Source: Oscillospiraceae bacterium
GTDB lineage: Bacteria > Bacillota > Clostridia > Oscillospirales > Oscillospiraceae
Direction: 5' to 3'
DNA: 64,000 nt
Assembly (NCBI GenBank): GCA_017527825.1
Contig: JAFXPO010000019.1
Coordinates: forward strand, 62,001-126,000
This document shows positions 1 to 64,000 of the stretch, in pieces. The translations under genes and the position numbers were made by a program. Position 1 is the first letter of the stretch, and each line of letters starts with the position of its first letter. The notes under the pieces were generated by a model. It had not been told where the DNA came from and did no database searches. It saw only the letters and a list, made by a program, of their open reading frames with translations.

Positions 1-1127
1 ACGGCGAACACGCCGACAACGTCCGTGGCGGTGGTCACGACGGCAACGCCGCCCGTCAGTCGGGCAATCTCCCGCGAGAGCGCGTTCGCGCCGCCGAGGT
101 GTCCCGACGCGATGGGGACGGCAAACCGCCCGCCCTCGTCCACCGCGACTACGGCGGGATCGCTCACCTTGCTCAAAAGGTGCGGCGCGACAGCGCGCAC
201 GGCAATTCCCGCCGCGCCGACGTAGACAAGCGCCCGCCCCACGGGAAAACGCGACGCCGTCCAGTCATTCAGCGTCACACCGTCTCGCGTACACGAAACC
301 GTACCGCCAGTCTGGGCGCAGAGCGTATCCGCCAGCGCCCTGCCCCGTTCGGTGAACGCCAGATACGCGATCTCTCCGCCCGCGCTGCGCCGGCGATACG
401 CCGTGGAATAGGCGGGATCGTAAAGCTTGCTTTTCTCATAAGGCGCATCCAGAAACCGTCCGACGAGCACCAACGCGGTCTTGGTGATCCGCTCCGCCGC
501 GCCCGCTTTCGCCAGCGTCCCCACGGCGCATCGGACAACCTTCTCCTCCTGCCACGTCGCCTTGTAGACAATAGCCGCAGGGGTATCTGCGGAAAGCCCG
601 CCCGCCAGCAGCTCAGACTGCACGCCGTCCAGCAGCCCCGCCGAGAGAAAGATTGCCATGGACGCGCCGTGGCGCGCCAGGTCGCGCAGTCGTTCGCCCT
701 CCGGTACCGACGTGCGCCCCGCAAGGCGCGTGACAATCAGGCTCTGGCTGACGCCGGGGAGCGTGAACTCCGCGCCGAGCGCCGCCGACGCGCCAAAGAG
801 GCTCGATACGCCCGGCGTTACGTCCCAGCCGATGCCCTTTGCCGTGAGCGCGTCGATCTGTTCCCGGATTGCGCCATACAGCGCCGGGTCGCCGGTGTGC
901 AGGCGCACGACGCTCTTGCCCTCCGCCGCTTCCATCACGGCGAGGACTTCATCCAGCGTCATCGTCGCGCTGTTGTAGACGGCGCAGCCGTCCTTGCAGC
1001 GTGAGAGCAGCGCGGGATTCACAAGGCTGCCCGCGTAGATCACCACATCCGCCGTCTCCAGCAGCGTCGCGCCGCGCAGCGTGATGAGATCGGGCGCTCC
1101 CGGTCCCGCGCCCACAAAATGCACCAT
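1..1127 (-). CDS. CobM-CbiG fusion (precorrin-4 C11-methyltransferase / cobalt-precorrin-5A hydrolase), cut by window edge
   Basis: Translating the minus strand from the ATG at 1127 gives one open frame of at least 375 residues running off the left edge. Residues 1-248 are a CobM/CbiF-type tetrapyrrole methylase that adds the C11 methyl in cobalamin synthesis: GAGPGAPDLIT is at residues 5-15 and the domain closes with the family's KLYDPAYS-type tail. Without a stop or new start it continues from about residue 250 into a CbiG-type sequence (AYLAFTERG, then SGHLGGAN and VTTATD), the enzyme that opens the lactone of cobalt-precorrin-5A. These two steps are consecutive in the anaerobic pathway. 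The start lies 2 nt after the CbiD-fusion stop, so both are one operon. The join was checked codon by codon. The C-terminus is outside the window. Confidence 0.88.
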   Translation of the reverse strand, partial: MVHFVGAGPGAPDLITLRGATLLETADVVIYAGSLVNPALLSRCKDGCAVYNSATMTLDEVLAVMEAAEGKSVVRLHTGDPALYGAIREQIDALTAKGIGWDVTPGVSSLFGASAALGAEFTLPGVSQSLIVTRLAGRTSVPEGERLRDLARHGASMAIFLSAGLLDGVQSELLAGGLSADTPAAIVYKATWQEEKVVRCAVGTLAKAGAAERITKTALVLVGRFLDAPYEKSKLYDPAYSTAYRRRSAGGEIAYLAFTERGRALADTLCAQTGGTVSCTRDGVTLNDWTASRFPVGRALVYVGAAGIAVRAVAPHLLSKVSDPAVVAVDEGGRFAVPIASGHLGGANALSREIARLTGGVAVVTTATDVVGVFA

Positions 1128-1129
1128 GG

Positions 1130-3265
1130 TCACTTGCTCCAATCGTTCAAAATCGCTTCCGCTGTTTCCGTTTTCCCCAACAATCCATATTCGTTGGAGA
1201 ATATCACCGCGCCCACACGCAGCTTGTCTCCCGCGCGGCGGGTGAGCTGCCGCTGCATAGCGGACAACAGGCTGCTGAGCACCGGCGTTCGCAGCTTCGC
1301 TTCATCCAAAATGGCAAGGCAAGCGTCCGTGGTGGCGGCGTCCATCAGCTTGCGGCAGGTCACCGCGTCCGCACCGCACAGCGCCGCGTGGGCGGTGAAC
1401 AGCTCCGCGCGGCAGTCGGCGTACTTCGAGTGCGTGTTCATGATACCACCCGCAAGCTTCACCAGCTTGCCGATGTGCCCCACCAGCAGCGCCTCCCGAT
1501 AGCCCATGGTCGCCGTGAGATCGATGGCGTCACCCAGAAAGTTGGAATACTTTACGCTTGGGATGTTTTGCGGATTTAATCCGCTCGTCCGCAGGAAGTC
1601 CGCGCCATAATTGCCCGGCGTCAGGATGATGCGCTCCGCGCCAAGCGCGCGCTTTTGCCGCAGCTCCGCCTCGATGGTATCCACGACAGCCTGTTCGCTC
1701 ATCGGCTCTACGATGCCGGAGGTGCCGAGGATGGAGATTCCGCCCTCGATGCCCAGCATCGGGTTAAAGGTCTTGCTCGCCAGCGCCGCGCCGTCCGGCG
1801 CCGAAATAACGATCGACAGCCCGCCGTCGTACCCCGCCTCGGCGCAGGCAGCCTCCGCCGCCTCGGCAATCATGCGGCGCGGCACGGAGTTGATTGCCGC
1901 CGCGCCGACTCTCTGGTCAAGCCCCGGCTTCGTCACACGCCCCACGCCCTCGCCGCCGTCGACAGTGACGCCTGACGCTGTCCTGCGCACCGTGGCGCAG
2001 ATCAGGCAGCCGTCGGTTACGTCGGGGTCGTCCCCCGCATCCTTGCGCACAGCGGCAATCGCCGCGTCTCCGACGCGCTCACAACGCGCCAGCGGCGCCG
2101 ATACCGGCGTACCATTGGGGGTCACCAGCCGTGCGGTCTTGGGTACCTCGCCCAACAGCAGCAGCCGCGCCGCCGCGCCTGCCGCCAGCGCCGCGCAGGT
2201 GCCGGTGGTAATGCCCCGGCGCAGCAGCTTCTGTCCGCTGCGTGCATAGCGTCCGGCGAGCGCCGCGATTTCCGGGTAGCGGGCGAGGATGGCGCCATAG
2301 TTCTCCCGCCGGTGCGGGAAATTGCAGTCAATGCAGCTCTTGCTGCTCTTTTCCGTATAGTGAAAGCTTCCGCCGCACGCTTCACCCAGCGCGTAGAGCG
2401 GACAGTAGCAAAACAGGCAGTTGAAATCCTCCTCCGGCACTCCCGCGTGACAGGGGAACTTTTCGCACGCCCGGTTTTGGAAGAACGCGTACGCCTTGTC
2501 CGTCCTCTTTCGCCTTGTGAGGTCGGCATAAGCGCCGCGCGGGAGATCGTACAGGTTCTCCACGCCCACATCGCTCAGCACGTCCTCCGGTGCGCCGGCG
2601 CATTGCACCGCGCCGTCTTTGACACACATCACCGTGTCGGATACGCGACGCGCCAGCGCCAGTTCGTGCAGCGTCAGCACCACCGCAAGCCCCTGTTGAT
2701 GACTCAGCTCTTCCAAAATGTCCAGCAGCTCCAGCTGATAACGGACGTCGAGATATGCCGTCGGCTCGTCCAGCACCAACACCTCCGGCTCCTGACACAA
2801 TGCACGGGCGAGCATCACCCGTTGGCGCTGTCCGTCGCTGAGTGAGCCAAAATCCCGCGCGGCGATCCCTTCGATGCGAAGCCGCGCCAGCGACGCCTCC
2901 GTCACCGCTCGGTCATGGTCCGACAGGACGCCCAGCGTCCCCGTGTAGGGATAGCGTCCGAGACTCACCACGTCCCGCACCGTCAGCCGGTCGGTGCGAA
3001 GGTGCTCGGTGGTGAGGATGGAAAGCCGCCGCGCCAGCTCGTTGGGCGTCAGCGCGTCCATGGCGCTTTCGCCGAGGAACACCGTTCCCGCCAGCGGCGC
3101 GATCTGCCGCGAGATCGCCTTGAGCAGCGTGGATTTGCCCGCGCCGTTAGGACCCACCAGCGTGACGATCTCCCCCGCCCGGACGGCGAAGGTCACGTCA
3201 CGCACCACAGCGGAGCCGCCGTAGCCCGCGGATAAGTCGCGGGCATGCAGAAGTATCTCATTCAT
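1130..3265 (-). CDS. Three-domain fusion: FecE/BtuD-type ABC ATPase, Cys-rich small domain, CbiD methyltransferase
   Basis: A 711-residue protein starting at the ATG at 3265, which overlaps the permease stop in ATGA. Residues 1-250 are an importer ATPase with Walker A GPNGAGKST (38-46), signature LSDGQ (142-146), Walker B VLVLDEP (162-168) and H-loop His200. Residues 258-335 carry eight cysteines (267, 272, 283, 286, 288, 297, 311, 314), matching the Cys-rich small domain (PF04071) often found near cobalamin genes. Residues 348-711 are CbiD, cobalt-precorrin-5B C1-methyltransferase (RRGITTGTCAA start). No internal stop separates them. The longer frame up to 4252 only reads the permease gene out of frame. 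Coupling metal or corrinoid import to ring methylation is inferred. Confidence 0.88.
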   Translation of the reverse strand: MNEILLHARDLSAGYGGSAVVRDVTFAVRAGEIVTLVGPNGAGKSTLLKAISRQIAPLAGTVFLGESAMDALTPNELARRLSILTTEHLRTDRLTVRDVVSLGRYPYTGTLGVLSDHDRAVTEASLARLRIEGIAARDFGSLSDGQRQRVMLARALCQEPEVLVLDEPTAYLDVRYQLELLDILEELSHQQGLAVVLTLHELALARRVSDTVMCVKDGAVQCAGAPEDVLSDVGVENLYDLPRGAYADLTRRKRTDKAYAFFQNRACEKFPCHAGVPEEDFNCLFCYCPLYALGEACGGSFHYTEKSSKSCIDCNFPHRRENYGAILARYPEIAALAGRYARSGQKLLRRGITTGTCAALAAGAAARLLLLGEVPKTARLVTPNGTPVSAPLARCERVGDAAIAAVRKDAGDDPDVTDGCLICATVRRTASGVTVDGGEGVGRVTKPGLDQRVGAAAINSVPRRMIAEAAEAACAEAGYDGGLSIVISAPDGAALASKTFNPMLGIEGGISILGTSGIVEPMSEQAVVDTIEAELRQKRALGAERIILTPGNYGADFLRTSGLNPQNIPSVKYSNFLGDAIDLTATMGYREALLVGHIGKLVKLAGGIMNTHSKYADCRAELFTAHAALCGADAVTCRKLMDAATTDACLAILDEAKLRTPVLSSLLSAMQRQLTRRAGDKLRVGAVIFSNEYGLLGKTETAEAILNDWSK

Positions 3266-4242
3266 TGCCGCGCCTCCATTCTGTGCTTCAGAAGCATCCA
3301 TACCACCACCGGTGCGCCGAAAATCGCGGTCACCGAGCCGATGGCAAGCTCCGTCGGCGCGAAAACCGTCCGCGCGACCAGATCGCAGCCAAGGCAGAAC
3401 ACCGCTCCGCCCAGAAAGCAGGACGGCACCATGACGATGGGCTTCGCCGTACCCAGCAGCCGCCGCATGAGATGCGGGACCGCCACGCCCACGAAGGACA
3501 CCGGTCCGGCGAAGGCGGTCACGCAAGCGGAGAGTACGCTGGAGAGCAAAATCAATTGCCAACGGAACGAGGGCAGGGAAACGCCCATGTTCCGCGCGTA
3601 GCTTTCGCCCAGCTGGTAGGCGCTCATGGGCTTGGTAAGCAGGAAGCTCCACACCAGCCCCACGCCCACAATGGGCGCAATCAGGCGCAGGTTCCCCCAG
3701 CTGATGCCCGAAAAGCTGCCGAGGGACCACGCGCGCAGGTTCACAATGTTGGAATCGTCCGCGAACGTCACCACAAGATCGGTGACCGCGGAGCAGAGAT
3801 ACCCCACCATCACGCCGCAGACAACCAGCAGGGACATTTGCTTTACGCTGCCGGAAATCAGCAGGATCACGCCCATCACCAAAAGAGAGCCGGCGAACGC
3901 GGCGCTGTACAGTCCCGCCGAACCGACGGTGACGCCGCGGCTCAGCAGCAGCACCATGGTGAGCGCCACGGTCAGCTTCGCCCCCGATGAGACGCCGAGG
4001 ACAAACGGTCCCGCGATGGGGTTCGCGAAGAAGGTTTGCAGCAGAAAACCGGACACCGCCAACGCGCCGCCCAGCAGCGCCGCGGACAGCATCCGCCGCA
4101 GCCGCAGGTCGACGATCCGCGCGGCATAGTCCTCCCCGCCCCGCAGCGTCACACTGCCCACCGCGAGACTCAACACGCCGAGCGTCAGAAGCAAAAGGGT
4201 GAGCAGCGCAAAGGCAAGCGCGTTGCGCGTCTGTCGTTTCAC
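3262..4242 (-). CDS. BtuC/FecCD-family ABC transporter permease
   Basis: A 326-residue, very hydrophobic protein with the length and profile of FecCD-family permeases (usually about ten membrane helices). It has the family start RLRRMLSAALLGGALAVSGFL near residues 47-68, NPIAGPFVLGVSSGA near 73, and FVGVAVPHLMRR near 250, which in relatives contacts the ATPase. It should form the channel for a corrinoid, siderophore or haem-like metal chelate, working with the lipoprotein encoded upstream and the ATPase domain encoded downstream. Its stop overlaps the ATPase-CbiD start by 4 nt. The cobalamin riboswitch at the operon head makes a corrinoid or cobalt compound the likeliest cargo. Confidence 0.9.
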   Translation of the reverse strand: MKRQTRNALAFALLTLLLLTLGVLSLAVGSVTLRGGEDYAARIVDLRLRRMLSAALLGGALAVSGFLLQTFFANPIAGPFVLGVSSGAKLTVALTMVLLLSRGVTVGSAGLYSAAFAGSLLVMGVILLISGSVKQMSLLVVCGVMVGYLCSAVTDLVVTFADDSNIVNLRAWSLGSFSGISWGNLRLIAPIVGVGLVWSFLLTKPMSAYQLGESYARNMGVSLPSFRWQLILLSSVLSACVTAFAGPVSFVGVAVPHLMRRLLGTAKPIVMVPSCFLGGAVFCLGCDLVARTVFAPTELAIGSVTAIFGAPVVVWMLLKHRMEARQ

Positions 4243-4271
4243 GGCTGTTCACCCCTTTCAGTATTTTGATT

Positions 4272-5375
4272 TTAACGCAAACGCCGCAGGTAGGTCAACT
4301 GTTCCTCCCCCGTTCCGTTCAGAACGGCGTGAAAATCCGCAATCATGCCGCCCACGGCGGAGGTCTCCTGAAAGAGATTTTGCTCCGTCACCCAGACGTT
4401 TCCGGTCTGCACCGCCTTGAAATCCGCGAACATGTCGTTCTCCGCGAGCAGCTGCGCAAGGGAATCCATCGGGTAAATCGTACTGTTGTAGATCAGCACA
4501 TCCGCGTCCCGCGCCCCGGCGTAAAACGCCTCGAACTGCATGTTGATGGTGGAGAGATTGTTGTCCTCTCCCTCCAGCTCCGTCGGAACGTACAGACCGC
4601 CCGCGAGGGCAATCATCCTGGAAACGTAGTCCCCCGGACGGCGCACGTTGACGTAGCCGTTGGGACTTACATAGAACACCGTCGCGGTCTTGCCCGTATT
4701 CTCCGCGGAAAGGATGTCCGCCAGCGCGGCGGTCTGTGCGTCGAAGTACTCCTCCGCCTCTGCCGCCTTGCCCACCAGCAATCCGTAGAGCTTGATCCAT
4801 TCCAGCCGTCCCAGCGGATGAGATTCATAGCTGGAACGCTCGACCATCGTGGGGATACCCAGCGCCTCCAACTGTTCCCGCGTGGCGGGGCTGTGGAGGA
4901 TCATCGTGTTTTCCACGGCGAAGGCGCAGCCCTCCGCGAGCAGCAGCTCATAGTCCGGCGCACGATACTTGCCCACATAGAGAATATCGCCCGCGTCCAT
5001 GGCATCCGCCACTTCGGGAATGCTCCAATCCGCCGCGGCTGTGCCGGTGAAGCGCACCGCGCCCAGCGCGCCAAGCTTTTGAAACGGATCCATCGCCGAC
5101 GAGGACGCGAGATAAATGTGATCCAGCGGCGTATGCACCACCGCCGCGTCCGCGACTTCGGGCGTCCCCTCACCTTCGGGAACGAGAAGATAGCGCTCCT
5201 CCCCGGCAATCGTTACCAGCGCCGCGTCGCCGTAGTAGTCCACGGTGAACTGCTCGGCGTAGGCAAGCTCCATGCTGCCGGTGGGCTGCGCCGCGCTTGG
5301 GAACGGCTCCGCCGTATGCTGTGCGCAAGCCGTCAGCAGCAGCGCAAGCAGCGCAAGGATCGCAGTTCGCTTCAC
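4272..5375 (-). CDS. ABC transporter substrate-binding lipoprotein, BtuF/FhuD-like
   Basis: 367 residues starting with a lipoprotein signal (lipobox LTAC, lipidated Cys17), so it should sit on the outer face of the membrane. The body is a type III binding protein (PF01497 class): a first lobe with DHIYLASSSAMDPF and SIPEVADAMDAGDILYVG, a long linking helix with GRLEWIKLYGLLVGK, and a second lobe with the YVSPNGYVNVRRPGDYVSRMI stretch. Such proteins deliver cobalamin, haem or siderophores to BtuC/FecCD permeases, and the permease gene follows 29 nt downstream. The start overlaps the stop of the preceding lipoprotein gene by 4 nt (ATGA). The ligand cannot be read from sequence; operon context favours a corrinoid or cobalt chelate. 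Confidence 0.85.
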   Translation of the reverse strand: MKRTAILALLALLLTACAQHTAEPFPSAAQPTGSMELAYAEQFTVDYYGDAALVTIAGEERYLLVPEGEGTPEVADAAVVHTPLDHIYLASSSAMDPFQKLGALGAVRFTGTAAADWSIPEVADAMDAGDILYVGKYRAPDYELLLAEGCAFAVENTMILHSPATREQLEALGIPTMVERSSYESHPLGRLEWIKLYGLLVGKAAEAEEYFDAQTAALADILSAENTGKTATVFYVSPNGYVNVRRPGDYVSRMIALAGGLYVPTELEGEDNNLSTINMQFEAFYAGARDADVLIYNSTIYPMDSLAQLLAENDMFADFKAVQTGNVWVTEQNLFQETSAVGGMIADFHAVLNGTGEEQLTYLRRLR

Positions 5376-6274
5376 GGCTGAACCGCCGCGATAGACGCGA
5401 AATCAAAAGTCAAAGTGTATTCGATTTCATAAGGCTGGCTCATGGCGGTGGTATCGGCGATCACCCGCATCGGGCGGTCAAACGCTCCGACCGGAATGAC
5501 GAAGGTGGAGCGTCCGCCGATGATCTCGGCGTCATAGCGCTCGCCGTCCACCAGCATATAGTCGTAGTTCGCGCTGCTCCAGACAATCGTCGCCGCCGCC
5601 GCGCCGTCAACAACGGTCAATGCCGCCGGCGACTGTATGCTCGCCTTGCCGGAGCCGCCCGCGAGCGTCACATCCACGGTGTATGCGCCGTCGGCAAGGG
5701 TCTCCGCCGTCGTTACACTCTCAAACGCCTCCAGAGGCAGGGAATCGCCGCGGAACACCAGCGTTCGGTCATACCACAGCTCCTTGCTGCGGCTCCACGC
5801 CGCGCAGGGAACCTCCTGATCGAGCGCCGTAAGCGGAAGAACGAACGTACCGGTGCCATTTTCCACCACGCTCGTGATGTAATCTGCCGCGTCCGCGGCA
5901 GCGGCGTCCTCAGCGGTGCCGGGGTAGAGATAGCCATAGCTGTCGCTGCTCATAATGAGCTTTGCCGTCATCGCGTCGCCGCCGACGGTCAGCTCGCAGT
6001 CTGTGATCTTAAACATGGGCGAGCTGCTGTCTACACTGATGTTGTAAACGCCGTCAACAAGCTCGGCGGCGTGGATCGGCGTCATGCCCTCGGTTCCCAC
6101 GTCCTCCACCGCCGTCATCTGGGACGCGTCCGCGACGGCGGAAGTGTTGCTTGGTTCCTCCGCCTGGGTCCCTTCCGCCGAAACGCTCTCCCGCGCCGTC
6201 TGCGCGGCGCAGCCCGTCAGCAGGCACAGCGTCAGCAACGCCGCAAGGGTCTGCTTTTTCAGCTTACTGTCCAT
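5372..6274 (-). CDS. Two-repeat lipoprotein of unknown function in the cobalt/corrinoid operon
   Basis: 300 residues from the ATG at 6274; an upstream extension would sit inside cbiK. The signal ends in lipobox LTGC with Cys22. Two related domains follow, at about residues 70-170 and 185-295, each opening with DGVYN/TV, continuing with a serine-rich S.YGYLY or NYDYMLVDG strand, and containing FV(L/I)P.(T/G)A. The second ends with TAMSQPYEIEYTLTF. The pattern suggests tandem beta-sandwich modules that could hold a metal, haem or corrinoid outside the cell, but no family was recognised with certainty; a NEAT-like fold is only a guess. It overlaps cbiK by 11 nt and the BtuF-like gene by 4 nt, so the three exported proteins are probably made together. 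Confidence 0.7.
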   Translation of the reverse strand: MDSKLKKQTLAALLTLCLLTGCAAQTARESVSAEGTQAEEPSNTSAVADASQMTAVEDVGTEGMTPIHAAELVDGVYNISVDSSSPMFKITDCELTVGGDAMTAKLIMSSDSYGYLYPGTAEDAAAADAADYITSVVENGTGTFVLPLTALDQEVPCAAWSRSKELWYDRTLVFRGDSLPLEAFESVTTAETLADGAYTVDVTLAGGSGKASIQSPAALTVVDGAAAATIVWSSANYDYMLVDGERYDAEIIGGRSTFVIPVGAFDRPMRVIADTTAMSQPYEIEYTLTFDFASIAAVQP

Positions 6275-7265
6275 CGATTGTCTCCTGCGCGTGGGCGGTG
6301 TACAGGCTCTGGATGCTCTCCAGGCTGCCGAGTCCCTCCAGCACGCACTCAACCTCGTAGCCAGCCGCTTCGAAGACGCTCTTCCAGCTGTCCTCATCAT
6401 CGCCCGCCATGTCGTTGTTGGCGTGGTCGCCCGCAACCACCATCAGCGGGCGCAGCACGACGCGCTTGTAGCTGCCCATCTGCACAGCGGTGAGCACGTC
6501 CTCCACGGAGGGGAACGCCTCAACGGTGCCGATGAAATAATTGTCCATCCCTTTTGCGTCCAGCACGCTCTGCATCTGCTCATAGACGCCGTTGGAGTCC
6601 GCCTCGGTGCCGTGACCCATAAACACGATCGCGGTCTCGCCATCGTCATACTGCGCCGTGGCGGCGACAATGGCATCCGCCACCGCGTCAAAATCCGCCT
6701 CTGTCTGAAGCAGCGGTGCGGCAATCTTGATCTTCTCAAAGGAATCGACATAGGTCGCGACCTCGGAGATCACGTCGTTGTACTCAAAGCCGTCCATCAG
6801 GTGCGTCGGCACCACCAGCAGCTCCTTCACGCCGTTATTGACCGCCCGCTCCAGCGCCTCGGTCACGTTGTCGATGACCTCGCCGTCACGGCGCGCCACA
6901 TGGTCAATGATGATCTGGCTGGTGAACGCGCGGCGGACGCTCCAATCGGGGAACGCCTCCGCCAGCGCGCGCTCAATCGCGCCGATGGTAAGGCGGCGGC
7001 TGTCATTGAAGCTGGTGCCGAAGCTCACCACCAGCAGTTCCTTCTCGCCGATCTCGTCCTGATTGCGGGGATCGTCCAGCGACGCGTCGCCGGTGGTATA
7101 GTCCTCCTCGTCGTCCGTTTCTAGCGCCGCGGATTCGTCCTGCTTTGTCTCCTCCTGCGCCGCGGGCGTCTCCGTCGGGGTCTCGGTTGTCGTGCTGCCC
7201 GCGCAGCCGGTCAGAAGACCGCATACCATCGTCAGCGCCATCAGGCACACCATCCATTTTTTCAT
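6264..7265 (-). CDS. cbiK: Sirohydrochlorin cobaltochelatase CbiK, predicted surface lipoprotein
   Basis: 333 residues from the ATG at 7265, preceded by an AAGGAAG ribosome site; the upstream Met at 7322 lies in the riboswitch terminator. The enzyme inserts cobalt into sirohydrochlorin in anaerobic cobalamin synthesis. Visible CbiK motifs are ELLVVSFGTSFNDSRR, PTHLMDGFEYNDV, FMGHGTEADSN and VVAGDHANNDMAGDD, keeping the histidines used as metal ligands and catalytic residues in the family. Unusually it begins with a lipoprotein signal (lipobox LTGC, Cys21) and an acidic linker of about 60 residues, so the enzyme should act outside the membrane. Periplasmic CbiK forms are known in Desulfovibrio. 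It is the first gene behind the cobalamin riboswitch. Confidence 0.9.
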   Translation of the reverse strand: MKKWMVCLMALTMVCGLLTGCAGSTTTETPTETPAAQEETKQDESAALETDDEEDYTTGDASLDDPRNQDEIGEKELLVVSFGTSFNDSRRLTIGAIERALAEAFPDWSVRRAFTSQIIIDHVARRDGEVIDNVTEALERAVNNGVKELLVVPTHLMDGFEYNDVISEVATYVDSFEKIKIAAPLLQTEADFDAVADAIVAATAQYDDGETAIVFMGHGTEADSNGVYEQMQSVLDAKGMDNYFIGTVEAFPSVEDVLTAVQMGSYKRVVLRPLMVVAGDHANNDMAGDDEDSWKSVFEAAGYEVECVLEGLGSLESIQSLYTAHAQETIDGQ

Positions 7266-7283
7266 CGTTCGTTCTTCCTTTCC

Positions 7284-7312
7284 AAAAAAAATCCGTCTGC
7301 CGAAGCAGACGG
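7284..7312 (-). terminator. Intrinsic terminator of the cobalamin riboswitch
   Basis: A perfect stem CCGTCTGC/GCAGACGG with a short loop followed by eight T on the minus strand. It ends about 19 nt before the cbiK start and just ahead of its ribosome site, so it is well placed as the expression platform of the aptamer upstream. Confidence 0.88.
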
Positions 7313-7379
7313 ACACACGCACAGGAAAGCCCAGCCGATTCCTCGGCTCAGCTTACACACGCGGTTTCCGGTTCCGGCA

Positions 7380-7507
7380 GAAACGCAGACAGCCCTCAGG
7401 TATTCTGACTCATCCGCTTGCGCGGCATCACAGTGACCGACTCGCGGGGCTTCGCACCCCATTCCCCCTGCCGCCCGAAGCGGCGAGGACTGTCTTCATT
7501 CGGTTGA
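7380..7507 (-). promoter_or_regulatory. Cobalamin (B12) riboswitch aptamer
   Basis: Read on the minus strand, the leader of the cbiK operon contains the B12-box-like GAGTCAGAATACCTG, preceded by a GGTCACTGTGATG segment matching the usual GCCACTG element and by GGGGAATGGGGTGCGAAGCCCC, corresponding to the GGGAA and conserved hairpin of the class. A terminator follows at 7284-7312. Cobalamin binding is expected to switch off the six genes downstream. The exact ends of the aptamer are approximate. Confidence 0.9.
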
Positions 7508-7513
7508 CTACAA

Positions 7514-7542
7514 CTTATAGCACATTTTTCGGCAAAAAGCAA
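7514..7542 (-). promoter_or_regulatory. Sigma-A promoter of the cobalamin operon
   Basis: Minus strand TTGCTT (7537-7542), a 17-bp spacer and TATAAG (7514-7519). Transcription would begin near 7507, directly at the riboswitch. Confidence 0.75.
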
Positions 7543-7547
7543 CCGTT

Positions 7548-8414
7548 TCACGCCGGATTAACATGGATCATGATGTGTTTGACCTGCGGGAACGCCATCT
7601 CCACGTCGTTGTGCACCCGCTCTGCGATGGCGTGCGCGTCCACAAGCGGAAGCTGACCGTCCACGGAGATTTCCAGCTCGATATAGATGCGGTTGCCGAA
7701 CTCGCGGGTACGCAGAAGGTCGATGTGCTCCACGCCCTCGTGACCCATGACGCAGCCGCGGATGGCGCGTTCCGTCGCCTCATCGCAGCTGTGATCCACC
7801 ATCTTGTCCACCGCGTCACGGAAAATGTCGATCGCCGCCTTACCGATGAACACGCAGATCACCACGCTGGAGAGCGGGTCGAGGATCGGATACCCCAGCC
7901 GTGCCCCGGCAATGCCCAGCAGTGCGCCCACGGAGGACAGCGCGTCGCTGCGGTGATGCCACGCGTCCGCCATCAGCGCCTCGGAGTCCAGTGACCTCGC
8001 ATAGTGGCGCGTGTACCAGAACATACCCTCCTTGACCGCGATGGACAGCACCGCCGCAAAGAGCGCCGCGATACCCGGCACCGGCAGGTCTTCCCGATGC
8101 ACGATCTTCTCCACGCCGCTCCAGCCAACCAGCAGACCGGTAGCCATCAGAATCGCGGAGAGCACGATGGCGGCGACGCATTCCATACGCTCATGCCCGT
8201 AGGGGTGCTCCCGGTCAGACGCCTTTTCTGACGCCTTGACCCCGATCATCACGATGATCGTGCTCACCACGTCCGACGCGGAGTGGATGGCGTCGGACAC
8301 CATGGCGCCGGAGCGGGCGAGTACGCCCGAAAGCAGCTTGACGACGCTCAGCAGCACATTCGCGGCAATGCTCCGCCGTGAGACGCGCATGGTGATCTGT
8401 GTGCGGTTTTCCAT
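7548..8414 (-). CDS. Cation diffusion facilitator, probable Co2+/Ni2+ exporter
   Basis: 288 residues starting at the ATG at 8414 behind GGAGGG; an extension to 8438 would run into the riboswitch terminator. It is a proton-coupled divalent-metal exporter of the CDF family: membrane segments across roughly residues 10-200, the paired metal-site motifs SDAIHSASD (near residue 40) and DAWHHRSDA (near 150), and a cytoplasmic C-terminal domain ending in HIMIHVNPA with the metal-sensing histidines of the family. The gene sits behind a NiCo riboswitch and beside the cobalamin operon, so cobalt and nickel are the likely substrates rather than zinc or iron. It is not co-transcribed with cbiK, which has its own promoter downstream. 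Confidence 0.92.
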   Translation of the reverse strand: MENRTQITMRVSRRSIAANVLLSVVKLLSGVLARSGAMVSDAIHSASDVVSTIIVMIGVKASEKASDREHPYGHERMECVAAIVLSAILMATGLLVGWSGVEKIVHREDLPVPGIAALFAAVLSIAVKEGMFWYTRHYARSLDSEALMADAWHHRSDALSSVGALLGIAGARLGYPILDPLSSVVICVFIGKAAIDIFRDAVDKMVDHSCDEATERAIRGCVMGHEGVEHIDLLRTREFGNRIYIELEISVDGQLPLVDAHAIAERVHNDVEMAFPQVKHIMIHVNPA

Positions 8415-8425
8415 GTGATCCCTCC

Positions 8426-8466
8426 AAAAACAAAACATCCGCGGAACACACTGTCCCGTAGATGTT
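8426..8466 (-). terminator. Terminator of the NiCo riboswitch expression platform
   Basis: Minus strand ACATC..CGG pairs with CCG..GATGT, followed by TTTTGTTTTT. The 5' half of this stem uses the last part of the aptamer (the GGGACAGT region), so aptamer folding and termination should exclude each other, the known arrangement for NiCo riboswitches. Confidence 0.8.
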
Positions 8467-8517
8467 GTCTACTGTCACACAAGTGACCCGGCTCCCAAGG
8501 GCCTGCTCCGTTGTTGT
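8440..8517 (-). promoter_or_regulatory. NiCo riboswitch (Co2+/Ni2+ sensing)
   Basis: On the minus strand the leader reads GGAGCAGGC, then GGGAGCCGGG, a hairpin-forming GTCACTTGTGTGAC, and finally CGGGACAGTG. The GAGCAGGC, CCGGG and GGGACAGT blocks in this order are the conserved core of NiCo RNAs, which bind cobalt or nickel cooperatively and turn on czcD-type CDF exporters. Here it sits directly before such an exporter and overlaps a terminator. The outer helix P1 is irregular, so boundaries are approximate. Confidence 0.82.
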
Positions 8518-8523
8518 AGTGTC

Positions 8524-8552
8524 AGTATACAAAGTCAAAGCGCGGAAGTCAA
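8524..8552 (-). promoter_or_regulatory. Sigma-A promoter for the CDF exporter
   Basis: Minus strand TTGACT (8547-8552), a 17-bp spacer and TATACT (8524-8529), placing the transcript start near 8517 at the riboswitch. Confidence 0.82.
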
Positions 8553-8600
8553 TCGAAATCGTGCGGAATGCACAAGCTTTTTTACATGCGGAAAAAACGC

Positions 8601-8629
8601 TTGACTTTATCACTTTTATGCGCTAAACT
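8601..8629 (+). promoter_or_regulatory. Sigma-A promoter for the symporter-amidohydrolase pair
   Basis: TTGACT (8601-8606), a 17-bp spacer and TAAACT (8624-8629) on the plus strand, about 60 bp before the symporter start and divergent from the CDF promoter. Confidence 0.75.
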
Positions 8630-8688
8630 TTATTCCGTTAAAGCTGTAAAGCGCAAAAGCGATTTGCAGACAGAAAGGAATGGTTTTT

Positions 8689-10245
8689 ATGGTCCTCAAA
8701 GTGCTCATGCTGCTGGTATTTTTCGGCGTAATGATCGGCATAGGACTGTATTGCCGCCGCAACGCCACAGACGTCAACGGCTTCGTCCTCGGCGGACGCA
8801 GCGTGGGCCCGTGGCTGACGGCGTTTGCCTACGGCACCTCGTATTTCTCCGCGGTCATCTTCGTTGGCTACGCCGGACAGTTCGGCTGGAAGTACGGCAT
8901 CGCCTCCACCTGGGTCGGCATCGGCAACGCGTTGATTGGCTCTCTGATGGCGTGGGGCATCCTCGGCCGCCGCACGCGCATCATGACGCAGCACCTCACA
9001 AGCGCCACCATGCCGGAGTTCTTCGGCAAGCGGTTCGGGAGCAAGTCGCTGAAAATCGCGGCAAGCGCGATCATCTTCATCTTCCTGATTCCCTACACCG
9101 CCTCGCTCTACAACGGTCTCAGCCGTCTGTTCGGCATGGCGTTCAACATTGATTATTCCGTCTGCGTCATTGTCATGGCGGTGCTGACCGGCGTGTACGT
9201 CATCGCGGGCGGGTACATGGCGACCGCCATCAATGACTTCATTCAGGGCATCATTATGATCTTCGGCATCATTGCCGTCATCGGCGCGGTGCTGAAGTCG
9301 CAGGGCGGCTTCCTCGCTGCGCTGGGCGGACTCGCGGCGATCAGCGATCCGCTGGTCTCCGACGCGCCGGGCGTGTTCAGCTCCTTCTTCGGACCCGACC
9401 CGCTGAACCTGCTGGGCGTGGTGATCCTCACGTCGCTGGGCACCTGGGGTCTTCCCCAGATGGTGCAGAAATTCTATGCCATCAAGAATGAGGCGCAGGT
9501 CAACAAGGGCATGATTATCTCCACCGTGTTCGCCTTCATCGTGGCGGGCGGCTGCTACTTTCTCGGCGGCTTCGGGCGGCTGTTCACCGACAAGCTCAAC
9601 CCCGCCAACGGCGTGCCAGCCGGCGGTTACGACGCGGTGGTGCCGACGATGCTCTCCGGTCTGCCCGATATTCTCATCGCGGTGGTTGTGATTCTCGTGC
9701 TCTCCGCGTCCATGTCGACGCTCTCGTCGCTGGTGCTGACCTCCAGTTCCACACTGACGCTGGACTTGCTCAAGGATAACGTCATCCGGGATATGGACGA
9801 GAAAAAACAGGTCTCCGTCATGCGTGCGCTGATCGTGCTGTTCATCGCGATCTCCGTGGTGCTGGCGATCATCCAGTACAAGTCCTCCGTGACGTTCATC
9901 GCGCAGCTCATGGGCGTGAGCTGGGGCGCGCTTGCGGGCGCGTTCCTCGCGCCGTTCCTCTACGGTCTCTACTGGAAGCGCGCCACCAAGGCGGCATGCT
10001 GGGTGAGCTTCGTGTTTTCCGCCGTTGTGATGGTCGCGAATATTTTCGTGCGCGGCAGCTTCCCCAAGCTGCTCCAGTCCCCCATCAACGCGGGCGCGTT
10101 CTGCATGCTCGCGGGGCTGGTCATCGTACCGCTGGTGAGCGCTTTCACCGCGCCGCCGGAGAAAACGCTGGTGGACGACGCGTTCTCCTGCTACGACAAG
10201 CGCGTCATGGTGCGCCAGACCGAGGCGCTGGGTGACGCGGAATGA
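8689..10245 (+). CDS. Sodium:solute symporter (SSS family)
   Basis: 518 residues. The ATG at 8689 is chosen because AGAAAGGA ends 11 nt upstream, whereas the ATG at 8680 is only 2 nt from it. The protein has a profile of about 13 membrane helices, with SSS hallmarks: the early GRSVGPWLTAFAYGTSYFSA stretch (near residues 36-55), the GWKYGIAS loop, YNGLSRLFGM, and TSLGTWGLPQMVQKFYAIKN near 250, as in PutP/PanF-type transporters. It imports a small organic solute with sodium. The substrate is not evident; the translationally coupled amidohydrolase (4-nt overlap) suggests that the substrate or a product of it is hydrolysed next. Confidence 0.88.
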   Translation: MVLKVLMLLVFFGVMIGIGLYCRRNATDVNGFVLGGRSVGPWLTAFAYGTSYFSAVIFVGYAGQFGWKYGIASTWVGIGNALIGSLMAWGILGRRTRIMTQHLTSATMPEFFGKRFGSKSLKIAASAIIFIFLIPYTASLYNGLSRLFGMAFNIDYSVCVIVMAVLTGVYVIAGGYMATAINDFIQGIIMIFGIIAVIGAVLKSQGGFLAALGGLAAISDPLVSDAPGVFSSFFGPDPLNLLGVVILTSLGTWGLPQMVQKFYAIKNEAQVNKGMIISTVFAFIVAGGCYFLGGFGRLFTDKLNPANGVPAGGYDAVVPTMLSGLPDILIAVVVILVLSASMSTLSSLVLTSSSTLTLDLLKDNVIRDMDEKKQVSVMRALIVLFIAISVVLAIIQYKSSVTFIAQLMGVSWGALAGAFLAPFLYGLYWKRATKAACWVSFVFSAVVMVANIFVRGSFPKLLQSPINAGAFCMLAGLVIVPLVSAFTAPPEKTLVDDAFSCYDKRVMVRQTEALGDAE

Positions 10246-11090
10246 TCGTCGATATCCACACCCACACGTTTCCTGGGAAAATCGCCGCGCGGACGGTAGA
10301 CAAGCTGCAAAGCATGTCCCACACCCATCCGTTCACCGACGGCACCGTGCAGGCGCTGCGCGAATCCATGGCGGCAGCGGGCATCGATCGCTCCGTGGTC
10401 GTGCCCGTTGCCACCAACGCCCGGCAGGTGCCCCGCGTCAACGACGCGTCCATCGCGCTCAATGAGTCGGGCGGCGGCGTGCTGTCGTTCGGCTGCATGC
10501 ACCCGGACTATGACGGCTGGAAATCAGAACTTGCGCGGCTGGCGGAAAACGGAATCAAGGGCATCAAGCTCCATCCCGTGTATCAGGAGGTCAACTTCGA
10601 CGACCCGCGTTTTCTTCGCATCCTCGACCGATGCGCGGAGGTGGGTCTGCTCGTGCTGACCCACGCTGGGAAAGACGTTGGCTTCCCCGGCGCCGCCGAC
10701 AACGTCTCCCCCGCGCGTATCGCAAGCGCCATGCGCCAGACCGACGGCGTGGCGCTGATCTGCGCCCACATGGGTTCATGGCGGCAATGGGACGACGCAG
10801 AGCGGCTGCTGCCAGAGACCGGCGTGTACCTCGACACCTCGTTTTCCCTCGGCGCAATGACGCCCAACGGCGACGGGTATTATCCCACGCCGGAGAGCCT
10901 GCGACTGCTGAGCGATGAACAATTTGTCCGCATCGTGCGCGCCTTCGGCGCGGAGCGGGTGCTGTTCGGCACGGATTCGCCCTGGGGTGAGCAGGCGGAC
11001 AGCCTGCAAAAGCTCCGCGCCCTGTCGCTGACTGATCCCGAATTGACCGCTGTTCTCGGCGGCAACGCGCAAAAGCTGCTGGGGCTATAG
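10242..11090 (+). CDS. Amidohydrolase-2 family metal-dependent hydrolase
   Basis: 282 residues in a TIM-barrel amidohydrolase pattern (PF04909 class): N-terminal metal motif DIHTHTFPG (residues 4-12), KLHPVYQEV near 110, LTHAGKDVG near 137, ICAHMGS near 170 and a late FGTDSPWG motif carrying the catalytic Asp. Members hydrolyse or decarboxylate small ring or amide compounds with one zinc-type metal; the substrate cannot be told. The start codon overlaps the symporter stop (ATGA), so the pair is translated together. A strong stem-loop follows 34 nt after the stop codon. Confidence 0.82.
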   Translation: MIVDIHTHTFPGKIAARTVDKLQSMSHTHPFTDGTVQALRESMAAAGIDRSVVVPVATNARQVPRVNDASIALNESGGGVLSFGCMHPDYDGWKSELARLAENGIKGIKLHPVYQEVNFDDPRFLRILDRCAEVGLLVLTHAGKDVGFPGAADNVSPARIASAMRQTDGVALICAHMGSWRQWDDAERLLPETGVYLDTSFSLGAMTPNGDGYYPTPESLRLLSDEQFVRIVRAFGAERVLFGTDSPWGEQADSLQKLRALSLTDPELTAVLGGNAQKLLGL

Positions 11091-11123
11091 CCCCTTTCCA
11101 CGCGAAAAGCTGTACGGTGCCAA

Positions 11124-11167
11124 AAAACAAGCGTCATGCTATGCAAGGCTAACATGACGCTTGTTTT
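11124..11167 (+). terminator. Stem-loop terminator after the amidohydrolase gene
   Basis: AAAACAAGCGTCATG pairs with CATGACGCTTGTTTT around a 14-nt loop. The T-rich side is short on the plus strand and longer (six T) on the minus strand, so it may work in both directions and insulates the leader RNA that follows. Confidence 0.7.
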
Positions 11168-11233
11168 GTCATTCGGCAAGCAGTTATTCCATCTTTTACC
11201 AACAGTTTCTTTTCAAATTTTATATAATGTGTA

Positions 11234-11262
11234 TTGCAATTTCATGAATTATATGGTATAAA
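11234..11262 (+). promoter_or_regulatory. Extended -10 promoter for the surface-protein leader RNA
   Basis: TTGCAA (11234-11239), a 17-bp spacer and TATAAA (11257-11262) with ATATGG just before the -10. The same arrangement (TTGCA., ..GAATT.TATGGTATAAA.., then GTCACT) occurs at 50544-50572 in the invertible segment, so the two promoters are related and probably co-regulated. Confidence 0.78.
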
Positions 11263-11582
11263 GAATATGTATTAGTGTAAGTGTCACTATTTCCCTTTTT
11301 GGAGCATATAACAGTTTGCAGGCTCCGGGGCGGCGCTTCGGCGCCGGGGGATCAGGGCGCTATGACCGAACCGGCGTGAGCCGGGTCGTGAAATAGAAAT
11401 CAACGGAAAGGATGTGGTAGCAAGGCAAAAGCGTGGCAGTTCAGCGGGGCGCACCCGAACGTCGCCGGTATTGTTTGCGCATGCCGGCGATTGAGGGGGA
11501 ATGCGCCGGGGCTTCATCAGAAGCTACGTAGACTGATGATGTGCGCTGAGCGCGCGAGGTAGGATAGTTGCAACGCACAACC

Positions 11583-11657
11583 GTCGAAAGGCGGTGCCGC
11601 AAAGCTACAGGGGCTAACTTGCCGGGTGCAAACCGGCGACATGCCAGCCAGCCGCCA
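11583..11657 (+). promoter_or_regulatory. Candidate c-di-GMP-I (GEMM-I) riboswitch aptamer A
   Basis: GTCGAAAGGCGG is followed by GCCGCAAAGCTACAGGGGCTAA, a hairpin with GCCGG/CCGGC, and CATGCCAGCCAGCCGCC. This parallels the GEMM-I layout (GACGCAAAGCCAC.GGG.CTAA, second hairpin, then ATG..GCC.GG.TGCC). It is less canonical than the downstream aptamer. A third, more degenerate relative, also with an ACGCAAAGC core and later AGGAGGCTAAAGCC, spans about 11686-11790. Confidence 0.55.
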
Positions 11658-11828
11658 GATATGGCATCTTCATTCAGCAAGGTCGTCGAAAGGCGGCTCA
11701 CGCAAAGCCGCACGTTGGGAAACCGCGTGCACAGGAGGCTAAAGCCGATGCGAAGTCCAGATATTGGGTACGCGCGGAGGCCAGGCTCGTCCGGCTGCCG
11801 GAGAGACATTATCTGCTTTAGCAAACCC

Positions 11829-11905
11829 GCTGAAAAGCGGCGACGCAAAGCCAGAGGCTACGGCGCGTTATGCGCTATGCCCGTTCGGCCGCCGGGGATC
11901 TTTGC
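11829..11905 (+). promoter_or_regulatory. c-di-GMP-I (GEMM-I) riboswitch aptamer C, proximal to the surface gene
   Basis: GCTGAAAAGCGGC, then GACGCAAAGCCAGAGGCTA, a hairpin GGCGCG..TGCGC, TATGCCCGTTCGG and CCGCCGGGG. The order and core bases match the GEMM-I consensus, and the same module stands before the peptide gene at 49968. No terminator with a T-run follows, so control may act on translation or through the GC-rich stems at 11970-12005. Boundaries are approximate. Confidence 0.72.
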
Positions 11906-12043
11906 CTCCGCAAGAAGGAAGGGGACCCGTGTTGCATCCGCCGCCCATCGGGCGTGATGCGTAACTGCATGACACCGCCGGGAGGCGGCGGCAATCCGGC
12001 GATCCCGGAACTTTTGAAATTGCAAAGAAAGGAATGAAATCTA

Positions 12044-15000
12044 GTGAAAGCTAAGCTTATAAGAGCATTATCTCTCCTCTTATCTCTCATTATGATCATG
12101 GGCTGCATGAGCCTGCCGGCTTTTGCAGCGGACAAGACTGTCTATGTAAAGATCGCGTTGCAGGATGAATCCGATTTTACTATTTTGACAGTCACCGGCG
12201 ATGAAGACTTTGACTTCACGGAAGAATATTATTTGAATGCTTCTGCTATTCAACCCGAAGATCAAGGCGACGGAGTATATTCTGCTGCTCTTACGATAAA
12301 CAAGTCCTACTCGTTTATGGTAGACAGCAATCCACTACTCGCTACCGGAACCAAAAAAGATTTAGTCATCGTTGTACCCGAAAATTGCGATTGTGTTACG
12401 CTCAAGCAGGATAGTGAGGGCGGCAATTGGTCTGCTGATTGGAGCGTCTACGGCGAAGAAGAGTCGGAGACTCCCGCCGTCCAAGGCTTCTATCAGGACA
12501 CCGAGAACCCAAACCTCTACCACATCACCAGTCTTGAAGGTCTGAAGCAGTTCCGCGACAGCGTGAACAATGGCACCAGCTACAGTGGTGAGACCATTCA
12601 GCTTGACGAAGACATTGACCTGAGCGGCGAGAACTGGACGCCGATCGGCAGGAATGGCGTTACCTTCAATGGCACGTTCAACGGTAACAGTCATAAGATC
12701 GAGAACCTGACAATCAATGACGATTCGTTGAGTGAAGCCGGTCTGTTCGGTCAAACGATGGGTGCCACAATCCAAAATATTACGATTGAGAATGTGACTC
12801 TGGCCGCCCAATCTAAGGTTGGTGCACTTGTTGGTTTTAGCAACGGTGCCAACGCCACGTTCACCAACTGTTCTGTAACCGGTACGATTCAAATCGCCGG
12901 AACAAGCAGTGTTGGCGGGCTTATCGGCAATATTTCGGAGGGCAAATTTACCCTGACCGGCTGCTCTGTGGACGGAACCAATGCGGAAAACCGTTCGGTT
13001 ACCGGCACGAACATGGTTGGCGGTTTGGTTGGCAACACCCTGTACGCCGGTACCATAACCAATTGCTCAGTCAGCAACGTAACTGTCAGCAGTCCGAAGA
13101 AGCTTGGTGGTCTGGTCGGTCAGATTTTGTACAGCAAGTATCCGAATGCTACCGATTATAATGCGCCGCTGATTATTTCCGACGTATCGGTAAGTGATGT
13201 TACTGTTGACTGCACTGCAACCGCTGATACTGATGATTACGTTCAGGTAGGTGGACTTATTGGCATTCTGTATCGTAGCGACGGTGTTTCATCCCTCAAT
13301 CAGGTCAGTATTGCCGGTACTGTGTCGGACGTGACGGTGAATGCTATTGAGAGCAGTAAGAAAGGCGCCGCTGTCGCCGGTCTTGCTACTGGCGGTTACC
13401 GAAAGCTCAGCGCTGCGGGCTCCGCCGCGGAGCTCACCGAGGACGGTGTGGAGTTCGACGTCAACTATTCAGGCACAAACACGATCAACGGCAACACGAA
13501 CTACACTAGTTATAAGGGCATCTACAATCCTGCGCCCGTAACCTACGTCGCGCAGATTGGCAGCACCAAGTACGTGACGCTGGCGGAAGCCTTCGAAGCG
13601 GCTGAATCCGGCGACACCATCACGCTGCTGGCGGACGTAAAGTTGACGGGCACAGCAGAAGCGGATCGACTTTGCGTTACGAAGTCCATCACTCTCGATA
13701 TGGACGGAAAGACAATCAGCTTCGACGAATCCGTAACTGACGCCGGAAGCAACTTTGCTGTGCTTTGGGTGCTCAATGGCGCAACGCTGACATTGACCGG
13801 CAACGGCACGATTGACGGAAGTAGCGCTGAGGCGTACGGCATCAACCTCGGCTATATCCAAAAAAAGTCTGGCGAAACAGTCACCCGTGAAGAACAGACT
13901 GGCAATCTGGTAGTCGAGAGCGGAACGATCAAGGGTGACGTTTCCGCGATCCAGATTCAGGTTGGTACCGCAGAGATCAGCGGCGGCTATTTTGAGGTCA
14001 AGCCTTATAATGACGGAAAGGACCCTTATCGTTACACGCTGAACTGCATCGACGCATCGTTCAAGGCAGGGAAAGCGGTTTATTCTGTCACCGGCGGCAG
14101 CTTCTATAAGTTTGATCCGTCGGACAGTGCTTCGGAGAATCCGGCGGGTGTCTTCACCGCCAACGGCTACGCCGCCTACAAGACCGGCGACAAGTGGATA
14201 GTCACCGAAGATAACAAGGTTGCCGAAATTGATGGTGTCTTCTACGGCACGCTGCCGGAAGCCATCGAAGCGGCTGAATCCGGCGCGACCATCACGCTGC
14301 TGAAGGACATTGACCTCGGTTCCGCAAGCCTTACCATTGGCAAGGCTCTGACGCTCACCAGCGACGGCGTCGCGAAGACCATCGCCAGCAGCGCGGCGCA
14401 GGCGATCCTGCTGACCGGCAACGGCAATGTGACGCTGGAAAAAGTGAACGTTACCGCGACCAAGGGCCATGGCATCCAGGCGGGTAACGATTCCGCGGCG
14501 TACAGCGGCCAGCTGACGCTCGACGGCGCGACTCTGACGGTTGCCAAGCGCGGCATCCGCGTGTATAAGGAAGACACCGGCTTTGGTATTGCACTGGAGG
14601 ATTCGACGATCCAGAGCAATGTGGCTGACCCCAAGAAGGCCTACACCACCGGCAACGACGCGATGGGTCTGAGCCTTGGCACAACGGACGACAAAGGTTA
14701 CACCGTTACGATCACGGATTCGACGATTCAGGGCTTCTCTTACTGCATCAACAGCGTAATGAGCGGCAGCAATCTGAACGTCACCATGACCGGCGGCGCA
14801 ACCTACGGCCGCGCCGCACTGAACGTCTGGGGCAGCAACAACACGTTTACCATGACGGATGTTGACATCCACGGTCTCAACATCCAGACCGGTCCGACTG
14901 AGGGGTTTGCCTGCATCGTGGACAACACGTCGGCAAGGAATAACACATACGAGATCAATCAGTGCAAGTTCTATGCGTTTCTGAGTGAAGCCGCAAACAA

Positions 15001-17314
15001 CACAGAGACCTCGACGGCATCTGAGCAAATGTTTGATCTCCGTGGCTATGGCTCTAAGATGTTCATCAACGGCAATGTGACTGCATACGTCGCCAAGGTT
15101 GGCAATACAGACGCGGACGCATCCAATGGTCGCTTTGGTCTGATGTACAGCGAGGGCTGCTTGATGTACAACCTGGTTGTTCTGGATCGCTCTGCGATGA
15201 ATGATTTGGCCGCTGAGATTGCTGCGTTGTCCGATGATGTCGATAAGATTCAGTATGGCGAAGCGCAATACGATCTTACCCGGCTGACCTACACAACCGA
15301 AGTGCTCTATTGTTGGTACACGGGAAATCAGATGAAGGGCGTGTATTGCGACTTCAACGTTCCGTTTACGAGCGCAGCATATAAGTTGTGTGACGGCGGG
15401 CTTATTCGGTTGCAGAAGAACGTTGAGCTCACCCAAAACCTGACCGCAAACGTGAGTTTTAGTCTCATCCTCGACACCTACAGCATCACCGCCGGCAATT
15501 ATCGCATTCAGATTGCTGCCGGTGCGACCGTTACCACCGACAAGCAGGCGACCGGATTGTTCTCCGTGCCGGAGGGTTACGAGCTGGTTGAGACTAAGAT
15601 CCCAAGCGGATATACCTATCGCGCTTTTGTCCAGCAGTCCACGTCCAATGACACGACCAAGCAGGAACAGGTGAACGAAAACACCACGAAGACCACCACC
15701 ACGAACTTCACGATGAGCGCCGGCGCTGATGCTGATGATCCCAGCTTCGCCATCAAGACCGAGGTCACAACGACGACGACTGGTGAGAACGCGTCCAGCA
15801 ACACCACAACCACGTTCCGCCCGGTCGAGGTTGCCACTTCTGCCGCGGCTACCGCGCCTGAGGCTGTCAAGTCGGATACCTCCAATGCTGCTATAAGTGT
15901 TGTTGCGGCTATAACTGCTTACAACGACACTAAGGCGACCAGCGAATCCGCCACCTTCAAGGCAGCGCTGAGTGATAGCGACAACGCGACTCCGGCGAAG
16001 GTTCTCAAGACCACTGCCGCGGCGAACGCTATCGCCAAGGCTGCTGCGAACGTGAGTGCCGCAGAAATCAGCGAGGCAAAGGTCATCCTCAAGACCGAGT
16101 TGAGGTCCTTTGAAACGACTGACAACAGCAATAATGTTAAAAAGGTCGTTTACGACATCAAGCCGGTCGCGCAGCTGTACAACGCGAATGGCGAAAGTCT
16201 TGGCGAAGCCGTTAAACTGCTCAACGACGATATCGCGGAAGGCGAGACCTTCACCTTCGAGATTCCGGTACCGAGCGCCATGACCGCTAGCGACATCAAG
16301 GTAAGCCACAAGGGTGAATCTGGCTATTCGACGGAAGTCGGCACCTACACGCCGGCTGGCGAAGTGGGTACTGTCCGCTACATCACCGTCACGGTTGACC
16401 ACTTTAGCGAGTTCGAGCTGGAGGAAGATACCCTTGTACTCGGAACTGCAAAGGTCACGGCTAACCTTACCCTTGAAGACGAAATCAGAATCAACTTCAG
16501 CGTCTCGCAGCTGAGCAAAGATGCGTCGAACTACTATGTCACATATCAGTTTGCTGGTGAGACCGAGCCGCATATCGCATACTTTAATAACACCACTATG
16601 GTTTCCAGCGGCATCTACAAGTTTACTGTAGCTGACTGTGCAGCGAAGCAGATGACCGACAAAGTGAATTTCAAAGTGTACTACGATGGAGTCATGGTGT
16701 ACAACTTTGACTATTCTATCCGGGATTACTGCGTCAGAATGATTAAGAATAGCAATGATCAGAAGCTGAAAGCCCTTTGCCGTGCCATTCTGGACTACGG
16801 TGCGTCCGCGCAGACTTACTTCGGTTATCGTACGGATGCCCTTGCGAACGCCGACGGCTACGGAAAATATGACAGCAATGCGATACCTGCCGTCGACAAC
16901 ACCAACACCAACAACGTGATTGCTCTGGATCTTCCTAGTCTGGGTAACGGCATCAGAAGCGTGAACGCAAACTTGACGCTGGTTTCCAAAACTGAGATGA
17001 ACTTCATGTTGAACGTGAATGATACTCAGAGTATTTCCGATTGCACTGTTACATCCAGCGATCAACAAGAAACAGTTAGCACCAGCATGACCACATCGGG
17101 TAACATTGTAACAATCAAGGTCAACGGTATTGCTGCAAAGAATTTGAATCACGCTTACACGCTGACATTCCAGTGCGGTGATCAGGAAAACAGCATTACC
17201 TATTCCCCGCTCACCTATGCGTACCGCAGCCAGAATAAGGCAGCAGGTCTCGGTTATCTTAGCAAGGCGTTGTACCAGTATTGGTTCACGGCTCAGCAGT
17301 ATTTTAGCAAGTAG
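12044..17314 (+). CDS. Large secreted GLUG-type surface protein
   Basis: 1756 residues beginning at a GTG 10-15 nt after AAAGAAAGGAA. A signal peptide with cleavage after PAFA (residue 28) directs export. About residues 170-480 hold GLUG-type beta-helix units (NWTPIGRNG, GTFNGN, GLFGQT, VGALVGFS, VGGLIGN, VGGLVGN). Residues 500-1000 hold two further blocks that begin with (T/F)YGTLPEAIEAAESG-type repeats and form a right-handed beta-helix. A Thr/Asn-rich linker lies near 1200, and the last 300 residues are a globular tail with CRAILDYGASAQTYFGY, seen in other clostridial surface proteins. There is no LPxTG or SLH anchor. Its GC content is visibly lower than that of its neighbours, hinting at a different origin. 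The long antisense frame inside it is a shadow. Confidence 0.9.
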   Translation: MKAKLIRALSLLLSLIMIMGCMSLPAFAADKTVYVKIALQDESDFTILTVTGDEDFDFTEEYYLNASAIQPEDQGDGVYSAALTINKSYSFMVDSNPLLATGTKKDLVIVVPENCDCVTLKQDSEGGNWSADWSVYGEEESETPAVQGFYQDTENPNLYHITSLEGLKQFRDSVNNGTSYSGETIQLDEDIDLSGENWTPIGRNGVTFNGTFNGNSHKIENLTINDDSLSEAGLFGQTMGATIQNITIENVTLAAQSKVGALVGFSNGANATFTNCSVTGTIQIAGTSSVGGLIGNISEGKFTLTGCSVDGTNAENRSVTGTNMVGGLVGNTLYAGTITNCSVSNVTVSSPKKLGGLVGQILYSKYPNATDYNAPLIISDVSVSDVTVDCTATADTDDYVQVGGLIGILYRSDGVSSLNQVSIAGTVSDVTVNAIESSKKGAAVAGLATGGYRKLSAAGSAAELTEDGVEFDVNYSGTNTINGNTNYTSYKGIYNPAPVTYVAQIGSTKYVTLAEAFEAAESGDTITLLADVKLTGTAEADRLCVTKSITLDMDGKTISFDESVTDAGSNFAVLWVLNGATLTLTGNGTIDGSSAEAYGINLGYIQKKSGETVTREEQTGNLVVESGTIKGDVSAIQIQVGTAEISGGYFEVKPYNDGKDPYRYTLNCIDASFKAGKAVYSVTGGSFYKFDPSDSASENPAGVFTANGYAAYKTGDKWIVTEDNKVAEIDGVFYGTLPEAIEAAESGATITLLKDIDLGSASLTIGKALTLTSDGVAKTIASSAAQAILLTGNGNVTLEKVNVTATKGHGIQAGNDSAAYSGQLTLDGATLTVAKRGIRVYKEDTGFGIALEDSTIQSNVADPKKAYTTGNDAMGLSLGTTDDKGYTVTITDSTIQGFSYCINSVMSGSNLNVTMTGGATYGRAALNVWGSNNTFTMTDVDIHGLNIQTGPTEGFACIVDNTSARNNTYEINQCKFYAFLSEAANNTETSTASEQMFDLRGYGSKMFINGNVTAYVAKVGNTDADASNGRFGLMYSEGCLMYNLVVLDRSAMNDLAAEIAALSDDVDKIQYGEAQYDLTRLTYTTEVLYCWYTGNQMKGVYCDFNVPFTSAAYKLCDGGLIRLQKNVELTQNLTANVSFSLILDTYSITAGNYRIQIAAGATVTTDKQATGLFSVPEGYELVETKIPSGYTYRAFVQQSTSNDTTKQEQVNENTTKTTTTNFTMSAGADADDPSFAIKTEVTTTTTGENASSNTTTTFRPVEVATSAAATAPEAVKSDTSNAAISVVAAITAYNDTKATSESATFKAALSDSDNATPAKVLKTTAAANAIAKAAANVSAAEISEAKVILKTELRSFETTDNSNNVKKVVYDIKPVAQLYNANGESLGEAVKLLNDDIAEGETFTFEIPVPSAMTASDIKVSHKGESGYSTEVGTYTPAGEVGTVRYITVTVDHFSEFELEEDTLVLGTAKVTANLTLEDEIRINFSVSQLSKDASNYYVTYQFAGETEPHIAYFNNTTMVSSGIYKFTVADCAAKQMTDKVNFKVYYDGVMVYNFDYSIRDYCVRMIKNSNDQKLKALCRAILDYGASAQTYFGYRTDALANADGYGKYDSNAIPAVDNTNTNNVIALDLPSLGNGIRSVNANLTLVSKTEMNFMLNVNDTQSISDCTVTSSDQQETVSTSMTTSGNIVTIKVNGIAAKNLNHAYTLTFQCGDQENSITYSPLTYAYRSQNKAAGLGYLSKALYQYWFTAQQYFSK

Positions 17315-17334
17315 AGCAGAGGAGGAGAGATACT

Positions 17335-17478
17335 ATGAAGTACTACGAAGAGCCTAAACTTAGTGTCGTTATGTTCAATGCCAATGATATTATCTGCACC
17401 AGTGGGTGCGGCAATTTGGAGGAAAATGGTTTAGTAGAAGACTGTCTTGCAGACGGCTGTAACTCTGACGGTAACTGA
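17335..17478 (+). CDS. Short Cys-containing peptide, candidate RiPP precursor
   Basis: 47 residues from the ATG at 17335 behind GAGGAGGAGA. The N-terminal half MKYYEEPKLSVVMFNANDI looks like a leader, and the C-terminal half carries four cysteines (21, 25, 37, 42) among Gly, Asp and Asn. It has no signal peptide. The motif DIICTSG (residues 18-24) recurs as DVITTSG in the secreted peptide at 49777-49968. A radical SAM/SPASM enzyme with an N-terminal region like a peptide-recognition domain follows 79 nt downstream, separated by a stem-loop, which is typical of a precursor/maturase pair. Small KYE.P.-type peptides next to surface proteins are common in gut Clostridia; modification is inferred, not shown. 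Confidence 0.72.
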   Translation: MKYYEEPKLSVVMFNANDIICTSGCGNLEENGLVEDCLADGCNSDGN

Positions 17479-17501
17479 GCATAACACCTAAGTAACATCC
17501 C

Positions 17502-17533
17502 AAACAGGGGCAAGCAGCTTTTGTTGCTTGCCC
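17502..17533 (+). promoter_or_regulatory. Stem-loop between peptide gene and maturase gene
   Basis: AGGGGCAAGCA pairs with TGCTTGCCCCT around a 10-nt loop. There is no T-run after it on the plus strand, so it is more likely an RNA-stabilising or partial read-through element that would give more precursor than enzyme. Confidence 0.6.
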
Positions 17534-17556
17534 CTATCTCAAAAAAGGAAAACGCT

Positions 17557-18882
17557 ATGACAGAAATACTTGCGCCCATCGACGCGGCGGCGAAGCTGTG
17601 CGGACAGCAGAAGGTCAAGGCTGGCGTCAATTATCGCATGACCCATCACTGCGTCGAGGCGGCGTGCGACGAGGGGCGGCTGCTGTACCACACGCTGCTC
17701 GGCTCCATCTGCCTTATCCCCTCCGGCGGCGAGGAGGAAGCCCGCGAGGAACTGATCCGACGCTGGTATCTGGTGCCGGAAGCCTTCGACGAAAATAGCT
17801 TTGCGGATGAGGTGCGGAAGGTCGCCTCCCTCATCAAGCCAAAAGCGCAGCACAAGGATCATTTCACGATCCTCACCACCACGGACTGCAACGCCCGGTG
17901 CCGCTACTGCTATGAGCTGGGCAGAAAACGCGTATCCATGACGCGCGAGACCGCCGAAGCCGCGGCGGAGTACATGATCCGTCAAAGCGGCGGGGACAGA
18001 CCGCTCAGGCTATTCTGGTTCGGCGGGGAGCCGCTGTACAACATCCCAGCGATCGAGACCATCACCGGCATTCTCAACGACCGCGGGATCGCGTTCCATT
18101 CCGGCACAACCAGCAACGGCTTCTACCTGACGCCCGATGTGCTCCGAAAAGCGCGGGAGGACTGGCATCTGGAAAACGCCCAGATCACCATTGACGGCAC
18201 GCAGGGCGTTTACAACCGCGTCAAAGCCTACATCGATGACTGCGAGAACCCCTTCGAGCGGGTGCTGAGCAACATCGACGCCGCGCTGGCGTCCGGGATG
18301 CGTATTCTGATTCGCCTGAACATGGACAGGAACAACGCGGCGGATATCTCGGACGCGATCGATGAGCTGTGCGGCAGATTCCACGGCAAAGGCAACTGTA
18401 AAATCTACGTCGCGCTGCTCCGCTCGTACAAAAGCAAGGTCGCGGCATTTGATTCCGAGCAAGAACAGCTTGCGTGCTATTTTGCCCTGCGGGAAAAAAT
18501 CAAGGGCTACGGCATGCTGAGGATTCCCCCCTTGAGCCGGCAGCTCAAGCTGAATCGCTGCAAGGCTGACAATGACACCTGTGAGATCATTTTGCCGGAC
18601 GGACAGTTGGATCGCTGCCATCATTATACAGAGGGCGAGCAGGTGGGTTCGATCTTCCGGGAAGATCGCGACCAAGCTATGATTGACGCGTGGAAAGAAA
18701 TCCAGAAGGATTATCAGGCATGCAAAACCTGCCCTGCGTATCCCGTCTGCCTGAATCTCAAGAAGTGCGACTGGAACAAAGACGGCTGCACGCAAACGGA
18801 CAGAGCAATTCATCGGAGATCGCTGGAGGATCAGATTTTACAGCACTATGAGCGTGCAAAAACGAATCAAGCGGGGCTTTGA
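17557..18882 (+). CDS. Radical SAM/SPASM peptide maturase
   Basis: 441 residues from the ATG at 17557 behind AAAAAAGGAAA. The first 100 residues (CVEAACDEGRLLYHT.., then a hydrophobic-acidic pattern) precede the SAM domain and may bind a leader peptide. Cys111, Cys115 and Cys118 in CNARCRYCY bind the catalytic 4Fe-4S cluster, followed by FWFGGEPL (SAM-binding GGE). The C-terminal SPASM region has CHHYTEGEQVGSI and CKTCPAYPVCLNLKKC..DGC for two auxiliary clusters. Relatives install thioether or carbon-carbon crosslinks in ribosomal peptides. The natural partner is the 47-residue peptide just upstream; the two exported proteins downstream, with shared tails, are alternative substrates. Confidence 0.85.
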   Translation: MTEILAPIDAAAKLCGQQKVKAGVNYRMTHHCVEAACDEGRLLYHTLLGSICLIPSGGEEEAREELIRRWYLVPEAFDENSFADEVRKVASLIKPKAQHKDHFTILTTTDCNARCRYCYELGRKRVSMTRETAEAAAEYMIRQSGGDRPLRLFWFGGEPLYNIPAIETITGILNDRGIAFHSGTTSNGFYLTPDVLRKAREDWHLENAQITIDGTQGVYNRVKAYIDDCENPFERVLSNIDAALASGMRILIRLNMDRNNAADISDAIDELCGRFHGKGNCKIYVALLRSYKSKVAAFDSEQEQLACYFALREKIKGYGMLRIPPLSRQLKLNRCKADNDTCEIILPDGQLDRCHHYTEGEQVGSIFREDRDQAMIDAWKEIQKDYQACKTCPAYPVCLNLKKCDWNKDGCTQTDRAIHRRSLEDQILQHYERAKTNQAGL

Positions 18883-18885
18883 AAA

Positions 18886-19254
18886 ATGGCAAAACAGAGC
18901 AAGCGAATGATACTGATAATCGCGCTGGCTGCCGCAGCGGTAGTCTGCGTGATCCTGCTTCACGGGAAAGAGAAGCCAACCGAGGAAAGCGCAATGGAAG
19001 AAATCCCGGTCTTGGACAATCAAGCCGAGAATCATCAAGCCGAAGAACGCCAAGGCGAAAAAGAGCAATCCGAGGAAATCGACGCGGGAGACGTAAGTTT
19101 GAGCGAAGCCGCCGAGCCGATCCCTCCGGTCGCCGATGAAGCGGGCACGGACAGCGCCAACGAAGGAATCGAAGCGGAAGGACTGCCTTCCATACCAGAC
19201 TTTGAACAATACTGGCAGGGCGAGCTTGAACTGCCGGATGACGAATTGAACTAA
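18886..19254 (+). CDS. Membrane-anchored acidic protein with LPDDELN tail
   Basis: 122 residues, starting 4 nt after the maturase stop. One hydrophobic segment at about residues 8-24 after a basic start suggests an uncleaved signal anchor, leaving an acidic, Glu-rich and low-complexity outer domain. It ends exactly in ELELPDDELN. The next protein ends in ENELPDDDLN and also contains NDLPDDELT, so the tail is a deliberate motif shared across neighbouring genes. No family was recognised. Position directly behind a radical SAM/SPASM enzyme makes the tail a candidate recognition, attachment or modification signal. Confidence 0.72.
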   Translation: MAKQSKRMILIIALAAAAVVCVILLHGKEKPTEESAMEEIPVLDNQAENHQAEERQGEKEQSEEIDAGDVSLSEAAEPIPPVADEAGTDSANEGIEAEGLPSIPDFEQYWQGELELPDDELN

Positions 19255-19266
19255 GGGGGAACCTGA

Positions 19267-20037
19267 ATGAAAAAAATCATGACAGTGCTGCTGGCTTTGG
19301 TGATGGTTTTCGGCATCTCCGCCACAGCATTTGCAGCGGACGCAGGAAAGGAAGCGGACGCGCTGCACGAGCTTGGACTATTCAAGGGCTACGGGGACGT
19401 CAACGGCTCGCCGGTCTACGGTCTGGAGGATGAAATGAACCGTGCGCAGGGAATCATCCTACTGGTGCGTATGCTGGGTAAGGAAAGCGAGGCGCTTGCC
19501 GGTTCTTGGACACATCCCTTTGCAGATACGGAAGCATACTACGACAAATATGTGGGCTATGCCTACGCAAACAAACTGACCAACGGCATCAGCGGCACAG
19601 AATTCGGCGGTAATCTGCGGACGACAAATAAAATGTTCGCCACGTTCTGCCTGCGGGCGTTGGGCTATCGTGACAGCGGAAATAACCCGGAGTTCACCTG
19701 GGACACCGCCATGGAAAAGGCGAAGAGCGTAGGGCTTGACACGGGAACGACGGAGACAGTGTGCAAACGGTCATCCGCAGTGGACCTGTTCTGGACCGCC
19801 TTGAACACAAAAATAAATGGTTCCGGCAAAACAATGGGCGAAAAGCTGATATCGGACGGCGTATTCACCGCAGAAAGCTTCTCCTCAGCCAAGAAGCTGG
19901 CGGAAGACGCAACAACAGGCGAAAATGATCTGCCGGATGACGAACTGACAAACGGTGACGGAGAGGGGTCACAAACGGGAGGGAATCCCACAACGCCCAA
20001 GGATGAGAACGAACTCCCGGACGATGATTTGAATTGA
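19267..20037 (+). CDS. Secreted SLH-like protein with repeated LPDD(E/D)LN motif
   Basis: 256 residues with a signal peptide cleaved after ATAFA (residue 23). The body resembles degenerate S-layer-homology units: LHELGLFKGYGD, EDEMNRAQGIILLVRMLGKE, HPFADTEAYYDKYVGYAYANKLTNG, and NKMFATFCLRALGY. SLH domains bind secondary cell-wall polymer, so the protein may sit in the wall. After about residue 210 it turns into a low-complexity tail with NDLPDDELT, a Gly-rich stretch and the final ENELPDDDLN. It lies 12 nt behind the previous gene and is the last gene of the surface/maturase operon. Confidence 0.78.
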   Translation: MKKIMTVLLALVMVFGISATAFAADAGKEADALHELGLFKGYGDVNGSPVYGLEDEMNRAQGIILLVRMLGKESEALAGSWTHPFADTEAYYDKYVGYAYANKLTNGISGTEFGGNLRTTNKMFATFCLRALGYRDSGNNPEFTWDTAMEKAKSVGLDTGTTETVCKRSSAVDLFWTALNTKINGSGKTMGEKLISDGVFTAESFSSAKKLAEDATTGENDLPDDELTNGDGEGSQTGGNPTTPKDENELPDDDLN

Positions 20038-20145
20038 GCAAAGGTAACCTCCGGCAGCGAAAAGAAACCCGCCGGGTATTATGCTGTGCTCCCAAACGTG
20101 CGTCCAAAGGATTTCAAGCTCCGTGAACTGCCTCGAAAAAAAAAC

Positions 20146-20185
20146 AAAAAACTCTTGATTTTCGATTGAAAATCAAGAGTTTTTT
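20146..20185 (-). terminator. Terminator for tRNA-Arg (works both ways)
   Basis: ACTCTTGATTTTC pairs perfectly with GAAAATCAAGAGT around a 4-nt loop, with A- and T-runs on both sides. It starts right at the CCA end of the tRNA on the minus strand and also closes the surface operon on the plus strand. Confidence 0.88.
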
Positions 20186-20261
20186 GGTACGCCGTGAGGG
20201 ATTCGAACCCCCGGCCTTCTGGTCCGTAGCCAGACGCTCTATCCAGCTGAGCTAACGGCGC
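20185..20261 (-). tRNA. tRNA-Arg (ACG anticodon)
   Basis: The minus strand folds into a full cloverleaf: acceptor stem GCGCCGT/ACGGCGT, D arm GCTC..GAGC, anticodon stem TCTGG/CCAGA with loop CTACGGA (anticodon ACG), T arm with GGTTCGAATCC, and an encoded CCA. The ACG anticodon reads CGN arginine codons. Confidence 0.96.
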
Positions 20262-20366
20262 GAACGTTTTGTTGTCCAACAGACAGCTTAGATAATATAG
20301 CATATCCTCAAGAAAAATGCAAGAGGTTTTTTCAAGTTTTTTCAAAAAACTTCTCCATATTTCGGA

Positions 20367-20395
20367 TTGTATTCGGCGGTCAAATCCTGTATAGT
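20367..20395 (+). promoter_or_regulatory. Promoter for the BMP-family gene
   Basis: TTGTAT (20367-20372), a 17-bp spacer and TATAGT (20390-20395), 36 bp before the TTG start. Confidence 0.6.
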
Positions 20396-20430
20396 GATAA
20401 GCGTATTCCAAATCCAAGGAGGAACTCCCT

Positions 20431-22383
20431 TTGAGCAGACAAGAAGCCGTCACACAGTATCAGGAAGCGCTCAAGCGCGGCCGTAAAACCTATAAGGAGC
20501 GCATTCTGCGTGGTCAGTACCCTTACCCGCAAGTGCTCGACGAAATTCTTGACGACACAATGACTGCCGGACAGGTGGACATGGGGCTGTTGGAAATCCC
20601 CGCGAGCCGCATCTGCGGCACCAAGACCCAGGGCAGGCGCGACGCCTTTGCCGCTGACTTCATGCCGCTTATGCCGGTCGACAGCGAATTCGCGTCCAAG
20701 TGGATCAATCTCTGCGCCGCTCACCTCAGCGACGAGGGTATCCGTGAGCCGGTGCGCTGCTTCGAGTATCTGGGGCGGTTCTTCGTTCAAGAGGGCAACA
20801 AACGCGTCAGTGTGCTGAAAAGCTACGGCGCACCGTCTATCCCCGCCTATGTAACCCGCATCGTTCCCGCGTGGTCAGAGGACCCCGCCATTCGCGCGTA
20901 TTACGACTTCATGGAGTCCTATCAGCTCACGGGACTTTATCAGGTCTCCTTCAGCCGTCCCGGACGGTTCGCCAAGCTGCAAAGCGCCCTCGGCCGCGAG
21001 CCGGGACAGGTCTGGACGGAGATGGAGCGCCGCAGCTTTCTCTCCGGCTACTGGGCGTTCGAGAAGGCGTTCAACAAGCTCGGCGGCGACAAGCTGAACG
21101 TTACCGTCGCGGACGCGATGCTGGTCTTTCTCAAGCTGTACACCTTCGATCAGCTCAAGGGCATGAGCGCCGCGGAACTGAACAAGGCGCTCTCCGCCGT
21201 GTGGCCGGACGTCCGCGTCGCGGCGCAAAGCGAGCCGGTGGCTGTCAGCACCGAGTCACAGGAACCCGCCGAATCCGAGACCAACGTGCTGCGAAAAATT
21301 GTTCAGACCGTTGCGCCGACGAAGCTGCGGCTTGCCTTCGTCAGCGACTACCTGCCCGAACACAGCGACTGGGCGCACGCGCACGACCTCGGTCGTCAGT
21401 ATGTTGAGGCGGTGCTGGGCGACCGCGTGGTCTGCCAAACCTACTACGGCGCGCAAAACGCCGAGGCGGTAATGGAGGAAGCGGTGAAGGACGGCGCACA
21501 GGTCATCTTCGGCACCACACCGTCGCTGATCGGCGCGTGCCGCAAGGTCGCCGCCGCGCACCCTGACGTAAAGGTGCTCAGCTGCTCCATCTCCATGCCG
21601 TATCTGGGGATGCGAACCTATTATTGCCGAATCTACGAGGGCAAGTTCGTCACCGGCGCCATTGCGGGCGCACTGTGCCGCAACAATAGCATCGGTTACG
21701 TTGCCAGCAACCCGATCCTCGGCGTACCGGCAAGCATCAACGCCTTTGCCCTCGGCGCGCAGCTGACGAACCCGAACGCCAAAATCAAGCTCTGCTGGTC
21801 GTGCGTGGACGAACACGCCATGGAGACGCTGGCGACAGGCGGCGCAACGATCATCTCCAACCGTGACGTACCAACGCCCGATCGCATGTGCGAACCGTGG
21901 GGGCTGTGCACCGTGGAAAACGGCAAATACCACGCCATCGCCTCCCCCTACTGGCACTGGGGCAAGGTCTACGAGAAGCTGATTCGCGGCATTCTGAACG
22001 GCAGCTGGGACGCCATGAGCTCTGGCGGCGACCGCGCCGTGAACTACTGGTGGGGCATGCGCAGTGGCTCTATCGGCGTACTGATCGACAATGAGCTGCC
22101 CGCCGGTGTGCGTCAACTGGCAAATCTTCTGTGTCGCGGCGTAGCGGACGGCTCGATCCTCCCCTTTGAGCGGATGATTCGCTCGCAGGACGGCATGCTC
22201 CGCAGCGACGGATCGCACTTCTTCTCCCCGGATGAAATTCTTCACATGGACTGGTTCGCGGACAACGTGGACGGCTCGCTCCCCTCGTTCGACGAGCTGC
22301 TGCCTATGGCGCGGGGACTTGCCCGCTTGCAGGGCGTCTACCGCGACGAGATCGTACCCGAAAAGAGCGGCACCATTCTCTGA
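20431..22383 (+). CDS. Large BMP-family (Med-type) binding protein without signal peptide
   Basis: 650 residues from a TTG at 20431 behind AAGGAGGA. Residues 1-280 contain a region with EGNKRVSVLKSYGAPSIPAYVTRI, resembling the catalytic-loop style of ParB/sulfiredoxin-type domains. From about residue 300 a BMP-family (PF02608) periplasmic-binding fold follows: LRLAFVSDYLP, DGAQVIFGTTPSLI, YEGKFVTGAIAGALC, IGYVASNPILGVPASINAFALGA. BMP proteins usually bind nucleosides outside the cell, but no signal or lipobox is seen here, so the domain probably acts in the cytoplasm, perhaps as a nucleoside or purine sensor. It is followed by a phosphoesterase gene 56 nt downstream. Confidence 0.75.
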   Translation: MSRQEAVTQYQEALKRGRKTYKERILRGQYPYPQVLDEILDDTMTAGQVDMGLLEIPASRICGTKTQGRRDAFAADFMPLMPVDSEFASKWINLCAAHLSDEGIREPVRCFEYLGRFFVQEGNKRVSVLKSYGAPSIPAYVTRIVPAWSEDPAIRAYYDFMESYQLTGLYQVSFSRPGRFAKLQSALGREPGQVWTEMERRSFLSGYWAFEKAFNKLGGDKLNVTVADAMLVFLKLYTFDQLKGMSAAELNKALSAVWPDVRVAAQSEPVAVSTESQEPAESETNVLRKIVQTVAPTKLRLAFVSDYLPEHSDWAHAHDLGRQYVEAVLGDRVVCQTYYGAQNAEAVMEEAVKDGAQVIFGTTPSLIGACRKVAAAHPDVKVLSCSISMPYLGMRTYYCRIYEGKFVTGAIAGALCRNNSIGYVASNPILGVPASINAFALGAQLTNPNAKIKLCWSCVDEHAMETLATGGATIISNRDVPTPDRMCEPWGLCTVENGKYHAIASPYWHWGKVYEKLIRGILNGSWDAMSSGGDRAVNYWWGMRSGSIGVLIDNELPAGVRQLANLLCRGVADGSILPFERMIRSQDGMLRSDGSHFFSPDEILHMDWFADNVDGSLPSFDELLPMARGLARLQGVYRDEIVPEKSGTIL

Positions 22384-22439
22384 TTTTACCATTTGTTTCT
22401 GTGTGTATGATAGATATATAAATAAAAGAGGGATACGCC

Positions 22440-23030
22440 ATGAAGCTGCTCCTGCTTTCCGACGTCGAAAGTCAGTACCTCTGGGATTATTATCAGCCCG
22501 GACGGCTGGACGACGTTGACCTGATGCTCTCCTGCGGCGACCTGAGCGCGAAGTACCTGTCGTTTCTTGTGACGATGGGGCGGGCGCCGCTGCTGTATGT
22601 CCATGGCAACCACGACCGCACTTACGAAAGCCATCCGCCGGAGGGCTGTGACTGCATTGAGGATAAGTTGGTCAAGGTGAGCGGTCTGCGCATTCTCGGT
22701 CTCGGCGGGAGCATCCGCTACAACGGCGGCTCCAACCAGTACACCGAGCGGGAAATGGCGCGGCGGCTGATGAAGCTCTGGCCGCGCATCATTCTGGCAG
22801 GCGGCGTGGACATCGTATTGACCCACTCCCCCGCCAGAGGTCTCGGCGATGACAGCGATCCCGCCCATGTGGGCTTCGGCTGCTACCTCAAGCTGCTGGA
22901 CACCTTCCACCCCAAATACTTTGTCCACGGTCATGTTCACATGAACTATGGCGCAAGCATTGAGCGCGTGCGCAGCTACGGTGAAACCACCATCATCAAT
23001 GCCTATGAAAAATATTATCTGGATATCTGA
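22440..23030 (+). CDS. Calcineurin-like metallophosphoesterase
   Basis: 196 residues with the two-metal phosphoesterase motifs: a D-x-E start in LLLSDVESQ (residues 5-13, where most relatives have D-x-H), SCGDLS (near 31), VHGNHDRTY (near 54), LTHSPARG (near 126) and HGHVHMNYG (near 163). It hydrolyses an unknown phosphoester in the cytoplasm. The Glu in place of His in the first motif is noteworthy but also seen in some small phosphoesterases. It probably shares the promoter of the BMP-family gene and ends at a strong terminator. Confidence 0.85.
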   Translation: MKLLLLSDVESQYLWDYYQPGRLDDVDLMLSCGDLSAKYLSFLVTMGRAPLLYVHGNHDRTYESHPPEGCDCIEDKLVKVSGLRILGLGGSIRYNGGSNQYTEREMARRLMKLWPRIILAGGVDIVLTHSPARGLGDDSDPAHVGFGCYLKLLDTFHPKYFVHGHVHMNYGASIERVRSYGETTIINAYEKYYLDI

Positions 23031-23036
23031 TAAAAA

Positions 23037-23066
23037 AAAGAAACGGCTTGCGCCGTTTCTTTTTTT
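23037..23066 (+). terminator. Bidirectional terminator between convergent genes
   Basis: AAAGAAACGGC/GCCGTTTCTTT with a TTGC loop and T-runs on both strands. It closes the phosphoesterase gene and, overlapping its stop codon, the sucrose PTS operon. Confidence 0.9.
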
Positions 23067-24033
23067 ATCGGTTGAGAATCGCTTCCACTTCGGAGCGCTC
23101 CGGCATGGAACGGATCGCTCCGTGCCGCGTGGTGACGATGTACGCCGCCGTGTTGGCAAAGCGCAGCATCTCATGGAGCTGGGCCTCCGTCAAGCCGTCC
23201 AGACCGTGATCGAGGATGTAATTCAGCACCGAGGCGCAGAACGTGTCCCCCGCTCCGGTGGTCTCGATCACGCAGCCGAGGGTGCAGCCCGGCTCAAATG
23301 CACGCATGTCGCCATAGTAGCAGTAGCTGCCCTCCGCACCCGCGGTGATGTCCAGCAGGCGGATGTTCGGGTTCTGCGCCCGAAGCATTGCCGCGCCCTT
23401 GTCAAAGTCGGTGGTACCGCACAGGAACTCCACCTCGTTGTCCGAAATTTTCAGCACGTCGCACTGCGCAAGTCCCCACGCGATTTGCTCCTTCGCCGCG
23501 TCCTCGCTGTCCCACAGAGGCGGACGGAGGTTGGGATCGTAGGAGATAACCGCGCCGTTTTGCCGCGCCAGTTCAATGGCGCGGTGGGTGGCGGAACGCA
23601 CCGGCTCGTCGGTCAGGGACAGAGAGCCGAAGTGAAAAATGCGGCAGCTGCTCAGCACGTCCTCGTCCAGCTCGTCGGCAGCCAGGTTCACGTCCGCGCC
23701 GGGCTTGCGGTAAAAGCTGAAATCCCGGTCGCCATTCTCAAAGGTATGCACCACCGCGAGCGTCGTATGCACCGCCTTGTCGCGGCACAGTCCGCGGCTG
23801 TCAATGCCGACGGAGCGAAGCGTCTCTTCCAGCACATCACCGAAGCCGTCCGCGCCGACTTTGCCGAGAAAGGCACAGCGTTTGCCCAGCTTGCGCAGCA
23901 TCGCCAGCACATTTGCCGGTGCACCGCCGGGATTCGCCTCAAAGAGGGTATTCCCCTGCTCGCTCCTGCCGTGCTGGGTGAAGTCGATCAGCAGCTCACC
24001 GAGAGCCACTACATCATAGTTTTTTTCGCTCAT
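23065..24033 (-). CDS. Fructokinase (PfkB family)
   Basis: 322 residues of the ribokinase/PfkB fold. GELLIDF and the substrate-side NPGGAPANVLAMLRKLG (near residues 34-50) are visible, as is the ATP/anion-hole signature ETTGAGDTFCASVLNYI (near 252), whose Asp is the catalytic base. It phosphorylates a sugar, most likely the fructose released from sucrose or sucrose-6-phosphate. It is the last gene of the run EIIBCA-HPr-EI-kinase, 9 nt after the EI stop, which supports a sucrose/fructose role. A close alternative is 2-keto-3-deoxygluconate kinase. Confidence 0.88.
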   Translation of the reverse strand: MSEKNYDVVALGELLIDFTQHGRSEQGNTLFEANPGGAPANVLAMLRKLGKRCAFLGKVGADGFGDVLEETLRSVGIDSRGLCRDKAVHTTLAVVHTFENGDRDFSFYRKPGADVNLAADELDEDVLSSCRIFHFGSLSLTDEPVRSATHRAIELARQNGAVISYDPNLRPPLWDSEDAAKEQIAWGLAQCDVLKISDNEVEFLCGTTDFDKGAAMLRAQNPNIRLLDITAGAEGSYCYYGDMRAFEPGCTLGCVIETTGAGDTFCASVLNYILDHGLDGLTEAQLHEMLRFANTAAYIVTTRHGAIRSMPERSEVEAILNR

Positions 24034-24042
24034 AGTCTCTGA

Positions 24043-25719
24043 TCAAACCGGCGTCTGGTCGCTGGCGAGATCGCCCAGCAGCTTATCACGCACCTGCGCG
24101 ACATTGGTCTCAATGATCTTCTTGCGCAGGGGCAGGACGGCGCGCGGGGAAACCGACAGCTCGTCGATGCCGATGGAGAGGAAGGTCTCGGTCAGCTGCA
24201 GGTCTGCGCCCAACTCGCCGCAAATGCCGACCCAGATGCCATTCTTGTGGGCGTTGTCCGCGACCATCTTCAGCAGACGCAGCACCGCAGGGTGATGCGG
24301 GTCAAAGAAGCGACCGAGGTCATTGTTCTGGCGGTCACAGGCGAGCGTGTACTGGGTCAGGTCGTTGGTGCCGCAGGAGAAGAAGTCAACCTCCTTGGCG
24401 AGACGGTCACTCATGATCGCCGCCGCAGGCGTTTCGATCATAATGCCGATCTGCACATCATCGGAGTAGGCAATGCCCTCGCTGTCCAGCTCCTTCTTGA
24501 CTTGCTCGCACATCTTCTTGGCTTCCTTGACCTCCCAGACGCTGGCGACCATCGGGAACATGATGCACAGCTTGCCGAACGCCGACGCGCGGTAAAGCGC
24601 GCGGAGCTGGGTTCTGAAGATTTCGGGACGGTTGAGGCAGATACGCAGTGCGCGGTTGCCCATGGCAGGATTCTCCTCCTGCGGGAGGTTGAAGTAGCCG
24701 ATCTGCTTGTCCGCGCCGATGTCCAGCGTGCGGATGACCACTTCCTTGCCGTCCATATCCGAGAGCACCTTTTTGTACGCCTCGAACTGATAGTCCTCGG
24801 TGGGGAAGTCGTCGCAGCCGAGGTAGAGGAACTCGCTGCGGAACAGACCGATGCCGCCGCCGTCGTTCTTGAGCACGTTGTGTACGTCCTCAGGGTTGCC
24901 AATGTTGCAGTAAATGCGAATCTTGTGACCGTCCTTGGTGACGTTCTCCTTGCCCTTGAGCTGATCCAGCATCTCCTGAAGCTTGAGCTGTTCCTCGCGC
25001 TTCTTCATCAGGTGCGCGCGGGTGTCGGCGTCCGCCTCCAACACCGCGGTGCCGGTTCCGCCGTCCACGATAACCTCGCGACCCGCGTATTCCTTTTTCA
25101 GCTGGTCGCCCACGCCGATGATGGCGGGAATGCCCATGGTGCGGGCAAGAATGGCGGTATGGCTGGAGCCGGAGCCTCCCTCGGTGATGAAGCCCAGAAT
25201 CTTGCTCTTATCCAGCTGAACGGTCTCGCTGGGGGCGAGGTCGTCAGAGGCGAGGATCACAGGCACATCGCTATCGATACCGCCCTGCACCGCGCCGGTC
25301 AGGATGCCGATGATGCGGTTGGAGACGTCCTTCACGTCCGCCGCGCGCGCCTGCATGTAGGTATCGTCCATGTTGGCGAACATCTCCGCGAACTGGTCGC
25401 GCACGTCACTGACGACCGCTTCGGCGTTGGTTCCACCCTTGATCGCCTCTTCGATCGCCTCCTCGTAGTCGAGGTCCTCCGCCATCATCTGATGGGTCTC
25501 AAACAACAGTGCGGCTTCGTCGCCCGCCTCGGCGCGCGCCTTGTCGGCGAGCGCGCCAAGCTGGTCGATCGCTTTTGCCTGCGCGTCCTTGAAGCGCTTC
25601 CACTCCGTCTCGACGTCGGAGACTGTGGTACGGGTGATTTCGGCTTTGGCGCGCTGATAGAAATAGAGCGGACCGGCAGCGACGCCGGCAGATACGCCCT
25701 TACCTTGAATCGAGATCAT
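24043..25719 (-). CDS. ptsI: PTS enzyme I (phosphoenolpyruvate-protein phosphotransferase)
   Basis: 558 residues, close to the usual ~570. His187 in GGSGSSHTAILARTMG is the phosphorylated histidine. The PEP-binding C-terminal barrel shows GIGLFRSEFLYL, GNRALRICL, MIETPAA, FFSCGTNDLTQYTLA and the active-site Cys in VGICGELGAD. It moves phosphate from PEP to HPr in the cytoplasm. The gene follows the HPr gene with a 75-nt gap that holds a stem-loop, and precedes the fructokinase. The general PTS genes being placed inside a sugar-specific operon suggests that PTS use is centred on this sugar. Confidence 0.95.
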   Translation of the reverse strand: MISIQGKGVSAGVAAGPLYFYQRAKAEITRTTVSDVETEWKRFKDAQAKAIDQLGALADKARAEAGDEAALLFETHQMMAEDLDYEEAIEEAIKGGTNAEAVVSDVRDQFAEMFANMDDTYMQARAADVKDVSNRIIGILTGAVQGGIDSDVPVILASDDLAPSETVQLDKSKILGFITEGGSGSSHTAILARTMGIPAIIGVGDQLKKEYAGREVIVDGGTGTAVLEADADTRAHLMKKREEQLKLQEMLDQLKGKENVTKDGHKIRIYCNIGNPEDVHNVLKNDGGGIGLFRSEFLYLGCDDFPTEDYQFEAYKKVLSDMDGKEVVIRTLDIGADKQIGYFNLPQEENPAMGNRALRICLNRPEIFRTQLRALYRASAFGKLCIMFPMVASVWEVKEAKKMCEQVKKELDSEGIAYSDDVQIGIMIETPAAAIMSDRLAKEVDFFSCGTNDLTQYTLACDRQNNDLGRFFDPHHPAVLRLLKMVADNAHKNGIWVGICGELGADLQLTETFLSIGIDELSVSPRAVLPLRKKIIETNVAQVRDKLLGDLASDQTPV

Positions 25720-25750
25720 CGTCTTTACTCCCTTCGTATCGTTGCATACA

Positions 25751-25782
25751 GAAAACGGCTGTCACTCCGGGCAGCCGTTTTC
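25751..25782 (-). promoter_or_regulatory. Stem-loop between HPr and EI genes
   Basis: GAAAACGGCTG pairs with CAGCCGTTTTC around a 10-nt loop. There is no T-run behind it on the minus strand, so it is more likely to protect the upstream mRNA than to end it. Confidence 0.55.
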
Positions 25783-25794
25783 CGTTATTGTGGC

Positions 25795-26055
25795 TTAGAA
25801 ATAGGTCTTGAAGAACTCCTCGATCTTAGCGGCGACTTCTTCCTCGTTCTCACCCTCGATGCTGACGGTGACGGTGTCGCCCTGCTTGATGCCCATGCCC
25901 ATGAGCGCCATGAGCTTGAGCGCGTTGACGCTCTTGTCGCCCTTGGTGACGGTCACTGTGGTGCCGACATAGTTCTTGATCTCCTTGACCAGAATGCCGG
26001 CGGGGCGGGCATGGATGCCAACGGGATCGGTAATGGTGTAGTTAAAACTCTTCAT
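25795..26055 (-). CDS. ptsH: HPr phosphocarrier protein lacking the regulatory Ser46
   Basis: 86 residues, standard HPr size. His15 in GIHARPAG is the residue phosphorylated by enzyme I. In Firmicutes HPr the sequence around residue 46 reads NLKSIMGVMSLGI, with the serine targeted by HPr kinase; here the aligned stretch is NALKLMALMGMGI and a lysine stands at the serine position. The carrier function should therefore be intact while HPrK/CcpA-type signalling through this protein should be absent. It lies between EIIBCA (59 nt) and EI (75 nt) with its own AAGGAGG site. Another HPr elsewhere in the genome may carry the regulatory role. Confidence 0.9.
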   Translation of the reverse strand: MKSFNYTITDPVGIHARPAGILVKEIKNYVGTTVTVTKGDKSVNALKLMALMGMGIKQGDTVTVSIEGENEEEVAAKIEEFFKTYF

Positions 26056-26114
26056 GGTTACGATTCCTCCTTGTGAAAATTGATTATGATAATCGGTTGT
26101 TCCGGTATATCAAC

Positions 26115-28004
26115 TCACTTGGCGCCGCACTCGACGTTCTCCAGATCGTCGGAGTTCGTCAGCAGCACGACCACGGTGTCGGGATGACCCGCCGCCTTGA
26201 TCTTCGCGCGGTCGAAGGTCAGAATCTTCTGACCCGCCTTGACCTTGTCGCCCTCCTTGACCGCGGGCGTAAAGCCGTTGCCGTTCATGCTGACGGTGTC
26301 CACGCCGACGTGGATGAGAACCTCCATGCCGTTGGACTCAAGACCGATGGCGTGCTTGCTGTCAGCGACGGAGGTGACTTCGCCGTCGAAGGGAGCGACC
26401 ACGACGCCCTCTTCGGGCTCGATGCCGACGCCATCGCCGAGGATACCAGCGGCAAAGGTCTCATCGGGAATCTGCTCGCGGGCGATGACCTTGCCCTTCG
26501 TGGGCTGGAGCACCGCGCCGGCAGCGCAACGGATGACGCTGGTCTTGGGGGCTTCGATCTTCTCCGCCGCCTTGGCAGGGGCAGCTTCCTTCTTCGCCTT
26601 GGGCTGCTCGTCTTCCTTCCAGATGATCCAGGTCAGCGCGAACGCAACGCCCGCGGCGACCAGCAACTCAATGAGATACATGCCGGTGTTATTGACGGCG
26701 GGGATGCCGGGAATACCGGTGACGCCGTAGGTCGTCGCGCCGAAGGGGACGACGTTGCCCGCCATGTCGGTGCCGTGCATGTGGGAAGCAAGGAAGGACG
26801 CGACCGCGCCGCCCGCCATACCGCAGGCAAAGGGCTTCATGAAGCGGAAGTTGATACCGAAGATCGCCGGCTCCGTGATACCGAGGGACGCGGAGAGCGA
26901 GGACGGCAGCGCCACAGACTTGGTCTTCTGGTTCTTGACCTTGAGCGCGACCGCAAGGCACGCGCCGAACTGCGCAAAGTTGGCGGCGGAAGCAATGGGC
27001 ATCCAGGTGTTGACGCCGGTGGACGAGATCATGCCCGCCTCGATGACGTTGTACATGTGGTGCAGACCCATGACGACGGTGAGCGGATAGATCGCGCCCA
27101 TGACCGCCGCGCCGAGACCGGCGCCGATGGTGATGAGCACCTGCGCGCCAGCGAGCACCCAGTTCTCAACCACGGAGAACACCGGCCCGATGATGGTAAA
27201 GGTGATGAACGAGGTGACCAGCACGGTGCAAAGCGGGGTGACGAACAGGTCGATCATCTCCGGTACGTGCTTATGCAGCCACTTCTCGATGTAGGACATC
27301 AGCAGGATGGACAGGATCACAGGGATGACGTGACCCTGATAACCCACTTGCTGAACGTTGAAGAAGAGCAGATGCCAGGTGGGAATCTCTCCGGCGGCAT
27401 AGTTGCCGACCGTCCATGCGTTGATGAGCGCGGGGTGAACCATCATGAGACCCATGACGGCGCCGAGGAAGATGTTGCAGCCGAACACGCGGGAGGCGGA
27501 GATTGCCACCAGCACGGGCAGGAGCGCGAACGCGGTGTTCGCCACGAGGTCGAGGAACGAGAACCAGTCGGTAGCGCCAAAGGCGGGCGCGAACTTCGGG
27601 ATGGCTTCGACAATACCCATCATCAAGCCGCTCGCCACGATGGCGGGCAGAATGGGAACGAACACGTCGCCGGGAACCTTGAGGATGCGTCTCCACAGCG
27701 GAGCCTGCGCAGCCGCCGCGGCCTTGACCTCGTCCTTGGTGGCGGCGGTCATGCCGGTGACGGCGAGGAACTCATCGTACACCTTGTTGACGGTGCCGGT
27801 GCCGATGATAAGCTGAAGCTGTCCGTTCGACTCGAACATACCCTTGACGCCGTCTACGTTCTCCAGAGCTTCCTTGTCGAGCTTGCTGTTGTCTGCGATA
27901 ACAAGACGCAGACGGGTGGCGCAGTGCGCCGCGCTGATGATGTTCTCTCTGCCACCGAGGTGGGAGTAGATTTCCTCAGCGCACTTACGGTAATCCAATG
28001 CCAT
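26115..28004 (-). CDS. PTS EIIBCA permease, probably sucrose-specific
   Basis: 629 residues with three PTS domains in the order B-C-A. EIIB has the phospho-Cys28 in AAHCATRLR. EIIC (about residues 105-455) is membrane-embedded, with LPAIVASGLMMGIVEAIP, GAIYPLTVVMGLHHMYNVIE and GITEPAIFGINFRF. A charged Ala/Lys linker leads to a glucose-type EIIA with IGLESNGMEVLIHVGVDTV, in which His565 takes the phosphate. The sucrose/trehalose/beta-glucoside subfamily shares this layout; neighbouring amylosucrase and fructokinase genes point to sucrose. A consensus promoter and a small stem GACCGT/ACGGTC lie upstream, the latter a possible control element. Confidence 0.88.
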   Translation of the reverse strand: MALDYRKCAEEIYSHLGGRENIISAAHCATRLRLVIADNSKLDKEALENVDGVKGMFESNGQLQLIIGTGTVNKVYDEFLAVTGMTAATKDEVKAAAAAQAPLWRRILKVPGDVFVPILPAIVASGLMMGIVEAIPKFAPAFGATDWFSFLDLVANTAFALLPVLVAISASRVFGCNIFLGAVMGLMMVHPALINAWTVGNYAAGEIPTWHLLFFNVQQVGYQGHVIPVILSILLMSYIEKWLHKHVPEMIDLFVTPLCTVLVTSFITFTIIGPVFSVVENWVLAGAQVLITIGAGLGAAVMGAIYPLTVVMGLHHMYNVIEAGMISSTGVNTWMPIASAANFAQFGACLAVALKVKNQKTKSVALPSSLSASLGITEPAIFGINFRFMKPFACGMAGGAVASFLASHMHGTDMAGNVVPFGATTYGVTGIPGIPAVNNTGMYLIELLVAAGVAFALTWIIWKEDEQPKAKKEAAPAKAAEKIEAPKTSVIRCAAGAVLQPTKGKVIAREQIPDETFAAGILGDGVGIEPEEGVVVAPFDGEVTSVADSKHAIGLESNGMEVLIHVGVDTVSMNGNGFTPAVKEGDKVKAGQKILTFDRAKIKAAGHPDTVVVLLTNSDDLENVECGAK

Positions 28005-28064
28005 AAGTGGTTTTCTCCTTCACTTTTCACTTGTTGACCGTCCGCATGAACGGTCACGGATAAC

Positions 28065-28093
28065 ATTATACTGGAAGAAAACATCAATGTAAA
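28065..28093 (-). promoter_or_regulatory. Promoter of the PTS operon
   Basis: Minus strand TTTACA (28088-28093), a 17-bp spacer and TATAAT (28065-28070). An inverted repeat GACCGT/ACGGTC lies between promoter and start codon at about 28035-28056 and may be an operator or RNA hairpin. Confidence 0.78.
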
Positions 28094-28094
28094 C

Positions 28095-28124
28095 AAAAAC
28101 TTGCGTCTTGGACGCAAGTTTTTT
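28095..28124 (-). terminator. Terminator after the amylosucrase-HAD pair
   Basis: AAACTTGCGTC/GACGCAAGTTT with a TTG loop; A- and T-runs on both sides. It separates the HAD gene from the PTS promoter. Confidence 0.85.
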
Positions 28125-28133
28125 GTAAAATCG

Positions 28134-28955
28134 TCAAACAAGCTGCAATTGTTCGAATGCGTGGGCAAGCCCGTCCTCGGATACCGCGCCGCAAACCACG
28201 TCGCTGCGCTCCTTGAGCGCCGGACTGCCGTTCGCCATGCAGACGCTGACGCCCACCGTTTCGATCATCTCGAGGTCGTTCATGCTGTCGCCAAAGCCCA
28301 CGGTGTCCTCGATGGGTACGCTCAGCTTATCCGCGATCATCCGCACGCCACGTCCCTTATCAAAGGCGCGGTTGATCATCTCGCCGTTGATGCAGCCCTG
28401 GGAGAACGCGTCCTGCACCACAAAGTTGAAGTCCTTCTCATACGCCACGCGAGCGGCGGCAAGCTGTCCCGCCTCCCGGCACATGAAGATGACCTTGTAC
28501 AGCGGCGCGCCGTCGTACTCGTGCATGGGCAGGATGTGGAGGTTTTCCTCCAGCGCCCGCCGCCAGCGCACCAGCTCGCTGTTGCCGTCGCCGCTGACGC
28601 TCGCGAGAAAGTCCACGATGTCCTCGTCGCTGTAAGACGCGCTGCGCGCCTCCACCGTGCAGTGCACGCCGTTTTCGTGCAGGATGCGCAGGATGTCCGC
28701 GGCGGTCTCCACCGGCATCGGGTGATCGTAGAGCACCTCATCGCCGCAAACCACATAGCCCCCCGCGCTGCCCACAAAGCCGTCAAAGCCGTATTGCAGC
28801 AGCGGCGAGAGCATGGCGTAGTTGCGCCCGGTGCAGAGGAAAACCTTGTTCCCCGCCGCCTGCGCGGCGCGAATGGCGGTCAGTGCGCTCTCCGGCGGAA
28901 TATTGGTACCCGGCTCCGTCAGGGTGCCGTCAATGTCCAGAAATATGAGCTTCAC
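28134..28955 (-). CDS. HAD-superfamily (Cof-type) sugar phosphatase
   Basis: 273 residues from a GTG at 28955 that overlaps the amylosucrase stop (GTGA), with GGAGGAG upstream. Motif I is FLDIDGTLT (residues 4-12, nucleophile and acid/base Asp), motif II CTGRN (near 43), a large C2-type cap follows, and motif IV GFGDSMNDLEMI (near 219) binds magnesium. Cof-type enzymes remove phosphate from sugar phosphates or cofactors. Translational coupling to a sucrose-active glucosidase suggests it clears an excess sugar phosphate, but the substrate is not readable from sequence. Confidence 0.87.
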   Translation of the reverse strand: MKLIFLDIDGTLTEPGTNIPPESALTAIRAAQAAGNKVFLCTGRNYAMLSPLLQYGFDGFVGSAGGYVVCGDEVLYDHPMPVETAADILRILHENGVHCTVEARSASYSDEDIVDFLASVSGDGNSELVRWRRALEENLHILPMHEYDGAPLYKVIFMCREAGQLAAARVAYEKDFNFVVQDAFSQGCINGEMINRAFDKGRGVRMIADKLSVPIEDTVGFGDSMNDLEMIETVGVSVCMANGSPALKERSDVVCGAVSEDGLAHAFEQLQLV

Positions 28956-30814
28956 TTCTGCTCCTCCGTATCGTAGGTGCGGATCAGCCACCGGAAGTCA
29001 CCCGATGGGATGGGCAGCGCCGGTTCGCGCTTCTCGCCCGTCCAGAGATCGGTCAGTTCAACGTCCTCGCCTGTCCAGACCACGCGCTCCACCACATCAA
29101 AGTTGAAATACGCCAGCAGCTTTTCCCCGTCGCAGTAGCGGCCGATGCCCAGCACGCCGTCGTAACCCGTGTCCAACAGCCACACGTCCGCCTTGCCGTC
29201 GAAGGCGCGATGCTCGCCGCGCATGGTCTCCAGTCGGCGCAGCGCCGCGAAAAGTCTGCCCTCCACGGTGTCGGGGTCGGTACGAAGCGCCGCCTTGTCC
29301 CAATCAATGTCGCCGCGGTGCAGCCAGTGGCTGTCCTCACGCTTGAGGGGATCGTCGTGGTAGCCGTAGTCGTTCTCCTGCGCGATCTCGTCACCGCTGT
29401 AGAGCACAGGGATTCCGCTGAGGGTAAACATATACGCGTGGAGCATAATGTCCTCGCGCAGCGCCCAGTCGATCTTGAAGCCGTCCTTCTCGTAGCGCGC
29501 CGCCTCCAAGCCGCACAGTGACGCCGTTGTGCCGCACAGGCGCGCGTCGCCGAGGCGTGGATCGTCGTTGTACAGCTCACCGCGGGCGGGGCTGCCTTCC
29601 CACTTGCCGGTGAGGTAGTCGTTGAGGAACTTCTTGTGCGGCACCTCCTGCCCGCCGTAGCTGGAAATGAAGTTGTAGTCCAGTCCCCAGCCGATATCGT
29701 CGTGACAGCGGAGATAGTTGAGGAAGGTGTACTGTCTGGGCAGCGCAAAAACCTGTTCGAGCTGATGGCGCAGCAATCTTGTGTCCTTGGTCGCCACGGT
29801 GTGCCAGGTGCTTGCCATGGTGGTGACGTTATAGAGCAGGTGGCACTCCGGCTTATCCACCGTGCCGAAGTACGGCACGACCTTGCTGGGCTCCATGACG
29901 ATCTCACCGAGGAGCAGCGTGCCGGGGCAAACGATTTCGCAGACCATGCGCATGATGCGCACCAGCGTGTGTACCTGCGGCAGGTTGCGGCAATTGGTTC
30001 CCAGCTCCTTCCAGATGTACGGCGTCGCGTCGAGACGGATGACGTCCACGCCCTGATTGCAGAGGTAGAGCATGTTCTCCGTCATGTCGTTGAACACGAC
30101 GGGATTGGCGTAGTTGAGGTCCCACTGATAGGGATAGAAGGTGGTCATGACAACCTTGTTCGCCTCCGGGCACCAGCTGAAGTTGCCCGGCGCCGTCTGC
30201 GGGAACACCTGCGGAACCGTCTGCTCGAACTGGTTGGGAATGTCCCAGTTGTCATAGAAGAAGTAGCGATCCTGATACTCCTTCTCCCCCGCTTTCGCGC
30301 GCATCGCCCACTCGTGATCCTCGCTGGTGTGGTTCATCACGAAGTCGAGGCACACGGCGATGCCGCGCTTGTGGCAGTCCTTCGTCAGCGCCGCGAGATC
30401 ATCCATCGTGCCAAGCTCCGGCTGCACCGTGCGGAAATCCGACACGGCATAACCGCCGTCGCTGCGCCCCTCCGGGCTTTCCAGCAGCGGCATGAGGTGC
30501 AGGTAGTTCACGCCGCAGTCGGTGATGTAATCCAGCTTTTTGCGCACGCCTTTCAGGTTCTTGGCAAAAGCCGAGACGTACATGAGCATGCCCACCAGCT
30601 CGTGACCCTTATACCAGTCCGGGTTGTCCAGGCGTTCCCGATCCAGCTTCCGTAGAGACGCGTTGCGCTCGGCATACATCCGGCTGAGCATCTCCACAAA
30701 GTAATGGTACGCGCTCTCATCACCGTGATAAAGCTCCATATAGAGCCATTTGAGTTCGTCCGCATGACGCGCGAAGCGCTCGCGGAATTCTTTCTGACGA
30801 GTGTTCTTCTCCAT
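28952..30814 (-). CDS. Amylosucrase / sucrose hydrolase (GH13)
   Basis: 620 residues from the ATG at 30814 behind GGGGGAG; the upstream frame to 30898 overlaps the promoter. It has an N-terminal helical region (to about 90) and a GH13 barrel typical of GH13_4: GVNYLHLMPLLESPEGRSDGGYAV (near 104), LDFVMNHTSEDHEWA (near 160), the nucleophile in VDVIRLDATPYIWK (near 260), the acid/base Glu in LLLGEIV, and CHDDIGWGL near 365. Amylosucrases split sucrose and pass glucose to an acceptor or water. There is no signal peptide, so it acts on intracellular sucrose. It is followed by a HAD phosphatase and, separately, a PTS operon. Confidence 0.9.
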   Translation of the reverse strand: MEKNTRQKEFRERFARHADELKWLYMELYHGDESAYHYFVEMLSRMYAERNASLRKLDRERLDNPDWYKGHELVGMLMYVSAFAKNLKGVRKKLDYITDCGVNYLHLMPLLESPEGRSDGGYAVSDFRTVQPELGTMDDLAALTKDCHKRGIAVCLDFVMNHTSEDHEWAMRAKAGEKEYQDRYFFYDNWDIPNQFEQTVPQVFPQTAPGNFSWCPEANKVVMTTFYPYQWDLNYANPVVFNDMTENMLYLCNQGVDVIRLDATPYIWKELGTNCRNLPQVHTLVRIMRMVCEIVCPGTLLLGEIVMEPSKVVPYFGTVDKPECHLLYNVTTMASTWHTVATKDTRLLRHQLEQVFALPRQYTFLNYLRCHDDIGWGLDYNFISSYGGQEVPHKKFLNDYLTGKWEGSPARGELYNDDPRLGDARLCGTTASLCGLEAARYEKDGFKIDWALREDIMLHAYMFTLSGIPVLYSGDEIAQENDYGYHDDPLKREDSHWLHRGDIDWDKAALRTDPDTVEGRLFAALRRLETMRGEHRAFDGKADVWLLDTGYDGVLGIGRYCDGEKLLAYFNFDVVERVVWTGEDVELTDLWTGEKREPALPIPSGDFRWLIRTYDTEEQK

Positions 30815-30847
30815 GTTTTTCTCCCCCGTTCGCAAAACTGCGCCACC

Positions 30848-30876
30848 ATTATATTGATTTAAGTTTTTCTTGTCAA
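30848..30876 (-). promoter_or_regulatory. Consensus sigma-A promoter for amylosucrase
   Basis: Perfect TTGACA (30871-30876), a 17-bp spacer and perfect TATAAT (30848-30853) on the minus strand. Confidence 0.92.
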
Positions 30877-30936
30877 CGGCGCATATTTGTGTTACCATGC
30901 CTCTAGCATGGATAATTTTGTGGAGATGTGACGATT

Positions 30937-31674
30937 ATGGAGAATAACACGTTCAAAAGCTCGTTTTTCGGTGGGTTCCGCCGCAAAGACGTCATAGATT
31001 ATATTGAAAAGAGCGCCGGTGCGTCCAAGGAGCGCATCGCCTCGCTGGAGCAAACCGAGAGCAAGCTCGCGGAGGAAAACGAAATGCTGCGGCGGGAGCT
31101 CGCCTCCGCCAACGAAGCGCTGAGCGAAAACCGCGCAGCGCAGGCGGCGCTGCGCGCGGAGCTGGACACCGCCAAACGCGCCATCGCCGAGGCGAAAGAA
31201 GCGCTGGAGGCGAAGCGAGGCGAGGCGGACACGCTCGCCGACGAGCGGGACAGCCTGCGAACGCAGGCGGAGCAGCTGCAAGAGCAGGTGGGCAAACTCG
31301 CCCCTCAGGTGGAGGCGTACCGCTGCGATCAGGCGAGCCTCGCGCAGCTGGAGATTGAGGCGCGTCAGCGCGCAGACGCCTACGAAAGCGCCGCTCACGA
31401 ACGCGGCGACGCCTACGAGCGCGAGGTGCGTGAACGCGCCGACGCCTACGAGCGCGAGACTCGCGAGCGTGCGGAGTCCTATGAGCGGGACAAGCGCGAG
31501 TGCGCGGACGCCTACGTCGATGACGTGAAGAAGCGTCTGCGCGAGTTCATCAACTCCAGCGTGCGGGAAAGCGAACTCATCATCTCCACGCTCAACGCTT
31601 CCCGCGACAGTCTCTCCCAGCTGCCCAACGCGTTCCGCGCGGTGCAGGAGGAACTCAACGCGCTGGACAAGTAA
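30937..31674 (+). CDS. DivIVA-like coiled-coil protein
   Basis: 245 residues from the ATG at 30937 (TGGAGA ends 11 nt upstream; the GTG at 30928 is too close). The first ~25 residues, FKSSFFGGFRRKDVIDYIEK, match the membrane-curvature-sensing start of DivIVA/GpsB proteins. A long Ala/Glu/Arg-rich coiled coil follows to about residue 205, including RERADAYERE-type heptad-like repeats (AYE/SYE every 7-11 residues near 135-180). The last 45 residues form a short separate helix. DivIVA relatives mark cell poles or division sites; the exact role here is open. It is a single-gene unit ended by a terminator. Confidence 0.75.
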   Translation: MENNTFKSSFFGGFRRKDVIDYIEKSAGASKERIASLEQTESKLAEENEMLRRELASANEALSENRAAQAALRAELDTAKRAIAEAKEALEAKRGEADTLADERDSLRTQAEQLQEQVGKLAPQVEAYRCDQASLAQLEIEARQRADAYESAAHERGDAYEREVRERADAYERETRERAESYERDKRECADAYVDDVKKRLREFINSSVRESELIISTLNASRDSLSQLPNAFRAVQEELNALDK

Positions 31675-31684
31675 ACAGCAAAAT

Positions 31685-31710
31685 GGCGGCCGATTGGTCG
31701 CCGTTTTTTT
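31685..31710 (+). terminator. Terminator after the DivIVA-like gene
   Basis: GGCGGCC/GGTCGCC around GATT with a one-base mismatch, followed by seven T. Confidence 0.88.
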
Positions 31711-31751
31711 GAAAAACCGGAAAAAACACTTGACTGTCAACCCACTTGATG

Positions 31752-31773
31752 CCTTACGCTCAAGACCGTAAGG
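31752..31773 (+). promoter_or_regulatory. Dyad at the MerR-like gene start
   Basis: CCTTACG and CGTAAGG form a perfect 7-bp inverted repeat 8 bp apart, with a TTGACT at 31729-31734 upstream and the ribosome site in its right arm. MerR-type regulators bind such dyads at their own promoters, so this is a candidate autoregulatory site. Confidence 0.55.
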
Positions 31774-31784
31774 AGGTTTGTGTC

Positions 31785-32257
31785 ATGACCATCAAAGAAA
31801 TCGAAGATCGCTCCGGCATGACCCGCGCCAACATCCGGTTCTACGAATCGGAGGGGCTGCTGCACCCGGGGCGGAGAGAAAACGGTTACCGCGATTATTC
31901 CAGTTCCGACCTGGAAGCGCTGCTGCCGAAGCACCGCGGCGACATCACCGTGGATGAATTCTGCGAAAACTACAACAAGCTGGCGGACTTCCTCGATCGC
32001 AATCAGTTTCTCCGTTTGGACGCGGAAACGGGCTGGGTCGCGCGACCGCTCGACGGCGTCTATGTCACCGTTGTCGAAACAATATACCCGCCGCTCACCT
32101 TTGCCGAAGATAACGGGGTTCTCACGGGTGTCCGGTTCGAGGAATCCGTGCAGTCTGTCATGTGACGTATGCCGGGTATGATGATTTCGGCGGAATGTAT
32201 CTGTTCCGCAAGAATGAGCTGACCTCTTTTTCCATCGATTTCGTCATGGAAAAGTAA
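31785..32257 (+). pseudogene. Broken MerR-family regulator (frameshift near 32160)
   Basis: From the ATG at 31785 the frame gives a MerR winged helix (IKEIEDRSGMTRANIRFYESEGLL, then GYRDYSSSDLEAL). After LEAL the usual linker helix is missing and the sequence jumps to LPKHRGDITVDEFCENYN, so a deletion is likely. The frame ends at 32165 after VQSVM; one frame over, coding continues as TYAGYDDFGGMYLFRKNELTSF.. to a TAA at 32257. A frameshift near 32160 has thus split the ligand-binding tail. The remaining HTH could still bind DNA. Confidence 0.65.
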
Positions 32258-32284
32258 AAAATCGGGCTTTCGCCCGATTTTTTC
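32256..32284 (-). terminator. Bidirectional terminator after gpsA
   Basis: AAAATCGGGC/GCCCGATTTT with a TTTC-type loop and A/T-runs on both sides; it closes both the MerR remnant and the gpsA operon. Confidence 0.88.
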
Positions 32285-33281
32285 AGATCCAGCAGCTTTC
32301 GCTCTCCCGCTTGGGAAGGCGATTCATCAGCGTGTGAACGATCTTGCGCACGTCCGCGCCGCCGAACAGCACCTCGTACACCGCGCCGCAAATCGGCATG
32401 GTGACGTACAGTTCCTCGGAAATCTCGTGAACGCTCTGGCAGGCGTACCAGCCCTCCACCACCGCGCCGACCTCTCGCATCGCGTCCTCCGCGCTCTTGC
32501 CCTGACCGATCAGGATACCCGCGCGGCGGTTGCGGGAGTGCATCGACGTACAGGTGACGATTAAATCGCCCACACCGGCGAGTCCCGCCAGCGTGTCCTG
32601 CCGCCCGCCCAGCTTCTCCGCAAGCCGTGACATCTCCGTGAGCGCGCGGGTCATCAGCAGCGCCTTGGCGTTATCCCCGAAGCCGCAGCCGTCGGAGATA
32701 CCGCAGCACAGCGCGATCACATTCTTGAGCGCGCCGGAAAGTTCCACGCCCACCACGTCGTCGTGGGTGTAGAGGCGAAACGCCTCGTTCATAAACGCGT
32801 GCTGCACCGCTTCCGCGTCCGCTTGCGATTCCGCTGCCGCGACGCAGCCCGTCGGCATCCGCCGCGCCACCTCCTCGGCATGCGACGGTCCCGAAAGCAC
32901 CGCGACGCGCTCATGTCCGGTCTCCTCCCGCACGATCTGCGACATGCGGCGGTGGGTCTTCGGCTCGATCCCCTTGGTTACGGACACCGCCAGTGTATCC
33001 TGCCGCAGGTACGGCGCGGCTTTTTTCGCGGTCTCCCGCAGGGCAAAGGACGGCGTGGCAAACACCGCAAGCTCCGCGTTCCGCAGACGGGCAATGTCCG
33101 CCGTGATCTCGATTCCCTTGGGAATCTCCACGCCGGAGAGCAGCGGATTCTGTCGGCTTATACTCATTTTCTCCGCTTTTTCGCTGTTGTGCGACCAGAG
33201 TGTGACGCGGTGACCGTTGTCGTGCAGCACCGTCGCCAGCGCCGTACCCCAGCCGCCGCTGCCGAGTACCATGGCGTTCAT
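32283..33281 (-). CDS. gpsA: Glycerol-3-phosphate dehydrogenase [NAD(P)+]
   Basis: 332 residues from the ATG at 33281, which overlaps the plsY stop (ATGA). The enzyme reduces dihydroxyacetone phosphate to sn-glycerol-3-phosphate for phospholipid synthesis. Rossmann motif VLGSGGWGTALA is at residues 5-16, SVTKGIEP near 108, the catalytic Lys in SGALKNVIALCCGISDG near 185, and NAKALLMTRALTEM and GLAGVGDLIVTC in the C-terminal helical domain. The next step of the pathway, PlsY, is encoded immediately upstream, making a compact lipid-precursor unit. Confidence 0.95.
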   Translation of the reverse strand: MNAMVLGSGGWGTALATVLHDNGHRVTLWSHNSEKAEKMSISRQNPLLSGVEIPKGIEITADIARLRNAELAVFATPSFALRETAKKAAPYLRQDTLAVSVTKGIEPKTHRRMSQIVREETGHERVAVLSGPSHAEEVARRMPTGCVAAAESQADAEAVQHAFMNEAFRLYTHDDVVGVELSGALKNVIALCCGISDGCGFGDNAKALLMTRALTEMSRLAEKLGGRQDTLAGLAGVGDLIVTCTSMHSRNRRAGILIGQGKSAEDAMREVGAVVEGWYACQSVHEISEELYVTMPICGAVYEVLFGGADVRKIVHTLMNRLPKRESESCWI

Positions 33282-33919
33282 GTCTTTTCCGCCCCCCTGT
33301 GAAAGGTGAATTTGCTCTCGGTGCCGCGGAGTAACCGCCCGATATTCGCCCGGTGCGCCCAGACCACCATCCCGCCGATCAGCGTACCGAGGAGCATGAT
33401 CCACGGAAAATGCGCCGCGCCGCGATAAACAAAAAACGTCGTCACGGGCAGCAGCGCCGCCGCGGCAACGCTGCCGAGCGACACATAGCGGGTCAGCGCC
33501 ACCAGCACCGCGAACGCGCCCCAGCTCACCAGCGCCACGCGCCAATCAAGGCACAGCAGCAGCGTGCCGCTGCTGAGGATGCCCTTGCCGCCCTTAAAAT
33601 GGTACAGCGCGGGGAACATGTGCCCCAGCATGCAGAAAAAGCCCATGAAGTACTTCCCCAAAGCTCCGCCGAGGAGCGCGCCGCCGAGCTGCACGGCGAT
33701 GACCGCCTTGAGCATGTCGATGGCAATGACGCACAGCACCATCTTCGCGCCATAGGTGCGGTAAAAGTTCGTCAGTCCCGCGTTGCCGCTGCCGTGGCTG
33801 CGCACGTCGTCGCGGTAGAACACCTTTGAGGTCAGGATCGCACCGTTGGCGCAGCCCAGCAGATAACCCGCGATCGCCAGCAGCGCCCATGTGACGGTCT
33901 CAGCAGTCGAGCTTCCCAT
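33278..33919 (-). CDS. plsY: Glycerol-3-phosphate acyltransferase PlsY
   Basis: 213 residues, an integral membrane enzyme that moves an acyl group from acyl-phosphate to glycerol-3-phosphate. The family motifs are visible: GSGNAGLTNFYRTYG (near 43; the usual form is GSGN.GATN), HMFPALYHFKGGKGI (near 100) and a late VVWAHRANIGRLLRGTESKF. The replacement of A by L in GLTN is mild. The gene starts 3 nt after the der stop and overlaps gpsA by 4 nt. Confidence 0.93.
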   Translation of the reverse strand: MGSSTAETVTWALLAIAGYLLGCANGAILTSKVFYRDDVRSHGSGNAGLTNFYRTYGAKMVLCVIAIDMLKAVIAVQLGGALLGGALGKYFMGFFCMLGHMFPALYHFKGGKGILSSGTLLLCLDWRVALVSWGAFAVLVALTRYVSLGSVAAAALLPVTTFFVYRGAAHFPWIMLLGTLIGGMVVWAHRANIGRLLRGTESKFTFHRGAEKT

Positions 33920-33922
33920 GGC

Positions 33923-35245
33923 TTACTCCTTCTCCCCGCGCTCGCGGACGGTGAGGACGATGGGCGTACCCTCCAGACCGAACACGCTGCGGATGCAGTT
34001 TTCAAGATACCGGCGATAGGAAAAATGGAACAGCCGCGCGTCGTTGCAGAACACAACAAAGTGCGGCGGCTTCACGCCGACCTGCGTCATGTAGTAAATT
34101 TTCAGGCGTCTGCCCTTGTCCGTGGGCGGTTGGACGCGTGTCTGCGCGTCCTCTAGCACGTTGTTGAGCATGCCGGTGGTGATGCGGGTGCAGGACTGTT
34201 CGTGGACGTAGTTGATCAGCTCAAAGAGCCGCGGCACGCGCTGCCCCGTCGCCGCCGAGATAAACAGCACCGGCGCATAGGTCATGTAGGCAAGGTCACG
34301 GCGCACGTCTTCGCGCATGTGATCCATGGTCTTGCCGTCTTTTTCGACCAAATCCCACTTGTTCACCACAATGATGCACGCCTTCCCCGCCTCGTGCGCG
34401 AGACCGGCGACCTTGGTGTCCTGCTCGGTGACGCCCTCGGTGGCGTCGATCAGGATAAGGCACACATCCGCGCGGTCGATCGCCATGGTCGCGCGCAGGA
34501 CGCTGTAGCGCTCGATGCTCTCGTCCACCTTGGACTTCTTGCGCATGCCCGCGGTATCGATAAAGACGTATTTGCCCGACTCGTTTTCAAAATAGCTGTC
34601 GATGGCGTCGCGGGTCGTGCCCGCCACGTTGCTGACGATCACACGCTCCTGACCCAGAATGCGGTTCACCAGCGAGGACTTGCCCACGTTGGGCTTGCCG
34701 ATCACGGCGACCTTGATGGTGTCGTCGTCCTCGTCCTCGCCGTCGTCGGGCGGAAAGTATTCGATGCAGCGATCCAACAGGTCGCCGGTGCCGTGACCGT
34801 GGACGGCGGAGACCGCCACAGGGTCACCCATGCCGAGGTTATAGAACTCGTAGTAGTCCGGGTCGAGCGTGCCGGTGGAGTCCATCTTGTTCACCGCCAG
34901 CACGATGGGCTTGCCGGACTTGAGCAGCATCGTCGCCACCTCCTGATCGGAGGCGGTGAGACCGGTCTTGATGTCGGTCAGAAAGATGATGACGTCGGCG
35001 TGGTCAATGGCGATCTGCGCCTGCTCACGCATAAAGGTCAGGATTTGATCGTCGGTGCGCGGCTCGATGCCGCCGGTATCGACCAGCATGAACTTCCGCC
35101 CCACCCACTCGCACTCGCCGTAGATGCGGTCGCGGGTGACGCCGGGGGTGTCCTCGACGATGGCAAGGCGCTTGCCGATGAGCTTGTTGAAGAGCATGGA
35201 CTTGCCCACATTCGGGCGACCCACAATGGCAACCAAAGGTTTCAT
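33923..35245 (-). CDS. der: Ribosome-assembly GTPase Der (EngA)
   Basis: 440 residues with the tandem GTPase domains unique to Der: GRPNVGKS (residues 8-15) and DTPGVTRD for G1, then after an acidic linker (DDGEDEDDD) GKPNVGKS (near 184), NVAGTTRD, DTAGMRKKSKV and NKWD for G2, ending in a KH-like domain (RRLKIYYMTQVGVKPPHFVVFCND). It supports 50S subunit maturation. It overlaps the DUF512 gene by 4 nt and lies directly before plsY. Confidence 0.96.
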   Translation of the reverse strand: MKPLVAIVGRPNVGKSMLFNKLIGKRLAIVEDTPGVTRDRIYGECEWVGRKFMLVDTGGIEPRTDDQILTFMREQAQIAIDHADVIIFLTDIKTGLTASDQEVATMLLKSGKPIVLAVNKMDSTGTLDPDYYEFYNLGMGDPVAVSAVHGHGTGDLLDRCIEYFPPDDGEDEDDDTIKVAVIGKPNVGKSSLVNRILGQERVIVSNVAGTTRDAIDSYFENESGKYVFIDTAGMRKKSKVDESIERYSVLRATMAIDRADVCLILIDATEGVTEQDTKVAGLAHEAGKACIIVVNKWDLVEKDGKTMDHMREDVRRDLAYMTYAPVLFISAATGQRVPRLFELINYVHEQSCTRITTGMLNNVLEDAQTRVQPPTDKGRRLKIYYMTQVGVKPPHFVVFCNDARLFHFSYRRYLENCIRSVFGLEGTPIVLTVRERGEKE

Positions 35246-36552
35246 ATCGTATCTTCCTCCTTGGAGAAAAGGGTGTCGACTAAGGAATAGCCGTCGGTCT
35301 CGGAAACCACCACCGGCCGGTGCAGCGCGTCGGACAGCTGCTCCAGCGTCACATCGTCGAGGAACACGCCCTCGCCGTGGCGGAGCATATTGGCGGGGAT
35401 GATGATGCGCTCGCCCAGTTCCCGCGACGTGAGCTGCCTGATGATGTCCTGCCCGGTCACAAGTCCGGAGACCGTGATGCTGTGACCGAAGAAATCATTG
35501 ACAATGGCGACGACCTCCCCGCGCAGCGCGGGAAATTTTTGCTTCGCCTCGTCCACCAGCCGCTCAATGAACGGCGCGGCGGCAACGCCGGTGGCGATGG
35601 TGAAGCTGCTCACGTCGCCGTCGTCGATATCCCGCAAGCCGTCCAGAAACTCGTTGGTCGTGTTGCGGAGCATGCCCACACCGTTATCCAGCTGCTGATA
35701 GTCCTCGTAATAACTCTCATCCGGCAGGGGACGGTTTGCCTTGAGGTACAGCTCGTCCGCGCAGAAAAACATGCGCGTGCCAAACCGCTTCAGACATTTT
35801 TCACCGTACTCGTCCACGATGTCAATGATGGCGTTCGCGCTCTCCTCATCCACCGGATGCAGCCGGGCAAGACCCTTGCGGTACTTGGTCAGCCCAACCG
35901 GCACCACGGAGCAGGAGTGGAAGCCGATCTCCATCAAATCCTCGATGGTGCGGCGCAGGTGATCGCCGTCGTTCCAGCCGGGGCAGACGACGATCTGACC
36001 GTTCATCTCGATGCCCGCCTCGCCGAAGGCGCGCATGTACTCGATGCTCTTGTCCGCGTCCTTGTTGCCCAGCAGCGTCCGCCGCAGCTGCGGCTCCGTC
36101 GCCTGTACGGATACATTGATGGGGCTGATGCGCAGGTCGATGATGCGCTGCGCCTCGCGCTCAGACAGGTTGGTGAGCGTGATGTAGTTGCCCATCAGAA
36201 AGGATAGCCGCGCGTCGTCATCTTTAAAGTACAATGTGTCGCGCATATTCGGCGGCATCTGGTCGACAAAGCAGAACACGCAGTGATTGGAACAGGGGCG
36301 CGGCTCGTCCATGAGGTAGGTGTCAAAGTTCAGACCGAGGTCCTCCCCCTCGTCCTTGCGGACGCGGAGCCTGCGCACCGTGCCGTCTGGCTCCTGCAGC
36401 TCCACACGCAGCACCGGATCGTAGCAGAAGAAGCGGTAGTCCAGCACGTCCGCAATCTCGTGGTGATTGAGTTTCAAAAGCGTTTCGCCGGCGCGGATGC
36501 CCGCCCGCTCCGCGGGGCTTCCCGCGTCCACCGACGCGATGACCGTGCTCAT
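35242..36552 (-). CDS. PDZ-radical SAM protein of the DUF512 family
   Basis: 436 residues behind GAGGAGGG. Residues 1-70 form a PDZ-like domain (VDAGSPAERAGIRAGETLLKLN). A radical SAM core follows with the cluster motif CSNHCVFCFV (near 86), LMGNYITLTN (near 117), and a C-terminal DUF512 region with AIVNDFFGHSITVSGLVTGQD and a final LRHGEGVFLDDVT. The family is conserved in Clostridia and Cyanobacteria, almost always next to der as here, but its reaction is not established. Linkage with Der hints at a role in ribosome or translation maintenance; that is inference. Confidence 0.88.
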   Translation of the reverse strand: MSTVIASVDAGSPAERAGIRAGETLLKLNHHEIADVLDYRFFCYDPVLRVELQEPDGTVRRLRVRKDEGEDLGLNFDTYLMDEPRPCSNHCVFCFVDQMPPNMRDTLYFKDDDARLSFLMGNYITLTNLSEREAQRIIDLRISPINVSVQATEPQLRRTLLGNKDADKSIEYMRAFGEAGIEMNGQIVVCPGWNDGDHLRRTIEDLMEIGFHSCSVVPVGLTKYRKGLARLHPVDEESANAIIDIVDEYGEKCLKRFGTRMFFCADELYLKANRPLPDESYYEDYQQLDNGVGMLRNTTNEFLDGLRDIDDGDVSSFTIATGVAAAPFIERLVDEAKQKFPALRGEVVAIVNDFFGHSITVSGLVTGQDIIRQLTSRELGERIIIPANMLRHGEGVFLDDVTLEQLSDALHRPVVVSETDGYSLVDTLFSKEEDTI

Positions 36553-36636
36553 CGGCTTCCCTCCTCTCCGCGTCTGCGCAAAATTTAACTTTTATATTAT
36601 AAGGGAATTGCCGCCGTGAATCAAGCAAAAAATGCA

Positions 36637-36665
36637 TTGACAGGCATCTTTTCTTCTTATATAAT
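36637..36665 (+). promoter_or_regulatory. Perfect consensus sigma-A promoter
   Basis: TTGACA (36637-36642), a 17-bp spacer and TATAAT (36660-36665). It drives the short leader and attenuator before the small DMT gene. Confidence 0.93.
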
Positions 36666-36703
36666 TCAATTTGTGAGAAGTCAGAGCGATTTCGTTTGAG
36701 ATT

Positions 36704-36734
36704 GCCACCGCCCAAAGGGGTCGGTGGCTTTTTT
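36704..36734 (+). terminator. Leader attenuator: terminator immediately before a ribosome site
   Basis: GCCACCG pairs with CGGTGGC around CCCAAAGGGGT, followed by six T and then directly by AGGAGG. A full intrinsic terminator between a perfect promoter and the gene start implies premature termination that something relieves. The leader is only about 75 nt and I recognise no known aptamer in it. Confidence 0.82.
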
Positions 36735-36747
36735 AGGAGGTTTTCTT

Positions 36748-37173
36748 ATGTGGAACATGATCTGGCCGCTGCTGGTCATCGTCGGCAGTAACTGCTTCTA
36801 TCACATCTGCGCGAAGTCCATGCCGGAGGACGCCCATGCCTTCGGCGCGCTGACCGTGACCTATCTCATCGGCGCGGCGATCTCCGCCGTCACGTTCGTC
36901 GTGAGCGTCCGTCCCGCCAACGTGCTCACGGAGCTGCACAAGCTCAACTGGGCGCCGTTCCTTCTGGGGCTTGCCATCGTGGGGCTGGAAGCCGGCAACG
37001 TGTTTCTCTACCGCGCGGGCTGGAAGATCAGCGTCGGCTCGCTGGTGGGCAACATCAGTCTCGCCGTGGTGCTGCTGTTTGTCGGGTACTTTCTGTTTCA
37101 CGAGCAGATCACCGCGCGGCAGCTCATCGGAGCCGCGGTCTGCGCATTGGGGCTGTACCTGATTACAAAGTAA
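36748..37173 (+). CDS. Small DMT-superfamily membrane protein
   Basis: 141 residues from the ATG at 36748 behind AGGAGG. Four or five hydrophobic segments fill the protein, and the last (ITARQLIGAAVCALGLYLIT) matches the closing helix of EamA/SMR-like transporters. It is half the length of EamA proteins, so it should work as a dimer. HKLNWAPFLLGLAIVGLEAGNVFLYRAGW around residue 65-95 is also typical. The cargo is unknown; SMR relatives export cationic compounds. The gene is controlled by a leader terminator, suggesting inducible expression. Confidence 0.78.
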   Translation: MWNMIWPLLVIVGSNCFYHICAKSMPEDAHAFGALTVTYLIGAAISAVTFVVSVRPANVLTELHKLNWAPFLLGLAIVGLEAGNVFLYRAGWKISVGSLVGNISLAVVLLFVGYFLFHEQITARQLIGAAVCALGLYLITK

Positions 37174-37174
37174 C

Positions 37175-37213
37175 GAAAAAAACGTTCGGGAGTTTCCTCC
37201 CGAACGTTTTTTC
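37175..37213 (-). terminator. Bidirectional terminator between DMT gene and rplS
   Basis: AACGTTCGGGAG/CTCCCGAACGTT with a TTTC loop and A/T-runs on both sides. Confidence 0.9.
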
Positions 37214-37227
37214 TCTCATTGAGCTTC

Positions 37228-37569
37228 TTACAGCTTCTCGCGAATCTTGGCTGCCTTGCCGACGCGACCGCGCAGATAATACAGCTTGGCGCGACGGACA
37301 TAGCCCTTGCGCACGGTCTCGATCTTCTCGATCGAGGGGCTGTGGATGGGGAACACCTTCTCCACGCCGACGCCATAGGCGAGACGGCGTACGGTGATGG
37401 TTTCCTCAATGCCGCCGTGCTTCTTGGCGATGACAATGCCCTCGAAGACCTGAATACGCTCGCGGGAGCCTTCCTTGATGCGCACATGCACGCGGACGGT
37501 GTCACCGACATTGGCGACAGGCGGCTCGGCCTTCAACTGCTGCTTTTCGAGTTCCTTGATGAGATCCAT
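37228..37569 (-). CDS. rplS: 50S ribosomal protein L19
   Basis: 113 residues, normal L19 length. [23 protein letters not shown] (near 22), [18 protein letters not shown] (near 61) and the closing [20 protein letters not shown] are family signatures. L19 sits at the interface of the two ribosomal subunits. It stands alone here; the usual trmD neighbour is absent. Confidence 0.97.
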
Positions 37570-37589
37570 GGATGTTTTCCTCCTGTATG

Positions 37590-37650
37590 ATAGGCGTTCA
37601 TGGTCGTTTGTAATATGCGGTGATTGCCGCCCACGCCAGAGGACCGCCCT
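37590..37650 (-). promoter_or_regulatory. Candidate L19 autoregulatory leader
   Basis: The minus-strand leader contains GGGCGGTCC, a hairpin GGCGGCAATCACCGC, CATATTA and ATGAACGCC, then CAGGAGG just before rplS. GGCGGTCC..GAACGCC resembles the core of the Firmicutes L19 leader by which the protein represses itself. The match is from memory of the pattern and only partial. Confidence 0.4.
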
Positions 37651-37728
37651 TTTTCAAGCTATGGTAGAATATCACAACGTTCGTGAAAATGCAAGCGTTA
37701 TTTCACCGTTTCTTCAAAAAAGACCGGC

Positions 37729-38094
37729 TCACAGCGCCCCTTGGAGCTTTTCCAGCGCCTTTCTCGACGTGCCTTGCGGGATCAGCCCCTCCTTTGCCGT
37801 CGCGCGGACGCGCAGCGCACCGCCCTCCGGGCACAACTCGATCACCGCCGGGTTCCTGTCGCCAATCCCTGCCATGACAAAACCGACGACCTCGCCCGGT
37901 TCCGTATCCTCAGGAAACAGCGCGCCGCAGCGCTCCAGCGCAGCCGACGCCTCCTCCAGTGGGCAGGAAAGAACCGTTTCCTCGCTGTGGGGCTTCAGCT
38001 TGAGCACCGCCTTGAGCACCGTGTCGTACCGCTTTCCCGACAGCCCCTGCGTGAACAGGTGGGTCAGCAAGCCGCCCGTCTTCTCACTCGCCAT
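37729..38094 (-). CDS. Conserved-looking protein of unknown function
   Basis: 121 residues from the ATG at 38094. No family was recognised. It is soluble, with a helical N-terminal part (GGLLTHLFTQGLSGKRYDTVLKAVLKL) and a beta-rich middle (VVGFVMAGIGDRNPAVIELC, GALRVRATAKEGLI). It is the third gene after alaS and the HIT gene, 19 nt after the latter, so co-expression is likely. Codon use and GC match the neighbours. Confidence 0.65.
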   Translation of the reverse strand: MASEKTGGLLTHLFTQGLSGKRYDTVLKAVLKLKPHSEETVLSCPLEEASAALERCGALFPEDTEPGEVVGFVMAGIGDRNPAVIELCPEGGALRVRATAKEGLIPQGTSRKALEKLQGAL

Positions 38095-38113
38095 CATACG
38101 CGCCGGACCCCCG

Positions 38114-38452
38114 TCAGCCCGGAGGCCACGTCATGTCGCGGCCGGAGAGCACATGGAAGTGCAGGTGCGGCACGCTCTGCCCCGCCTGCTCGCCGATGTT
38201 CGACACCACGCGATAGCTCTCCACGCCCTTCTCCCGCGCGATCTTTGCGATCACCTCGAAGATATGCGCGACGACCGCACTGTTACACTCATTCACCTCT
38301 GCGACGCTGCCGATGTGCGTTTTCGGGATCACAAGAAAATGCACCGGTGCCTGCGGGTCAATGTCGTTGAACGCAAGGCAGATGTCATCCTCATATACTT
38401 TGCTGCTGGGGATTTCCCCGGAAATGATCTTGCAGAACAAGCAATCCGACAT
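38114..38452 (-). CDS. HIT-family nucleotide-binding hydrolase
   Basis: 112 residues of the HINT branch of histidine-triad proteins. CLFCKIISGEIPSSKVYEDD (residues 4-23) with a zinc-type CxxC start, HFLVIPKTHI near 38, and the triad HLHFHVL near 95 are present. Such enzymes hydrolyse AMP-lysine or similar aminoacyl-adenylates. Being 24 nt downstream of alaS, it may clear aminoacyl-AMP by-products; that link is inferred. Confidence 0.93.
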   Translation of the reverse strand: MSDCLFCKIISGEIPSSKVYEDDICLAFNDIDPQAPVHFLVIPKTHIGSVAEVNECNSAVVAHIFEVIAKIAREKGVESYRVVSNIGEQAGQSVPHLHFHVLSGRDMTWPPG

Positions 38453-38476
38453 ATAGGGACTCCTTTCTGTTGTTTT

Positions 38477-41137
38477 TCAGCCAACAATCTTTTCGACAAA
38501 CGGCTTCACTGCCGTGAGCGCCTCGCTCACCTTGCTTGCGTCGCTGCCGCCGCCCATGGCGCTGTCCGGCTTTCCGCCGCCCTTGCCGCCGACGATGGGG
38601 GCGATGCTCTTGATGATGTCGCCCGCCCTGACGCCCCTGGCGACCGCGTCCTTGCCGCAGACCGCCAGCAACGTCACCTTCTCACCCGCGAGCGCGATGA
38701 CCGCCACCACGGAGGCGTCCTTGTCGCGCAGCACGTCGCCCATCTGGCGCAGGCTGTTGGGGTCGCCGCTCGTGACCGTGGTCGTGACGACGTGCAGCCC
38801 GCCAACGTCCGCGGCGCTCTTCAAGAGGTCGCCCGCGCTGCCCGCGCTCTCCTTCGCCTTGTACTGTTCGATGAGCCGCTTCGCCTCTTTCAGCTCGTTG
38901 AGCGTCTGCTCAATGCGTCCACCCAGCTCGCCCGGCGTGGTCTTGAGCATCGACGCCGCGGCGCGCAGCGCCTCGTGCTCTTGGTTGACGCCCTCGTAGG
39001 TGGCGACGCCGGTGGTCGCCTCGATGCGGCGCACGCCGGAGGCAACGCTGCCCTCGCTCGTGATGCGGAACGTGCCTGCCTTGGCAGTGTTGTCAAGGTG
39101 CGTGCCGCCGCAGAACTCCATGGACACGCAGTTCTCGCCCGCGCCCATCTCGACCACGCGCACCACGTCGCCGTACTTCTCGCCAAACATAGCGACGGCG
39201 CCCTTCTTCTTCGCCTCCTCGATGGGAAGCTCCTCGGTGACGACGCCGTAGCCCGTCAGAATCCATTCGTTGACGAGGGACTCGATCTTGCGCAGTTCCT
39301 CCGCCGTGACCGCTTCAAAGTGGGAAAAGTCAAAGCGCAGGCGGTCGGGCTCCACCAGAGAGCCTGCCTGATGAACGTGGTCGCCCAGGACCTGTTTGAG
39401 CGCGGCGTCCAGCAGATGCGTCGCGCTGTGGGCACGGCGGATCGCGTCGCGGCGGGTCGTGTCGATCATGGCGCAGGCGGTGTCTCCCACGCGAAGGCTG
39501 CCCGTCGCGAGATTGCCGTAGTGCAGGTACTTTCCGCCCTTGTTCTTCTGCACGTCTGTCACGATGAAGCCGTCGATCGTGCCGTGATCGGCGATCTGAC
39601 CGCCCATCTCGGCATAGAACGGGGTCTTGTCCAGCACGACAATGGCGTCCGCGCCGGCGGTGATCTCCTCGCGCAACTCGCCGTCGGCGACAATGGCAAG
39701 AACCTTGGATTGGAACGAGTCGTGGTCATATCCGACAAATTCGGTGGCAGGAATCTCCTTGCCGAGGTCGACGCCCGCCCAGCCGAGGTCACCGAGCGCC
39801 TTGCGCGCTTCACGGGCGCGCTCCTTCTGCTCCTGCATGAGCGCCCGGAATGCGTCCTCGTCCACGCTCAGTCCCTCATCCTTCGCCATCTCGATGGTGA
39901 GGTCAATGGGGAAGCCGTAGGTGTCGTACAGCTTGAACGCGTCCGCGCCGGAGAACGTGGTCTCGCCCTTTGCCTTGTGCTCCGCGAGCATGTCAGAGAA
40001 AATCTTCATGCCGCCGTCGATGGTCTTGGCGAAATTCTCCTCCTCGGTGCGAATGACCTTGGTGATATACGCCTGCTTCTCGCGGATATCCTTGTATTCG
40101 CCCTCGTTGACGGTGACGACCGTGTCCACAATGGAGTACAGGAACGGCTCGTTGACGCCCAGGAGCTTGCCGTGACGCGCCGCGCGGCGGAGCAGGCGGC
40201 GCAGCACATAGCCGCGTCCCTCGTTGCTCGGCAGCACGCCGTCGCAAATCATGAAGCTGGCGGAACGGATGTGGTCGGTGATGATGCGCAAACTCACATC
40301 GCGCTCATAGCTCTCGCCGTAATGTGCGCCGGTGATCTCGCTGACCTTATTGGTGATGTGCATGACCGTGTCCACGTCGAACAGGCTGTCTACATCCTGC
40401 GACACCACGGCGAGACGCTCAAGACCCATGCCGGTGTCGATATTCTTCTGCTTGAGTTCGGTGTAGTTGTTGTGGCCGTCGTTGTCGAACTGGGAGAACA
40501 CGACGTTCCAGACCTCCATGTAGCGGTCACAGTCGCAGCCCACGGTGCAGCCCGGCTTACCGCAGCCGTACTTCTCGCCGCGGTCGTAGTAAATCTCGGA
40601 GCAGGGGCCGCAGGGACCGGAGCCGTGCTCCCAGAAGTTGTCCTCCTTGCCGAACTTGAAAATGCGCTCTTTGGGAATGCCGATTTCCTTGTTCCAGATG
40701 TCGAACGCCTCATCATCGGCGGGCGTCGTCTCGTTGCCCTCAAACACGGAGGGGTACAGGCGGTCAGGCTCCAGCCCCGCCCACTCCGGGCTGGTCAGGA
40801 ACTCCCACGCCCAATGGATCGCGTCGCGCTTGAAGTAGTCGCCGAACGAGAAGTTGCCCAGCATCTCAAAGTAGGTGCCATGGCGGGCGGTTTTGCCCAC
40901 GTTATCGATGTCGCCGGTGCGGATGCACTTCTGGCAGGTGGTCACGCGGCGGCGCGGCGGCTCCTCCTCGCCCTTGAACCAGGGCTTCATCGGAGTCATG
41001 CCCGCGTTGATGAGCAGGATGGACTTGTCGTTCTGGGGTACGAGCGAAAAGCTCGGCAGGCGCAGATGCCCTTTACCCTCAAAGAAGGTCAGGAACTTCT
41101 CACGCAGCTCGTTTAAGCTGTAACTGGGATGTGCCAT
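38477..41137 (-). CDS. alaS: Alanyl-tRNA synthetase
   Basis: 886 residues with all AlaRS parts: class II catalytic core (MLGNFSFGDYFKRDAI, GCDCDRYMEVWNVVFSQF, and GMGLERLA), tRNA-recognition middle, the editing domain with zinc ligands HSATHLLDAALKQVLGDHVHQ and CGGTHLDNT, and a C-terminal dimerisation/C-Ala domain (KGGGKPDSAMGGGSD). It charges tRNA-Ala and edits Ser/Gly mischarging. The leader is about 60 nt, too short for a T-box. It heads an operon with the HIT gene and an unknown gene. Confidence 0.98.
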   Translation of the reverse strand: MAHPSYSLNELREKFLTFFEGKGHLRLPSFSLVPQNDKSILLINAGMTPMKPWFKGEEEPPRRRVTTCQKCIRTGDIDNVGKTARHGTYFEMLGNFSFGDYFKRDAIHWAWEFLTSPEWAGLEPDRLYPSVFEGNETTPADDEAFDIWNKEIGIPKERIFKFGKEDNFWEHGSGPCGPCSEIYYDRGEKYGCGKPGCTVGCDCDRYMEVWNVVFSQFDNDGHNNYTELKQKNIDTGMGLERLAVVSQDVDSLFDVDTVMHITNKVSEITGAHYGESYERDVSLRIITDHIRSASFMICDGVLPSNEGRGYVLRRLLRRAARHGKLLGVNEPFLYSIVDTVVTVNEGEYKDIREKQAYITKVIRTEEENFAKTIDGGMKIFSDMLAEHKAKGETTFSGADAFKLYDTYGFPIDLTIEMAKDEGLSVDEDAFRALMQEQKERAREARKALGDLGWAGVDLGKEIPATEFVGYDHDSFQSKVLAIVADGELREEITAGADAIVVLDKTPFYAEMGGQIADHGTIDGFIVTDVQKNKGGKYLHYGNLATGSLRVGDTACAMIDTTRRDAIRRAHSATHLLDAALKQVLGDHVHQAGSLVEPDRLRFDFSHFEAVTAEELRKIESLVNEWILTGYGVVTEELPIEEAKKKGAVAMFGEKYGDVVRVVEMGAGENCVSMEFCGGTHLDNTAKAGTFRITSEGSVASGVRRIEATTGVATYEGVNQEHEALRAAASMLKTTPGELGGRIEQTLNELKEAKRLIEQYKAKESAGSAGDLLKSAADVGGLHVVTTTVTSGDPNSLRQMGDVLRDKDASVVAVIALAGEKVTLLAVCGKDAVARGVRAGDIIKSIAPIVGGKGGGKPDSAMGGGSDASKVSEALTAVKPFVEKIVG

Positions 41138-41188
41138 GTGTCATTCTCCTTTTATATGAAAGTGTATCTGTCCATTCATAACTTGTCT

Positions 41189-41217
41189 ATTTTATAGAGT
41201 CTACCGCGGTTTGTCAA
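41189..41217 (-). promoter_or_regulatory. Promoter of alaS
   Basis: Minus strand TTGACA (41212-41217), a 17-bp spacer and TAAAAT (41189-41194). Confidence 0.78.
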
Positions 41218-41234
41218 TCCGCAAACGGAAAATG

Positions 41235-41263
41235 TTGAAATCCGCGCGAAAATCAGATATACT
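41235..41263 (+). promoter_or_regulatory. Promoter of the EamA gene at 41286
   Basis: TTGAAA (41235-41240), a 17-bp spacer and TATACT (41258-41263), divergent from the alaS promoter. Confidence 0.78.
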
Positions 41264-41285
41264 GTTCCGGCTTTGGAGGCGTACT

Positions 41286-42248
41286 ATGAAACGGATTAAC
41301 ATCGGCTATCTCTACATCGTGCTCTGCGCGATGATCTTCAGCTTCGTGGAGGTCGCGCTCAAGTTTACAAGTGGGATGTTCCACCCCATGCAGATCACCG
41401 TGCTGCGGTTCCTCATTGGCGGCGCGGTGCTGCTGCCCTTCGCGCTGCGCTCCATGCGTGCCCACGGCGCGCGGTTTACCCGCGCGGACGCCGGATTCTT
41501 TGTGGTGCTGGGCTTTCTGTTCGTCTGCGTCGCCATGACGTTCTATCAGCTCGCCGTGGTGTACGCCCCGGCGTCGGTGGTGGCGGTGCTCTTCTCCTGC
41601 AACCCGATCTTCATCACGGTGCTGGCGGGGCTGATCCTGCGCGAACCGATCCGCGGGAATCATGTGCTGGCGCTGTGTCTGGAGGCGGTCGCGGTGGTCA
41701 TCATCATCGACCCGTTCCACGCGCGGCTCGACCCGCTGGGCGTCGCGTTCGCGCTGCTCTCCGCGGCGCTGTTCGCGCTCTACAGCGTGTTCGGCAAGAA
41801 ACGCGCCGTGCGCTTCGGCGGCATCGCGGTCACGAGCCTCTGTTCCCTTTTTGGCGGCGCGGAACTGCTGGCGCTGCTCCTGCTGGGGCATACCGGCATC
41901 GGGCGGGCGCTGTACAGCGCACTGGGGCTGACAATCTACACGGACGTGCCGGTGCTCTCGACACTCACGAGCGAGGCGCTGCCGTGGCTGCTGTACCTCG
42001 GCGCAATCAACACAGGGCTTGGCTTCGTGTTTCACATGCTGGCGATGGAGAAAACCAACGCCCAGACCGCGTCGCTCATTTTCTTCCTCAAGCCGATCCT
42101 CGCGCCGCTGTTCGCGCTGGCGCTCATTCACGAGGAAATCCATCTCAACATGTGGCTTGGCATCCTCTGCTTTCTCGTCGGTTCGGGCGCCGCGATCCTG
42201 CCGGGGATCGTCGAGGCGCACAAAAAGCAAAAAGAAACGGCTCTGTGA
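41286..42248 (+). CDS. EamA-family (DMT) transporter
   Basis: 320 residues from the ATG at 41286 behind GGAGG. Ten hydrophobic helices in two EamA repeats: the first with FRF/LRFLIGGAVLLPFALR (near 42) and the pore-lining APASVVAVLFSCNPIFITVLAGLILREPI (near 96), the second with NAQTASLIFFLKPILAPLFALALIHEEI (near 255). These proteins export or import metabolites such as amino acids or nucleobases; the cargo is unknown. It is a single-gene unit with its own promoter and a terminator overlapping its stop. Confidence 0.9.
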   Translation: MKRINIGYLYIVLCAMIFSFVEVALKFTSGMFHPMQITVLRFLIGGAVLLPFALRSMRAHGARFTRADAGFFVVLGFLFVCVAMTFYQLAVVYAPASVVAVLFSCNPIFITVLAGLILREPIRGNHVLALCLEAVAVVIIIDPFHARLDPLGVAFALLSAALFALYSVFGKKRAVRFGGIAVTSLCSLFGGAELLALLLLGHTGIGRALYSALGLTIYTDVPVLSTLTSEALPWLLYLGAINTGLGFVFHMLAMEKTNAQTASLIFFLKPILAPLFALALIHEEIHLNMWLGILCFLVGSGAAILPGIVEAHKKQKETAL

Positions 42249-42260
42249 GCCGTTTCTTTT
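42230..42260 (+). terminator. Bidirectional terminator
   Basis: AAAAGAAACGGCT/AGCCGTTTCTTTT with a CTGTG loop. It overlaps the EamA stop on the plus strand and the U32 stop on the minus strand. Confidence 0.9.
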
Positions 42261-43491
42261 ACTTTCCGCTCAAATCCACTTGATGCCGCACAAAGCTCAT
42301 CGGCGGCACCTGCCGCGGAAGCTTCATGCGAAACACGCTCTTGGGCGTGCGCACCTCCCGCGTCTCCATGCCGTCTGCGTCCAGCATCACCGGCACGTTC
42401 AGCGGGAACGGGCGGCAATCCGGACCGACAATTTCGACTTCGTCGCCGGTGGCAAACTTGTTGCGCAGTGACAAGGTCGCGTTGCCCTCCGCGTCGCAGT
42501 CCTCCACCACGGCGACCACCTGCCACTCCCGCAGATAGCGCGCGCTTTCGGTGTACTGTCCCGGTGCGCCGTAAAAGAAGCCGGTGGAATAGTGCCGGTG
42601 GCTGACGTGCTCTACCTCGTCCCGCCAGACAGGGTCGACAGGCTCGCCCGCCCACACCTCGTCGATGACGTGGCGGTATGCGCCGGTGACGATGGCGGCG
42701 TAATACTCGCTTTTGGCGCGACCCTCCAGCTTGACGCAATCGATGCCCGTGTCCATGATATCGTCCAGGTGGTCGATCATGCACATGTCGCGGGAGTTCA
42801 TGATGTAGGTGCCCTTCTCGTCCTCAAACACCGGAAAATACTCGCCGGGGCGTTTTTCCTCCATCAACGCGTACTGATAGCGGCATGGCTGGGCGCACTC
42901 GCCGCGGTTGGAGTCGCGGCCGGTCATGTAGTTCGAGAGCAAGCAGCGCCCGCTGTAGCTTACGCACATCGCGCCGTGGGCAAAGGTCTCGATCTCCAGC
43001 TCCGGCGAGACACTCGCGCGGATCTCACGAATCTCATCGAGCGACAGCTCCCGCGCCAGCACCACGCGCTTCGCGCCGAGGTCATACCACGCCTGCGCGC
43101 AGGCGGCGTTCGCGATGCTCTGCTGGGTGGAGATGTGGCGTTCGCAGCGTGGCGCGTACTTCCCCGCCATGGTGAACACGCCGAGGTCGGCGAGAATCAG
43201 AGCGTCCACACCTGCGGCGTTGAGGTTCTCAAGGTGCGCAGGCAGATCCTTGAGCTCCTCGCCGCGGGGCATGGTGTTGACCGTAACATGCACCCGCACG
43301 CCGTGGTCGTGGGCAAAGCGAACCGCCTTGGGCAATTCATCGGGCGAAAAGTTGCCCGCAAAGGCACGCATACCAAAGCTGGTACCCGCGAGGTACACGG
43401 CGTCCGCGCCGTAGAGCACCGCCATACGGAGCTTTTCCCAGTCGCCCGCGGGCGCGAGAAGCTCCGGTTTTTTTCGTCTGTTATCCGCCAT
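42259..43491 (-). CDS. U32-family peptidase-like protein (RNA hydroxylation type)
   Basis: 410 residues from the ATG at 43491; a TTG at 43509 is possible but has no better ribosome site. Signature elements are ELLAPAGDWEKLRMAVLYGADAVYLAG (near 10), HVTVNTM, ETFAHGAMCVSYSGRCLLSNYM (near 170) with the cysteine series CVSYSGRC, and GECAQPCRYQY. U32 proteins of this type (YegQ/TrhP and RlhA) are now linked to prephenate-dependent hydroxylation of tRNA or rRNA rather than proteolysis. It overlaps mltG by 11 nt. Confidence 0.9.
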   Translation of the reverse strand: MADNRRKKPELLAPAGDWEKLRMAVLYGADAVYLAGTSFGMRAFAGNFSPDELPKAVRFAHDHGVRVHVTVNTMPRGEELKDLPAHLENLNAAGVDALILADLGVFTMAGKYAPRCERHISTQQSIANAACAQAWYDLGAKRVVLARELSLDEIREIRASVSPELEIETFAHGAMCVSYSGRCLLSNYMTGRDSNRGECAQPCRYQYALMEEKRPGEYFPVFEDEKGTYIMNSRDMCMIDHLDDIMDTGIDCVKLEGRAKSEYYAAIVTGAYRHVIDEVWAGEPVDPVWRDEVEHVSHRHYSTGFFYGAPGQYTESARYLREWQVVAVVEDCDAEGNATLSLRNKFATGDEVEIVGPDCRPFPLNVPVMLDADGMETREVRTPKSVFRMKLPRQVPPMSFVRHQVDLSGK

Positions 43492-44668
43492 AATCGCTGC
43501 TGTTGACAAAGTTCAGGAATTCCCGATAGGTCGTGAAGAAGTGATGGACGCCGTCCTTGCCGAGGGCGTAGAAGTAGTAGCCTGTCTGCGCCGGCTCCAA
43601 CGCCGCGCGGATGGCGGCAAGGCCGGGGTTCGCGATGGGCGTGGGCGGCAAGCCCTCGTGAATGTGAGTGTTGTACGGCGTGTCGATGTCCAGCTCCGTT
43701 TGCGTCAGCTTTCCGGTGTAACGGTCGCCAAGGCCGTAGATCTGGGACGCGTCGATCTGGAGCAGGTGGTACGTCTCGCCCACGTTGTTGAGGCGGTTGT
43801 AGATGACCGAGGCGATGTTCGCCTGATCATGTCCGTCCGTCTCCTTCTCGATGAGCGACGCGACGGTGATGATCTCGCTCAGCTCTCGTCCCGACGCGTC
43901 AATCTGCTCCTCCAGATCGTCGATCTTGGCGTTGAAGTTGCTCAGCAGCTTGCCGATAGCGTTTGCGGCGTTGCCATTGACATAGAACTCATAGGTGTCC
44001 GGGAACAGGTAGCCCTCCAGACGCTTGATGTCGCCCTTGCTGCCGGTGATGAAGTCATAGGTGTACTCGTAGTTTGCCGCGGCTTCGGTCAACTCCTCCA
44101 CGGTGCTGACGCCGTACTCCGCCAGCTGTTCGATGATCTGCTTCACGGTGGCGCCCTCGTGGATCGTGACGCGCACGGTCTCGCTGTTCAGTGCGCCGCT
44201 GCTGCTGCGCATGTGGTTGATGAGGGCGCTGTAGTCCATGGTGGTGTTCAGCTCATGGTCGCCGATGCCGATTTTATCCTCGGCATGGGCGACCTTGCCA
44301 AAGAGCTTGAACAGCCACTTGTACTGAATCATGCCCTCGTCCTTGAGCTTATCCGTCACGCTGTCCAAATCATCATCCTTTGTGATGGTGATGGTCGCGG
44401 TCAGCGGCTCTTTGTTGAACGCGGCAAAGTCGTTCGCCAACAGCCAGCCCACGCCGGAGAGCGCCAGTGAGGCAATGACTACAAAAATCACCCAGAGCAC
44501 AAAGCGCAAGAACGCCTGACGGCGGCGACCCTTGCGCCGCAGCGCCTCCTTCTGCGCCGGGGTCAGCGGGCGTCGTTCGCCCTGCGCTGCCGCGCGGCGG
44601 CGCGCGTCCTCGTCCCGGACGCGCTGGGTGTCATATCGCGCGGTTTCATGGTTTCTTTCGTCGCTCAT
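43481..44668 (-). CDS. mltG: Endolytic transglycosylase MltG
   Basis: 395 residues. A basic cytoplasmic tail (1-50), one membrane helix at about 52-76, a LysM-like part (FNKEPLTATITITKDDDLDSV), and the YceG/MltG catalytic domain with RLEGYLFPDTYEFYVN (near 224), the catalytic Glu in VASLIEKETDGHDQANIASVIYNRL (near 278) and DTPYNTHIHEGLPPTPIANPG (near 333). The enzyme cuts nascent glycan strands and so sets peptidoglycan chain length. The gene is the first of the mltG-U32 pair, a common clostridial pairing. Confidence 0.94.
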   Translation of the reverse strand: MSDERNHETARYDTQRVRDEDARRRAAAQGERRPLTPAQKEALRRKGRRRQAFLRFVLWVIFVVIASLALSGVGWLLANDFAAFNKEPLTATITITKDDDLDSVTDKLKDEGMIQYKWLFKLFGKVAHAEDKIGIGDHELNTTMDYSALINHMRSSSGALNSETVRVTIHEGATVKQIIEQLAEYGVSTVEELTEAAANYEYTYDFITGSKGDIKRLEGYLFPDTYEFYVNGNAANAIGKLLSNFNAKIDDLEEQIDASGRELSEIITVASLIEKETDGHDQANIASVIYNRLNNVGETYHLLQIDASQIYGLGDRYTGKLTQTELDIDTPYNTHIHEGLPPTPIANPGLAAIRAALEPAQTGYYFYALGKDGVHHFFTTYREFLNFVNSSDYGG

Positions 44669-44762
44669 GATGATTCTCCTAAGTTTTTTCAGTCGGTCAA
44701 GCCCTTATTTCAGTTTGCCCGCATAGAATAGGGCAGAACGCAAAAAGCGAGGTGAAATGTGA

Positions 44763-44894
44763 ATGTGCTTCAACAACAATAACTGCTCCTGCCTGATCGT
44801 TGTCCTCATCATCATCCTGCTGCTCTTCGGCTGCGGCTGCGGGAATTGCAGCAACGGCAGCGTGGGCGGCGTCAATGACAGCTGCGGCTGCTGA
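44763..44894 (+). CDS. Tiny Cys-rich membrane peptide
   Basis: 43 residues from the ATG at 44763 with GCGAGGTG 10 nt upstream. MCFNNNNCSC is followed by a strongly hydrophobic stretch LIVVLIIILLLFGC (residues 11-24) and a tail with seven more cysteines (CGCGNCSNG..NDSCGC). It has one membrane span with cysteine clusters on both sides. No family is certain; short membrane peptides with Cys/Gly tails are known among spore or metal-related proteins in Firmicutes. It is divergent from mltG and followed by a GC-rich stem-loop. Confidence 0.6.
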   Translation: MCFNNNNCSCLIVVLIIILLLFGCGCGNCSNGSVGGVNDSCGC

Positions 44895-44922
44895 GACGCC
44901 AACGCACTTCCTGTGAAGAGCC

Positions 44923-44945
44923 GGGACGCGCCGCGTCCCCCTTTT
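44923..44945 (+). terminator. Terminator after the tiny peptide
   Basis: GGGACGCG/CGCGTCCC with a one-base loop region, followed by CCTTTT. Confidence 0.65.
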
Positions 44946-44969
44946 CACCGTCCAAAAAACGGACAAGCC

Positions 44970-45632
44970 TTACAGCATTTCCTTCGCTCTGCGGTAAATC
45001 TCCCCATGGATGTCCTCAATCGTGCGCATCTCCCCGTCGTGGGAGCAGTCGACATACTGCCAGCCGTAGTCCGCCACCAGCTGCTCCCCTGCCTCGCGAC
45101 AGGCGCGGAGGTATGCCGCGTCCTTCTCGTGAATGTCGGCGCTGGTGTTCGTCGCCGCCTCCCGCGAGCGCATCATGCGCTCGGTCAGCTCTGTCGGCAC
45201 ATCGAGATAAAAAACCGCCGTCGGCTCCGGCAGCCCCAGCTTGCCGTACTCAAACCCGAATAGCCAGTCAAGAAACGCCCTTCGCTCTTCTTTGGGCAGC
45301 TTGGACGCCTGATGCACGGCATTGGAGGTGGTGTAGCGATCGGCGATCAGCACGCCGCCGTTTTCATAGTAACCGCCCCAGTCCTGCCTGTAAGAGCAAT
45401 AGCGATCCACCGCGTAAAACGTGGAGGCGGCGTAGGCGTTCACGTCGCCGGGCTTGGTTCCCAGCTCGCCACGCAGATACAGTTCCACCGCCGCAGCGCT
45501 TGGTTCTCCGTAGCGCGGGAAGGTCAGCGGTCTGCAATCGACGCCCTCGCGCCGCAGCCGCTCCAGCAGCAGCCGCGACTGGGTCGCCTTGCCGGAGCCG
45601 TCCGTCCCCTCAAACACGATCAGTTTTCCCAT
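44970..45632 (-). CDS. tmk: Thymidylate kinase
   Basis: 220 residues from the ATG at 45632 behind AAGGAG. P-loop FEGTDGSGKATQS (residues 6-18), PRYGEPSA (near 39, the DRY-like substrate loop preceded by TF), RYTTSNAVHQASKL (near 96) and a lid region with ERMMRSR. It phosphorylates dTMP to dTDP. The lid and substrate motifs are slightly atypical (RYTTSN where many have RY..SS.AYQ), so a related deoxynucleoside-monophosphate kinase is possible. It overlaps nothing but follows tagA by 2 nt. Confidence 0.85.
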   Translation of the reverse strand: MGKLIVFEGTDGSGKATQSRLLLERLRREGVDCRPLTFPRYGEPSAAAVELYLRGELGTKPGDVNAYAASTFYAVDRYCSYRQDWGGYYENGGVLIADRYTTSNAVHQASKLPKEERRAFLDWLFGFEYGKLGLPEPTAVFYLDVPTELTERMMRSREAATNTSADIHEKDAAYLRACREAGEQLVADYGWQYVDCSHDGEMRTIEDIHGEIYRRAKEML

Positions 45633-45634
45633 CG

Positions 45635-46345
45635 TCACTTCTCCTTAGCCACATGCACCAGGAACAGCGGCAGCTTCATCATCCGCCCGATGCGGGAGGG
45701 GTTCTTCATCAAGCGGTAAAACCATTCCAGATTGTGATTGACATAGAATGCCGGCGCGCGCTGTGCCACGCCTGCGAACACATCCAGCGAGCCGCCGAGT
45801 CCCAGCAGCAGTTTCGCGCCGGTCGCCTCGCCGTACTTCGCCATGAACTTTTCCTGCTTCGGCGCGCCGAGGCAGATAAGCGCCATGTCCGCACCGCTGT
45901 CACGGATCCACGCGGCAGCCTCGGCGTCGTCAGCGAAGTAGCCGTCGTGCGTACCGGCGACAGTCAAGCCGTCAAAGCGCTGTTTGAGGTTCTCCGCCGC
46001 TTGCTCCGCCACGCCGAGCTTCGCGCCCAGCAGGTAGACCGATTTGCCGGTTCTGGCGCAATACTCGATCATCGCCGTGCCGAACTCAATGCCGGGCACC
46101 CGCTCCTTGAGAGGGGTTTTCAGCATCTTCGCGCCGTAAATGACGCCGATGCCGTCCGGCAGCACCAGACTCGCGCCGTTGACCGCCGCCATCGCCTCCG
46201 CGTCGGCGCGGCACGCCTCGACGATCTCCGGGTTCGGGGTCACGACGTAGTGTGCGCCATCCGCACCCAGCAGCTCGCGACCGCGGGCGGTCGCCTCCGC
46301 CATCGTCACATTGTCAAAGCTGACGCCCAGCACATTGATTCGCAT
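45635..46345 (-). CDS. WecG/TagA/CpsF-family glycosyltransferase
   Basis: 236 residues. VTPNPEIVEACRADAE (near 35), the catalytic-type LPDGIGVIYGAKM (near 62), VYLLGAKLGVAEQAAENL (near 102), ADMALICLGAPKQEKFM (near 151), and GLGGSLDVFAG (near 182) mark the GT26 family. TagA adds ManNAc in the teichoic-acid linkage unit, so a wall-polymer role is expected. No other teichoic-acid genes are nearby. The following gene, tmk, starts 2 nt after its stop. Confidence 0.9.
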   Translation of the reverse strand: MRINVLGVSFDNVTMAEATARGRELLGADGAHYVVTPNPEIVEACRADAEAMAAVNGASLVLPDGIGVIYGAKMLKTPLKERVPGIEFGTAMIEYCARTGKSVYLLGAKLGVAEQAAENLKQRFDGLTVAGTHDGYFADDAEAAAWIRDSGADMALICLGAPKQEKFMAKYGEATGAKLLLGLGGSLDVFAGVAQRAPAFYVNHNLEWFYRLMKNPSRIGRMMKLPLFLVHVAKEK

Positions 46346-46404
46346 ACGCTATCCTCGGTTCATGAAATCTCAATTGAATAGTATACCATAAGCCGCCCGC
46401 GCGG

Positions 46405-47292
46405 TCAACTCGCCTTTTTCTCCGGCAGCTGCACCAGCACCACGGCGCAAAGCATCAGTGCGCAGCCGAAATACTCTCTCAGGGACAGGCGTTCGTGCAG
46501 GATGATCGCGCCGCTGAGCGCAGCGAAGAACGATTCCAGGCTCAACAGCAGCGACACCACGGCGGGGTCGCCGTCCTTCTGCGACACGATTTGCAGCGTG
46601 TAGGCAATGCCGCCGGAGATGACGCCCGCGTAGAAGATCGGGAACGCGGCGGCGCGGATTGCGTCCACAGCCACGCCCTCCGTCACCAGCGCACAGAGCA
46701 GCGATTCCACCGCCGCCACCACGAATTGAAGGCACGCCAGCTCCACGGCGTCCGCAAACTTGGTAAAGTAGTCCACGGCAAGAATGTGGCAGGAGAAGAC
46801 GATCGCACACAGCAGCACGCACAGGTCGCCCATTGTAAACGACATTTCGCCGCCCGCGGCAAAGCTCAGCAGGTACAGCCCCGCCAGCGCCACCGCAACG
46901 CCGCACCAGACCGGCACGCGCACACGCTTGTGGAGAAACAGCCCGAACAGCGGCACCAGCACAATGTAGAGCGTGGTGATGAATCCCGCCTTTCCCGCGC
47001 TCGTCAGCCCCACGCCGTACTGCTGAAGGTTAGACGCCACCGCCAGCAGCGTCCCCATCACCAGTCCCCCGCGCAGCAGCGCCGAACGATTTGCGGAAAA
47101 CGGGCGCTGCCGCGTATACTTGCCGCGAATCAGCAGGAAGCACACCAGCGCCAGCGCCGCCAGCAGATACCGCGTCCCCGTGAAGGTGAACGCGCCCAAT
47201 ACCTCCGCGCCGCTCTTTTGCGCCACGAAGGCGCTTCCCCAGATCATTGCCGCGATCAGCGGCAGAACGATTTGTTTGGTTTTCCTGTTCAT
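46405..47292 (-). CDS. EamA-family (DMT) transporter
   Basis: 295 residues with about ten membrane helices. The first repeat has GSAFVAQKSGAEVLGAFTFTGTRYLLAAL (near 19) and VGLTSAGKAGFITTLYIVLVPLFGLFLHKRV (near 91); the second ends with DPAVVSLLLSLESFFAALSGAIILHERLS. The E-x-x-x-A/S-x-x-G pattern near the end is typical of YdcZ/RhaT-like exporters. Its substrate is unknown. It is transcribed alone, divergent from the HAD gene. Confidence 0.9.
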   Translation of the reverse strand: MNRKTKQIVLPLIAAMIWGSAFVAQKSGAEVLGAFTFTGTRYLLAALALVCFLLIRGKYTRQRPFSANRSALLRGGLVMGTLLAVASNLQQYGVGLTSAGKAGFITTLYIVLVPLFGLFLHKRVRVPVWCGVAVALAGLYLLSFAAGGEMSFTMGDLCVLLCAIVFSCHILAVDYFTKFADAVELACLQFVVAAVESLLCALVTEGVAVDAIRAAAFPIFYAGVISGGIAYTLQIVSQKDGDPAVVSLLLSLESFFAALSGAIILHERLSLREYFGCALMLCAVVLVQLPEKKAS

Positions 47293-47378
47293 GCTTGCCC
47301 ACCCATTCCATCTATGTTACAATCGCTCTGTACTTTAGCAGAAACCTTCTCCAAAATCAAGAAAGAGAGCGAAACTTC

Positions 47379-48002
47379 ATGTATCTTTTCGACCTGGACG
47401 GTACGCTGATCGATTCCAACGGCATCTGGGCGAACGTTGACCGCACGTTTCTCGCCCGCCGCGGTTTGCCTTACACAAAGGAATACTACGAGGGCGTCGC
47501 CCACACGATCCTCCCGCTGGCGGCGGTGTTCACCAAGGAATACTGCCACGCGGAGGAGAGCTGCGAAGAGATCATCGCCGAGTGGATGGCGCTTGCCAGG
47601 GACAGCTATTCCCACGTTGCGCTCAAGCCGCACGTCCGGGAGGTGCTGGACAAGTTGACCGCCGACGGTGAGCGTCTGGCGATCTTTACCAGCTCTGTCC
47701 CCGTGCACTGCGAGACCGCGCTGCGCGTCCACGGTCTCGCGCCGTATTTTGAACAGGTGGTCTTTGCCCATGACCTGGGCGTGGACAAGGGCACGCCGGA
47801 TGCGTTCCGCATGGCGTGCGATCAGCTCGGCGTCGCGCCGCAAGAATGTGTCTTTCTGGACGATTCGGTGAAGTCCTGCCGCGCGGCAAAGGCGGCAGGG
47901 CTGTATGTCATCGGCGTCTATGACGCTTTCTTTGAAGATACCAAGGCGGACATGCCCGCTGCCTGCCACCGTTTTATCAACAGCTTTGCGGAATTGCTGT
48001 GA
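47379..48002 (+). CDS. HAD-family phosphatase (beta-phosphoglucomutase-like)
   Basis: 207 residues from the ATG at 47379. Motif I FDLDGTLIDSNGIW (residues 4-17) has both aspartates, motif II IFTSSVPVHCETAL (near 104) the serine/threonine, and motif III/IV KGTPDAFRMACDQLGVAPQECVFLDDSVKSC the lysine and acidic pair. The small helical cap follows motif I. It removes phosphate from an unidentified small metabolite, most likely a sugar phosphate or glycolate-type by-product. No operon partner. Confidence 0.88.
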   Translation: MYLFDLDGTLIDSNGIWANVDRTFLARRGLPYTKEYYEGVAHTILPLAAVFTKEYCHAEESCEEIIAEWMALARDSYSHVALKPHVREVLDKLTADGERLAIFTSSVPVHCETALRVHGLAPYFEQVVFAHDLGVDKGTPDAFRMACDQLGVAPQECVFLDDSVKSCRAAKAAGLYVIGVYDAFFEDTKADMPAACHRFINSFAELL

Positions 48003-48008
48003 TGGCGG

Positions 48009-48037
48009 TTGAAACTTTGTTGAATCTATGATAGACT
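48009..48037 (+). promoter_or_regulatory. Promoter of the A-type flavoprotein gene
   Basis: TTGAAA (48009-48014), a 17-bp spacer and TAGACT (48032-48037). Confidence 0.72.
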
Positions 48038-48073
48038 GGATTAGTTGAGTCAATTATGAATGTGGAGGACATT

Positions 48074-49234
48074 ATGGACATCAAGATCACCAACGATATC
48101 AAGTACATCGGCGTGGACGACCATCAGGTCGACCTGTTCGAAGGTCTGTATGACGTACCAAACGGCATGGCATACAACAGCTACGTCATCCTCGATGACA
48201 AGATCGCCGTCATGGACACCGTGGAGGCGCACTTTGGCGGAGAGTGGATGGACAAGCTGACCGCCGCCCTCGGCGGACGGACGCCGGACTACCTCATCGT
48301 GCAGCACGTCGAACCCGACCACAGCGCCAACATCACCGCGTTCATGGACAAGTTCCCCGCCGCCACGATCTGCGCCTCCGCGCAGGCGTTCAAGCTGATT
48401 GCCAACTTCTACGGCATCGACTACGCCGAGCGCCGCATGGTGCTCGCCGACGGCGCGAAGCTGGAGCTGGGCAGGCACACGCTGAACTTTGTCACCGCGC
48501 CGATGGTGCATTGGCCGGAGGTCGTCATGACCTACGATTCCACCGACAAGGTGCTCTTCTCCGCCGACGCGTTCGGCAAGTTCGGCGCACAGGACTACGA
48601 CGATCCTGAGGGCTGGGCTTGCGAGGCGAGGCGCTACTACTTCGGCATTGTGGGTAAATTCGGAGCGCAGGTGCAGAACCTGCTCAAGAAGCTGGAGGGC
48701 GTGGAGATTCAAATCATCTGCTCCCTGCACGGTCCGATCCTGTCCGGCGATCTCTCCGAGTATCTGACGCTGTACAACACCTGGTCGAGCTACGGCGTGG
48801 AGACCGAGGGCGTGGTCATCGCCTACACGACGGTCTACGGTCACACCCGCGAGGCGGCGGAGTATCTCGCCGCACGGCTCAAGGCGAAAGGCAGACGCGC
48901 GGTGGTCACCGACCTCGCCCGTGACGATCAGTATGAGGCGGTGGAGGATGCGTTCCGCCACGACAAGCTGGTGCTTTGCACCACCACATATAACGGCGGC
49001 GTGTTCCCCGTCATGCGCGAGTTCATCGAGCATCTGGTGGATCGCGGCTATCAGAAGCGCACCGTCGCGTTCGTGGAGAACGGCAGCTGGGCGCCGATGG
49101 CGGCGAAGGGCATGAAGGCGATGCTCGAAGGCTTAAAGGACATCACTTATGCCGAGCATAACGTCAAAATCCTCTCCGCGGTCACGGACGACGTCCGTGC
49201 GCAGCTGGACGCGCTGGCGGAGGAGCTGGCGTAA
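48074..49234 (+). CDS. A-type flavoprotein (FprA/ROO-like O2 or NO reductase)
   Basis: 386 residues from the ATG at 48074; GGAGG at 48064 favours it over the ATG at 48056. A metallo-beta-lactamase-like domain (1-245) has the diiron ligands in VQHVEPDHSAN (near 78), MVHWPEVVMTYD (near 142) and SLHGPILSG (near 220). A flavodoxin domain follows with YTTVYGHTREAAEYLA (near 256) and TTTYNGGVFP. Such proteins reduce oxygen or nitric oxide to protect anaerobes, taking electrons from rubredoxin or flavin. It stands alone with its own promoter and terminator. Confidence 0.94.
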   Translation: MDIKITNDIKYIGVDDHQVDLFEGLYDVPNGMAYNSYVILDDKIAVMDTVEAHFGGEWMDKLTAALGGRTPDYLIVQHVEPDHSANITAFMDKFPAATICASAQAFKLIANFYGIDYAERRMVLADGAKLELGRHTLNFVTAPMVHWPEVVMTYDSTDKVLFSADAFGKFGAQDYDDPEGWACEARRYYFGIVGKFGAQVQNLLKKLEGVEIQIICSLHGPILSGDLSEYLTLYNTWSSYGVETEGVVIAYTTVYGHTREAAEYLAARLKAKGRRAVVTDLARDDQYEAVEDAFRHDKLVLCTTTYNGGVFPVMREFIEHLVDRGYQKRTVAFVENGSWAPMAAKGMKAMLEGLKDITYAEHNVKILSAVTDDVRAQLDALAEELA

Positions 49235-49248
49235 CCACTCATCAAGGC

Positions 49249-49279
49249 AAAAAGCGGAGAGCGCACGCTCTCCGCTTTT
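49249..49279 (+). terminator. Terminator after the flavoprotein gene
   Basis: AAAAGCGGAGAG/CTCTCCGCTTTT with a CGCACG loop. Confidence 0.85.
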
Positions 49280-49296
49280 GGTTTCTGTTTTGTCAT

Positions 49297-49690
49297 TTAT
49301 TGGTATGCCCGGTACAGGAACGTGACCGTCTGGCCGCGGACGCGGTATCGGTCGGCTCCGGGCAGCCCGCCACGCGCCAGAGGAAGGTGACCATCTGAGC
49401 GCGGGCAGTTCAGGCATTTGAATGGTCTGTTCGCCGCTGCTCAGGGGAAACTCCGGCATACTGTCGCCCGCTGTTGAAATTGCTTCATCCGTTGTCGGGC
49501 TTTGAGACTGCGGCGTTTCCACGGTCGCGTTTTCAGGGACTGTCGGCGCGTCGTTTTTCTGCGTTGTCTCAACAGCCGGCGCCGGTTCAAAGCCAAATTC
49601 CGGCATATTGTCTCCTGTATCCGCAAACACGGGAACGCACAGCGCCACGCACAGCGTCAGCAGGTAGTTTTTCTTGAATAGCAGTTTCAC
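49297..49690 (-). pseudogene. Secreted protein with decayed S-layer-homology tail
   Basis: A GTG start at 49690 behind AAGGGAG gives a signal peptide (LTLCVALCVPVFA, cleaved near residue 22) and a low-complexity Pro/Thr/Glu part with repeated (N/S)MPEF and QMPELPAL. After that the open frame becomes nonsense, while in other frames two S-layer-homology scraps appear, RAQMVTFLWRVAGCPEPT and finally RGQTVTFLYRAYQ ending at 49297. So the 3' half of an SLH protein has been damaged by deletion and frameshift. The apparent open frame down to 49133 runs antisense into the flavoprotein gene and is not real. Confidence 0.65.
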
Positions 49691-49776
49691 AGTGTTACTC
49701 CCTTCTGAAAGGAGCGGGCGCAAACGCGCCCGCCCTTTTCACGTTGACTTGTGTTGATGCAATGATGTTCTACCTA

Positions 49777-49968
49777 TCAGTATTCAATCTCGAAAGGAAT
49801 ATCTTCACCGGTTTGAGGGTTCCCCTCTTCGCCTGTGGGGGGGTCACCACTCGTGGTAATCACATCGATGATGCTGTCGTCATTCTCCGCAAACGCCGGC
49901 ACCGCGCACAGGCTCAGGCACATGACCAGCGCTAAGAGGAGAGATAATAATTTTTTCAAACTCTTCAT
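49777..49968 (-). CDS. Short secreted peptide with DVITTSG motif
   Basis: 63 residues from the ATG at 49968, which follows AAAGAAAGGAAG. A signal peptide (KKLLSLLLALVMCLSLCAVPAFA, cleaved after residue 27) is followed by a 36-residue acidic, Pro/Gly-rich mature part ending in DIPFEIEY. The motif DVITTSG (residues 35-41) matches DIICTSG of the 47-residue peptide at 17335. It is the first gene behind leader RNA copy 2, whose promoter currently points away, so it may be silent in this orientation. Function unknown. Confidence 0.7.
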   Translation of the reverse strand: MKSLKKLLSLLLALVMCLSLCAVPAFAENDDSIIDVITTSGDPPTGEEGNPQTGEDIPFEIEY

Positions 49969-50371
49969 GTTTTTACTTCCTTTCTTTGCAATTCCATTGC
50001 AACAATCAAAATGGCATCTTTGCTTTTCAACTCTTACAAGGCGGAGGCAAAGAACCCCGGCAACCGAACGGGCATAGCGCATAAGCGCCTTAGCCTCCTG
50101 CCTTTGCGTCACCGGGTTTCCCATCGGTTTTGCGGTAGTCTGATAAAGTATCTCGCGCGCGAACAGCGCGCGCCGCCCATCGTCAACCTACGTAGACACC
50201 GACGATTCGCCGCGCCCGGCACATTCTCCCGCTTATCGCCGGTCTGCGCAACCAATCCCGGCGAAATGCGGGTGCGCCCCGCTGTACTGCCTCGCTTTTG
50301 CCTGAGTATCACGTCCTTTCCCGCGATTTCTATTTCACGACCCGGCTCCCGCCGGTTCGGTCATAGCCGCC
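49969..50371 (-). ncRNA. Long structured leader RNA, copy 2
   Basis: On the minus strand from 50371 the sequence GCTATGACCGAACCGGCG..AGCCGGGTCGTGAAATAGAAATC begins a block of about 160 nt that closely matches copy 1 (11357-11516), including GGCAAAAGCG.GGCAGT, CAGCGGGGCGCACCCG and the TCGCCGG/CCGGCGA stem. A GC-rich hairpin GCGCGCG..CGCGCGC follows, then one c-di-GMP-I-like aptamer and TTGCAAAGAAAGGAA. It is shorter than copy 1 because it has one aptamer instead of two or three. There is no promoter reading into it in the present orientation. Confidence 0.72.
50041..50130 (-). promoter_or_regulatory. c-di-GMP-I (GEMM-I) riboswitch aptamer before the secreted peptide
   Basis: Minus strand GGGAAACCCGG, GTGACGCAAAGGCAGGAGGCTA, hairpin GGCGC..GCGC, TATGCCCGTTCGG and TTGCCGGGG. 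The order and key bases (GACGCAAAG, GG.CTA, CGGTTGCC) follow the GEMM-I consensus closely, and the module is nearly identical to 11829-11905. The output, terminator or translational, is not evident. Confidence 0.76.
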
Positions 50372-50380
50372 TTTGTCTCA

Positions 50381-50398
50381 GAATCCATATTCCGTTTA
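50381..50398 (+). repeat. Left inverted repeat of the invertible segment
   Basis: GAATCCATATTCCGTTTA, an exact 18-bp reverse complement of 50618-50635. It lies 9 bp before the conserved leader RNA block on the minus strand. Confidence 0.85.
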
Positions 50399-50432
50399 CA
50401 GGGCGAGGCGGCGAAAAGCTGTTCAAAGCATA

Positions 50433-50476
50433 AAAAGGCGCCCTCTTGTTCCGCGAACAGGAACAAAAGGGCGCAC
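50433..50476 (-). terminator. Terminator hairpin inside the invertible segment (minus reading)
   Basis: GCGCCCTCTTGTTCC/GGAACAAAAGGGCGC with a GCGAACA loop and TTTTT after it on the minus strand. Confidence 0.75.
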
Positions 50477-50481
50477 TGAAC

Positions 50482-50520
50482 AAAGCCTTGGCAGGTTTAA
50501 ACCGCAAGGCTTAGGTTTTT
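50482..50520 (+). terminator. Terminator hairpin inside the invertible segment (plus reading)
   Basis: AAGCCTTG/CAAGGCTT around a 14-nt loop, followed by AGGTTTTT. With the previous hairpin it isolates the promoter from read-through in either orientation. Confidence 0.7.
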
Positions 50521-50543
50521 ACGCCTATCTCGGCAAAAATATA

Positions 50544-50572
50544 TTGCATTACAGAGAATTCTATGGTATAAA
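50544..50572 (+). promoter_or_regulatory. Invertible extended -10 promoter
   Basis: TTGCAT (50544-50549), a 17-bp spacer and TATAAA (50567-50572) preceded by CTATGG; downstream GTATGT and GTCACT match the promoter of leader copy 1 (11234-11262). It now reads toward the recombinase remnant. Confidence 0.8.
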
Positions 50573-58533: not shown

Positions 58534-61500
58534 GCTTCCTTCGCTCCCTCGTTTTCTGAATGATTTGCTCGATCTCTGTCCCGTCCTTGAAGCGGATGAG
58601 CAGATGCTCCTGATCCAGCGCCTTGATGTTGGTGATGAGCTGGCGCGTCGCAGTATCATCATAGTCCGCAATCGCGCCGTGCAGGTCACGTTCTGTGAAA
58701 CCAGTATAACTCTCAGCACTCGACAGCTTGTATTCCAGCCGCGCCGCGAGACTGGTATCCGTCAGGCGGATGCCGCCGTCATTTGTGCCGCTCGAAGAGG
58801 TGTCCGTAACGGCAAAGATACCGGTGGCGGGCTTGTTGGGGCGGGTAATGGTGAACTGCGTCGCGCCCGAAGCGGGATATGCGTCCCCGTCGGTCTTTTC
58901 GGCAACGCGGATGTAGTAGGTCTTGCTGCTCTCGTTGGACTCAAGCAGGTTCGCGCCGCCGCTGACCGGGTCAGAGAAATCGGATTTCTCGCTGATCTCA
59001 TAGGTCACGCCGTTTTTATCTGTACGCGAACTGCTGAATTTCTCCGTACTGTAATCCACAAACACAAAGCCCGTGGATGCTTCCGGCGCGAGGGTGTATT
59101 TCTTCGTGATCGTACCCGTGTAATTCGTGCCGTCCTTCGGCGTGACCGTCACCGTGACGATGCTCGGCGTGCCGGTGGGATCGCTGTATTCGACCGTATA
59201 GTCATTGGTGCTCACCGTCTGCGCCGGGTCGCCGTAGCGCACGGTGACCGTCGGGCACGAACCGCCGCCGGTGAACGTTACCTCGACGTCATCATTCCCC
59301 AGATTCTTCTTGATCGGGCCGATGGCGGCGGAGGTCTGCGCGGGCTTTGTCTCACCTTCGCCGTAGGTGGTGCCGTCCTGCTTCTTGGTCTGCGTGACCG
59401 TGACCTTGATGGTCTTGCCCACGTCTTCGGCAGTCGCGGTGTAAGTGGCGTCTGTCGCGCCCTCGATCAGCTCGTCCCCGCGATACCACTGATAGGAAAG
59501 ATCCGTGGCGGTGGTGCTCGCCGTCAGGGTGTCGCCCACCTGCGGGGTATCGCTCCCGCCGCTGACGGTCGGCTTGTTTTTCTCGGTCAGCGGGATGTAG
59601 ACGCAAACCACGCGATAAGTGTATTTCAGGTCAACCCACTCCGCTTTCTCCGCGTCGGAGGCATCAGGATTATTCTTTGCATTTGCCCAACCCGACTGGG
59701 TTTGCACCTTGTAGGGGGCAGTCACTGGGGCAGAACTAATCTCGCTAGAATCATAGTACCCGCCCTCAAAGACGACGGTGCCGGTGCCGGAAGCCGTGGG
59801 CGTTTCATCGAATTTGCCGCCCTTGATGGTGACCGTGCCGACCATGCCGGTCACAGCCTTTTCAAACGTGCCGCCGTTGATGGTCATTGTGCCGCTGTTC
59901 GACACGTTGTTATTGATCACGCCACCCGACGTGGCATTGATCGTGAGGTTCGCGCCGGGGTTCACGGTGAGTCTGCCGTTGATGGTCTGGTCGTTCAGGT
60001 CAAGGGTGATCTCCTTGTTCTCCGGAATGGTGACGTCGTCCGTGACGCCGCCGGCCAGCGTGACGGTCGCGGGAGTCGCTAGATCGGTAAGATAGGCGTT
60101 GAAGTTCTTGACCGCTTCGCCCTCGTCGTCGCCATAGACCGCGGAGCCGATCACCTCACCGCCCTTGGAGACCTTGAGGGTCAGCGTCTTGTTGATGTCA
60201 TCCGACGTGGGAGCGTAATCCTTGCCCGTCGCGCCAGAGATTGCTTCCTCGCCGCGGTACCACTGGTACGTCGCGTCTTCCACGTCGGGCGCGATCGTGA
60301 CCGTGATCGCTATGCCCTCGACGACGGGCTCGCCGATGGTCACGGTCACGTTGGTCTTGACCGTGATCTTGGTCGGTGTGCCGGGCTTGGTGTCATTGCC
60401 GCCCTTGGCGCGGACGTACACGTCGTACTCCGTGCCGGGGGGCAGGTTGTCAAAGGTCAAAGACTCGCCGCCCTCATGCCACACGGTGCCCGCCTCGATC
60501 GCAGCGCCTTTGGCAACGACGGCGTACTCGTAGCCGCTCACGGGCGCAATGATGATGCCCGTGTCGGTCTTGGTGACGGCGTTTCTCAGATCGTCTTCCG
60601 TGATCTGCGCGGCGGTGTTGTCCTGCTTCTTAACCGCGGCGGTCGCAGTGGAAACCGGCGTTTCAACAGCCGCGGAGCTGTTGCCGTCCGCGTTTGCCGC
60701 CTGAAGCGCCTTGACCGTGATGGTCTTGCCCACGTCGTCAGCGGTGAGGACATAGGTCTTGCCGGTCGCGCCGTCGATCTTGACGCCGTCGCGATACCAT
60801 TCATAGGTCACGGGCGCGGCTTTCACGGGGGTGGTCACAGCCGTCAGCGTGTCGCCGACCTGCGGGTTCTCCGCTTCCGCCGCATCCTTGTTGTTCTCCG
60901 CCTTGGTCAGCGTAATCTCGGGCGCGGTGTTGTTCAGCGCTTGGTAAACCAGAGACACGTGCACCCATTTATCGGTGAGGCTGCTCGCGAGGTTGCTCCT
61001 GTCGGTTACTTCTGCCTGATTTTCATCGTCGGCGCTTACGCCCATCATGATGGTCAGGGCGTCGTCGATGGTAAGGGTAGAAACCTCACCATCGAGGACA
61101 ATGCCGTACACGCCGCCACTCGCGGTCACGTCACCGCCGGTGATGACAATGGAACTGTTCTCCATGGCGATAATGCCACCTACGCTGCCAATCGCGGTCA
61201 CGTCGCCGCCGGTGATTTTGACACTGCCGTAGATGCCATATCCATAATTACCAGCAGCGGTAGCTTTTACTCTGCCACCGGTGATTGTGACACTGCCGAA
61301 GATGCCATACGCGGATAAATTATCAACAGCGGTAGCTTCCACGCTGCCAGCGTTGATGGTGATGGTGCCGTCAATGCCGTAGTGAGCACCGGTCGCTTTC
61401 ACGGTGCCGCCGTTGATCGTGATGGTTCCGGCCTTGCCGATCGCTCCCCCAGCGCCGCCGATGCCCACGGCCACGGCATTCTCGTCGCTGCTGGCGCCCG

Positions 61501-62050
61501 CGATCAGCTTGCCGGTGCCGGCGCTCTGGCCGTAGATCGTCAGGCTGTTGCCCGCGGCGACCGTGACGCCCTGTTTCGCGGTCAGCGTCGCGCCGTCCAT
61601 GAGGATGAGGCGCACGTCGCCGTTCACGGTAACGCGGTTGGCGATCTCCACGTCCTTGTCCACGACGTACCACGTCGTTTGATCGGCTACGCCCCAGTTC
61701 GCGGCGTAGGACCTGACGCGGATGAGCTGGGTGATACCGCTGAGCGGCTTCTCCGCTTTGTTCTCGTCCAGATAGTTGCCGGTCAGCGCCTCGGGCGCCT
61801 GCTCGATGTAGACCCATTTCTGGCTGCCGAGCTGACCGGATACCACGCTCGCGTTCGTGCTGCTCTCGCCCGCCGCGACGATCAGACCTTGGTCGATGGT
61901 AACGGTGCCCCATTCAGGGTTAATGCCGCCATTGCTGCCACTCGCGGTTACGGTGCCGCCGTTGATGGTGATGGAACCTCCACCGGCATAAATGCCATGA
62001 TACCCGCCAACCGCGGTCACGCTACCGCCGGTGATCGTATGGTAGATCAT
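58454..62050 (-). pseudogene. 5'-truncated repeat-rich surface protein
   Basis: A 1198-residue frame with no signal peptide. Residues 1-350 are many (S/T)ITINGGTVTA-type turns of a beta-helix. Then come Ig-like modules of about 75 residues with PQVGDTLTA..YEWYRDGVKIDGATGKTY..ADDVGKTI.V, a fibronectin-like part and more helix turns. The first residues (MIYHTITGGS) arise where DNA of another gene (62038-62164, opposite strand) begins, so the real start has been cut off. The tail overlaps the broken phosphatase start and may be frameshifted. Without signal peptide or promoter it is probably not exported or expressed. Confidence 0.78.
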
Positions 62051-62164
62051 TCGTCAAGGGTAATCGCCGCCTACAACGGAAGCGCAGGCGAAACACTTAA
62101 CACAATCAACTATGCGAAAAAGAGTAATGTGGAAGTAATAAATATTTTGCAGGGTTGTAAATAG
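62038..62164 (+). pseudogene. C-terminal remnant of a SLOG-fold (YpsA/DUF1273-like) protein
   Basis: The plus strand reads MVDHSSRVIAAYNGSAG, ETLNTINYAKK and VEVINILQG to a TAG at 62162. (S/F)RVIA.YNG..G.T.NTI.YAKK is the final part of YpsA-type SLOG proteins. The preceding ~120 residues are absent; the antisense surface-protein sequence starts there. The junction at about 62038-62050 is therefore a recombination breakpoint. Confidence 0.65.
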
Positions 62165-62189
62165 TGACGAAAAAAATATCTTTTTCGTC
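62164..62189 (+). terminator. A/T-rich stem-loop after the SLOG remnant
   Basis: GACGAAAAA/TTTTTCGTC around AATATC. It probably was the terminator of the intact gene. Confidence 0.6.
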
Positions 62190-62196
62190 AACGCAC

Positions 62197-62225
62197 TTGA
62201 AAAAAACCATTTTTCGAGGTATAAT
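62197..62225 (+). promoter_or_regulatory. Promoter upstream of the small ORF and surface gene
   Basis: TTGAAA (62197-62202), a 17-bp spacer and TATAAT (62220-62225). Confidence 0.8.
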
Positions 62226-62270
62226 AAAATAGTGTATTTATAAATTCATTTTGCGAAAAGGAGTTAGGCT

Positions 62271-62408
62271 ATGACAAGGTGTGCGACAAGGTTTGCATAC
62301 ATATATAACGGCTATAACTATGCCATTTTGCAAAAAAATATATTTAATAGCAAAGCGTGCTTTGCGGGAAACGCCGATCCCGCAAGGCGCGCTTTTGTTG
62401 TTTTTTGA
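62271..62408 (+). CDS. Possible 45-residue leader ORF
   Basis: An ATG at 62271 follows AAAGGAG and opens a frame to the TGA at 62406. The product is Tyr/Asn-rich at first (FAYIYNGYNYAILQ) and then runs through the arms of a terminator stem-loop, which makes the second half look non-coding. It could be a short translated leader whose ribosome position affects the terminator at 62354-62405. No family known. Confidence 0.35.
   Translation: MTRCATRFAYIYNGYNYAILQKNIFNSKACFAGNADPARRAFVVF
62354..62405 (+). terminator. Strong leader terminator before the surface gene
   Basis: AAGCGTGCTTTGCGGG pairs with CCCGCAAGGCGCGCTT (two wobble or mismatched positions) and is followed by TTGTTGTTTTTT. Placed between promoter and gene, it would strongly reduce expression unless relieved. 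Confidence 0.8.
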
Positions 62409-62495
62409 AAGACAGGTGATTTAACCGCATAATTCAATAAGCAAAACAACACAAATATTCACCGACTTAGGCGGTAAAAAGAAGGGGGAATTATT

Positions 62496-64000
62496 TTGAA
62501 AAGAAAAACAAAAGCATTAAGCTGGCTCTTGAGCCTCGCTTTAGTGCTGTCGCTCATGCCGACGATGGGCCTGACCGCCCATGCGGACAGCAATCTTCTG
62601 TACAAAAAGGTGTGGTTTTTCAACCGAGAATACACCGTAATTGAAGACCACTCAAACGGGAATAACAGCGGTTATGTCACCTTGCTCCCGACCAGTAATT
62701 TAGCTTATTCACCGTTCGATGGTGGAGATGTAACTAACTATGTTCTCCATCCGGAGCAGCATGGCTATGCTCATTCCGTTGTCAAGAGTCTGCTTGATAG
62801 CTGGGTTCAGCCCGGCGGTCGGTTTGAGAGAGAGGCGGCCTATATGCGTAGCGTCAATCTGACGGACGAGGGCGTTACCGGAGCAAAGCTATACCTGTTA
62901 AGTACGCCGGAGGCAAAAGCACTGCCTCTGTCGGTGATCGATGAAGACAGCAATTGGACGTGGTGGCTGCGTACAACAGATACATATCACCAGATGGCAA
63001 GTTTTGTATTCCCGGGAAGCACTGCCAGTGGTGAGGCTGCCGGAGTCTTTGATGTCAATGATTCATATGTTAGCAATGGAAAAACCTATTATTACGGTGT
63101 GTGGGTCGACACAGAGCAAGGCGTCCGCCCTGTTTTCCAGATCGATCTGTCAAAGGCACCCTATGACCCCGAGCATCAGGCGTTCCTTTATACGGTAACT
63201 ATGACCGCCGGGGCGCATTCATCTCCGGATTCGCCGGATTCGCAGAAAAACACGATCCAGCGTGGCATACGAGGCACTATCCCCACCGTGAAATTCACCA
63301 CGGGCAGCGGGTTTGTGTTCCCTGAAACGAGCGACTTATACAAGACCGTGAACGGAATCACGGTTGCAAGAACCGGCGACAGAGAGGTCACTGTTTCCGG
63401 CAGCCTTACGGGCAGCGTGGATATCCAGATTCCGGACACACTGGCGCTTCCCGCCACCGCCCCCACCATCACCGAACAACCGACGGGGCATACCAGGACC
63501 TAGTATGAGGACGGGGAAAACATTACCATTACGGCCGCTGCGCCGGAGGGGCACACCCTGAGCTATCAGTGGTACGTCAACTCCGTTGACAGCAACACGG
63601 GCGGATCGCCGGTCGGCTCCGGCGCAAGCTACATCATTAACAAGTACTTCACGAACGCGGGAACGTATTACTATTACTGCGTCGTTACCGCCCACCGCAA
63701 TGACAACGGTCAAACGGCGAGTGTTGTCAGCGATACGGCTACCGTTGTCGTGAACAAAGCCAAAGGCGTGATCGAATACGGCTATTACTATGATAACATC
63801 GAAAAGACCGTCGGCGACGCGGATTTTATAAACTTCATTCATTATGAAGGCGCCGGTAAGCGGAGCTATACGTCCAGCAACCCGGAAGTCGCTACCGTCA
63901 ACGCCGATACAGGTATGGTCACACTCGTGGGCGGAGGCGTCACGACCATTACCTGTTCCGTACAGGACAGCATAAACTACTATTATAACCCGAATACGAC
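62496..64000 (+). pseudogene. Surface protein gene interrupted by an in-frame TAG, continues past the window
   Basis: A TTG start at 62496 behind GAAGGGGG gives a signal peptide cleaved after AHA (residue 30) and a DUF6273-like domain (WWLRTTDTYHQMASFVFPGS, GVRPVFQIDLS near residues 150-220). At 63501-63503 a TAG follows GHTRT, but the same frame continues without a break as YEDGENITITAAAPEGHTLSYQWY, an Ig-like module, then a BIG_2-type repeat (YTSSNPEVATVNADTGMVT) up to the window edge. The module needs a Tyr at the TAG, so a single-base change of TAT or TAC explains it. Readthrough cannot be excluded. Confidence 0.82.

Follow-up and report, generated by a model that had tools for sequence, protein, structure and literature searches.

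Why would a bacterium that keeps the genes for the corrin ring of B12 carry its cobaltochelatase as a lipoprotein, and what would the two lipoproteins encoded beside it do there? The question is raised by an operon in a 64,000-nucleotide stretch of an Oscillospiraceae genome (contig JAFXPO010000019.1; hereafter the window), for which the first-pass annotation had proposed that cobalt is chelated into a tetrapyrrole outside the membrane and the product then imported. The features of the operon, in its reading direction, are as follows.

7378..7505 (-), cobalamin riboswitch aptamer (RF00174), divergent; 31.2 bits, E 2.6e-6
about 7284..7313 (-), putative attenuator, a terminator-like hairpin with U-run between the riboswitch and cbiK; called from sequence and fold, leader z -2.9
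6264..7265 (-), CbiK, predicted exported lipoprotein cobaltochelatase; PF06180 E 4.8e-80, lipobox LTGC; MKKWMVCLMALTMVCGLLTGC
5372..6274 (-), repeat lipoprotein with two predicted NEAT domains; lipobox LTGC, model pLDDT 86 with NEAT fold; MDSKLKKQTLAALLTLCLLTGC
5720..6070 (-), NEAT domain 1, on the CbiK side; model pLDDT 94, 3sik Z 11.4, IsdX2-NEAT5 alignment
5381..5710 (-), NEAT domain 2, on the binding-protein side, with an (H/Y)xxxY motif; 3sik Z 12.7, homology to domain 1
4272..5375 (-), BtuF/FecB-like substrate-binding lipoprotein; PF01497 E 2.7e-26, lipobox LTAC; MKRTAILALLALLLTAC
3262..4242 (-), BtuC-like FecCD permease; PF01032 E 6e-71, best NCBIfam model BtuC
1130..3265 (-), fusion of a BtuD-like ABC ATPase, a Cys-rich zf-like domain (PF04071) and CbiD; profile matches
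1..1127 (-), CbiF fused to CbiG; the reading continues past the window edge

The coordinates and lipoboxes of the three overlapping lipoprotein genes are as the first-pass annotation had described them, with overlaps of 11 bp between CbiK and the repeat lipoprotein and of 4 bp between the latter and the BtuF-like protein, and profile matches at 1130..3265 bear out the fusion of the ABC ATPase to CbiD. A BtuFCD-type set of binding protein, FecCD permease and ATPase is complete in one operon, which runs on past the window edge through CbiG, CbiH, CbiJ, CbiE/T, CbiA, CobT, CobU and CbiB. Within the BtuD-CbiD fusion the PF04071 domain lies at about 2261-2491 (-), between ATPase and CbiD; we considered it as a conserved part of the system and dropped it, since a quick test matched it in no more than 5 of 83 ATPases. 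Immediately ahead of the cobalt operon and on the same strand, a NiCo riboswitch (8449-8520 (-), 48 bits) precedes a cation diffusion facilitator (7548-8414 (-)) that is likely to serve in cobalt/nickel efflux. Elsewhere in the window, tandem c-di-GMP-I riboswitches (11564-11659 and 11810-11896 (+)) stand before a secreted-looking protein of 1756 aa (12044-17314), and a third is found at 50056-50144 (-).

The three lipoprotein genes had also been placed under one cobalamin riboswitch, and this too holds. The window's aptamer scores just below the Rfam cut-off of 31.5 bits, with the E-value given above applying to that stretch; because RF00174 is found upstream of the operon at 79-109 bits in 14 of 15 related loci tested, the borderline match is, by this comparison, a divergent copy and not a chance hit.

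Is CbiK really outside the membrane, and would it work there? The window protein scores 269 bits against PF06180 (cut-off 26.2) and 232 bits against the NCBIfam CbiK equivalog, which is under that model's cut-off of 400. Scored by a simple pattern, lipoboxes recur across related loci in about 90 of 99 CbiKs, 84 of 94 substrate-binding proteins (SBPs) and 75 of 81 NEAT proteins versus 3 of 85 BtuC and 1 of 96 BtuD proteins from the same loci, and because of this difference those of the trio are, on pattern evidence, not chance occurrences. Plain signal-peptide-like leaders replace the lipoboxes of all three proteins in locus L110 and of CbiK and the binding protein in L119, while in L097 the binding protein, and perhaps CbiK too, has such a leader and no lipobox. 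A leadered CbiK and a NEAT gene occur together in 96 loci and are both missing from 39; the mismatches are two leader-only loci, which represent one contig-end gene, and nine without a leader, which are truncated, plain-signal or missed starts. In genomes that lack the NEAT protein, such CbiKs as occur have no detectable leader, and since these partnerless CbiKs of the same order start right at the catalytic domain, we rejected the idea that the exported form is a false start. In the phylogenetic tree a branch with support 100/99 separates the exported CbiKs from the leaderless CbiKs of the same order; the Salmonella, Desulfovibrio and FetB enzymes fall outside this clade, on long branches that leave their placement unsure. 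Moreover, across 97 CbiKs the residues equivalent to Salmonella H145, H207 and E89 are present in all and E175 in 96, and the window CbiK keeps all four, so that judged by conservation the active site is intact and cobalt insertion is predicted. Taken together, the leader and lipobox patterns of the window and its relatives support the proposed location of CbiK outside the membrane. CbiX was found in no carrier, nor did the carriers yield any class II cobaltochelatase besides the exported CbiK, with the exception of one genome (G252) that also has a cytoplasmic CbiK. The known substrate of CbiK is sirohydrochlorin (PMC7689651).

The repeat lipoprotein had been guessed to be a NEAT-type tetrapyrrole holder, and the structure prediction that the first-pass annotation called for supports this. 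An AlphaFold2 model built with 14 relatives (pLDDT 86) and a separate prediction of domain 1 from 41 relatives (pLDDT 94) were compared with known folds; the top matches for both repeats were nearly all NEAT domains, with IsdX1 (3sik) aligning to domain 1 over 103 residues (Z 11.4, rmsd 2.4) and to domain 2 over 106 (Z 12.7, rmsd 2.3). By hhalign, domain 1 and domain 2 are themselves homologues (probability 98.5%, E 2.9e-15). By sequence profile the relationship is faint, domain 2 of the window reaching 17.2 bits against Pfam NEAT (PF05031; cut-off 32.8) and domain 1 giving no match, with weak matches in 23 of 40 NEAT2 and 24 of 41 NEAT1 relatives (best 1e-5). Pfam matches of the lipoprotein to CsgH, EccB and others were discarded as single-member or weak, NEAT being matched in 13 of 14 members. 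A search of NCBIfam returned no name for the repeat or the binding lipoprotein, and the BtuF-like protein has no PDB sequence relative at E 0.01. The ligand site appears altered in both domains: aligned with IsdX2-NEAT5, NEAT1 has Lys at the usual axial-Tyr position (KxxxY), and in NEAT2 relatives an invariant Tyr is preceded, at a distance of four residues, by His (70%) or Tyr (28%), the window's own NEAT2 reading YEIEY. Some known NEAT domains do not bind haem, and departure from YxxxY therefore does not exclude membership of the family; the altered axial residues, Lys in NEAT1 and in NEAT2 most often His, lead us to conclude from the models that the lipoprotein resembles NEAT proteins but has a modified ligand site.

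The repeat lipoprotein is present in 20 of 295 genomes of the order, and genes for relatives turn up in at least 563 candidate stretches of named genomes, most of them in records of Oscillospiraceae and Lachnospiraceae. Gene order (CbiK, NEAT1-NEAT2, SBP, permease, ATPase) is near-invariant in the two sets of 19 and 80 loci. Natural fusions join CbiK to NEAT1 (L041, L043), CbiK to both NEAT domains (L064, L065, L085, L119) and both NEAT domains to BtuF (L125, L136), and where the NEAT domains are split into single genes NEAT1 adjoins CbiK and NEAT2 adjoins the SBP. The fusions, the positions of the split genes and the conserved order therefore support a putative physical chain CbiK-NEAT1-NEAT2-SBP.

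What, then, would such a chain carry? The genome from which the window comes (100% complete) gives no match above cut-off for HemB, HemC or CobA and retains CbiD, CbiF, CbiG, CbiH, CbiJ, CbiE-T and CbiA, which, as far as searches for these early genes go, is the pattern of a tetrapyrrole precursor salvager. Shelton et al. (PMC6461909) describe corrin-ring genes without early tetrapyrrole genes as the predicted salvager phenotype, mostly in Firmicutes. All three early genes are absent from 16 of 20 carriers, this genome included, with the corrin-ring genes kept, and in a second sample HemB is absent from 37 of 50 (e.g. R. flavefaciens 007c and [C.] clostridioforme AGR2157); HemB is thus retained by a minority (4/20 and 13/50). 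Of the CbiD-positive genomes in the order, 15 of 19 with the NEAT lipoprotein lack HemB, versus 9 of 40 without it (Fisher p 5.5e-5, a test that ignores shared ancestry). CbiL shows a similar imbalance, being absent from 10 of 19 CbiD-positive carriers versus 4 of 40 non-carriers (p 7e-4, again ignoring shared ancestry); the ten, which keep corrin-ring genes with CbiL below cut-off, are the window's own genome and G053, G083, G109, G220, G170, G201, G227, G251 and G272. Since about half of the carriers lack CbiL, the ring taken up may already bear its C20 methyl group, or CbiL may have been replaced, and judging from gene content the CbiL-less carriers may reflect either independent losses or a substitute enzyme. 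Three further genomes (G019, G069, G114) have CbiD, with HemB, CbiK, CbiL and the NEAT lipoprotein all undetected.

Considering that the corrin-ring genes are kept while HemB, HemC and CobA are mostly lost, we favour salvage of a ring precursor, and put at roughly 0.6 the probability that the operon encodes a cobalamin-repressed system in which an exogenous tetrapyrrole at the level of sirohydrochlorin receives its metal at the surface and is then passed along and taken up to feed a truncated B12 pathway. On this proposal, which draws on sequence and models, the tetrapyrrole would reach the cell surface and there, outside the membrane, receive Co(II) from lipoprotein CbiK. As a cobalt-tetrapyrrole it would be passed to NEAT1, NEAT2 and the BtuF-like lipoprotein in turn; the FecCD permease would take it inside with the help of the ABC ATPase, and the corrin ring would be finished in the cytoplasm by CbiD and the remaining Cbi enzymes. 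The earlier idea of chelation outside followed by import thus gains from the loss of early genes, from CbiK being the sole class II cobaltochelatase found and from the links of CbiK to NEAT1 and of NEAT2 to the binding protein; the sirohydrochlorin-level ligand is its tentative part, with CbiL absent in about half of the carriers.

The absence of CbiL is also what speaks for a different cargo. The imported ligand could be a later, C20-methylated intermediate ((cobalt-)factor III or precorrin-3), with CbiK metallating it or being partly a relic, and the loss of CbiL from the window's genome and nine other CbiD-positive carriers, together with the continued presence of CbiH, CbiF, CbiG and CbiD where examined, is what this would predict. 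CbiL is still present in the remaining half of the carriers, however, and CbiK is known to act on sirohydrochlorin (PMC7689651), and we regard this reading as unlikely. A slightly smaller chance is left to haem or iron acquisition of the Iht/Isd type, in which haem is captured by the NEAT domains and has its metal removed or exchanged by the CbiK-like lipoprotein, and the ABC transporter imports haem, porphyrin or iron; a scheme of this sort has been proposed for Porphyromonas IhtB/FetB. NEAT folds represented in the PDB bind haem, the second PDB relative of CbiK is annotated as 'heme-binding protein FetB' (9b86, E 3.8e-42), metal exchange by FetB has been reported (PMC13402209), and Iht follows the same logic of a CbiK-like lipoprotein with binding protein, permease and ATPase (PMC10913741). 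Yet the operon appears to be controlled by cobalamin rather than iron, the riboswitch being present at 14 of the 15 loci examined for it; the loci lie inside cobalamin clusters, with the ATPase fused to CbiD; the axial Tyr has given way to Lys in NEAT1 and mostly to His in NEAT2; and FetB falls outside the group of exported CbiKs, although the branches are long and its place unsure.

Ordinary cobalamin or cobinamide uptake by BtuFCD, with exported CbiK as a cobalt catcher only, would fit a permease nearest to BtuC and a cobalamin riboswitch, but would leave unexplained why corrin-ring genes are kept despite the loss of HemB, HemC and CobA, why the chelatase site is intact with no other class II chelatase present, and why CbiK-NEAT fusions exist; we consider it highly improbable.

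A cobaltochelatase outside the membrane is not new, because a periplasmic CbiK in Desulfovibrio and the Iht system of Porphyromonas precede it. Desulfovibrio vulgaris has the periplasmic cobaltochelatase CbiK(P) (PMC4063343), and in Desulfovibrio cbiK-cbiL and btuCDF lie under one B12 element (PMC545781). The window CbiK matches the CbiK(P) structure (PDB 2xvx) at E 1.5e-36; unlike it, CbiK(P) has no NEAT partner named and sits outside the exported clade on a long branch. We know of no indication that D. vulgaris is a precursor salvager. In Porphyromonas gingivalis, Iht (IhtA-E) similarly combines a CbiK-homologous lipoprotein with binding protein, permease and ATPase (PMC10913741), and the host is without precorrin-2 synthesis (PMC6461909). 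However, Iht is presented as a route for haem/iron, includes a TonB receptor and has no NEAT protein named; no outer-membrane receptor was noticed in reading the operons here. IhtB and FetB, which we take to be one protein, fall outside the exported-CbiK clade, with an unsure place in the tree. The Isd and Shp-Hts systems pass haem along a surface NEAT relay to a binding lipoprotein and an ABC transporter with FecCD permease. They share the NEAT fold with our system, but their ligand is haem, they have no chelatase partner and are under iron control, whereas here NEAT1 does not keep the axial Tyr and NEAT2 mostly has His. The predicted tetrapyrrole precursor salvagers share the same genomic phenotype, and no uptake machinery is named for them in the accessible text of Shelton et al. 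(PMC6461909). Literature searches that paired NEAT with cobalamin or sirohydrochlorin gave no title or abstract describing the combination of CbiK, NEAT and importer. What appears new, within the literature searched, is an external cobaltochelatase joined to a NEAT relay in B12 makers without their own precursors.

The operon is thus a candidate for the missing uptake machinery of bacteria whose B12 synthesis is predicted to depend on tetrapyrrole precursors, and with carriers among named-strain genomes, A. butyriciproducens being another named carrier, it is directly testable. Porphyromonas Iht deserves a second look, its host likewise being without precorrin-2 synthesis. NEAT domains gain a possible non-haem ligand, and the implied route is a trade in B12 precursors in gut and rumen. 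To our knowledge factor III is not recognised as a nutrient. The chances seem to us evenly balanced that many gut and rumen Bacillota would carry out the cobalt insertion of B12 synthesis at the cell surface, on a scavenged ring, with NEAT domains turned from haem to cobalt-isobacteriochlorin, and that the CbiL-less lineages would trade factor III.
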